Shown: positions 1 through 38,617 of the stretch, in pieces
Layout of the letters: every line of letters starts with the position of its first letter
How positions within the stretch are numbered: the stretch's first letter is position 1
Origin: Sphingobacteriales bacterium
Lineage (GTDB): Bacteria > Bacteroidota > Bacteroidia > Chitinophagales > JADJOU01
Assembly: GCA_021297855.1 (NCBI GenBank)
Contig: JAJTHM010000008.1
Location: 1 to 38,617 of the forward strand
Reading direction: 5' to 3'
Length of the DNA: 38,617 nucleotides
Notes under the pieces: generated by a model
Seen by the model: the letters and a program-made list of their open reading frames with translations, nothing else
What the model was told of the DNA's origin: nothing
Database searches by the model: none
Made by a program: the position numbers and the translations under genes

Positions 1-2
1 AG

Positions 3-101
3 ATGCGAGAAAATGTAGAATCATTTATGAAAGAAAGAAAGAAAAATAAAAAGCAAGTGCAAAAATACTTTCACGCAAAGCACGTCAGATATGCAGCTTA
101 G
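3..101 (+). CDS. C-terminal tail of an unidentified gene (partial)
   Basis: An open frame runs in from the left edge and ends with TAG at 99-101. The visible 32 residues are very basic, with a run of Lys and Arg after residue 9, and end in RYAA. They match no family that I recognise. Because the window cuts the frame, it could be the tail of a longer plus-strand gene converging on the minus-strand island that follows, or a chance frame. The 22 bp between its stop and the next gene's stop would fit two convergent genes. Confidence 0.35.
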   Translation: MRENVESFMKERKKNKKQVQKYFHAKHVRYAA

Positions 102-123
102 AAATTATAGTATCACTAAATAT

Positions 124-1182
124 CTAAACGATTAATAAGTTCTCATTTTCGATTGTTTCTTCAACTTTTAAAGTAAGCTCATACTTTGTGCTTTCAGGAA
201 AGTAGATTTCTTTAATGCTGTCATATTGTGCATTTAAAATATTAAAATCATCTTTTGTAAGTCTTGGAAAGAAAGTAATGTATTCGTTTGCATTTTTGAC
301 TAACTTTTTTATTTCATTTACAGGTGCATAAGGGCAATTCAGTAACGCACAAAAATGATGATAATGAAAAAATAAATTATTGCGAACTTCGATAGGAAGT
401 TCAGTAGAGTTCTGGTCAATATGTACACTTACCGCACTTGGTTTTCTTAATTTTCGCAGATAACAAGGTGTTTGTTCTACTTTGTTTTGTGTCTTTTTAA
501 TATTGGTGACATCAATTGCTTTTGCTTGTAATGCAAATGAATGTTTTGTCAAAAACGATTTAACTAAAAATCTGATTTTAAAACCTTTCTTCCAACCTTT
601 ATAATTTGGGTCAGAAGATGAATGTTGATTTGGGTGGTTATATAAAATTTGGTCTGTTACAGAACCAAGTTCAGTTAGCCAAGAACAAAGCTGAACCACA
701 AATAAAAAGTTTTTTGTACTTCCCGGAATTTCAATTGAAACTACTGGTGCATCGTCAGTAAATCGCCTATGTGATAATGTTAAACTTGCTCTTGCATCAA
801 AAATACCTGATAAAAAACTTTCAACTTGAATGTCTTTAAGTATGGTTTTTGCTATTGTCAAATTAGCTTTTGCCAATAAAAAACCACCGGATGGCAATCC
901 CAGAGAATTAAGGTCTTCGATAACTTCGGAAAAATCAGAGCCGTCAATTGGTTTAATTAACCATTTGCTGTTTCCAATTTCATACGTTACATTGAACTTA
1001 TATGTAGAGTTAAAATAATTGCAAATCCTTGTCAATATATCGGTAGCAATTACATTCATTCTTTTTGTATCCATCCCCCATTTTTTATATGGCAAATCAA
1101 TTATAAAAGTATATCTGTCGATTTTTCCACCACCAACTAATAAACCAAGAATGTATGCTTTTGTGTGGTTTAAATTAGTCAT
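124..1182 (-). CDS. LAGLIDADG-like protein paired with a C5-methyltransferase
   Basis: This 352-residue protein has two segments that resemble the paired LAGLIDADG helices of homing endonucleases: ILGLLVGGGKI at residues 11-21 and FLSGIFDARASL at 123-134. The 110-residue spacing is normal for a two-repeat monomer. In both, the position usually held by the catalytic Asp is changed, to Gly in the first and Arg in the second. The ATG lies inside the end of the upstream methyltransferase gene (8 bp overlap), so the two are probably translated together. Position next to a DNA methyltransferase suggests the restriction or specificity partner of a modification system, but the missing acidic residues make nuclease activity doubtful. 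The C-terminal 120 residues are unrecognised. The fold call is from motif reading only. Confidence 0.6.
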   Translation of the reverse strand: MTNLNHTKAYILGLLVGGGKIDRYTFIIDLPYKKWGMDTKRMNVIATDILTRICNYFNSTYKFNVTYEIGNSKWLIKPIDGSDFSEVIEDLNSLGLPSGGFLLAKANLTIAKTILKDIQVESFLSGIFDARASLTLSHRRFTDDAPVVSIEIPGSTKNFLFVVQLCSWLTELGSVTDQILYNHPNQHSSSDPNYKGWKKGFKIRFLVKSFLTKHSFALQAKAIDVTNIKKTQNKVEQTPCYLRKLRKPSAVSVHIDQNSTELPIEVRNNLFFHYHHFCALLNCPYAPVNEIKKLVKNANEYITFFPRLTKDDFNILNAQYDSIKEIYFPESTKYELTLKVEETIENENLLIV

Positions 1183-2482
1183 TTATCAAGTGTTTTTGCA
1201 ATGCTTGTGCCAAAACCCAAGCAAATATTGGGGGAACTGCATTCCCAATCACTTTGTAAGAATTAGCTATTGTTGTAAATGGAAATTCAAAATCATCTGG
1301 AAAGGATTGAATTCTTGCTATTTCACGAATTGAAAATCTACGATTTTCAAAAGGGTGTGTTATCCCGCAATTTTCTGGCTGAGCTGAAGCAGTAATTGTT
1401 CCATTGATTTCACCTAATGCAAAACGTCTATAAAAATTAGGCGCGTGATATTTTTTTGGATTGTTCCAAATTTTCAAAAACCTTTCTGACATATCAGCAG
1501 GGTTCATATTTTTCCAAGACCTTCCTGTTTGAATTGTTTCAGAAATTTCTTTTAATGGAACTTTATTTTTGAATTTTTTAAGTGCTTCTTTTCCGTCAAT
1601 ACAAGGGGCAATTTTATCTACCATATATTGCCCGCCTGGTGAATATGCCCAATAATCATTTTTTTGAGGTGCATTTTTAGGAATGTCACATAATACAGAA
1701 CCTAAATAAAGTTCATACGGATTATATTTGTCATTTGGTATATTGTTTTCGTAAACTACTTCGTCCATTAAATTATAGTTGAAGTAATCTAAATCTTCTC
1801 TAACCCCAACTATTATTAATCGTTGTCTATTACTTGGAACGCCATAATCGCTGGTTTTACATAATTTGTAATTTACCTTAAAACCTAATTTTTCAGTTCT
1901 TCTTACAATTTCATCGGGTATTGTTGTACCGTCTGCCATTTTTGAAGACATTATGCCTTTTACATTTTCAAAAACAAAGCCGACAGGCTTTTTTTTTCTG
2001 CTTAACCCTTCAATAAGTAGTTTTTCGCACTCTTCAAATAAATTACCTCTATCGTCATCTATTCCTTTTCTTAAACCTGCATTTGAAAATGGCTGACAAG
2101 GAAATCCAGCAATTAAAAAGTCAAAGTCGGGTATTGCTTTATAGTCCACATTTTTAATGTCATTTTTATTTAGCTTGTGTTTGCCAAAAAATTTTTGATT
2201 TGCATTATAAACAAATTCAGCTGACGTGTCAATGTCATTGGCAAATTCAACACTAAATTTATTTTTTCTATAGTGTTGATCTCTAAAATTAAAATCTCCA
2301 CAAAATCCTAAATCAAGACCACCACAGCCACTAAAAAGTGAAACAACTTTGAATGTTTTGCTTTTAGAAAATGCCGATTTTGCTGAATTGAATTTTATTT
2401 CAATTTGTGGTTCTTCAACTATAGTCAAGTCCTCACATACCTCGGTATATGGCATATTTTCCTTTCTTTTATAGTTACTCAT
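1175..2482 (-). CDS. DNA (cytosine-5-)-methyltransferase
   Basis: This 435-residue protein would transfer a methyl group from SAM to C5 of cytosine in a specific DNA target. The canonical motifs are present in order: motif I SLFSGCGGLDLGF (48-60); motif IV GFPCQPFSNAG with the catalytic Cys129; motif VI FENV (171-174); motif VIII SNRQR (217-221); and near the C-terminus RFSIREIARIQSFPDDF and NSYKVIGNAVPP (motifs IX and X). The roughly 130 residues between motifs VIII and IX would be the target recognition domain. It appears intact and active. Its 3' end overlaps the LAGLIDADG-like gene by 8 bp, the arrangement expected of a restriction-modification pair. No controller gene is visible upstream. 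Confidence 0.93.
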   Translation of the reverse strand: MSNYKRKENMPYTEVCEDLTIVEEPQIEIKFNSAKSAFSKSKTFKVVSLFSGCGGLDLGFCGDFNFRDQHYRKNKFSVEFANDIDTSAEFVYNANQKFFGKHKLNKNDIKNVDYKAIPDFDFLIAGFPCQPFSNAGLRKGIDDDRGNLFEECEKLLIEGLSRKKKPVGFVFENVKGIMSSKMADGTTIPDEIVRRTEKLGFKVNYKLCKTSDYGVPSNRQRLIIVGVREDLDYFNYNLMDEVVYENNIPNDKYNPYELYLGSVLCDIPKNAPQKNDYWAYSPGGQYMVDKIAPCIDGKEALKKFKNKVPLKEISETIQTGRSWKNMNPADMSERFLKIWNNPKKYHAPNFYRRFALGEINGTITASAQPENCGITHPFENRRFSIREIARIQSFPDDFEFPFTTIANSYKVIGNAVPPIFAWVLAQALQKHLIND

Positions 2483-2778
2483 TTGAATAATTTATTGAGA
2501 TTCATTTATGGCTGTAAATCTAACAAAAATTGAGTTAAGTTTGTTGTTAAATGAAAAGTTCTTAAATGTCAAAATAGCTTATTTTGATAGCTTGTTGGGT
2601 TAAGTTCTTGAACTGGTGTGGAGTCGCTTAGAATGACAGATAACGTCCGGCGTTTTCGGCTGAAGGTAGGGAGTCAACACGAGAAAAATAGATCAAATAC
2701 ACAACTTTTCGCATAAAAACTCATATTGCTTAAACTCCATCATCCCCACTCTTAGAAATATGACAGTTGTGTATAGTT
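2483..2778. other. Gene-free gap between two island modules
   Basis: No convincing gene lies here. The gap holds a 10-bp perfect inverted repeat (ATACACAACT at 2697-2706 and AGTTGTGTAT at 2765-2774) just downstream of the membrane protein gene, and the sequence AACGTCCGGCG at 2642-2652, whose reverse complement resembles the junction downstream of the Mrr gene. A 31-codon plus-strand frame at 2508-2603 is probably chance. Confidence 0.5.
2697..2774. repeat. 10-bp perfect inverted repeat, 58-nt spacer
   Basis: ATACACAACT (2697-2706) pairs exactly with AGTTGTGTAT (2765-2774). It starts 5 bp beyond the stop of the three-pass membrane protein gene (minus strand). The loop is long for an intrinsic terminator and no T tract follows, so its role is open. 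Confidence 0.5.
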
Positions 2779-3297
2779 CTATGCTAATTGAATTAAAATA
2801 GAAGTTAAAATGACAACTATAAAGAAAACTAAATATATGATTTGACCATATCCATTAACTGTAAAAGGCAAGTCAGTATTTTGTATAAAATCTTTAATTA
2901 CAATTCTTGCCTCAATAGGAGGCTTTCTAATAAATTCTTTTCTTTTGTTGCTCCAATCTAATTCATCTGTTAGTTCTTCAAAAACTATCATTCCGCTTCT
3001 TTTCAGTTTTTGAAAATTAAAGAGAATAAATATACCAATAGAGGCAAATAATACACAGCAAAACCATACGATTAAATCTATATGTTCATATTTGTTATAA
3101 TAATTTACCAATTTTTCATATTGAATAAATTTTCTATGTATAAATGTTTCTAGCACTAACAAAAAAATAGAACCGACTACTAAAACAAATAATTGTGAGC
3201 TGTATTTTTTTAATTTTATTGTTGCTATAACTAACTCTTCTAGTTCTTCCTTAAATTCGCTATTTTTAATTCCTACAGCTATTTTTTCACTAACCAT
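2779..3297 (-). CDS. Three-pass membrane protein, partner of the GTPase
   Basis: I do not recognise the family. The 172-residue protein has three hydrophobic stretches, at about residues 37-54, 75-94 and 151-171, separated by polar segments. The segment at 97-148 (QKLKRSGM to PFTVNG) is charged and probably cytoplasmic. The protein ends only three residues after the last membrane stretch. Its ATG follows the stop of the upstream GTPase gene by 3 bp, so the two are almost certainly one transcription and translation unit. A plausible reading is a membrane effector or anchor controlled by the GTPase, but no motif proves a function. Confidence 0.7.
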   Translation of the reverse strand: MVSEKIAVGIKNSEFKEELEELVIATIKLKKYSSQLFVLVVGSIFLLVLETFIHRKFIQYEKLVNYYNKYEHIDLIVWFCCVLFASIGIFILFNFQKLKRSGMIVFEELTDELDWSNKRKEFIRKPPIEARIVIKDFIQNTDLPFTVNGYGQIIYLVFFIVVILTSILIQLA

Positions 3298-3300
3298 AAA

Positions 3301-4092
3301 TTAAGTTTTTAATAAGTTTAACAATAAGTGTAAGAAATTTTTATGTAATCCTATTTTGTCAATTTCGCCAAATTTTCCTGAAGTATTTGTCTCAAAATAA
3401 GGTTGAATAATTGAACAATAAGGAATGTGAAATACGCTAATTGTATTATTAATACTTTTTATTGCCTTATCAAAATGTCCTTCTGAATAATACTTATTGA
3501 CTTCAGTTTGATTTTCCCACCATATATCTGCTTTATTTACCAAATTTACAACCCATTTCACTTTAGTAGTTTCAATACTTGGCAACCATTCACTAATTCT
3601 TTCTAGTTCTGCGCTTCTGTTTGCACTTAAAAAACTATCTTTTACTCTTTTATTAGAATCAAATACAATATCTAATTCAGCATCTGGATTTTCTTCATAT
3701 CCATAGCTTACCACATTAATAATTCCAATAAATTTATCCTTTATAATATCAGTTAATACCTTTTTTCTTTCTTGTTGTCTTGCCGAATGTCCAGGGGTGT
3801 CAAAAAATTCAATCGGAAATTTATCTAAATCATATCTATACTTATCGGTAATTATTGTTCTTTTTGGGATTTCAAGTGTGTCTCCTAATGAATTTATGAA
3901 CTGGGATTTCCCAGCTCCACTTATCCCAAAAACAGCTATCTTTTGATTAAACCTACATAATAAATTTAGTTTTTCAATTAGCGACTTTCTTTGCTTTTCA
4001 TCAACTATTACTTTTCCTGCTTTAATTGCAGAAATCAATAAACTCCAATTCAAATCCATACTTTCTTTTTTTTCTCGAAAAATTACACCCAT
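3301..4092 (-). CDS. P-loop GTPase of an island two-gene operon
   Basis: This is a roughly 263-residue small GTPase. Counting from the ATG at 4092, G1 is GISGAGKS (56-63), G3 is DTPGH (98-102) and G4 is NKAD (186-189); the core is therefore complete. A helical stretch of about 50 residues precedes G1. It resembles the broad TRAFAC class, but I cannot assign a subfamily. The start is uncertain: an in-frame TTG at 4098 lies inside a promoter-like TATATTTG (4096-4103, minus strand); ATG 4092 would give a leaderless message; ATG 4059, before DLNWSLL, is a good alternative. The next gene, a membrane protein, starts 3 bp after the stop. The setting between a methyltransferase and an Mrr nuclease suggests defence. 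Confidence 0.8.
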   Translation of the reverse strand: MGVIFREKKESMDLNWSLLISAIKAGKVIVDEKQRKSLIEKLNLLCRFNQKIAVFGISGAGKSQFINSLGDTLEIPKRTIITDKYRYDLDKFPIEFFDTPGHSARQQERKKVLTDIIKDKFIGIINVVSYGYEENPDAELDIVFDSNKRVKDSFLSANRSAELERISEWLPSIETTKVKWVVNLVNKADIWWENQTEVNKYYSEGHFDKAIKSINNTISVFHIPYCSIIQPYFETNTSGKFGEIDKIGLHKNFLHLLLNLLKT

Positions 4093-4095
4093 TTT

Positions 4096-4103
4096 CAAAT
4101 ATA
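4096..4103 (-). promoter_or_regulatory. Bacteroidota -7 element TATATTTG before the GTPase
   Basis: TATATTTG matches TAnnTTTG and ends 3 nt before ATG 4092. A TTATTTTTG that could serve as the -33 lies about 24 nt upstream, a longer gap than the usual 19-21. If it is used, the message is leaderless or starts within codons upstream of ATG 4059. Confidence 0.4.
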
Positions 4104-4124
4104 CACAACAGGATTACTAATACA

Positions 4125-4200
4125 CCCCAAAAATAACTTAAAATATACAACTATTTCCATTATATCCTAGTCCATGTCCGTTCATCGCATTTTTTCACAA
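4125..4200. repeat. Diverged direct repeat, left copy, beside the Mrr gene
   Basis: Shares with 5113-5190 the ordered blocks CCCAAAAATAAC, CAACTATT, CCAT, TTCA and CGCAT. I judge the identity at roughly 70% with one or two small indels. It lies upstream of the GTPase gene. Together the two copies bracket the Mrr gene. Confidence 0.55.
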
Positions 4201-4296
4201 AGTATAAAGTATAAACATCCGGCACCTTAATTTTTTTTTGGACGATTTAGCTGAATATGGCAGATAAGGATTGTGGGCTTGGCAAAGGCGGTTTTT

Positions 4297-5064
4297 TTAA
4301 TATTTTTGTAGCCATGATTTTATATCTTCAAAGTCCTTTAATTCTAGTTGATTTTCAAAATGTTTGGCTTCTTTTTGTGCATCTTTAGTAAAATAACTAG
4401 TTGTTACAATAATACTTTTTGCTGGTTTATGTATAGCATGAACTCCTAAAATTTGTCTAACTAGACTAACATCAATTTTATTTTCAGGTTTGTACCTTTT
4501 GCACTCTACATAAGTTAAAAAGCTTGTTACTTGATTTTTTATATATGCTAGTATATCTCTACCCCCATCTCGAGTTGCTTTTGTAAGTTCTACTTCAAAC
4601 CCTAAATCTTCAAGAATACTTGCAATTAATTCTTCAAATTTTCTAGGCGATAGTTCATATAATTTGTCTGGATTTCTTTTAAAATAGTTTTTTATTTCCT
4701 CATCTATATTTGTAATAATAATTTTTGAAGGCTCTATTATATCAGTTTCAACTATCTCAAATAGTGATTCATCCTTTTTGCCTACCTTCGATATATTTTG
4801 TAATGTAGTTATTAATTCTTTTTCCGCATTATATTCTTTATCAATTGATACTTTAACATCAATTGCTCGATAAGCTTCGTCCTCGTCTTGTGATAAAACT
4901 ATATAAGTCCAATCTTTATCTATTTTATCTTCTAAAAGAATTCCTAATAATTTTTCATCGGTACTGAGAAACCATTTTTTCTCTTCAGCAAATAAATTTG
5001 CCATAGGATTCTTATCAATTATAAGATCTTCTAATTCGAACTCTTCTAATTCTCGTAGTTCCAT
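4297..5064 (-). CDS. Mrr-like restriction endonuclease
   Basis: The last 110 residues form an Mrr-type PD-(D/E)xK nuclease domain. Counting from ATG 5064 (255 residues), the visible pieces are SPRKFEELIA with Glu144, the DGGRD motif with Asp170, and VECKRY with Glu187 and Lys189. These are the expected metal-binding and catalytic residues of the family, which cuts modified or foreign DNA. The N-terminal 125 residues are acidic, unrecognised, and may be a sensor. A longer reading from TTG 5130 would start inside a repeat, so the ATG is preferred. The gene stands alone between two copies of a diverged repeat. Type IV restriction is likely; the substrate is unknown. Confidence 0.82.
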   Translation of the reverse strand: MELRELEEFELEDLIIDKNPMANLFAEEKKWFLSTDEKLLGILLEDKIDKDWTYIVLSQDEDEAYRAIDVKVSIDKEYNAEKELITTLQNISKVGKKDESLFEIVETDIIEPSKIIITNIDEEIKNYFKRNPDKLYELSPRKFEELIASILEDLGFEVELTKATRDGGRDILAYIKNQVTSFLTYVECKRYKPENKIDVSLVRQILGVHAIHKPAKSIIVTTSYFTKDAQKEAKHFENQLELKDFEDIKSWLQKY

Positions 5065-5112
5065 AAAAATTGTACCTAACTCATAAATATACCCAGTTGA
5101 TTTTAGTATAGC

Positions 5113-5190
5113 ATCCCAAAAATAACCCAAAAACCCTCAACTATTCCCATTTTTTTATCCTTCCCATACCCATTCACCGCATATTTCCCC
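5113..5190. repeat. Diverged direct repeat, right copy, upstream of the Mrr gene
   Basis: Counterpart of 4125-4200. On the minus strand both copies read through TTATTTTTGGG and then, 22-23 nt later, GTATATTT, so the similarity covers what look like promoter regions of the Mrr and GTPase genes. It also marks the right edge of the accessory island. Confidence 0.55.
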
Positions 5191-5206
5191 CAATTCATCG
5201 ACTATA

Positions 5207-5238
5207 TTTTGATAGCGACCAAGAGGGCTATATTTTTG
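5207..5238 (+). promoter_or_regulatory. Promoter of the first heptad-repeat gene
   Basis: TTTTG at 5207-5211, 19 nt, then TATTTTTG at 5231-5238 fits the Bacteroidota TTTG-N19-21-TAnnTTTG consensus exactly. The expected start of transcription gives a leader of roughly 25 nt before ATG 5270. Confidence 0.6.
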
Positions 5239-5269
5239 TATTAGTTTTTAACCCTTAAATTTTTAACAC

Positions 5270-5560
5270 ATGAAAAAACTATTTTTATTACTAGCACTTG
5301 GAATATTTGCTTTAAACAATTTGACTGCTCAAGAGCCTCCTAGAGAAAATAGACAAGCCAAGAAAGAAGCCAAAGAGGCTAAGAAGGGCGCCAAAGAGGC
5401 AAAAAAAGAGGCTAAAGAAGAAAGAAAAGATGCCAAGGACGCTAGGAAGGACGCTAAAGAAGCGAGAAAAGACGCAAAAGAGGCGAGAAAAGATGCTAAA
5501 GAGGCGAGAAAAGATGCTAAAGAAGCGAAGAAAGAGGCAAGAGAAAATAAAAAGCCATAG
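5270..5560 (+). CDS. Secreted Ala/Lys/Glu heptad-repeat protein
   Basis: A 96-residue protein with a signal peptide (MKKLFLLLALGIF to LTAQ, cleavage near residue 21). The rest is almost wholly charged plus alanine, built on the seven-residue unit KDAKEAR repeated near-perfectly from about residue 54 to 88, with looser KEAKEAK units before it. Such a sequence should form a long single alpha-helix with an alanine seam, either a stable charged single helix or an alanine-packed coiled coil. No enzymatic motif exists. It probably acts in the periplasm or on the surface, perhaps binding acidic polymers. The next gene is a diverged paralogue. Function unknown. Confidence 0.75.
   Translation: MKKLFLLLALGIFALNNLTAQEPPRENRQAKKEAKEAKKGAKEAKKEAKEERKDAKDARKDAKEARKDAKEARKDAKEARKDAKEAKKEARENKKP
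5429..5533 (+). repeat. Five 21-bp tandem coding repeats
   Basis: Five consecutive 21-bp units (5429, 5450, 5471, 5492, 5513) encode the heptad KDAKEAR and variants. Units 3 and 4 differ at two positions. The array is inside the gene and could change copy number by slippage without breaking the frame. Confidence 0.85.
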
Positions 5561-5581
5561 AGATCGTTTGGTTGTATTTTG

Positions 5582-5607
5582 ATAGCGACTCGCCTTAGGG
5601 TCGCTAT
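5582..5607 (+). terminator. Hairpin after the first heptad-repeat gene
   Basis: ATAGCGAC (5582-5589) and GTCGCTAT (5600-5607) form a perfect 8-bp stem with a 10-nt loop. The following TATACC is a poor U tract, so termination may be weak. The left arm is part of a 15-bp sequence also found upstream of the first gene. Confidence 0.4.
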
Positions 5608-5695
5608 TATACCATTAGAAATTTTTAAACTTGTAGTATTAAATCTTATCCAATTATTAACAAAGAATGTATTTTTGTAATTATTTAGTCATCAG

Positions 5696-5989
5696 ATGAA
5701 ACGCTTTATCTTTATTATCCTTTTCTGTTTTTTATTTTCTAGTGCATACTACGCGCAGGAAAGGCCGACTGCAGAGAATAGAGAAGCGCGAAAATCAATG
5801 CAAGATGCTAAACAAGATATGCGAGAAGCCAGACGCACTGCGCGTGAGGCCAAGCAGGAAGCTAAGGAGTCAAGAAAGGATGCTCGCGAAGCCAAGCAAG
5901 ATGCAAAAGAGGCGCGACGAGACGCCAAAGAGGTTCGCAGAGAATCGAAAGAAGCACGACGTGAAGGGCGCGAAGGAAGAGGCCGTTAA
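5696..5989 (+). CDS. Secreted Ala/Arg heptad-repeat protein (paralogue)
   Basis: A 97-residue paralogue of the preceding gene. It has a signal peptide (MKRFIFIILF to YYAQ), then AENREARKSMQDAK and repeated REAKQDAKEARRDAKE units with the same seven-residue spacing of alanines. It uses arginine where the first copy uses lysine, with GC-rich cgc and cga codons, and ends in EGREGRGR, so the final tail is glycine/arginine-rich. A TATTTTTG (-7-like) lies at 5670-5677, about 20 bp before the ATG. It is followed 26 bp later by a beta-barrel-like gene that may share its transcript. Function unknown; a single charged helix in the periplasm is expected. Confidence 0.72.
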   Translation: MKRFIFIILFCFLFSSAYYAQERPTAENREARKSMQDAKQDMREARRTAREAKQEAKESRKDAREAKQDAKEARRDAKEVRRESKEARREGREGRGR

Positions 5990-6015
5990 GCGATAAAGAA
6001 TTTCTATTTGCTTTT

Positions 6016-6849
6016 ATGCTGCAAAAAATTATTTCTACATTACTGTTTTCTTATTCACTTGTGTTTATACAAGCACAGAGGAATAGTATGACTATGAGTA
6101 AAGATTCAATCATAGATACTTCCAAAATTGAAACTTATAATGAAGCGAAATTTTCTATCCAGACTGGGAATAACTTGGTGCAATTGGGTCAAACCATGTC
6201 TTCGAATGAATTTTATTTAAGACCGGGAATCAATTATTATCATAAAACAGGTCTGTATGTCGGTGGAAATCTGACATGGATGCCAATGGATAGTTCCAAA
6301 AAATTGGATAATTTTAATCTGAGCCTAGGTTATGATAGAGACTTGTCTGATTATTTCACTGTGGGAATAGATTATACCTTTAGCCAGTATTATACGACCA
6401 AGCAGGTGGCTTCCAGCGCCGCCCATATGATAAGCCCTTATATCACTTGGGAAAATAAAATAGTTTCTCCTACCTTGACACCCATGTTATTACTTGGAAC
6501 GACCAATGATTTTGCTTTGCAGTTTGATCTCACGCACATTTTCGTTTTTAAATCTGTGTTTCATCCCAAAGGGAAATTGACTATACCCATATCGACAGGG
6601 GCTATTGGAGGTACCTCTGACTATTATACCACATACACTACCAAGCGAAAGGGTAGGATTCTAACAACAACTATGGCTAAATCTCAATTTGCCATCACGA
6701 GTATATATGCTATGGCTAGTATAAAATATAAAATAAAGAGAACGGCTTTTAGTTTCAATACAAGTTACTACCACGCCCCTGACCCTAATAACACGGGCAT
6801 CTCTAATAATAGACCTATATTTAGATTTATAGCGGCTTATTACTTATAA
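6016..6849 (+). CDS. Probable outer-membrane beta-barrel protein
   Basis: A 277-residue protein with a signal peptide (LQKIISTLLFSYSLVFIQAQ). The mature part alternates hydrophobic and polar residues in many short strands rich in Tyr, Phe and Thr, for example YLRPGINYYHKTGLYVGGNL and LGYDRDLSDYFTVGIDYTF. It ends in FRFIAAYYL, an aromatic C-terminal strand typical of outer-membrane barrels. I estimate 10-12 strands, but cannot name a family. It lies 26 bp after the second heptad-repeat gene on the same strand, so the two may be cotranscribed, with the helical protein acting near the barrel; that is inference. Confidence 0.6.
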   Translation: MLQKIISTLLFSYSLVFIQAQRNSMTMSKDSIIDTSKIETYNEAKFSIQTGNNLVQLGQTMSSNEFYLRPGINYYHKTGLYVGGNLTWMPMDSSKKLDNFNLSLGYDRDLSDYFTVGIDYTFSQYYTTKQVASSAAHMISPYITWENKIVSPTLTPMLLLGTTNDFALQFDLTHIFVFKSVFHPKGKLTIPISTGAIGGTSDYYTTYTTKRKGRILTTTMAKSQFAITSIYAMASIKYKIKRTAFSFNTSYYHAPDPNNTGISNNRPIFRFIAAYYL

Positions 6850-6855
6850 ACTGCC

Positions 6856-7566
6856 TTATATATCCCCTTCCTGAGGTCTTAGAATGATATCTTCTACACA
6901 AGCACTTGGAGATAATTGCGAGGTCGCATATACTATATCAGCTATATCACTCGGCTGAATAAAACGATTTGGGGGTAAATCTACTCCCGCCCAGCTATCA
7001 GTCAATACAGCCCCTGGATAGATGCCAGTCACCCGAATACTTTTCGATTTTAGTTCGTTGCGTATTTGTTTGGTATAGCCAGTGAGTGCAAATTTTGCTA
7101 CGGTATATCCACCGCCATTGTCATAATCTTTAAGGCCTGCTATGGAAGAGATATTGAAAATATGTCCTGATTTATTGTTTATCATCTCAGGAATAATAAC
7201 TTTCCCCATCCAATAAGCACTGAATAAATTCACACGCATTAAGTAGTCTAAATCATCATCGAAGCTCGCAGCACTAAGTTCTCCTTGTTTGAAAAGTCCA
7301 GCATTGTTGACTAGGATATGGATAGGGCCTAGTTCTTTCAGACAGTTGGATGCGAAATTCAATACCGCATCTTTATTTTCTATATCAAACGCTTCTGCAT
7401 AGATTTTTATGTCAGAATTTATACTTTTTAAGTGTTGCTTCGCTTTCGATACACTATCCGTATTCTTGCTGCAGAAAGCCAAATTCCACCCAGCTTGGGC
7501 ATATTTTTCTAAAATAGCTAACCCTATTCCGCGGCTAGCGCCAGTGACTATAATGGTATTTTTCAT
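6856..7566 (-). CDS. Short-chain dehydrogenase/reductase (SDR)
   Basis: A 236-residue classical SDR with a Rossmann fold. The dinucleotide motif is TGASRGIG (8-15), NNAG is at 87-90, and the catalytic set is Ser140 or Ser141 in NISSIAG with Tyr154 and Lys158 in YTVAK. It would use NAD(P)H to reduce a carbonyl or oxidise an alcohol in the cytoplasm. The substrate cannot be told from sequence; 3-ketoacyl-ACP reductase-like and sepiapterin reductase-like enzymes both look similar. It ends 6 bp from the stop of the convergent barrel gene and has a repeat-rich gap upstream. Confidence 0.9.
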   Translation of the reverse strand: MKNTIIVTGASRGIGLAILEKYAQAGWNLAFCSKNTDSVSKAKQHLKSINSDIKIYAEAFDIENKDAVLNFASNCLKELGPIHILVNNAGLFKQGELSAASFDDDLDYLMRVNLFSAYWMGKVIIPEMINNKSGHIFNISSIAGLKDYDNGGGYTVAKFALTGYTKQIRNELKSKSIRVTGIYPGAVLTDSWAGVDLPPNRFIQPSDIADIVYATSQLSPSACVEDIILRPQEGDI

Positions 7567-7578
7567 TTAATTTTTTTT

Positions 7579-7670
7579 GGAGCACTCCTGCGAAGCAAAT
7601 ATGAATACCATTGAAATATACAAGAATAAATAAAGTCTCACGAAGTTATAGCACAAAGTTACACGAAGTT
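7579..7670 (+). repeat. Intergenic direct repeat, copy 1
   Basis: Begins GGAGCACTCCTGCGAAGCAA and contains CGAAGTTATAGCACAAAGTT. A second copy lies 181 bp downstream at 7758-7850, with about 85% identity by eye. It belongs to the CACAAAGTT and CACGAAGTT type of intergenic repeat. Confidence 0.65.
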
Positions 7671-7693
7671 AGGTCTTGATAGGTAGATTTTTT

Positions 7694-8016
7694 TGGAGCA
7701 CAATGTTGCACAAAGTCAAAGCACAAAGTTACACTAAGTATAAAAGATAATTGAGGGAGCGAGTACTCCTGCGAAGCAAAAATGAATACCATTAAAACAT
7801 ACAAGAATGAATAAAGTTAAGCGAAGTTAAAACACAAAGTAACACAACGTAATAATTTTTACAACTTTGATTTTATATTCCGATGTATAAAATATTAAAA
7901 AAGAAGAACTTTGAGGAACTTAGTGAAAACACTTTGTGTCACTTTGTGCTCCAAATTATTCCATCAAAAAACTTTGCGAAACTTCGTGCATCGACTTAGT
8001 GCAACTTTGTGCTCCT
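7694..8016. repeat. Inverted repeat pair of GGAGCACAAAGTTGCAC units
   Basis: The plus-strand unit at 7694-7738 (GGAGCACAATGTTGCAC and following) matches the reverse complement of about 7971-8016 (GGAGCACAAAGTTGCACTAA and following) at roughly 80%. Another inverted fragment with GGAGCACAAAGTG lies at about 7936-7963. Confidence 0.55.
7758..7850 (+). repeat. Intergenic direct repeat, copy 2
   Basis: Second copy of the 7579-7670 repeat; the block ACTCCTGCGAAGCAAA is identical at 7584-7599 and 7765-7780. Confidence 0.65.
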
Positions 8017-8022
8017 CTTTAC

Positions 8023-8571
8023 CTATTCATCATTCCTAGAATTTGTAAAAATACTAAAATTCGTCTGTCCATAGCTTCTTCGTTTCCAAAGGTGCGGATG
8101 GGTGTCGAAATTGTACTTAGGGTCGTGTTCGAGAATAAACCATCCCTCTCCTTCTATCATGCCTTTTTTTATTATAAGGTCTGGTATCATAGCGAGATTT
8201 GGCAGTTTATATGGCGGGCCTGCGAAAATGACATCAAATGATTCGCGACAATTTTCTATATAGTCAAATACATCCATTTGTAAAATACGGTGGCCAGTCA
8301 AAGCCAATTTTTCTGAAGTCTTATTGATAAATTTGATGGCTTCTGTATTGAGTTCTACCGTAGTGATATCCGTGCAACCACGAGAGCCAAATTCTAAACT
8401 GATATTTCCTGTTCCACCAAATAGATCCAAGAATCGAATATTGTCAAAGTTGAAATAATTATCTAGAATATTAAATAAAGCTTCTTTAGCTAAATCCGTA
8501 GTAGGCCTCGTCGGCTCTAGCATGGGTTGATTTAGTTTGTAACCTTTGTGTAATCCTCCTATTATCCGCAT
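8023..8571 (-). CDS. rsmD: 16S rRNA m2G966 methyltransferase RsmD
   Basis: A 182-residue class I methyltransferase of the RsmD family, which methylates N2 of a guanine in the small-subunit rRNA using SAM. It starts with MRIIGGLHKGYKL, has the RPTTDLAKEALFNIL segment (22-36) and the SAM motif FLDLFGGTGNIS (47-58). Length and layout are normal. Motif IV reads GPPY (118-121), where the family normally has DPPY or DPPF; the GGC codon is one base from GAC. Downstream of a DUF3822-like gene on the same strand, a pairing I associate with Bacteroidota. Confidence 0.9.
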   Translation of the reverse strand: MRIIGGLHKGYKLNQPMLEPTRPTTDLAKEALFNILDNYFNFDNIRFLDLFGGTGNISLEFGSRGCTDITTVELNTEAIKFINKTSEKLALTGHRILQMDVFDYIENCRESFDVIFAGPPYKLPNLAMIPDLIIKKGMIEGEGWFILEHDPKYNFDTHPHLWKRRSYGQTNFSIFTNSRNDE

Positions 8572-8653
8572 TTGATAGTTACTAGTTTTAAGTCGCTAGT
8601 TGCAAGTTGGTGTCATTATCTAGTAGCTAAAATCTTGTAACTTGAAACTTTAT

Positions 8654-9478
8654 TTAGCTGCAAAGAATTAAATCTCCATAAATTTCCCAGAAAGATAGAG
8701 GAAAACCAAAAGTTTCTTCTGCCTTACTATTAAAGGATGGAAATTGAGTTCTCAATTGGGCGAAAATCTCCACATTTTCTTCCTTGCGAACACTAGTAAT
8801 ATAAATATCTGACGAACTTGGATCCACATTAAACTGTTTCATATTTCTTGCAATGATATTCGCATAATCTTTCGTAGAGGAATCGAAGGTATTGCACTGA
8901 ATCAATTCGCCGTTTCTGAAAAGTATGAACTCTAAAAACTTTGTTTTAATCGATACAAAAGCTAAATCTTTGCCAGCTGACTTTCGTTTCAATACTTCAA
9001 AACTTGGTCTATGACAAGAGAAGAATTGTGCATTATCAAAGGTGAAGAATAAGTCATTATAGACTCTAAATGGATAGTTGTAAAACTCTCTAGATCGAAT
9101 GGTATCTAAATCATCGACCAATAATTTTTCCGCAGACTCTGTGTAGACCGATCTGTATGCAGAATAGCTATCAATGCCAGCGAGCTCAGATTGAGGGACT
9201 AAAACAAAAGTCGATTCACAATGAAAAACATTTTTTATGACAGCTGCGCGATAAGCTGAAGGTATTTGGTCTATCGCTAATTGAATTTGGGTAGAGTAAA
9301 TCCCTGGGATATTTAAATCTCTAAACTGATAATGAACAAATGCACTCATTGGCTGACCAATTTTCTCATAACCTGTCAGGATAAGTGCATCTCTATATAC
9401 AAGGATGTCTGCTTTTTCAAATTTCATATCATCATTCGGATGATAAGCGTGCAGTACTTTCAATAATTTATTCTCCAT
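8654..9478 (-). CDS. DUF3822-like protein
   Basis: A 274-residue cytoplasmic protein with no signal peptide or membrane segment. Its layout (an N-terminal half with FVHYQFRDLNIPG and a second half beginning near YNDLFFTFDNAQFFSCHRPS, with repeated short beta strands) resembles the Bacteroidota DUF3822 family, which I recall as an ASKHA-like fold of unknown function. The position immediately upstream of rsmD, on the same strand with an 82-bp gap, supports this. No catalytic residues are evident. Function unknown. Confidence 0.65.
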   Translation of the reverse strand: MENKLLKVLHAYHPNDDMKFEKADILVYRDALILTGYEKIGQPMSAFVHYQFRDLNIPGIYSTQIQLAIDQIPSAYRAAVIKNVFHCESTFVLVPQSELAGIDSYSAYRSVYTESAEKLLVDDLDTIRSREFYNYPFRVYNDLFFTFDNAQFFSCHRPSFEVLKRKSAGKDLAFVSIKTKFLEFILFRNGELIQCNTFDSSTKDYANIIARNMKQFNVDPSSSDIYITSVRKEENVEIFAQLRTQFPSFNSKAEETFGFPLSFWEIYGDLILCS

Positions 9479-9525
9479 GGGTGAGTTTGATTGATATTAA
9501 ACTGAGATTTAACTAGAATTATCTT

Positions 9526-9537
9526 ACTTTGCAAAGT
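9526..9537. promoter_or_regulatory. 12-bp perfect palindrome abutting the MATE start
   Basis: ACTTTGCAAAGT ends 1 bp before ATG 9539. It includes a TACTTTG that resembles a -7 element, so it could be a promoter edge or an operator, or both. Confidence 0.35.
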
Positions 9538-9538
9538 T

Positions 9539-10885
9539 ATGGAAAGAATACCAAGTTACAAAGAAATTTTCCAGATAGCCCTACCTATTATGCTTGGCGG
9601 GATTAGCGAGACTATTTCCGCTATTGTCGATACCGCTTTTATGGGGAAATTGGGCACTCTAGCTATCGATGGCATGGGTATGGCAAATATTTTTCTTTTG
9701 GTTATCATCATGATAGGTTGGAGTTTTTCGAGAAGCATTCAAATACTCGTTTCTCAAAATTTCGGTGCGGAAAACTACGCCAATATCGGCTCCATAGTCC
9801 AGCACTCTATCGCTGTTTTATTTCCTATCGGAATATTACTTTTTGGCGTATTGTATTGGTCTAATTCATATTTCCTTTCTTTTATAATTAGCAATCATTC
9901 AATCCATCATATAGCTTCCGAGGTATGCACCATTCGGTCTTATGGTATGCCTATTGTCATGCTGACACTAGCCTTATCTGGTTTTTTTACTGGACTGGGA
10001 AAGACGAAAATTTTACTATTTTCTCAAGGAGCAGCCGCAATTTCCAATATCATTCTCAACTATGTTTTAGTTTTTGGCAAACTAGGTATGCCCGCCATGG
10101 GTTATCAAGGAAGTGCTACGGCTACTGTTATTTCAGAAGGTATTGCTCTTATTGTTTTATTGGGCTATTTAGCTTATCAATCCGAATTCATTGTTCGCTA
10201 TGAACTCATAATAAGGAGAAAATTGAGTTTACATTTAGTTCGTGAAATCATGCGGCTGGCTGCACCTATGGTCGTCTTGCACGCCTTTAGCCTAGGTTCG
10301 TGGGTTTATTTCTTTTCCTTGATTGAGAAAATGGGGGAGAAAGAATTGGCGATTTCCATGGTTTTAAAACAATTGTTTTCAGCCATCACCATACCAGGGT
10401 TTTGCCTCGCAAGTACTGCTAATACCATTGTGGGACAATTAGTCGGTAGTCGGAAAATTGATCATATTATGCCTTCAATTTGGAAAGTGGTTAAATTGAA
10501 TTATGCCATATTGCTGAGTCTCGCTTTGCTGACCTATATTTTTCGCTACCCGATTGTTTCGCTTTTCACCACAGATCTAGCGGTCATAAACGAAATCTCT
10601 ATGCCGCTCATCGCTTTGCTTCTGGCTTATTTAGTGATTCCCGCTTCCAATGTATTGTTTAATAGTATCTCGGCACTAGGCAGTACTAAAATTCCACTCT
10701 ATATTGAAACAATAAATTTGCTCTTTTATCTACTTTATATGTTTGTGTTCATTCATATTTTGAAGTCTAGTTTATTTATAGCTTGGCTGGCTGAAATTGA
10801 ATATTGGATTTTCTTACTTATCTTTTGTTGTCTCTATTTTTATAAGATGGATTGGAAGAAAAATATTATATATTTGGATGAATAA
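9539..10885 (+). CDS. MATE-family multidrug/cation efflux transporter
   Basis: A 448-residue inner-membrane protein with about twelve hydrophobic helices in two halves, the MATE (MOP) fold. The start, RIPSYKEIFQIALPIMLGG, is the typical N-terminal TM1 entry of the family, followed by IVDTAFMGKLG. The second half begins near EIMRLAAPMVV (about residue 236). These pumps export organic cations or drugs in exchange for Na+ or H+. Alternatives in the same superfamily are unlikely given both repeats. It is transcribed divergently from the DUF3822-like gene, with 60 bp between the starts. Confidence 0.93.
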   Translation: MERIPSYKEIFQIALPIMLGGISETISAIVDTAFMGKLGTLAIDGMGMANIFLLVIIMIGWSFSRSIQILVSQNFGAENYANIGSIVQHSIAVLFPIGILLFGVLYWSNSYFLSFIISNHSIHHIASEVCTIRSYGMPIVMLTLALSGFFTGLGKTKILLFSQGAAAISNIILNYVLVFGKLGMPAMGYQGSATATVISEGIALIVLLGYLAYQSEFIVRYELIIRRKLSLHLVREIMRLAAPMVVLHAFSLGSWVYFFSLIEKMGEKELAISMVLKQLFSAITIPGFCLASTANTIVGQLVGSRKIDHIMPSIWKVVKLNYAILLSLALLTYIFRYPIVSLFTTDLAVINEISMPLIALLLAYLVIPASNVLFNSISALGSTKIPLYIETINLLFYLLYMFVFIHILKSSLFIAWLAEIEYWIFLLIFCCLYFYKMDWKKNIIYLDE

Positions 10886-10950
10886 TTGAGGTTAAAAGTA
10901 TAAAGGTGAAAGTCAAAAGTATGAAGTGCTTGCCTAAAAACTAACTTCTT

Positions 10951-10966
10951 CCCGATAGCTATCGGG
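10951..10966. repeat. 16-bp palindrome CCCGATAGCTATCGGG
   Basis: Perfect palindrome in the MATE-DUF899 gap, preceded by AAAGTATGAAG-like simple sequence. The same palindrome occurs at 16151-16168 and, with a central mismatch, at 24222-24235. Confidence 0.8.
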
Positions 10967-10988
10967 ACTAACATCTAAAATCTATCCT

Positions 10989-11579
10989 ATGTACGGACAT
11001 ACCGAAATACAGAAAAAAATTCAAGACAAGTACGATGAAATCGCTGCTTTAAGAAAGGAGCAAGTAGCCATAGCGAAAAGCGAAGGTCTTAGCGAAGTAG
11101 AAAATTATTCTTTTAAAGATAAGAATGGGAATGTGGTGACTTTGCTCGATATGTTTCAAGGTCACGACGAACTCATCGTCATTCACAATATGGGAAAATC
11201 CTGTCCCTATTGTACCTTATGGGCAGATGGCCTGAGCAGCAGTACACCGCATTTTCAGAATAGATGTGGGTTTGCCTTAGTCTCTCCGAATGATTATCAA
11301 ACTATGTCAGATTTCGCCGCGAATAGAGATTGGAAATTTCCTTACTATTCAGGAGCAGAAACTAGTTTTATCTCCGATATGGGCTTTTCGCATCAAACCG
11401 AGGATGGAAAGACGCGCTATACACCAGGTTTCACCACCTTTCTAAAAAAGGAGGCTAAAATCTATCGCGTGGCCTGTGATTTGTTTGGTCCGGGAGATCT
11501 ATTTTCTCCTATATGGCCTATGATGGATATGCTACACCATTCAGATAAAGAATGGCATCCGAAGGTTAGTTATTGGTAA
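10989..11579 (+). CDS. DUF899 thioredoxin-like protein
   Basis: A 196-residue cytoplasmic protein of the DUF899 family, which has a thioredoxin-like fold. The signature GKSCPYCTLWADG gives a CxxC pair at Cys72 and Cys75. IHNMGK precedes it, and PGFTTFLKK sits where the cis-proline loop is expected. A redox or thiol-exchange function is likely but the substrate is unknown. It is a single-gene unit after a repeat-bearing gap, and length is normal for the shorter members of the family. Confidence 0.85.
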   Translation: MYGHTEIQKKIQDKYDEIAALRKEQVAIAKSEGLSEVENYSFKDKNGNVVTLLDMFQGHDELIVIHNMGKSCPYCTLWADGLSSSTPHFQNRCGFALVSPNDYQTMSDFAANRDWKFPYYSGAETSFISDMGFSHQTEDGKTRYTPGFTTFLKKEAKIYRVACDLFGPGDLFSPIWPMMDMLHHSDKEWHPKVSYW

Positions 11580-11645
11580 CTTTTTTGAAATTCATTGTTT
11601 TAAAAATTTGATTTCTTCAAATCAAAGGTCAACAAGTATTTTTAA

Positions 11646-12728
11646 TCAATTCCCAGCACTTACCTGCTGATTATTCAAGACCGATATCTCCCTAGCCAGA
11701 TTCTGCGCTATGGCATGAAAACTATCTAAGACGATTTGGTTGTCAGCCGAGAGTTCTTGGCCATTATCGGCGCATTCGCGAAGATTTTCAGTGAGTGGCA
11801 CTTCGCCTAGGAAGGCGACTTCGTATTCCGAAGCTAGATTTTTCGCTCCACCACTTCCGAAGATAAAATATTTTTTATCGGGCATATCATCAGGGACGAA
11901 GTAAGCCATATTTTCTATGACTCCTGCTACGGGTATTTCTACTCCGGGAACTCTATACATAGATAAGGCTTTTCGGGCATCGGCTATGGCTACTTTTTGT
12001 GGTGTGGATACGATAACTGCGCAGGTGACTTTGAGCGTTTGTGCGATAGTGAGCTGCACATCACCTGTGCCTGGAGGCATATCGAGTATGAGGTAATCGA
12101 GGTCGCCCCAGAGGACATCATTTATAAACTGCTTGAGGGCAGAAGTGACCATAGGTCCTCGCCATACGATTGCCTGTCTTTCATCGACTAGAAAACCAAT
12201 AGAAAGCACTTTTAAATTTTCATTGTATTCTATGGGTTGAATATAAATTTTCTCCCTGATTTCACGTGTCTGCGGTTTTTTATTTTTCATCCCTAGCATG
12301 ATAGGAATCGAAGGTCCATGAATATCAGCGTCGAGTATCCCTACTTTAGCGCCCATTTTACTAAGGGCGAGTGCTAGCTGAACAGCTACGGTAGATTTGC
12401 CTACACCACCTTTGCCTGAAGATATACAGACGATGTTTTTGACATTGGGAAGGATATTGATGTCTTTATTTCTAGTGGATGATACATTCGACGTCATTTC
12501 AATATTCACTTCGATATCCTCACCAAATTCTGCCTTGAGTTCTTTAACACAGTTATTGTGTATAAGCTCTTTTAGAGGACATGCAGGGGTAGTCAATACG
12601 ATGGTGAACGATATTTTTTGCCCATCGATTTTGATATCTTGTATCATATTGAGGGTAACCAAATCTTTCTTCAAATCTGGTTCTGGGACTCTGCTAAGCG
12701 CTATGAGGACGTTTTCTTGATTGATCAT
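11646..12728 (-). CDS. Mrp/ApbC-family iron-sulfur carrier ATPase
   Basis: A 360-residue protein: an N-terminal MIP18 (DUF59) domain of about 80 residues, then a ParA/MinD-like ATPase with the deviant Walker A SGKGGVGKS (104-112) and DMPPGTGD further on. The family binds and transfers Fe-S clusters to apo-proteins in the cytoplasm. The CxxC found near the C-terminus of many homologues is replaced by YFVPDDMPDKKYFIFG, as I recall for Bacteroidota members. Monocistronic, transcribed divergently from the YheT-like gene. Confidence 0.93.
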   Translation of the reverse strand: MINQENVLIALSRVPEPDLKKDLVTLNMIQDIKIDGQKISFTIVLTTPACPLKELIHNNCVKELKAEFGEDIEVNIEMTSNVSSTRNKDINILPNVKNIVCISSGKGGVGKSTVAVQLALALSKMGAKVGILDADIHGPSIPIMLGMKNKKPQTREIREKIYIQPIEYNENLKVLSIGFLVDERQAIVWRGPMVTSALKQFINDVLWGDLDYLILDMPPGTGDVQLTIAQTLKVTCAVIVSTPQKVAIADARKALSMYRVPGVEIPVAGVIENMAYFVPDDMPDKKYFIFGSGGAKNLASEYEVAFLGEVPLTENLRECADNGQELSADNQIVLDSFHAIAQNLAREISVLNNQQVSAGN

Positions 12729-12998
12729 TACTTTATTTTGATAAGCAATATTAAGCTAATTAGTGTTTTTGCTAAGTTTATTAATTATTTTTTAGAATAT
12801 AGACTAAATTAGTTGGAGGATAGTTTTCTTTTTAAACACAAGGGGCACTAAGATAACACCATAGATCACAAAGAATAACGGTTCTAATTACATTGATAAT
12901 CTATCTGTGTGTTCCGTATATTCTGTGAGAAAATTAATCCAGTTTAAGAAAACTTTTTTTACCTTGTTAACGTTTAAAATATAGATACTATCTGAGCT

Positions 12999-13952
12999 AT
13001 GCCGGTTTTGACTTCTTCTTATGATTCTTTTATAAAAAATGGTCACCTCCAGACGATTCTTCCAAACGTTTTAAGAAAAGTGTCCTTGCATAAGCCTAGA
13101 CAAGAAGAAATAGAAACCCCAGATGATGATTTTTTAGAATTGGATTGGTATGATCTACCAGAGAGTAATAAACTTGTCATACTCTCTCATGGGCTCGAAG
13201 GGAACTCCCGTCGGCGGTACATGAAGGGCATGGCTAAGCATTTACTCGAAAACGGCTACAATGTTTTAGCATGGAATTATCGCTCTTGTGGCTCTAAAAT
13301 CAATAATCAACTGCGCTTCTATCATTCGGGAGATACGGAAGATATAGATACCATTATTCGCTATGCACTTTCCAAAAATATGTATGCCTCTATCTATCTC
13401 ATCGGTTTTTCTATGGGCGGAAATATTTCTTTAAAGTATTTAGGAGAAAAAGGAGAGGAACTAGACCGGAAGATTAAAGCGGCGGTGACTTTTTCAGTTC
13501 CCTTGGATTTGATAGGAAGTTCGAGACTACTCTCTAAGTGGTGGAATCGATTCTATATGCGTCGCTTTTTGAAAAGTTTGAGAAAAAAAGTAGAGGCCAA
13601 AGTTGTTCAATATCCTGACAGACTAAGTATAGAAAGTTTTGACTCTATAAAAAGTTTCAAAGGATTCGACAATCAGTATAAAGCACCAATTCATGGCTTT
13701 AAAGATGCCTACGATTATTGGAAAAAATCTTCTTCTTTGCATTATTTAGAGAATATAAAAATCCCGGTTCTCATCGTCAATGCACAAAATGATAGTTTCC
13801 TCTCGCCCAGCTGCTTTCCTTATGAGATAGCCGAGCGCAGTCCTTTGATTCATTTAGAAGCGCCTCATTCAGGCGGTCATGTGGGTTTTTGGTCCTTGGA
13901 TTCTGTATTTTGGACGGAAAAAAGAGCCGTAGAGTTTTTGGAAAGGTATTAA
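12999..13952 (+). CDS. YheT-type alpha/beta hydrolase
   Basis: A 317-residue cytoplasmic alpha/beta hydrolase of the YheT (COG0429) group. It has the LSHGLEGNSRRRYM oxyanion region (62-75), the nucleophile elbow GFSMGG with Ser138, the acid Asp265 in NAQNDSFL, and His294 in SGGHVGF. Family members are esterases or lipases of unclear physiological substrate. The stop overlaps that of the convergent ArsC-like gene (TTAA, 13949-13952 shared). Confidence 0.9.
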   Translation: MPVLTSSYDSFIKNGHLQTILPNVLRKVSLHKPRQEEIETPDDDFLELDWYDLPESNKLVILSHGLEGNSRRRYMKGMAKHLLENGYNVLAWNYRSCGSKINNQLRFYHSGDTEDIDTIIRYALSKNMYASIYLIGFSMGGNISLKYLGEKGEELDRKIKAAVTFSVPLDLIGSSRLLSKWWNRFYMRRFLKSLRKKVEAKVVQYPDRLSIESFDSIKSFKGFDNQYKAPIHGFKDAYDYWKKSSSLHYLENIKIPVLIVNAQNDSFLSPSCFPYEIAERSPLIHLEAPHSGGHVGFWSLDSVFWTEKRAVEFLERY

Positions 13953-14299
13953 GCTTCAAACTCCCCCACCCACTTATCAAAAGGCCTCGCTAACCAAGCT
14001 TTGTAATCTGAAATGACAATCGGTCTTTCTATAATGGAAGGATTTTGGTGCATTGCGTTTATCCATTCTTGATTAGTTAGGTTTTTATCGGCAAACTTTT
14101 CTAGAAATACCTTGTCTTTCTTTCTCAGAATGAATTGAGCATCTTCCCCCATTTTCTTTAGCACTTCCTCTAGTTCAGTTTCCGAAGGAGGCTCGGTTAG
14201 ATAGGGACGAATTGTAATTTTATAGCTAAGATTCTCCAAATAATCTAAAGCTTTTCTGCTGTTAGAGCATAGGTTATTGTGCCATATGGTCAGGTTCAT
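13949..14299 (-). CDS. ArsC/Spx-family arsenate reductase-like protein
   Basis: A 116-residue glutaredoxin-like ArsC protein. The N-terminus TIWHNNLCSNSRKAL has Cys11 in the family position (CxxS), and IERPIVI has Arg92, the usual anion-binding arginine. Members reduce arsenate with glutathione or another thiol, or act as adaptors (Spx), but most genomic copies have no proven substrate. No ars operon neighbours exist here. The stop overlaps the stop of the YheT-like gene. Upstream, a TAGTTTTG (minus strand of 14324-14331) could be its -7 element. Confidence 0.85.
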   Translation of the reverse strand: MNLTIWHNNLCSNSRKALDYLENLSYKITIRPYLTEPPSETELEEVLKKMGEDAQFILRKKDKVFLEKFADKNLTNQEWINAMHQNPSIIERPIVISDYKAWLARPFDKWVGEFEA

Positions 14300-14533
14300 T
14301 ATTCTTATTTACTGGGTTAGCTACAAAACTATCAAATTTTGCCCACCGATTCCCACTTCTTAAAACCACCTTGCACAATAGACTTTGACGAAGTAAAAGG
14401 ATAGTGTGTTAGGTGGTATTAACCCCGTGATAGAGTTTTAATTAAGTTTTATAAACTTTTGACTTTAAAACTCTTATACGAATCTACTTTTATAAAAAGT
14501 GGATTTTGGGTTTATTTGTCCATAGCCTAGAAC

Positions 14534-14626
14534 TTATCCACTTACTTTGAAAATGTTAGTTCAGTTATCCATAATTTAAATTCTTTATTAATAATACTTT
14601 TGGAGATAATCAACATTAAATCCACA
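14534..14626 (+). promoter_or_regulatory. Candidate DnaA-box cluster
   Basis: TTATCCACT (14534) and TTATCCATA (14565) each match TTATCCACA at 8 of 9 positions and are 31 bp apart. AAATCCACA (14618) matches 7 of 9. All read in the same direction. An AT-rich segment separates the second and third. They could regulate mraZ; an origin is not shown. Confidence 0.3.
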
Positions 14627-14665
14627 TTGAATATTGAAATTGTGCAAATTTATATGGAAAAATTA

Positions 14666-14711
14666 GTGGGAAAATGTGGAGTTGAATAAAAATTAAGTGT
14701 AGTTTTGTGGA
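14666..14711 (+). promoter_or_regulatory. Candidate MraZ operator: phased GTGG boxes
   Basis: GTGGG (14666), GTGGA (14676), GTGTA (14697) and GTGGA (14707) repeat at 10-bp or 21-bp steps, one face of the helix. MraZ is a ring-shaped repressor known to bind direct TGGG-type repeats in its own promoter; this array sits 16-61 bp before the mraZ ATG and overlaps the -7 element. Confidence 0.5.
14700..14707 (+). promoter_or_regulatory. -7 element of the mraZ promoter
   Basis: TAGTTTTG matches TAnnTTTG. It would give a leader of roughly 15 nt. The -33 is unclear; a TTG at 14682 is only 15 nt upstream. Overlap with the fourth and fifth GTGG positions would suit autorepression. Confidence 0.4.
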
Positions 14712-14726
14712 GATTTTAGAATTGGA

Positions 14727-15191
14727 ATGGCATTTTTAGGTGAAATAGTAATAAAACTCGATGATAAAGGCAGGATGAGAATTCCTACTGCCCTCAAAGA
14801 GGCTATGTCTGATAAAGCCGCTCATCGATTCGTAGTCAATAGAGGTTTTGAAAATTGTTTAACCCTTTATCCTTATGATGTATGGGAAGTGGTCAAGGCC
14901 AAAGTAGATAAACTCAACACCTTTAATAGAGAGAAGCGAGAATTCGTTCGTAAATTTTACAGTGGGGCTACCATTTGTGCTCTCGACGGCAGTGACCGTA
15001 TCAATATACCAAATCAATTATTGGATTTCGCAGGAATGAAAAAGGATATCATCTTGACACCCGTGAAAGACTATTATGAATTGTGGGATCAGAAAAAATA
15101 TAATGACATGATCAGTCAGGCGGACTCTTCTTCTTTTGAAGAACTCGCAGAACGCGTCATGGGAGATAGTGAAGATACTTTAGATCAGTGA
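14727..15191 (+). CDS. mraZ: MraZ transcriptional regulator of the dcw cluster
   Basis: A 154-residue DNA-binding protein of the AbrB-like MraZ family with two tandem SpoVT/AbrB-type domains. The N-terminus FLGEIVIKLDDKGRMRIPTA is the first signature and DGSDRINIPNQLLDFAG, near 92-108, is the second. The family forms octameric or dodecameric rings that bind repeats in the mraZ promoter and repress the cluster; here the phased GTGG boxes upstream fit that. rsmH starts 4 bp after the stop. Confidence 0.96.
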   Translation: MAFLGEIVIKLDDKGRMRIPTALKEAMSDKAAHRFVVNRGFENCLTLYPYDVWEVVKAKVDKLNTFNREKREFVRKFYSGATICALDGSDRINIPNQLLDFAGMKKDIILTPVKDYYELWDQKKYNDMISQADSSSFEELAERVMGDSEDTLDQ

Positions 15192-15195
15192 TAAT

Positions 15196-16098
15196 ATGGA
15201 GTATCACAAAAGTGTTCTTTTAAATGAATCTGTCGAGGCACTTAATTTAAAGTCCGATGGTGTCTATGTCGATATGACTTATGGCGGCGGCGGTCACTCC
15301 AAACTTATTCTGAGTAGTTTGGGACCAAAGGGCAGGCTTTATGCTTTTGATCAGGACGAAAGTGCATTTCAAAATAAACTAGAGGATGAACGTTTGATTT
15401 TAATTCATCAAAATTTTGAACACGCATTTGATTATTTGACTGCCATAGGAGTGGAAGAAGTGGATGGAGTCTTGGCTGATCTAGGGGTTTCATCGTTTCA
15501 GTTAAATGATGATGCCAGTGGTTTTAGCTACAGACCAAATATAGATCTTGATATGCGAATGGATAAATCTATGACCACTTCGGCTAAGGATATTTTGAAT
15601 AGTTATTCAGAAGAAGCCCTTCAAACTATTTTTCAACGATACGGGGAAGTGAGAAATGCGAAAACATTAGCTCAGCGTATCGTAGAAGTCAGACAAGGGA
15701 AGAAGTTTCACTACAGTGACGATTTGAATGATGTCCTGCGAGGAATACAATTTGGAATATTTGAAACCTATGCTGCACCTATTTATCAAGCACTGCGCAT
15801 GGAAGTCAATCAAGAATTGCAAGTGTTGGAAAGAATGCTCACGACAATTGTAGAACTTATCAAAGTGGGCGGGAGACTATCGGTGATAACGTTTCATTCA
15901 TTGGAAGATAGAACGGTTAAGAATTTTATGAAGTATGGTGAATTTAATGATGAACCTACGACAGATATTTTTGGAAAGAGAAAATCATGGAACTGGAAGT
16001 TATTGAATAAAAAGCCGATAGGACCATCAGAGGAAGAAATCAAAAAGAACTCGCGAAGCAGAAGTGCCAAGTTAAGGGTGATGGAGAGAGTGGGATGA
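15196..16098 (+). CDS. rsmH: 16S rRNA m4C1402 methyltransferase
   Basis: A 300-residue protein (MraW/RsmH) that methylates N4 of a cytosine in the ribosomal P site. It starts YHKSVLLNESVEAL, has the SAM motif VDMTYGGGGHSKLIL (25-39), LADLGVSSFQLND (93-105), and the C-terminal VITFHSLEDRTVKNFMK and RSAKLRVMERV. Length is standard. It sits second in the cluster as usual and is cotranscribed with mraZ (4-bp gap). A 165-bp repeat-bearing gap follows. Confidence 0.97.
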   Translation: MEYHKSVLLNESVEALNLKSDGVYVDMTYGGGGHSKLILSSLGPKGRLYAFDQDESAFQNKLEDERLILIHQNFEHAFDYLTAIGVEEVDGVLADLGVSSFQLNDDASGFSYRPNIDLDMRMDKSMTTSAKDILNSYSEEALQTIFQRYGEVRNAKTLAQRIVEVRQGKKFHYSDDLNDVLRGIQFGIFETYAAPIYQALRMEVNQELQVLERMLTTIVELIKVGGRLSVITFHSLEDRTVKNFMKYGEFNDEPTTDIFGKRKSWNWKLLNKKPIGPSEEEIKKNSRSRSAKLRVMERVG

Positions 16099-16129
16099 TA
16101 ATGTGAGGATGTGATGATGTGATGATTGA

Positions 16130-16244
16130 ATTTGAAAATTAGTCAATTTGTCCCGATAGCTATCGGGATTGATAATGTGATGATAGGTCGATGCGAAGGT
16201 ATAAGAATGAAGCATCCAAGCTTTGCGTCTCTGCGGTAATAAAA
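16130..16244 (+). repeat. Composite intergenic repeat, copy in the rsmH-ftsL gap
   Basis: Preceded by GATGTGATGATGTGATGAT tracts, it has ATTTGAAAAT, CAATTTGT, the palindrome TCCCGATAGCTATCGGGA (16151-16168), GATTGATAATG, and CTTTGCGTCTCTGCGGTAAT (16221-16240). The same order of parts is found at 24199-24307, though with substitutions and length differences. Confidence 0.65.
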
Positions 16245-16263
16245 ATTATTAATTCGTGCATTC

Positions 16264-16602
16264 ATGGCAAACACTGAGAAAAATTTAAATTTAGAAGAAC
16301 TAGTTCAAAAGGTATTTGAAAAAATATCAAAGAATATTCAATTCCTATTTTTCTGCTTTCTGCTCTGTATGATTTATATATGGAATAGTCATATGGCACA
16401 AAATTTAGTTAGAGATATTAATAAAAAAGCAAAGGAGTTGAAGGAGTTGAGATGGGATTATCTGACGATAAAGTCAGATTTGATGTATGAGAGTAAATTG
16501 ACAGAGGTATTGCCTAGAGCTCAGGCACTGGGTTTGGAAGAGTTGAATATGCCGCCATATAAGTTGACTGTAAAAAAGAAAGAATATCAACGACAAGATT
16601 AA
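16264..16602 (+). CDS. FtsL-like divisome protein
   Basis: A 112-residue bitopic protein with a cytoplasmic N-terminus of about 25 residues, one membrane helix (IQFLFFCFLLCMIYIW, about 26-41) and a periplasmic coiled-coil (NKKAKELKELRWDYLTIKSD) before a short tail. The position between rsmH and ftsI, the size and the helix-plus-coil layout identify the FtsL slot of Bacteroidota clusters; sequence identity to classical FtsL is low in this phylum. It should complex with FtsQ and FtsI in septal synthesis. The stop codon (16600-16602) touches the apparent start of ftsI. Confidence 0.8.
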   Translation: MANTEKNLNLEELVQKVFEKISKNIQFLFFCFLLCMIYIWNSHMAQNLVRDINKKAKELKELRWDYLTIKSDLMYESKLTEVLPRAQALGLEELNMPPYKLTVKKKEYQRQD

Positions 16603-18679
16603 TTTAATAGGTCGAGCCTATTTCGTATTTGCTGTACTCTTCATTCTAGGGTGTGTCTTTATATACAAGATAGTAGATCTTCAGACTGCACATGACGGAT
16701 ACTGGAGAAAGCTCGGTGATGATTTAACCTTATTTCAAGTAAAGATAGAGGCTGAACGTGGAAATATTTTTACGGAAGACTCGCGTATTTTAGCCACTAC
16801 TATACCAACGTTTGAGCTTCGAATGGATACCAAAGCAGATGGATTAACCGATACATTATGGAGAAAACATATCGATAGTCTTGCTCTATTATTATCGTAT
16901 AATTTGCCAGAGAAGTCTCCTCAAGCATGGAGGTCATACCTAGTCGATGCACGTGAAAACAAAGCAAGACACCTCCTTCTAGCAAAAAATATCCAGTTTC
17001 AGGATTTCAAAAAAATTCGGGAAATTCCTCTTTTCAAATTGGGGAAGAATAAGTCTGGATTTATAACGATTCAGAGCAATACACGCAAGCTACCTTTTGG
17101 GGAGCTAGCTAAGCGCTCCATAGGCTATGTGTCTTCGAATGGCAAAACGCTTATAGGAATTGAAGGTATGCTCAATGAAGAATTGTCTGGTGAAAACAGA
17201 GAAGTGTTGATGCAGAAAGTAGCAGGTGGGGTTTATATGCCTGTGAATGATAATAGTGAATTTGGTTCTAAGCCCGGATTGGATGTCTATACAACCATCG
17301 ATGTTAATTTGCAGGATATTACGGAATCTTCCTTGTACAGATCCGTTTCGTATTATAAGGCAGAACACGGAAGTGCTATTTTGATGAATGTGAAAACAGG
17401 AGAAATAAAAGCGATAGCAAATATTGGCAAGACCAAAGATGGACAATACAAAGAGATTAAAAATTATGCTATCAATGAATTGAATGAACCTGGATCGGTA
17501 ATGAAGTTGGCTTCTGTAATGGCCTTATTAGATGAAGGCTACTGCGATGAAAATACACTAATTGATTTAGAAAATGGCGAATGTAAATACTATGATTTGA
17601 CCTTGAAGGATGACCATAAAGTTTCAGGGCAAGTGACTTTAGCCAAGGCTTTGGAGTTATCATCCAATGTTGGAATTTCCAAACCTGTATACAAACATTT
17701 CCATAAGAATAAAGATGAATTTTATGAAAAGTTGGAACAATTTCATTTGACAAAATCATATGGTCTAGGAATAAAGGGTGAATCAGAGCCTGATTTAAAA
17801 CCTGTCAAGGAATGGTCAGGAGTGACGCTCCCATGGTTGTCTATAGGTTATGAAATTAGAATGACGCCGCTTCAAGTACTCGGACTATATGCTGCTGTAG
17901 CAAATAACGGCAAGTTGATGCAGCCCTATATTGTCAAAGAGATCAGAGACAATGATAAGATTGTTGAAAAATTTGAACCTGTGGTTTTAAACAAGCAAAT
18001 TGCAAAACCATCTACTATAGCGGCTGTTCGAAAGATGCTAGAAGGAGTTGTAGATTCAGGTACTGCCAGTAATATTCGAAATCAGTATTATAAAATCGCG
18101 GGTAAAACAGGAACAAATTTATTGGCAGAAGGAAGTCGGGGATTTAAAGATAAAAAGTATCAAGCGAGTTTTGTTGGCTATTTCCCAGCTCAAAATCCAG
18201 TTTATGCATGCATCGTAGTCGTTAATAAACCCGATGTCAATATTGGATACTATGGCAGCGGGGTAGCGGCTCCTGTTTTCAAAGACATCGCAGATAGATT
18301 ATACTCGACCGATGAGGCGATTCACCCAGCATTGGCTATTAAAAAAGATAATTTATTCCTCAGCACATTCAAAGGTTTAAAATCGGAAGTCGATAGAATC
18401 GCAGATTATTTTGATTGGGATATTTTATCCAATGATATCAATTCTGATATGGTGACGGCCATATCATCCAAGAATAAAATAGTAGTCAAACCGAATTATT
18501 ATTCTTCAAAATCGGTCATGCCCAATGTAGTTCAACTCAATGTGCGAGATGCGGTATATCTACTAGAGTCTATGGGTTTGAGAGTAAAAGTAGAAGGCAA
18601 AGGTAAAGTGAAAAATCAATCTATCCTACCTGGCGAGCGGATATGGAAGGGAGTTGAAGTAAAAATTTCTTTAGGATAA
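16598..18679 (+). CDS. ftsI: Penicillin-binding protein 3, septal transpeptidase FtsI
   Basis: This D,D-transpeptidase cross-links septal peptidoglycan. The open frame begins after a TAA at 16571-16573. It covers a membrane anchor (YFVFAVLFILGCVFIYKIV), then ERGNIF and ATTIPTFELRMD of the dimerisation domain. Counting from ATT 16598 (693 residues), the catalytic SVMK starts at Ser300, SSN is at 355-357, KTGT at 503-506, and a PASTA domain covers the last 60. There is no ATG, GTG, TTG or CTG between the stop and ATG 16823, which lies after the anchor; translation from 16823 would lose it. The proposed start is ATT at 16598, overlapping the ftsL stop by one base; ATA 16607 and ATC 16586 are alternatives. 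Confidence 0.9.
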   Translation: MNLIGRAYFVFAVLFILGCVFIYKIVDLQTAHDGYWRKLGDDLTLFQVKIEAERGNIFTEDSRILATTIPTFELRMDTKADGLTDTLWRKHIDSLALLLSYNLPEKSPQAWRSYLVDARENKARHLLLAKNIQFQDFKKIREIPLFKLGKNKSGFITIQSNTRKLPFGELAKRSIGYVSSNGKTLIGIEGMLNEELSGENREVLMQKVAGGVYMPVNDNSEFGSKPGLDVYTTIDVNLQDITESSLYRSVSYYKAEHGSAILMNVKTGEIKAIANIGKTKDGQYKEIKNYAINELNEPGSVMKLASVMALLDEGYCDENTLIDLENGECKYYDLTLKDDHKVSGQVTLAKALELSSNVGISKPVYKHFHKNKDEFYEKLEQFHLTKSYGLGIKGESEPDLKPVKEWSGVTLPWLSIGYEIRMTPLQVLGLYAAVANNGKLMQPYIVKEIRDNDKIVEKFEPVVLNKQIAKPSTIAAVRKMLEGVVDSGTASNIRNQYYKIAGKTGTNLLAEGSRGFKDKKYQASFVGYFPAQNPVYACIVVVNKPDVNIGYYGSGVAAPVFKDIADRLYSTDEAIHPALAIKKDNLFLSTFKGLKSEVDRIADYFDWDILSNDINSDMVTAISSKNKIVVKPNYYSSKSVMPNVVQLNVRDAVYLLESMGLRVKVEGKGKVKNQSILPGERIWKGVEVKISLG

Positions 18680-18691
18680 ATTGTTATAAAA

Positions 18692-20161
18692 GTGAAGAGG
18701 TTAAGTGAATTATTAAATGGAATAGAAATAGCCAAAAGTATTAACACTCTTGCTGATAGCGAGGTGGTGGCTATTGCATTCGATTCGCGAAAGGTGGAGC
18801 CAAATTCGCTATTCGTAGCTACAAAAGGTACACAGGTAGATGGTCATGCGTATATAGCCAAGGCTATAGAAAAAGGAGCTACCGCCATCCTTTGTGAAGT
18901 TTTACCAGAGGAGATAAACAGCAGTATTGCTTATATCATGGTTGTGAATAGTCAGTTTGCACTAGGTATACTGGCCGCTAATTATTACGACAATCCATCG
19001 GAAAATCTGAAGGTCGTTGGTGTAACCGGTACAAATGGTAAAACATCTACCACGACTATGCTGTTTGATTTATTTACACTACTAGGATATAAAGTAGGCC
19101 TACTATCTACGATTCAAATTCGAGTCGGTGCTGAAATTATTTCAGCTACTCATACTACCCCTGATGCTATTTCCATTCAGAAGTCTATGCAATATATGGT
19201 AGAAAAGGGCTGTGAATATTGTTTTATGGAAGTGAGTAGCCATGCCATAGATCAAGATCGCATAGCAGGGATTCATTTTCAAGGAGGTGTCTTTACAAAC
19301 ATAACACATGACCATTTAGATTACCACCTCACTTTTCAAAATTATATTCGAGCTAAGAAGAAATTTTTTGATGGCTTATCGAAAGAAGCTTTCGCAATAA
19401 GTAATATTGATGATAAGAACGGAAAAGTTATGCTTCAAAACACAATAGCGATGAAGAAAACGATGGCGATGCATAGTCTAGCTGATTATATGGTTAAGAT
19501 TTTGGAGTCGAGCATGGAATCGATGCTGGTGAAAATGGATGGGAAGGAAATTAACTTAAATGTCATGGGTGAGTTTAATGCCTATAATGCTTTGTCATGC
19601 TATGCAGTGGCGATTGAGTTAGGTATGAAAAAAGAAGAGGTATTGATCCAATTAACTAAACTTAAACCTGTAGAAGGCAGAATAGACATTGTGCAAACTC
19701 CAAATACCAAAGTGAAAGGAATAGTAGATTATGCCCACACTCCTGATGCGGTTGAAAAATTATTAGTGGAAATTGGTAAAATTAACAAACATGGAAAACT
19801 GATTACGGTCATAGGTTGTGGAGGAAATAGAGACAAGGAAAAGCGACCTGTTATGGCCAAATTGGCCTCGCAATACAGCGATAGGGTTATACTAACTTCT
19901 GACAATCCGCGAAATGAGAATCCAAAAGATATTATCGATGATATGAAGTTGGGATTAGATGAAAGTGGAAATAAAAAGACCATAATCGTCATAGATAGAG
20001 CAGAAGCTATAAAAACTGCTTGTTTATTAGCTGCAGGGGAAGATGTGATAGCCCTGGTAGGAAAGGGACATGAGAAGTATCAAGAAATTAATGGCGAAAA
20101 ATTGCCATTCGATGATAAAATCTGTTTGAAAGAAAATATGGAGTTAATCATTAATGAATAA
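18692..20161 (+). CDS. murE: UDP-MurNAc-L-Ala-D-Glu:meso-DAP ligase
   Basis: A 489-residue Mur ligase that adds the third residue of the stem peptide. The N-terminal domain binds UDP, the central domain has the P-loop VTGTNGKTSTTT (110-121), and the C-terminal domain has DNPR at 404-407, the signature for meso-diaminopimelate selection rather than lysine. KGHEKYQ near the end is also typical. GTG start; 12 bp after the ftsI stop. Part of the continuous lipid II pathway murE-mraY-murD-murG-murC. Confidence 0.97.
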   Translation: MKRLSELLNGIEIAKSINTLADSEVVAIAFDSRKVEPNSLFVATKGTQVDGHAYIAKAIEKGATAILCEVLPEEINSSIAYIMVVNSQFALGILAANYYDNPSENLKVVGVTGTNGKTSTTTMLFDLFTLLGYKVGLLSTIQIRVGAEIISATHTTPDAISIQKSMQYMVEKGCEYCFMEVSSHAIDQDRIAGIHFQGGVFTNITHDHLDYHLTFQNYIRAKKKFFDGLSKEAFAISNIDDKNGKVMLQNTIAMKKTMAMHSLADYMVKILESSMESMLVKMDGKEINLNVMGEFNAYNALSCYAVAIELGMKKEEVLIQLTKLKPVEGRIDIVQTPNTKVKGIVDYAHTPDAVEKLLVEIGKINKHGKLITVIGCGGNRDKEKRPVMAKLASQYSDRVILTSDNPRNENPKDIIDDMKLGLDESGNKKTIIVIDRAEAIKTACLLAAGEDVIALVGKGHEKYQEINGEKLPFDDKICLKENMELIINE

Positions 20162-20173
20162 AATAGAATAAAT

Positions 20174-21469
20174 ATGCTATATCATCTATTTACATATTTA
20201 AATGAGCATTGGAAGATTCCAGGTGCTGCATTATTTCAATATCTCTCTTTCCGCGCTTCTATGGCTGTGCTATTGAGTATCATACTTATGATATTTAACG
20301 GACAGCGATTTATTGATTATCTAAGAAGAAAACAAATAGGCGAGACCGTGCGTGATCTCGGATTAGAAGGTCAGATAGAGAAAAAAGGCACACCTACTAT
20401 GGGTGGTATTTTAATCTTAGGCTCAATAGTAATCCCTACACTTTTATTTGCTAATTTAACCAATGTGTATATATGGATGCTATTGGTGGTTTCGATTTGG
20501 TTGGGGGTGATCGGGTTTATCGATGACTATATTAAGGTTTTCAAGAAGAATAAAGAAGGACTATCGGGTAGATTTAAAATCGTAGGTCAAATTGGCGTAG
20601 GAATTTTCGTATCTCTTATGATGTATTTTCATCCAGATATCAAAGTGCGTGATTTAAATAAAGTGTATGTCTATACCCTAAGTGATGGGAGAATCCACGA
20701 TCAATACAATCCTATAAATGTAGAAGTAGCCGATTCTGTCATTAAAGGAAAAGGTGAAGAGCGAAATGGACTCTGGTATTCGCATGATAGCAAAACGCTA
20801 TTGACAAATGTTCCATTCGTAAAGGGAAATAATTTTAGTTATGACGGAATTTTTGAGTGGATGGGTTTCCACCCGCTTTATTATTTCATCCCATTTTCTA
20901 TCATTTTAATATTCATTATTACAGCGGTGTCCAATGGAGCAAATATTACAGACGGGATAGATGGTTTGTGCACTGGTGTCTCGGCTATAAGTGGTGTTGC
21001 TTTGGTTGTATTGACTTATCTCACAGGTAATATTATTTTCTCTGACTATCTCAATATACTCTATATCCCTAATGTAGGTGAGCTCGTTATTTTTGTCTCC
21101 GCTTTTGTTGCAGCTTGTATTGGTTTTCTTTGGTGGAATTCCTATCCAGCCCAAATATTTATGGGAGATACAGGAAGTTTAGCATTAGGGGGTATCATCG
21201 CTACTATCTGTATTATTATTCGAAAAGAATTAATTATCCCAATTCTATGTGGTGTTTTTCTTGTTGAGAATTTATCTGTGATGCTGCAAGTAGCCTATTT
21301 TAAATATACAAGAAGAAAGTATGGAGAAGGGCGAAGAATATTCTTGATGTCGCCACTTCATCATCACTATCAAAAGATGGGAATTCATGAAGCTAAGATA
21401 GTTGCACGATTTTGGATTGTCGGAATATTGCTGGCTATACTAGCTATTGTTTTTCTTAAGGTGAGATAG
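20174..21469 (+). CDS. mraY: Phospho-MurNAc-pentapeptide transferase
   Basis: A 431-residue integral membrane enzyme that links phospho-MurNAc-pentapeptide to undecaprenyl phosphate, making lipid I. About ten membrane helices. Signatures include KKGTPTMGGILILG, FIDDYIKVFKKNKEGLSGRFK, NGANITDGIDGL and the HHHYQK end loop. It is about 70 residues longer than E. coli MraY because of a periplasmic or loop insert at about 154-235 (HPDIKVRDLNKVYVYTLSDG onward), which I recall as normal for Bacteroidota. 12 bp after murE. Confidence 0.97.
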   Translation: MLYHLFTYLNEHWKIPGAALFQYLSFRASMAVLLSIILMIFNGQRFIDYLRRKQIGETVRDLGLEGQIEKKGTPTMGGILILGSIVIPTLLFANLTNVYIWMLLVVSIWLGVIGFIDDYIKVFKKNKEGLSGRFKIVGQIGVGIFVSLMMYFHPDIKVRDLNKVYVYTLSDGRIHDQYNPINVEVADSVIKGKGEERNGLWYSHDSKTLLTNVPFVKGNNFSYDGIFEWMGFHPLYYFIPFSIILIFIITAVSNGANITDGIDGLCTGVSAISGVALVVLTYLTGNIIFSDYLNILYIPNVGELVIFVSAFVAACIGFLWWNSYPAQIFMGDTGSLALGGIIATICIIIRKELIIPILCGVFLVENLSVMLQVAYFKYTRRKYGEGRRIFLMSPLHHHYQKMGIHEAKIVARFWIVGILLAILAIVFLKVR

Positions 21470-21529
21470 AGCTAGAATGTAGAATTAAGAATAATAGAAT
21501 AAGGATTTGAATATACAAATTAGGTAGAA

Positions 21530-22873
21530 TTGAATAAAAGAATTGTCATATTAGGTGCGGGAGAAAGTGGTGTAGGAACTGCTGTTCTAGCTTTACAGAA
21601 AGGCTACGAAGTCTTTGTGTCTGATTTTGGCACTATCGCTGAGAAATATGAAGCGATGCTATTAGAATATAAAATTCCTTATGAGCAGAAGCAACATAGT
21701 GAGGAAAAAATATTGGAAGCGGATATGGTGATGAAGAGCCCTGGGATATCTGAAAAGGTCGGAATAGTCAAGAAAATTAGAGCAAAAGGAATCAAGATAA
21801 TCTCAGAAATTGAGTTTGCCTATCCTTATTGTGACGGAAAAATTATTGGAATAACAGGTAGTAATGGTAAGACAACTACGACAAATTTAGTATATCATAT
21901 CTTCAAAACTGCAGGATTCAATGTGGGCATGGCAGGTAATGTAGGAATAAGCTTTGCCTATATGGTCGCCAAAGAGCCAAAAGATTTATATGTAATTGAA
22001 ATCAGTAGTTTTCAGTTAGATGATATCGATCGGTTTAAATGTGACATAGCTATTCTTCTTAATATCACCCCAGATCATTTGGATCGATATAATTATGAAA
22101 TGAAAAATTATGTCGCTTCAAAATTTAATATAACGAAAAATCAGACGGGAGCAGATGCTTTTATCTACTGTTTAGATGACGAAGAAACCATCAATTTCTT
22201 AAAACTTAATCCTTCAAAAATTTCAGCCAAAAGATTTCCATTTACAATCCAAAAGGAGTTAGAGGAAGGAGCATTCATAAAAGAAAATAAATTATTTATA
22301 AACATTTTACAAACTACATTCAGTATGCTAACAAATGAAATCACTATCAAAGGAAAGCACAATCAGTATAATTCTTTAGCTGCTGGCTTAGCAGCAAGAC
22401 ATGAAGAAATTCGCGATGAAATTTTACGCGAGGCTTTTAGTACTTTCAAATCTATTCCGCATCGATTAGAGTCGGTATTGACTATTAATGGAGTGGAATA
22501 CATCAATGACAGCAAAGCCACCAATGTCAATTCTGCTTGGTATGCTTTGGAGAGTATGGAGAAAGACGTGATCTGGATAGCAGGAGGAGTAGACAAGGGC
22601 AATGATTATACATCGTTAATACCTCTAATAAAAAAGCGCGTAAAAGCACTTGTTTGTTTGGGAGATGATAATTTAAAATTGCAATCTACATTTAGCGGAA
22701 TTGTCGATGTAATCATCAGCACTAATAATATGAAAGATGCTGTACGATCTGCTTCTCAGCTAGCTGAGAAGGGAGAAGCTGTTCTACTTTCTCCTTGCTG
22801 TGCCAGTTTCGATTTATTTCAAAACTATGAGGATAGAGGCGATCAGTTTAAAGAATGTATAAAAAATCTTTGA
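21530..22873 (+). CDS. murD: UDP-MurNAc-L-alanine:D-glutamate ligase
   Basis: A 447-residue Mur ligase that adds D-glutamate. It begins RIVILGAGESGVGTAVLA, has the P-loop GITGSNGKTTTTN at about 107-119, EISSFQLDDI and NITPDHLDRY, and ends with LSPCCASFDLFQNYEDRGDQ, the murD signature. TTG is the only suitable start at the N-terminus, 60 bp after mraY. Normal length. Confidence 0.97.
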   Translation: MNKRIVILGAGESGVGTAVLALQKGYEVFVSDFGTIAEKYEAMLLEYKIPYEQKQHSEEKILEADMVMKSPGISEKVGIVKKIRAKGIKIISEIEFAYPYCDGKIIGITGSNGKTTTTNLVYHIFKTAGFNVGMAGNVGISFAYMVAKEPKDLYVIEISSFQLDDIDRFKCDIAILLNITPDHLDRYNYEMKNYVASKFNITKNQTGADAFIYCLDDEETINFLKLNPSKISAKRFPFTIQKELEEGAFIKENKLFINILQTTFSMLTNEITIKGKHNQYNSLAAGLAARHEEIRDEILREAFSTFKSIPHRLESVLTINGVEYINDSKATNVNSAWYALESMEKDVIWIAGGVDKGNDYTSLIPLIKKRVKALVCLGDDNLKLQSTFSGIVDVIISTNNMKDAVRSASQLAEKGEAVLLSPCCASFDLFQNYEDRGDQFKECIKNL

Positions 22874-22914
22874 TAAATTGAAATTAAAAATAGACTAAAG
22901 TTAAATTGTAAAGG

Positions 22915-24132
22915 ATGAGTACCATACGTCAATTTGCTAAAACATTTCAAGGCGATAAATCCATATGGATTATTGTTACCTTGCTGACTCTGTTCAGCAT
23001 TATGACAGTTTACAGCAGTACTTCTTTATTGGCCGTCAAGGATAATAAAGATATTCATGTCTATTTATTCAAGCATATTGCGCTGATTCTTGCAGCATAT
23101 GGATTTATGTGGTTTATGCACCAAATATCTTATCAATATTATTCTGGCTTATATAAAATACTACTCCCCCTTGGCATTGCTGCTCTGCTCTATGCATCGT
23201 TTATGGGGGTAAAAGTAAATGATGCTGGACGTTGGATTCGGATTCCATTCATCAATCAGACTTTTCAAGCATCCGACTTAGCTAGATTAGCTTTAATCTT
23301 ATTTCTTGCGAGACACCTCAGCAAGAATCAAGAAGTGATTAGTGATTTTAAAAAAGGTTTTTTACCAGCTATTGGAGTTACACTCGGGGTTAGTTTTCTC
23401 GTTTTTATTGATAACATTTCTACATCGATTATGATTATGGTTACCGCATTAATTATGATGTTTTTGGGGAGAGTTCGATATTTACATTTCTTTGGCACCA
23501 TCTTTATTGGTTTGATTTGTTTAGCCTTAGGTATTCTATTTGTTCTAAAAGCGCCAGATGAATTTTTGATAAAACGGTTGGCTACGGCTAAGTCTCGATT
23601 AACCTCTTTTGCAGAAGCGAAAAAATCACATAAAGATGTTTCGTATCAAGTAAAGCAAGCCAATATAGCCATAGCGCGTGGAGGGTGGATACCCAAAGGG
23701 CCAGGGAATAGTTCTCAAAAAAACTTTTTGCCAAATGCATTTTCGGATTATGTTTTTGCTATTGTGGTAGAGGAGTGGAGTATTTTAGGCGGCATATTTT
23801 TGATTTTTCTCTATTTAGCCTTGATGTTTCGAGTGATTGTTTTGGTCATGAAAAGTCCATATACCTTTGGAGCTTTGCTTGCTTTAGGTTTAGGTCTAAG
23901 TATTGTAATACAAGCTTTTTTTAATATTGGCGTCACCATTGGAGTCCTACCTGCTACAGGGGTTACCTTGCCATTGGTTAGCATGGGAGGGAGTAGTATC
24001 ATTTTTATAGCCATGGCATTTGGCATTATACTCAGCGTTAGCCGGAGTGTTCAGGAGGATGAGCTAGGGAAAAGCCCTACGAAAGAAAATTATATGGATG
24101 AAGTCGAAATGAATTTAAGTGGGGTGGTTTGA
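22915..24132 (+). CDS. ftsW: FtsW peptidoglycan polymerase
   Basis: A 405-residue SEDS-family membrane protein with about ten helices. It polymerises glycan strands from lipid II at the septum with FtsI. Family traits include VNDAGRWIRIPFINQTFQ, ARGGWIPKGPGNSSQKNFLP with DYVFAIVVEEWSILGG, and TGVTLPLVSMGGSS near the end. A cytoplasmic tail of about 30 residues follows. The stop is followed by a repeat-bearing gap of about 200 bp before murG. Confidence 0.96.
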   Translation: MSTIRQFAKTFQGDKSIWIIVTLLTLFSIMTVYSSTSLLAVKDNKDIHVYLFKHIALILAAYGFMWFMHQISYQYYSGLYKILLPLGIAALLYASFMGVKVNDAGRWIRIPFINQTFQASDLARLALILFLARHLSKNQEVISDFKKGFLPAIGVTLGVSFLVFIDNISTSIMIMVTALIMMFLGRVRYLHFFGTIFIGLICLALGILFVLKAPDEFLIKRLATAKSRLTSFAEAKKSHKDVSYQVKQANIAIARGGWIPKGPGNSSQKNFLPNAFSDYVFAIVVEEWSILGGIFLIFLYLALMFRVIVLVMKSPYTFGALLALGLGLSIVIQAFFNIGVTIGVLPATGVTLPLVSMGGSSIIFIAMAFGIILSVSRSVQEDELGKSPTKENYMDEVEMNLSGVV

Positions 24133-24198
24133 TTCCATGATATGATAATGTGATGATAAGGCGATATGATGATGAGTCGATTTGATAATGTGATCGTG

Positions 24199-24307
24199 AT
24201 TTGAAAATGGAACAATTTGTTCCGATAGTTATCGGGATTGAAAGTGAGATTATTGAAAGAATGCAAAAATGAGTTGAGGTAATTTAAACTTTGTGTCTTT
24301 GTGGCAG
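24199..24307 (+). repeat. Composite intergenic repeat, copy in the ftsW-murG gap
   Basis: Second copy of the repeat at 16130-16244: ATTTGAAAATGGAACAATTTG, then TCCGATAGTTATCGGGATTGA, then after a longer spacer CTTTGTGTCTTTGTGGCAG. Preceded by ATGATATGATAATGTGATGA tracts (24137-24190). Confidence 0.65.
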
Positions 24308-24343
24308 AAAAAATAAAACTATTTCGTGAATTCGAGGTATAAA

Positions 24344-25450
24344 ATGGCAAAAAATAAATTAAAAGTTTTAGTTTCAGGTGGTGGCACAGGAGGACATATC
24401 TTCCCAGCAATAGCTATCGTGGAGGCCCTCAAAAAGCAAACTGATATCGAGGTTTTATTTGTGGGAGCCAATGGACGCATGGAAATGGAAAAAGTTCCTG
24501 CGTGCGGTTATGAAATCGTTGGTTTACCTATTGCAGGTTTTCAAAGAGGATGGACACTTCCAAATTTTCTGAAGAATATTCAACTTCCGTTCAAAGTATT
24601 GTATAGCTTATTTAAAGTTATGGGTATTATAAATACGTTCAGACCAGATGTGGCTATTGGCACAGGGGGTTATGCTAGTGCGCCTACCTTGAAAATGGCT
24701 CAATGGATGGGTGTCCCAACGTTTATCCAAGAACAAAATGCACAACCAGGCAAGACGAACTTATTTTTAAGCTCTTTTGTAAAATGCGCTTTTGTTTCCT
24801 ACGAAGAATCTAAAAACTATTTTAAAAATTGTGAAGTCATCTATACAGGTAATGCCATTCGAGAGTCTTTTGCCGATGAGACTGTATCACGTGAAACTGC
24901 ACTGCAGTTTTTCAATTTAAGTCCAAATAAGAAAACACTATTTGTCACTGGAGGCAGTCTGGGAGCGCGCGCTATCAATGAAGCTATCGCAGAAAAGATC
25001 GATCAGATCTTAGTAAGAGATATACAAGTGATATGGCATACGGGTAAAGCGCATTATGAAAAATTTAAACACTTGGAAAATGAGAACTGTAAAGTATTTG
25101 ACTTTATTTATAAAATGAATCATGCCTATGCCGCTTGTGATTTGGTAGTGACTAGAGCAGGAGGGGTCTTGTTTGAATTATTTGTAGTCGGCAAACCAGC
25201 TATTGTCTTGCCATCACCTTATGTAGCAGATGATCATCAGACACCCAATGCAAAAGCCTTAGTGGAAAAGAATGCTGCACTTATGATTACTGATGCAGAG
25301 AGTAAAGAGAAATTGGTGCCGGCAGTGATAGAACTTTTTGAAGATTTAGAGAAGATGATGAGTATGAGCACTGCTATGAAAAGTTTAGCGAGACCCTATG
25401 CAGCCAGTGAGATAGCCAAGGAAATTTTAAAGCGAATCGAAATAAAATAG
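24344..25450 (+). CDS. murG: Lipid II-forming GlcNAc transferase MurG
   Basis: A 368-residue GT-B glycosyltransferase on the inner face of the membrane that transfers GlcNAc to lipid I. The N-terminus KVLVSGGGTGGHIFPAIAI is the family's first signature; FVTGGSLGARAINEA (about 206-220) and VTRAGGVLFELFVVGKPA are in the second domain. ATG 24344 is preferred over an in-frame GTG at 24326, because AAAATG follows a GAGGT stretch and the homologous start is near here. murC begins 1 bp after the stop. Confidence 0.96.
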   Translation: MAKNKLKVLVSGGGTGGHIFPAIAIVEALKKQTDIEVLFVGANGRMEMEKVPACGYEIVGLPIAGFQRGWTLPNFLKNIQLPFKVLYSLFKVMGIINTFRPDVAIGTGGYASAPTLKMAQWMGVPTFIQEQNAQPGKTNLFLSSFVKCAFVSYEESKNYFKNCEVIYTGNAIRESFADETVSRETALQFFNLSPNKKTLFVTGGSLGARAINEAIAEKIDQILVRDIQVIWHTGKAHYEKFKHLENENCKVFDFIYKMNHAYAACDLVVTRAGGVLFELFVVGKPAIVLPSPYVADDHQTPNAKALVEKNAALMITDAESKEKLVPAVIELFEDLEKMMSMSTAMKSLARPYAASEIAKEILKRIEIK

Positions 25451-25451
25451 T

Positions 25452-26789
25452 ATGAATATCAATAAAATAAAATCCATTTTATTTCTCGGCATAGGAGGCA
25501 TTGGTATGTCGGCATTAGCTAAATATTTTATAGCAAAAGGCATCAAAGTTTATGGCTATGATAGAACAGCTTCTGATATGACAGCTACTTTGATTCAAAT
25601 GAATGCAGAAGTAGTCTTTGTAGATGATGATACACTCACAGAAAATTTATATGATTTAGTCGTTTATACCCCAGCAATGCCGAAGGATAGTTTCTTACTC
25701 AATTATTATAAACAAAGTGGTATTCCACTCATGAAGCGATCCGAAGCGCTGGGAATTATTACACAGAATAATTTTACTATAGCAGTTTCTGGTTCTCATG
25801 GAAAGACAACAGTGAGTTCTATGATAGCATTTTTACTGAAGGAATGTGGTGTCGATTGCAGTGCATTTCTAGGGGGAGTGTCTGTAAATTTCAATAGTAA
25901 TTATGTTCTAGGAAATAGCAATGTAGTCGTCGTAGAAGCGGATGAATTTGATCGCTCTTTTATGACTTTGTCCCCAGATATTGTGGTGCTGACTTCTATA
26001 GATACAGATCACCTAGATATTTATGGTACAAGGGAAAATATTGTCGCATCATTTCAGGATTTTCTATCCAAACTAGATGAAAAAGGAGTATTGATTCACA
26101 ATGAAAAAGTGGTCGATCATATTGAAATTAATGGAGTGAAAAAAGTCTATGGATTTTCAAATGGAGATTATCAGGCACATATACAAGGAATTTTTCCGAG
26201 CTATTCGACCTTCACTGTGAATGAAAATCCGGAAGTGTTCAAATTAAACTACAATGGAAGACACAATATTGAGAATGCTTTAGCAGCTATTTCAGTGGGT
26301 CTGTACCTGGGGTTTGATTTGAAAAAAATGGCAGACGCTATGGAAAAATTTAGAGGAATTAAACGGCGATTTGAGCTTATCTATCAGGGTACAAATTGTA
26401 TTTTTATCGATGATTATGCGCATCATCCTGCAGAGATTGAAGCCTTAGTCTCTAGCGTGAAAGAGATTTTTCCAGGTAAAAAGATATTGAGTATTTTTCA
26501 GCCACATCTCTATTCCCGAACCAAAGATTTATGCGTCGATTTTGCTAAGTCCTTAGATCTTTCCGATGAAGTTATATTGCTTCCTTTATACCCTGCTCGT
26601 GAATTGCCAATCGAAGGGGTGACATCGTATATAGTGTCTGAAAAGATGAAAACTAACGTAGATGTTGTGGATAAAGCAGACCTTATTGACACCATAAAAC
26701 AGCGTAAATTTGACGTGATTTTAACCATAGGTGCAGGTGATATAAGTGGCTGTATTTCTGATATTAAAAACTATTTAAGTAATCGATGA
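25452..26789 (+). CDS. murC: UDP-N-acetylmuramate:L-alanine ligase
   Basis: A 445-residue Mur ligase for the first amino acid of the stem. It has LGIGGIGMSALAKYFIAKG (11-29), the P-loop VSGSHGKTTVSSM, EADEFDRSF, and FIDDYAHHPAEIEAL in the C-terminal domain. It ends with GAGDISGCI, typical of MurC. Its last 4 bp overlap the start of ftsQ (ATGA), so translation is coupled. Confidence 0.97.
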   Translation: MNINKIKSILFLGIGGIGMSALAKYFIAKGIKVYGYDRTASDMTATLIQMNAEVVFVDDDTLTENLYDLVVYTPAMPKDSFLLNYYKQSGIPLMKRSEALGIITQNNFTIAVSGSHGKTTVSSMIAFLLKECGVDCSAFLGGVSVNFNSNYVLGNSNVVVVEADEFDRSFMTLSPDIVVLTSIDTDHLDIYGTRENIVASFQDFLSKLDEKGVLIHNEKVVDHIEINGVKKVYGFSNGDYQAHIQGIFPSYSTFTVNENPEVFKLNYNGRHNIENALAAISVGLYLGFDLKKMADAMEKFRGIKRRFELIYQGTNCIFIDDYAHHPAEIEALVSSVKEIFPGKKILSIFQPHLYSRTKDLCVDFAKSLDLSDEVILLPLYPARELPIEGVTSYIVSEKMKTNVDVVDKADLIDTIKQRKFDVILTIGAGDISGCISDIKNYLSNR

Positions 26790-27571
26790 GGCCGTCCAAA
26801 GTTCTTTTGGTTTTAAAGTCAATATCATGGATAGGCATGATAGGGTTATTTATTGTGATATCCATAGCAGCAGTTGATAAAAGAAATAACTCCCGCTGTC
26901 AAAATCTAAAGATTCGATTTAAGAATGATGAAAATTTGGGATTTGTAGATTCAAGGGATGTGCTGAAAGAGGTCGATTTAGCGGATCCTTCGTGGAAGGG
27001 GAAAAGGCTCTCCAAGGTACAATTCAATCCGATAGAGAATGGGGTAAAGATGAATGAGTATGTGAAGAAAGCGGAGCTCTACCTAGACAATCAAGAGAAT
27101 ATCAATGTGGTTTTGGTGCCCAAAAAGCCCCTAGCTCGCATTAATTCAATTTATGGCGATTATTATCTTTCGGAGGATTGGGATAGAATGTCTTTGAGTT
27201 CTAAATTTTCTAAACGCATAGTGCATGTATCTGGTAGAGTGGAGAATCTTATCAATCCTAAAACCAAGATGGATAGTTTTGTTCAGCAATCATTAAAACG
27301 GGTGCTCGCCTATTGCGATAAAAATACAATTTGGCAAGACGCTATCGATCAGATTTATATAGCCGAAAGTGGTAAGATAGAATTAGTTCTAGTGTTTATG
27401 GAACCAATAGTGAAAATAGGATATGTGAACGAAGAGTTTGAGAATAGGATGAACAAGGTAAATAATTTTATTAAGACGGTGGTGCGGTGTCATGATTTTT
27501 CAAACTATGAGGAGCTGGATTTTCAATATTCGCAGCAGGTAATAGCGAAAAAGAAAAGTGGAGTAAATTAA
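26786..27571 (+). CDS. ftsQ: FtsQ/DivIB-like divisome protein
   Basis: A 261-residue bitopic protein. One membrane helix at about 15-30 (ISWIGMIGLFIVISIAAV) is followed by a periplasmic region. The part after the helix (KIRFKNDENLGFVDSRDVLKEV) looks like the POTRA-type start of FtsQ, though with weak conservation, as is common in Bacteroidota. It scaffolds FtsL and FtsI and recruits later divisome proteins. ATGA overlap with murC. Assigned mainly on position between murC and ftsA. Confidence 0.88.
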   Translation: MRPSKVLLVLKSISWIGMIGLFIVISIAAVDKRNNSRCQNLKIRFKNDENLGFVDSRDVLKEVDLADPSWKGKRLSKVQFNPIENGVKMNEYVKKAELYLDNQENINVVLVPKKPLARINSIYGDYYLSEDWDRMSLSSKFSKRIVHVSGRVENLINPKTKMDSFVQQSLKRVLAYCDKNTIWQDAIDQIYIAESGKIELVLVFMEPIVKIGYVNEEFENRMNKVNNFIKTVVRCHDFSNYEELDFQYSQQVIAKKKSGVN

Positions 27572-27601
27572 TTTTCTAAAATTTAAAATAAGAGAAGAAA
27601 A

Positions 27602-28954
27602 ATGAATAAAGGTAAAATAATAGTAGGATTAGATATTGGAACTACTAAGATTTGTTGTATTGTCGCCCAGAAAGTAGAGGGTAAGAAAATTGAGATTCTA
27701 GGCTCTGGCGTAGTGCCATCACGTGGGGTGCAAGATGGTGAAGTGAGAAATATACGAGATACAGCAGAGGATATCCAGGCTGCATGCGCGAAGGCTTCGG
27801 CCAAAACGGGTGTGGAGATAAAAAAAGTATTTGTAGGCATAGCAGGAGCTCATGTGCGTTCTAGCGTTTATAAATTGGGATTTACAAGGCAAAATTCATC
27901 TAAGCTGATTGATTTAGAAGATGTGAAATTGTTGGAAGAACAGGTTCGAAATTTAAACAATGAGCCAGGAGAACAAATTATCAGTTACCAACCACAAGAG
28001 TTTTATGTTGACCAGAAGGTGCCAATTAAAAACAATCCTATTGGTGTAATGGGAAATAGACTAGAGGCTAGCTGGCACGTTATCACTGGGAATGTGAGTT
28101 CTACGAGAAGTATTGAGATGAGTGTAGAAATTGCTGGATTAGAACTATTGGATTTTGATTTGGAACCTTTGGCATCCGCATCTGCAGTCTTAACCGATGA
28201 GCAAATGGAAGAAGGTGTTTGCTTGATCGATATAGGCGGGGGAACTACAGATATCGCGATTTTCACCAAAGGAATCATTCGACACACGGCTATCTTTCCA
28301 TATGCTGGAGAGTATATAACGCAGATGATTCAGAGTAAATTAAAATTAAGATATGAAGCGGCCAAGAAACTCAAAGAGAGTCAGCATGCTACGAGTGCAT
28401 TGTATCAGCATATACCAGAAAATAAAATTTTGACTGTAAATAATTTGACAGGGTTACCTCCAGTGCAGATTCAGCAGCGCTATTATTGCAGATTGGTCAA
28501 TGCTTGTTTAGAACAAATATTTAATCAGGTAAAAAATGAAATAAATTCTTCCTATTACAAAAATAAATTGAATGCAGGCATTGTCGTAACAGGTGGAGGA
28601 GCTATGATTCCCAATTTGAAAAATTTTGTCGAGCAATTCACAGGTTATCATGCTCAGATAGGATTTCCTATCAGTAGGCTTTCCAATCTACAAGATAAAG
28701 CCTATGCGCAAACTATCTACTCTACAAGTATAGGTCTAGCTTTATTAGCTGCTGACAATTCAGAAGATTATATATACGAGACACTGGAGAAGAAGGAGGC
28801 CAATGTGCCGCAAGATAAGGTGGAGACATCTATGCGATTTGAACAACCTGTAGAAACCAAACAAAAGAACCTAAGTTGGTTGGATAAGATTCAAAATAAA
28901 ATAGGAAATTTCTTACTGGATGAATCATCCTTAAAGGAATTTGAGGATAAATAA
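27602..28954 (+). CDS. ftsA: FtsA, actin-like tether of the Z ring
   Basis: A 450-residue actin-like ATPase. Phosphate loop 1 is GLDIGTTKICCIVAQK (9-24), the second is LIDIGGGTTDIAIF, and VVTGGGAMIPNLKNF is the adenosine-side motif. The C-terminus has an amphipathic membrane-targeting helix, SWLDKIQNKIGNFLL, followed by an acidic tail, as expected for FtsA. It links FtsZ to the membrane and starts 30 bp after ftsQ. Confidence 0.97.
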   Translation: MNKGKIIVGLDIGTTKICCIVAQKVEGKKIEILGSGVVPSRGVQDGEVRNIRDTAEDIQAACAKASAKTGVEIKKVFVGIAGAHVRSSVYKLGFTRQNSSKLIDLEDVKLLEEQVRNLNNEPGEQIISYQPQEFYVDQKVPIKNNPIGVMGNRLEASWHVITGNVSSTRSIEMSVEIAGLELLDFDLEPLASASAVLTDEQMEEGVCLIDIGGGTTDIAIFTKGIIRHTAIFPYAGEYITQMIQSKLKLRYEAAKKLKESQHATSALYQHIPENKILTVNNLTGLPPVQIQQRYYCRLVNACLEQIFNQVKNEINSSYYKNKLNAGIVVTGGGAMIPNLKNFVEQFTGYHAQIGFPISRLSNLQDKAYAQTIYSTSIGLALLAADNSEDYIYETLEKKEANVPQDKVETSMRFEQPVETKQKNLSWLDKIQNKIGNFLLDESSLKEFEDK

Positions 28955-29033
28955 CATAAATAAATAATAAGCAACTAATTACTAAAAGATCGGACAAAAA
29001 ATCTGATAATTGAACAAAAGAAAAAACTATTAT

Positions 29034-30470
29034 ATGAATAATTTAGAATTTGATTTGCCAAAAGAAAAGTCCTCTATCATCAAAGTCATTGGCGTGGGAG
29101 GCGCAGGAAGCAATGCCCTAAATCACATGTATCAAAAAGGTATAAAGGGTGTAAATTTTATTATAGCAAATACAGACGATCAGCATCTGAATATGTCTCC
29201 GATAAAGGCTAAGATTCTTTTAGGGCCAGAGCTGACAAAGGGTCTCGGCACTGGGGCAGATCCAGAAATAGGAAAACGAGCCACCGAAGAATCTATTGCT
29301 CAAATCAAAGAAGAGTTGGGTCATGGTACACGCATGTTATTTATTGCAGCAGGAATGGGCAAAGGTACTGGCACGGGAGGTTCTCCTGTGGTGGCGAGAA
29401 TAGCAAGAGAAATGGGTATTTTGACAGTGGCTATTGTCACAACTCCATTTTCAATGTTAGGAAAATCCGCAGTAAAGAAGGCAGAAGAAGGCATTGAGCG
29501 TTTAAAGGAAAATGTCGATGCACTGATTGTCGTAGCAAACGATCAGATATTAAGCATTTATGGCAAACTAAAAGGCTCAGAAGCCTTCGCTATGGCAGAT
29601 GATATTCTTGCGAATGCAGCAAAAGGGATTGCAGAGATTATTACAGGTGCAGGAATTCATAATACGGATTTCAACGATGTGCGCAGTGTGCTATTGGATG
29701 GTGGAATGACAATTATGGGTATAGGTCATGCGCGAGGTGAGTCTAGAGCTAAGGATGCTGTAATGAATGCGTTGAAGTCTCCATTGCTGAGCGATTATGA
29801 CATTACAGGTGCTCAAAAAGCTTTGGTCAATATTTCCTATTCAGAAGAGTTTGAGTGTACTATGGATGAGATTGGTGAAATTATCGAAGCTGTCAACGAA
29901 TCAGCACAAAATGATATAGAAATTATTCATGGAACTTCAGTAGATAATACCTTGGAGGATGAAATAGCTGTCACTATAGTCGTGACAGGATTCAATAAAG
30001 AAAAGAATTTAAAAAAGGACGTTCAGGAAGTGAAGAAGGAAATTATTTCCATGGACAAGGCTGCACAAAATCTTCATGAGGAAACTAATGAGATAATAGT
30101 TGTAGAAAATGAGAAACAAATTCTAATTGATTTTGGAACCCCAGTAATGCATGGAGAAAATTTGTCGTTTGATGAAAGTTCTTATTTCCAAAATGATACC
30201 TCACAGGCACACGATGATATTTCTATTTCGATTTCAGATGCAGAGGAAACAACCTTTGTAGATCAGATGGGGAGGTTTGTAGAAGAAACGGATGAGGAAA
30301 AGAGAAGAAGAATGCTTAGTAAGATTAGCTTTGACATCAATTCTCCGCTAAAAAGCACGGATCATTTAGAATTAGGCATAGAGACTATATCTGATAAGTC
30401 TAAGACTTTGATCACAGATAATTTGAATTTATTCAAAGATAATAATAAGTTCAATACAAATTTAGATTAA
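29034..30470 (+). CDS. ftsZ: Cell-division GTPase FtsZ
   Basis: A 478-residue tubulin homologue that forms the Z ring. The N-terminus KVIGVGGAGSNALNHM (17-32) and the synergy loop NTDFND (210-215) are intact. The nucleotide loop reads GMGKGTGTG (107-115): Lys110 replaces the second Gly of GGGTGTG, and GS follows where AA is usual. A long linker with RRRMLSKISFDIN precedes an end in DNNKFNTNLD, which loosely resembles the NNSFLHDNVD end I recall in Flavobacteriia. An in-frame TTG 24 bp upstream exists; ATG 29034 is preferred. A strong terminator follows. Confidence 0.96.
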   Translation: MNNLEFDLPKEKSSIIKVIGVGGAGSNALNHMYQKGIKGVNFIIANTDDQHLNMSPIKAKILLGPELTKGLGTGADPEIGKRATEESIAQIKEELGHGTRMLFIAAGMGKGTGTGGSPVVARIAREMGILTVAIVTTPFSMLGKSAVKKAEEGIERLKENVDALIVVANDQILSIYGKLKGSEAFAMADDILANAAKGIAEIITGAGIHNTDFNDVRSVLLDGGMTIMGIGHARGESRAKDAVMNALKSPLLSDYDITGAQKALVNISYSEEFECTMDEIGEIIEAVNESAQNDIEIIHGTSVDNTLEDEIAVTIVVTGFNKEKNLKKDVQEVKKEIISMDKAAQNLHEETNEIIVVENEKQILIDFGTPVMHGENLSFDESSYFQNDTSQAHDDISISISDAEETTFVDQMGRFVEETDEEKRRRMLSKISFDINSPLKSTDHLELGIETISDKSKTLITDNLNLFKDNNKFNTNLD

Positions 30471-30512
30471 AGTCTTTAGGCTTAACTAAACTAAGTATAA
30501 TCATTAACTGTC

Positions 30513-30542
30513 ATTCCGGGCTTGTCTCGGAATCTTTTTTTT
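30513..30542 (+). terminator. Rho-independent terminator of the dcw cluster
   Basis: ATTCCGGG pairs with CTCGGAAT (8 bp with one G-U, 5-nt loop) at 30513-30533 and is followed by C and eight T. It lies 43 bp after the ftsZ stop. Confidence 0.8.
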
Positions 30543-30575
30543 CTGAATAAATAGCTCAGTATTTAAATTCAATTT

Positions 30576-31034
30576 ATGCTTAAAGTAGGCGACCAAGTCA
30601 ATCAAACAAAAGTCAAGCTTCATGACAATTCGGAAATTTCATTTCCAGAGACAGGGAAAAAGTATATTTTATTTTTTTACCCTAAAGATAATACCCCTGG
30701 CTGTACAGCAGAAGCCTGCAGTTTGAGAGATGGATACGGGGATATTAAAAAGCTAGGTTATGAACTCTACGGAGTCAGTGTCGATACTATTAAATCACAT
30801 TTGAAATTTATTGACAATCATCAATTGCCTTTTCCGTTGATTTCTGATGACGAGAAAAAACTCGTAGAAGCTTTTGGTGTCTGGGGAATGAAAAAGTTTA
30901 TGGGACGCGAATATATGGGAACTACTAGGGCGACATTTATTATTGATGGCAGCGGCACCATTACCCATTTGATAGAAAAAGTGGATACAAAGAATGCTTC
31001 CCAGCAGATTATAGATCTACTAGCCAAAAATTGA
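30576..31034 (+). CDS. bcp: Bcp-type thioredoxin-dependent peroxiredoxin
   Basis: A 152-residue cytoplasmic peroxiredoxin of the Bcp/PrxQ group. NTPGCTAEACSLRD has the peroxidatic Cys43 and the resolving Cys48, five residues on, the classic Bcp disulphide pair. It reduces hydrogen and organic peroxides using thioredoxin. FYPKD and FGVWGMKKFMGREY are family traits. Its start lies 33 bp after the dcw terminator, so it has its own promoter. Confidence 0.95.
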   Translation: MLKVGDQVNQTKVKLHDNSEISFPETGKKYILFFYPKDNTPGCTAEACSLRDGYGDIKKLGYELYGVSVDTIKSHLKFIDNHQLPFPLISDDEKKLVEAFGVWGMKKFMGREYMGTTRATFIIDGSGTITHLIEKVDTKNASQQIIDLLAKN

Positions 31035-31154
31035 TTTTAACCAAGAAACAAGTTTCTCCCATAGACCCTTAGGGTGTCTTTTGGGTTGATTTGTTTTATA
31101 ATGCTTTTGGGATTCCCAGTGGATGGCCATAATTGGATTTTTTACAAATATAAT

Positions 31155-32219
31155 TTATTGCAAACCCTTCCTATCCTTATTTTTCTTCGTTAAATATTCA
31201 ATCTCATCTTTGAGCATATCTACTTTTGCATAAGAAATGGATGATTTGATTTGCGTGTCTTCATCGTTTTTCCATTTGAATTGGTATTCGTGCAATTCCA
31301 GAAGATGGTCGTAAGGTCCTTTTGGCATGATAAGTTTGACTAAGACTGGAGACATTTCTATCAAGATAAAAAGGAATGAAAGGAACAGGCTTGCTATGCC
31401 TAAGATTTTATATTCAGCGCCTAACTCTTGCAGCGCCTGCATACGGGCTGCAAAACCATTGTACTTATCTTCCAGCGGATCGGTGTTCTTTAGTTCCTGC
31501 TCGAATTGTAGATTTTCATTTTTTATCATTAGGTCTAAGGAATCTAGTTTGGCTTTATTCTCTTTGATAAAATTATTGTAGGCCATCTGTTTAAGCTTCT
31601 TTATTTCTTCCTTGCGTTTGGCGTTCGAACCATAGCCTATTTTGCCCGTAGTCGTTTCCGTACTAGTGCCTACTATCTCTTTTTCTAGGTCGAGTGTGGC
31701 TTGATTGAGTTCGGCGATCATTCGTTTTTCTGTACCGTATATGGAATCTCTTTCTTTGTTATAGTATTGCCCCTGTTCGTCGTAGCGTGTTTTTATTTCT
31801 TTCTGGAGTTTAGCCTTGTTTCGATTGATGATGACATTGAGTTGCTTATCAATTTCTTTTTCAAAAATTTTCAATTCAAGAGGTTTAGAGATAACGATAC
31901 CTAAAACTGTGGCTAGAATAATTCGGGGTAATGCCATAAAAAACTGACGGAACATTCCTCCTGATTTGCGCATAGAGGCCACGATAAATCGATCGAGATT
32001 GAATATCATCAATCCCCAAATGAATCCAAATATACAAGCAAATAAGGTGGAGTCAAATATGGTATAAAATGCATATCCACTGGATAGTGCAGCTAGTAAA
32101 CCTGTAAAAAAAATAACTCCTCCTATACCAACGTGTTTGGAAATTTCAGATGGGGATTTGCGGATAAGGGAAAAGTTACTGCCAGCGCAGTAGATGAGAA
32201 AATTGTGGATGTAGTTCAA
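31155..32219 (-). CDS. DUF4407 membrane protein
   Basis: A 354-residue protein of the DUF4407 family, common in Bacteroidota. It has a membrane pair near residues 31-75, a segment LPRIILATVLGIVIS (about 94-108) and a last helix at about 272-290 (IASLFLSFLFILIEM). A long charged coiled coil (about 115-250) lies between. FNLDRFIVAS is the family's recognisable start. The function is unknown. The start is TTG at 32219, before NYIHNFLIYCAG. Confidence 0.82.
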   Translation of the reverse strand: MNYIHNFLIYCAGSNFSLIRKSPSEISKHVGIGGVIFFTGLLAALSSGYAFYTIFDSTLFACIFGFIWGLMIFNLDRFIVASMRKSGGMFRQFFMALPRIILATVLGIVISKPLELKIFEKEIDKQLNVIINRNKAKLQKEIKTRYDEQGQYYNKERDSIYGTEKRMIAELNQATLDLEKEIVGTSTETTTGKIGYGSNAKRKEEIKKLKQMAYNNFIKENKAKLDSLDLMIKNENLQFEQELKNTDPLEDKYNGFAARMQALQELGAEYKILGIASLFLSFLFILIEMSPVLVKLIMPKGPYDHLLELHEYQFKWKNDEDTQIKSSISYAKVDMLKDEIEYLTKKNKDRKGLQ

Positions 32220-32368
32220 TTTGTGTAAAAGTTAACTTGCTGATTTGATGCTAATAACTCCAAAAGGTTACTTAAATTGTAGTTAAATTTAGTTTAAAGT
32301 CTAAGGCTAATAGTAAGTAGTTATAAATCATAGTGAATTCTATGAATTTACTTTCTAATTTGGCCTTT

Positions 32369-33652
32369 TCACTTTTCACTAGGATAAAATTCAAATCCAA
32401 TATCGGTTCTAAATTTCATGCCCTTAAATCGAATGCGCTCAATGGCATCGTATGATTTGGATAAAGCATCTTTTAGGTTTTCGCCCATGCCCGTGACGGC
32501 AATTACCCGACCGCCATTAGTCACTAACTGGTAATCTTTAATCATAGTGCCCGCATGAAATACAAAGGCTTGATGTACATTTTCTATGCCTGTAATTGGA
32601 AATCCTTTCTCATAGGCTTCGGGATAACCATCCGATACCAACATGACAGTGGCAGCTGCTTTTTCAGAGATACCTACCTCAAATCCCTCTAATTTATTGT
32701 CAAATCCAGCTTGGAAAAGAGCCAAAAGATCGCAATTGGTTCTGGGAAGGATCACTTCCGTCTCTGGATCTCCTAAACGACAATTATATTCAATAACCTT
32801 TGCTTCGTTTTGACAAAGTATCAATCCGAAATAGATAAAACCCGTATAAGGCATTTGAGCTTTTTTCAAGCCTTCTATCGTAGGTTTTATTACCTTCGAT
32901 TCCACTTGTTCTATTAATGCTTTATCGATAAATGGCACAGGGGATATACAGCCCATGCCACCAGTATTTAAGCCTTTATTTCCTTCAAATCGACGCTTGT
33001 AGTCCTTCGCATTAGGGAGAAGGACATATTGACTTCCATTTGTGTATACGAAAATAGAAAACTCCATGCCATCTAAAAATTCTTCGAGAACAACTTTTTC
33101 ACTTGATGTGCCAAATTTTCCACCTAAAATGAATTCATCAATCAATTGTCTTGCTTCTTCCTTAGTTTCTGGAAGCACAACGCCTTTGCCCTCTGCCAGG
33201 CCATCTGCTTTGATGACAAAAGGGGGATTTTTTTCTTCAAACCACTGATAGGCTTTCTCTAGATTGTCTTTGGTTATTTCCAAATAATCTGCCGTAGGAA
33301 TCTGATTTGCAGCCATAAACTCTTTGGCAAAGGCTTTACTCCCTTCTAACATCGCAGACTTCTGAGAAGGTGCTACTACTTTTATATGTTTTAAATTAGC
33401 TCTCTGAAAATAATCCCAAATCCCTGCCACCGCAGGTTGCTCTGGTCCACAAACGATAAGTTGGATATCATTTTCTAAACAAAATTTCTCTACAGCAGGA
33501 AAGTCCGAAGCAGAAATTCCTAAATTTTTCCCGTATTCAAGTGTACCTCCATTACCTGGAGTGATATACAACTCGGACAGTATGCTAGACTGACTAATTT
33601 TCCATGCCAATGTGCATTCCCTTCCACCCGAACCTAATAATAATACATTCAT
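32369..33652 (-). CDS. purD: Phosphoribosylamine-glycine ligase
   Basis: A 427-residue ATP-grasp enzyme of de novo purine synthesis: 5-phosphoribosylamine + glycine + ATP to GAR. It begins MNVLLLGSGGRECTLAWKI, has ATP-grasp signatures FVIKADGLAEGKGV and LEEFLDGMEFSIF, and NTGGMGCISPVPF and EYNCRLGDPETEV further on. Length is normal. A TATATTTG ends 4 nt before the ATG, which suggests a near-leaderless message. No other pur genes are close. Confidence 0.97.
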   Translation of the reverse strand: MNVLLLGSGGRECTLAWKISQSSILSELYITPGNGGTLEYGKNLGISASDFPAVEKFCLENDIQLIVCGPEQPAVAGIWDYFQRANLKHIKVVAPSQKSAMLEGSKAFAKEFMAANQIPTADYLEITKDNLEKAYQWFEEKNPPFVIKADGLAEGKGVVLPETKEEARQLIDEFILGGKFGTSSEKVVLEEFLDGMEFSIFVYTNGSQYVLLPNAKDYKRRFEGNKGLNTGGMGCISPVPFIDKALIEQVESKVIKPTIEGLKKAQMPYTGFIYFGLILCQNEAKVIEYNCRLGDPETEVILPRTNCDLLALFQAGFDNKLEGFEVGISEKAAATVMLVSDGYPEAYEKGFPITGIENVHQAFVFHAGTMIKDYQLVTNGGRVIAVTGMGENLKDALSKSYDAIERIRFKGMKFRTDIGFEFYPSEK

Positions 33653-33656
33653 TTTA

Positions 33657-33664
33657 CAAATATA
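33657..33664 (-). promoter_or_regulatory. -7 element TATATTTG abutting purD
   Basis: Perfect TAnnTTTG, 4 nt from the purD ATG. No clear -33 was found 19-21 nt upstream. Confidence 0.45.
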
Positions 33665-33837
33665 ATTAACAATGAATAATTAATATCTAATAGTAATAAG
33701 ACAAGGACGTTTCGGATCATTATAGATTACTGTAGCTTGATACCTCATTTGTTATTTTTCGTTAATCAGTTAAACTGCGCGCTATTAATTGCTTCTAAAC
33801 TATAAGGAAATCGTATTCACCAATTAAACTATAAGAT

Positions 33838-34248
33838 ATGAACAAATTTATTTTACTCTTTATTATTTCAGCGGTCTCATCTATGCATACTCATGCGCAG
33901 TCATGGGATCAAAACGATGATTATTACGACAATAACAGCAATTCAAATCAACAAAGAAATCGAGGTTGGGGTCAACATCCACAAGGTGGCTGGAATAATG
34001 GAAACCAGAGCTGTGATAATCCGTATCAAGATCCAAATTACTATCCTTCGAATTATGGAAATAGAGGCTGTCAAACGCCACCACCACCTTGTAGAAGAAA
34101 CGTGGTCGTAGTGATGCCGCCGCCTAGCTACTGTGCCCCTGTGGTGATTGCACCGAGAACTCATCCATACTATAGACCTTATGGTTATAACCCATATAGA
34201 AGACCCTATGGATATGGTCATCGTCCAAGAGGCTGGAGATACAGATAA
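33838..34248 (+). CDS. Small secreted Pro/Tyr/Gly/Arg-rich protein
   Basis: A 136-residue protein with a signal peptide (MNKFILLFIISAVSS to HAQ). The first half of the mature part is Asn/Gln/Asp/Gly-rich (DDYYDNNSNSNQQRNRGWGQ); the second half has a stretch NVVVVMPPP and a tail of PYGYNPYRRPYGYGHR repeats. Three or four cysteines occur in the middle. Low complexity prevents family assignment; it could be a surface, adhesive or metal-binding protein. Antisense frames over it are shadows. A hairpin terminator follows. Confidence 0.65.
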   Translation: MNKFILLFIISAVSSMHTHAQSWDQNDDYYDNNSNSNQQRNRGWGQHPQGGWNNGNQSCDNPYQDPNYYPSNYGNRGCQTPPPPCRRNVVVVMPPPSYCAPVVIAPRTHPYYRPYGYNPYRRPYGYGHRPRGWRYR

Positions 34249-34278
34249 AAAAGTAATTTTTTAGTGATTAGTTCAATG

Positions 34279-34310
34279 AATGGTCAAAGGTTGAAGCTTT
34301 TGGCCATTTT
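34279..34310 (+). terminator. Hairpin terminator after the secreted small protein
   Basis: AATGGTCAAA (34279-34288) pairs with TTTGGCCATT (34299-34308), a 10-bp stem with one G-U and a 10-nt loop, followed by a short T run. Weak U tract, good stem. Confidence 0.5.
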
Positions 34311-34533
34311 AAGTTTGGACTTATTACTTTGCCAGAGGATTGTTTCACAAATTTGATTTACCGCAAAGTCGCAGAGAGCGCAAAGTTGTTTTTTTTTGAA
34401 TATCACCCCCATTTTTTTATGATATAGACGTGCTAAGTTATAGAACATATACTGCAATAATATTTTCTCTTACTTTTCGAGAAACTTGTCTGTTGACAAA
34501 CAGGCTTCGGGTTCTTTGCGTTTAAAATAAATA

Positions 34534-34992
34534 TTAATAACCCCCATACTGGGACCCATCGATATGGATGATCCGCATTTGCATCAAGTCTTTAGGGGTT
34601 ACTAGGCCTACGAGCTTACCATCATGGGTTATAGGTAGGCAGTTAAAGGGGGCTTTGCCAAAAATTTCTTTTACTTCCATAACGGATGTATCCGCCGTCA
34701 CTGAGAACGGTTTGGGTGTCATGACATCTATCAATTTCACATCATTATCTAATGAGGTTATATCCGTTTTCTTGTCTACAATCAGGTGTTTATATACATG
34801 ACGCATCATATCCTTATTGCTTATAATGCCGAGTATTTCACCATTTTCACACACGGGTAAATGATTGATATTTCGCTCGCAAAAAAATTGGAAAGCTTGA
34901 GAAAATTTATTCGCTGGACTGGCCGCAATAATATCTTTCGTCATTATTTGGTGAATCTTCACGCTTTTTAATTCATCATCTAGTTCGCTCAT
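34534..34992 (-). CDS. CBS-domain pair protein
   Basis: A 152-residue protein consisting of two CBS domains (about 12-70 and 80-145): QIMTKDIIAASPANKFSQAF with GIISNKDMMRHV, then DVMTPKPFSVTADTSV with GLVTPKDLMQMR. Such stand-alone pairs sense adenine nucleotides. The partner enzyme is unknown. ATG 34992 (before SELDDELK) is chosen; an ATG at 35043 would extend it 17 residues into the end of cdsA. It is last in a CPBP-cdsA-CBS operon, 25 bp after cdsA. Confidence 0.88.
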   Translation of the reverse strand: MSELDDELKSVKIHQIMTKDIIAASPANKFSQAFQFFCERNINHLPVCENGEILGIISNKDMMRHVYKHLIVDKKTDITSLDNDVKLIDVMTPKPFSVTADTSVMEVKEIFGKAPFNCLPITHDGKLVGLVTPKDLMQMRIIHIDGSQYGGY

Positions 34993-35017
34993 ATACAGGT
35001 TATTTTTGTGGACAAAG

Positions 35018-35872
35018 TTAATTAAAAATTTTGATAATAGCAACTACAAAAGGCAATACAAATAAAAAAGCATCAAATCGGTCTAGAAAGCCTCCGTGAC
35101 CAGGTAGTATGTTTCCTGAATCCTTGATTTCCAGACTTCTTTTTAATAGACTCTCGACTAAATCTCCCATAGTAGCAAAAATAAAAACGACCCCCGCTAT
35201 CATATACCAGACAATGGGTTTCACAAGTGATAACGTATCCAAAGCAGAAATATTTTTGAATACATAGATATTGAGATAGGCAATAGCAAAACAAAACAGG
35301 CCACCACCAAGAAATCCTTCAATCGTTTTATTGGGTGAGACGTGTGGGATAAGTTTGTTTTTTCCAATAAGGGAGCCAATGATATATGCTCCCGTGTCGT
35401 TCCCCCAAATGATAAATAGCACACCGAGTAGGATGGCCCCTGTAAATTGATTATTGATATTCGCAATAAAAAATGTGAGGGTGAGAGGCAGAGTTATGTA
35501 GTAGAGGGCTAATAAGTTTAATCCTATACTGCGAAATGGCTTACGAGATTTAAGTACCAGCTCTGTATAAAAAACGGCAGCTAGAAAAAGGGGTATGGAG
35601 TACAGCCAATTTTGTGGAATATAATCAAATGAGGAAAGAAAAGAAATCAAACCAGATGAGACCGACATAAAGAGAACCATGAACTTATAAAAGGTCAATT
35701 TCGATTTATCTTTCTTAAACATGGGCGTGCTGATGCGATAAAATTCGAGAATACTGCCTATGAGAATAATCATAATGAGCGTCAAAAACGTCCAGGTACT
35801 GAAAAGCAAGCCACCTATGACGATAATGGCAAATACTATCGCGGTGCTAGCTCGAGTGAGGAAGGTGTTCAT
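35018..35872 (-). CDS. cdsA: Phosphatidate cytidylyltransferase
   Basis: A 284-residue inner-membrane enzyme that makes CDP-diacylglycerol from phosphatidate and CTP, at the head of phospholipid synthesis. About seven or eight helices. The PROSITE signature is complete at residues 241-267, with KR at 244-245, KD at 250-251, HGG at 259-261 and DRFD at 264-267. GNDTGAYIIG and SPNKTIEG are typical. It overlaps the upstream CPBP gene by 26 bp, so translation is likely coupled. Confidence 0.95.
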   Translation of the reverse strand: MNTFLTRASTAIVFAIIVIGGLLFSTWTFLTLIMIILIGSILEFYRISTPMFKKDKSKLTFYKFMVLFMSVSSGLISFLSSFDYIPQNWLYSIPLFLAAVFYTELVLKSRKPFRSIGLNLLALYYITLPLTLTFFIANINNQFTGAILLGVLFIIWGNDTGAYIIGSLIGKNKLIPHVSPNKTIEGFLGGGLFCFAIAYLNIYVFKNISALDTLSLVKPIVWYMIAGVVFIFATMGDLVESLLKRSLEIKDSGNILPGHGGFLDRFDAFLFVLPFVVAIIKIFN

Positions 35873-36734
35873 AGTCCTTGACTAGTTTATAAATTAAAAA
35901 TGCAACGATACATAAACAAATAATCCAAATCAAAATAGGAATACTTTTTACTTCCTCCAAATTGGCGCTGATATACTTATTTTCATGTAAATAATTCAAA
36001 ATAACTTGAGCACTATTATATAATGCGTGTATAAAAATATTCAACTTCAAATCACGGGTTTTTGAGTAGATATATCCAAATAAAATGCCTACGATAACAA
36101 TAGGAAAAAAGTCATAAAAATTGGCATGAAAAAAACTGAATATTGTTCCACTTAAAATAATTGCAACCCACGTATTCTTTGTAATTTTCTCGATCCATGG
36201 CATGAGGAAACCTCTAAAAAACAACTCTTCGGTAAGCCCTGCTCCTATTCCTATTATTACCACCATTAATCCTAAATTAGCAAGACCAGGTTCGTTCAGA
36301 AAAATGCCAATGAGTTTTTCATTCATAGCTTTTTGCAGTTCTGCCATTGTTTTAAAAGATTCTGGCAGCGGTGCAGACATAGCCCAGTATTGAAAATTAA
36401 TTAAAACTGGAAATAGGAGTAAGGCGATAGCAGATGCTAGAAGATACTTTTTAATTGTGAATAACTTGTCCAAATTAAAACAAGACAAAAAATCATTTTT
36501 CGAAAACAGAGCAAAAAGGACTGGAGGCAGAAAGAAAACTCCAATCATTTCAATCACTTGCATTGAAATTAGCTTATGTCTAGGCAATGAGAGTATATCA
36601 AAATTCTTATTTCTTATCATTTCAATAAAGGAGGGTATTAGAATCTCTAAAGATGTCAAGGTCACTATTATGCCGATGGATATGCAGCCTATTATTAACA
36701 AAGTAAAATTCTTCGGTTGATTCGATAAATTCAT
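35847..36734 (-). CDS. CPBP-family intramembrane metalloprotease
   Basis: A 295-residue membrane protein of the CPBP (Abi, CAAX-protease-like) family with about eight helices. It has EELFFR with Glu169, Glu170 and Arg174, FFHANFYDF with His203, and FIHALYN with His236 and Asn240: all expected active-site residues. Such enzymes cleave membrane peptides or prenylated substrates; no substrate is known here. The end overlaps cdsA by 26 bp. The start is 31 bp from the divergent dusB start. Confidence 0.93.
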   Translation of the reverse strand: MNLSNQPKNFTLLIIGCISIGIIVTLTSLEILIPSFIEMIRNKNFDILSLPRHKLISMQVIEMIGVFFLPPVLFALFSKNDFLSCFNLDKLFTIKKYLLASAIALLLFPVLINFQYWAMSAPLPESFKTMAELQKAMNEKLIGIFLNEPGLANLGLMVVIIGIGAGLTEELFFRGFLMPWIEKITKNTWVAIILSGTIFSFFHANFYDFFPIVIVGILFGYIYSKTRDLKLNIFIHALYNSAQVILNYLHENKYISANLEEVKSIPILIWIICLCIVAFLIYKLVKDYEHLPHSS

Positions 36735-36750
36735 TTGCCAATATTATGAC

Positions 36751-36758
36751 TATTTTTG
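36751..36758 (+). promoter_or_regulatory. -7 element TATTTTTG just before dusB
   Basis: Matches TAnnTTTG and ends 7 nt before the dusB ATG, so the transcript would have little or no leader. No good -33 at 19-21 nt. Confidence 0.45.
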
Positions 36759-36765
36759 CAAATCT

Positions 36766-37761
36766 ATGGTAAAAATAGGCAAGGTAGAAATAGCAGAATT
36801 CCCCCTCATGTTAGCTCCGATGGAGGATGTGAGCGATCCGCCTTTTCGGGCGCTCTGTAAGGAATTTGGTGCTGACCTCATGTACACAGAATTTATATCT
36901 ACAGATGGCCTCATTCGTCATGCGGATAAGTCAGTTAAAAAATTGGATATATACGAAGATGAACGCCCTATTGGAATTCAGATTTTTGGTTCAGATTTTG
37001 ACGCTATGATAGGCTCCGCTGAAATCGTAGAAGCGGCCAAGCCTTGCCTGCTGGATATTAACTACGGCTGCCCTGTCAAAAAAGTGGTTTGTAAAGAGGC
37101 CGGAGCAGGTATTTTGAAAAATATCCCCAAGATGATAGCCCTCACTGAAGCTGTGATTAAAGCGACTTCTTTGCCAGTAACGGTCAAAACGAGATTGGGC
37201 TGGGATGAGAGTACCATTAATATTGTAGAAGTAGCTGAAAGACTGCAAGACATTGGTGTGCAAGCGCTGTCGATTCATGCACGAACGAGAGTGCAGATGT
37301 ATAAAGGACATTCAGATTGGTCATGGATCAATAAAGTCAAAGACAATCCTCGATTGACCATTCCTGTTTTTGGGAATGGAGACATAGATAGTCCGCAAAA
37401 GGCATGGGAATACAAAAATAATTACAATGTAGATGGCATCATGATCGGCCGTGGGGCTATAGGAAATCCTTGGATTTTTAGAGAAGTCAAACACTATTTC
37501 AAACATCAAACGGAACTAGCTCCACCCGATATTCATGAGCGCATTTATGCTGTGCAGAAACACCTCAAGCGCGCCATCGAATGGAAGGGAATGGTGCTCG
37601 GATTGTTGGAAACGAGAATGCATTACGCTGCCTATTTCAAAGGTCTCGAAGGGGTCAAAGAATATCGCGCGCGCTTGGTCAATACCATGGATTATCAGGA
37701 GATACTGGAAATACTGGATGAAATGAGAGATAAATATGGAAATCAGGCCTTAGGGAATTGA
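36766..37761 (+). CDS. dusB: tRNA dihydrouridine synthase, DusB-type
   Basis: A 331-residue FMN-dependent TIM-barrel protein that reduces uridines in tRNA. It has LAPMEDVSDPPFRALCKEFG (16-35), catalytic Cys102 in NYGCPVKK, KTRLGWDES (FMN and RNA region), HARTRVQMYKG and NGDIDSP. The DusB assignment is from overall pattern and size. Divergent from the CPBP gene. Confidence 0.93.
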   Translation: MVKIGKVEIAEFPLMLAPMEDVSDPPFRALCKEFGADLMYTEFISTDGLIRHADKSVKKLDIYEDERPIGIQIFGSDFDAMIGSAEIVEAAKPCLLDINYGCPVKKVVCKEAGAGILKNIPKMIALTEAVIKATSLPVTVKTRLGWDESTINIVEVAERLQDIGVQALSIHARTRVQMYKGHSDWSWINKVKDNPRLTIPVFGNGDIDSPQKAWEYKNNYNVDGIMIGRGAIGNPWIFREVKHYFKHQTELAPPDIHERIYAVQKHLKRAIEWKGMVLGLLETRMHYAAYFKGLEGVKEYRARLVNTMDYQEILEILDEMRDKYGNQALGN

Positions 37762-37787
37762 TTTTTAGATTAAAATGGTTATATTTG
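37758..37787 (+). promoter_or_regulatory. Promoter of the DUF7948-type gene
   Basis: TTG (37758-37760), 19 nt, then TATATTTG (37780-37787): an exact Bacteroidota promoter. It overlaps the end of dusB and lies downstream of an ATG at 37775, which argues for translation from ATG 37817. Confidence 0.6.
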
Positions 37788-37816
37788 TTGCGAAACTAAA
37801 ACAAAAAATCGACTTT

Positions 37817-38515
37817 ATGTTTAAGGGGAAATTGCTCATTTCAATTTTTTTACTTCCATTCCTTGCTCTATCTCAGGCAAATTATGTGAGCAATAATATT
37901 TTTCAAACAGATTATTTTATAGAAAACCGTGGTCAGTTCGACTATCAACAGGAAGGCAAGCGTAAAATTCTCTATTCCACTGAAATGCCATTTGGCAATG
38001 TGTTATTTCATAAAAATGGATTTTCAATCAAGCAGAAAAAGTCTAAGCCTAAGAAAATACACGAACAACCGGAATATAATTTCGCTGTGGCGGAGCTGAT
38101 GGAAAAAACCATTCATCTGGAGTGGATTGGTGCAAATCCTAATTGTGACCTTATTAACGAGCAAAAATCCAATCATTATTTTTCTTTCGGACCAGAAGAG
38201 TATAAATCGTATGGATATAAGAAATTAACCTTTAAAAATATTTACCCGAATATTGATATTGTTTACACTATAGAAGATAATAGTCGATTTCACTACAGTA
38301 TACTGCTTCACAAAGGAGCGAAAGTCTCCGATTTGAAAATGAAGTATTACAATGTGGACGTAAATATTTTAGAAGGAGAAACGAGTCTAGAACTTCAAAA
38401 AACTGTTTTTCCAGTCTTTGAATTTGGATTGAAATGTAATAAACTAAATCAAGTGAAAGATTCTTTTCCTTGTATTTCATTGTTGTCCGACAAATATAAG
38501 AAATGGCCCTTTTAG
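37817..38515 (+). CDS. DUF7948-type secreted protein, apparently truncated
   Basis: A 232-residue protein with a signal peptide (MFKGKLLISIFLLPFLALSQ). It resembles the N-terminal DUF7948 domain of large Bacteroidota surface proteins: FIENRGQFDYQ, LEWIGANPNC, NHYFSFGPEEYKSYGYKKL and FKNIYPNIDIVYTIEDN. Those proteins normally continue with SBBP or PKD repeats and a T9SS sorting tail for 500-2000 residues; here an in-frame TAG stops it right after KWPF. Twelve further codons in frame are open before TAA. The cause may be truncation by an element at the right edge, or a natural short form. An alternative start at 37775 would hide the signal peptide. Confidence 0.65.
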   Translation: MFKGKLLISIFLLPFLALSQANYVSNNIFQTDYFIENRGQFDYQQEGKRKILYSTEMPFGNVLFHKNGFSIKQKKSKPKKIHEQPEYNFAVAELMEKTIHLEWIGANPNCDLINEQKSNHYFSFGPEEYKSYGYKKLTFKNIYPNIDIVYTIEDNSRFHYSILLHKGAKVSDLKMKYYNVDVNILEGETSLELQKTVFPVFEFGLKCNKLNQVKDSFPCISLLSDKYKKWPF

Positions 38516-38617
38516 GGATTCAAAGTAGTTGAAAACATTGATAAGACTTTTTAAAATGAAATAGCAGGGGGGTCAGCTGGAATTGAATAAGTCTGGCACT
38601 GCTTTTTTCTTGTTCAC

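Follow-up and report, generated by a model that had tools for sequence, protein, structure and literature searches.

The ftsI gene in this window (the whole stretch of 38,617 nucleotides that was analysed) most likely begins at an ATC codon, positions 16586 to 16588, judging from comparison with its relatives. We consider it very probable that ftsI is translated from this AUC by the ordinary initiator tRNA, following an ancestral change of ATG to ATC, and that ribosomes translating ftsL probably assist. Few known start codons are as rare or as weak as ATC. The position of the start, its conservation, the overlap with ftsL, the start context and the purifying selection on the N-terminus were determined by comparison, and from them we infer AUC initiation, coupling and a low output. 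The compared family comprises six genomes: five species of one genus of uncultured Bacteroidota known from metagenome assemblies, namely the genome under study (G000) and G001 to G004, of which G004 is the most divergent, and one genome of a sister genus (G005). The features of the locus are as follows.

16264 to 16602, plus strand: ftsL (Bacteroidota FtsL_2; Pfam PF19579, E 3.8e-29), directly 5′ of ftsI and overlapping it.
16566 to 16585, plus strand: A-rich upstream context GACTGTAAAAAAGAAAGAAT, lacking a Shine-Dalgarno core and carrying A at −3 and −6 (position matrix).
16571 to 16573, plus strand: in-frame TAA four codons 5′ of the ATC, present in 5/5 genus members.
16586 to 18679, plus strand: ftsI from its inferred start, a class B penicillin-binding protein with Transpeptidase, PBP_dimer and PASTA domains (Pfam PF00905, PF03717, PF03793).
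16586 to 16588, plus strand: ATC, the inferred ftsI start codon (genus, sister-genus and order comparison).
16586 to 16602, plus strand: ftsL/ftsI overlap, 17 nt long in every genus member (5/5) and in the sister genus.
16598 to 16600, plus strand: ATT, an earlier start candidate, rejected (ACT in G004 and G005; context at the 10th percentile).
16619 to 16675, plus strand: FtsI membrane anchor YFVFAVLFILGCVFIYKIV, residues 12 to 30 counted from the ATC (Kyte-Doolittle maximum 2.45).
16823 to 16825, plus strand: ATG, the first in-frame canonical start, past the anchor and implausible as a start (context at the 1st percentile).

The gene lies in an mra/fts cluster in the order mraZ (14727), mraW (15196), ftsL (16264), ftsI, murE (18692) and mraY (20174), where the mraY label was taken from the gene's own sequence and its place in the cluster. 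This neighbourhood, together with the N-terminal anchor and the dimerisation and transpeptidase domains, places the product among the FtsI/class B penicillin-binding proteins, and long matches to it were found in nearly all of 99 genomes. The gap between mraW and ftsL (window 16097–16240) contains TGATGATGTGATGATT-type repeats and a perfect palindrome, CCCGATAGCTATCGGG, at 16152; the palindrome recurs at window 10951, and the sampled 317 kb of the genome contain one further copy.

The ftsI frame is open from 16574, the codon after the in-frame TAA, to the stop ending at 18679. Between that TAA and the ATG at 16823, none of its codons is ATG, GTG, TTG or CTG, while the anchor and the ERGNIF segment are both encoded 5′ of this ATG. 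Weak initiation could occur in this stretch only at the ATC at 16586, the ATT at 16598, the ATA at 16607 and seven more ATT or ATA codons inside or after the anchor. A sequence-only reading had reported that ftsI lacks a canonical start before its anchor, and had listed these first three codons as candidates, with the ATT overlapping the ftsL stop (ATTAA); both the observation and the coordinates hold, and the four relatives from the same genus likewise lack a canonical start 5′ of the FtsI anchor. The same reading cautioned that a sequencing error or a frameshift had to be excluded. A sequencing or assembly error that removed a normal start could be imagined in a draft genome of 134 contigs, but the same ATC is present in four other assemblies, two of which match separate public MAG records (JAURJQ010000013.1 and CANESS010000004.1). 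The relatives refute such an error, whose probability we consider practically negligible. The missing canonical start is real and not a sequencing slip, because all five known species keep the ATC.

Comparison with the closest relatives, the check that had been proposed, also locates the start. Codon column 5 of the alignment, corresponding to window 16586, is occupied by ATC in all five species of the genus (5/5), and the sister genus has ATG there. In about 90 additional genomes of the order, the canonical ftsI start coincides with this column or lies only a few codons away; ATG predominates, GTG accounts for a sizeable minority and TTG for a few. The column lies nine codons 5′ of a conserved Arg. 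GTG or TTG is used in roughly one quarter of these genomes outside the genus, which hints that ftsI may often be weakly initiated in the order. The start cannot lie further 5′, since the in-frame TAA is kept throughout the genus, and column 5 holds the only NTG or AUH codon common to all five species between this TAA and the anchor. No NTG codon intervenes between the upstream stop and the first essential domain, and one and the same AUH codon recurs across the species. Elsewhere in ftsI, Ile positions seldom retain a single codon across the genus: of the 38 columns that are Ile in four species, only 11 do so, with one being ATC throughout, and of the 10 conserved in five species none is ATC throughout.

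The segment preceding the ATG at 16823 behaves as coding sequence. Across codons 11–83, from the ftsL stop to this ATG, dN is 0.04–0.14 between members of the two main clades and 0.33–0.37 in comparisons to G004, whose FtsI is 66% identical over its N-terminal third and whose FtsL is 55% identical. Between the clades, pS is 0.63–0.92, with synonymous sites near saturation, and dN/dS is 0.03–0.10 in the codons before the ATG where dS is defined. By this measure, the FtsI N-terminal segment is under strong purifying selection. The low dN at high pS indicates that the segment is translated and that its sequence had time to change, while the ATC was kept. Part of this conservation may derive from dual coding and not from the start itself, because the C of the ATC is the first base of a Gln codon in ftsL and a T there would make a TAA. 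The overlap encodes the FtsL tail YQRQD, which is invariant within the genus, and the ftsL stop is conserved in 5/5 members. Within the genus, the start codon of ftsL varies: at the aligned place it is ATG in G000 (16264), GTG in G002 and G003, and TTG in G001.

We scored start contexts with a position matrix built from 162 unambiguous ATG starts of the genus. The ATC at 16586 scores 3.13, the 68th percentile of real starts, a value reached by only 2.4% of interior in-frame positions. The ATT at 16598 scores −0.89 (10th percentile) and the ATG at 16823 scores −5.04 (1st percentile). The A residues at −3 and −6 of the ATC are kept in all five species, and A at these positions is a positive determinant in F. 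johnsoniae (PMC6847099). There is no stable RNA structure at the ftsI start (z 0.91), and the 20 nucleotides upstream contain no GGAGG-like core, nor an extended Shine-Dalgarno sequence of the S. aureus type; a missing Shine-Dalgarno sequence is expected for Bacteroidota (PMC6847099).

The other candidate codons were rejected. The ATT at 16598, which the sequence-only reading had favoured, would be an infC-like AUU whose one-base overlap with the ftsL stop is favourable for reinitiation, and it is present in 4/5 genus members. However, G004 and the sister genus carry ACT in its place, its context is poor, and it lies four codons 3′ of the conserved start column. Consequently, the idea of a rare AUH start stands, but by homology the codon is the ATC at 16586, and a start at the ATT is very improbable. 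The ATA at 16607 is GTA or GTT in three species and was rejected, as was the ATG at 16823, which lies past the anchor, has a 1st-percentile context and is preceded by codons of low dN/dS.

Alternatively, FtsI could be produced as an FtsL-FtsI fusion, through +1 ribosomal frameshifting or transcript slippage on a run of A residues in ftsL. Both frames are open together from 16574 to 16602, and a run of six A residues (GTAAAAAAG) lies just 5′ of and at the start of this shared stretch. The run is broken in G004 (AAAACAAAAGG), however, so that the slippery site is not conserved, whereas the ftsL stop is conserved in all five species; a fusion also leaves unexplained why the column is a start codon in the outgroups. 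The proteins of the FtsL family are oriented with the N-terminus inside and the C-terminus outside, and this FtsL has a single hydrophobic segment. In a fusion, the chain would therefore reach the FtsI anchor from the outside and the catalytic domain would end up in the cytoplasm, an arrangement incompatible with the membrane topology. With neither a conserved slippery site nor a compatible topology, a programmed ribosomal frameshift fusion is very improbable.

How exceptional the ftsI start is within the genome was gauged by a coding-potential scan of a sample of 317 kb of G000 and 400 kb of G002, containing 443 coding ORFs. In this sample, ftsI is the only intact gene away from contig edges whose first canonical start is preceded by a long stretch of strong coding potential, here 81 codons; the other top entries are contig-edge fragments, repeats or a frameshifted gene. 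No other convincing gene with an AUH start was found among the 443 ORFs, and infC begins with TTG, not an AUH codon, at a fixed position in 5/5 species, which argues against a genome-wide relaxation of start choice. The next internal candidate, G000:C1:1550 (L102:1300-3988), is an 813-codon frame whose first canonical start comes late. Its G002 counterpart is intact, with 867 codons and an N-terminus containing HHNSLHAF; relative to it, part of the missing N-terminus lies in another G000 frame, and the candidate was rejected as a frameshifted gene.

An altered initiator tRNA was likewise rejected, since the initiator tRNA has a normal CAT anticodon stem-loop in the four genus genomes G001 to G004. 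The 99.97%-complete G000 draft yielded no initiator tRNA carrying the usual TCGGGCTCATAACCCG stem-loop, most likely due to an assembly gap. In the CAT tRNA of G000 at L083, the anticodon stem is unusual (TCGGA/CCCGG).

The mechanism that we propose for AUC initiation would begin in the ancestor of the genus, where a conserved ATG at this column probably became ATC, with the Glu codon GAA of the overlapping ftsL frame becoming the Gln codon CAA; the ATC has been kept in every known descendant. The fMet-tRNA, with its CAU anticodon, would read AUC with a mismatch at the third codon base. A Kozak-like context, rich in A and free of stable structure, would help initiation in this phylum, which is not dependent on Shine-Dalgarno pairing. 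Ribosomes coming from ftsL would probably help as well, the ftsL stop codon TAA (16600–16602) beginning 14 nt 3′ of the first base of the ATC. Under this scheme, little FtsI would be made, and its synthesis would depend on the translation of ftsL. The 17-nt overlap occurs in 6/6 family members and falls within the spacing considered for coupling (stop and start overlapping, or no more than about 20 nt apart). Post-termination ribosomes can reach starts located behind the stop, as in phage fr with a spacing of −38 nt (PMC12548453). Against coupling, this overlap is longer than the short −4/−1 overlaps for which coupling is best documented (PMC10666635).

IF3 rejects weak pairs at the third codon base (PMC10158994), and start codons mismatched at that base initiate weakly and are sensitive to IF3 (PMC10158994; PMC13009471), so that a lowered FtsI output is expected. 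As an indication of scale, AUU in E. coli yields about 0.3% of the output of AUG, according to Hecht et al. as quoted in PMC10666635. That the rare start sets the dose of FtsI relative to FtsL, as the sequence-only reading suggested, is a hypothesis. In the strongest form of this proposal, AUC would be a selected device whereby FtsI is made efficiently only by ribosomes delivered from ftsL, with an output tuned by initiation-factor stringency; we regard this as rather unlikely. Alternatively, the ATC is used but functionally neutral: coupling makes the codon matter little, the FtsL Gln hinders reversion, and no regulation is involved. Reversion to ATG would change the FtsL Gln to Glu, ATT would truncate FtsL, and the YQRQD tail stays constant even as FtsL falls to 55% identity. 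Yet reversion requires a single base change that is seen in none of the five species, and the sister genus combines an FtsL Glu with an ATG start, so that the constraint from FtsL looks mild. We give the neutral account a little under even credence, and weight toleration with hindered reversion above a selected regulatory device.

Known AUH starts share individual features with ftsI. In infC, which encodes IF3, the start is AUU in E. coli and AUA in S. aureus, and the initiator tRNA likewise meets a third-base mismatch. However, infC is regulated through IF3 itself, whereas FtsI takes no part in initiation; the S. aureus infC site also carries an extended Shine-Dalgarno sequence, while the phylum of this ftsI does not rely on such sequences. 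The pcnB gene of E. coli, known here from a title cited in PMC13009471 (Binns and Masters 2002), also encodes an enzyme, and an inefficient AUH start limits its expression, though the codon is AUU and the gene and phylum differ. The AUA of ccpN and the AUU of cvfC1 in Staphylococcus/Bacillus are, like the ATC of ftsI, conserved across species (PMC13009471). They were shown to lower output, to about 10% of AUG in S. aureus and up to 30% for ccpN (PMC13009471), and are compensated by an extended Shine-Dalgarno sequence, whereas ftsI has an A-rich context and a 17-nt overlap with the upstream gene. For L12ae of Staphylothermus marinus, an ATC start was also proposed because an essential gene lacked a canonical start; it rested on alignment for a single archaeal genome, its conservation not being tested in PMC2678158, while the ftsI ATC recurs in five species. 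Switches from AUG to AUH were nearly absent among 61,358 ancestral AUG starts surveyed (PMC5622118). The ftsI case differs from infC, pcnB, ccpN and cvfC1 in its AUC codon, its lack of a Shine-Dalgarno sequence, its septal transpeptidase gene and its overlap with an upstream gene. In the literature searched, we found no report of an ftsI with an AUH start, an absence that is no proof of novelty, and none treating the ftsI/ftsL start codon together with translational coupling.

There is also a practical caution: gene callers that accept only ATG, GTG and TTG would begin this ftsI at 16823 and omit the membrane anchor. If AUC were a selected device, the amount of the septal transpeptidase would be tied to FtsL as well as to the state of the translation machinery, with no Shine-Dalgarno pairing to rescue weak starts. 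An AUC start in an essential division gene, kept genus-wide while synonymous sites approach saturation and without a Shine-Dalgarno sequence, would be a natural setting in which to ask whether coupling to the gene upstream relaxes start-codon stringency.
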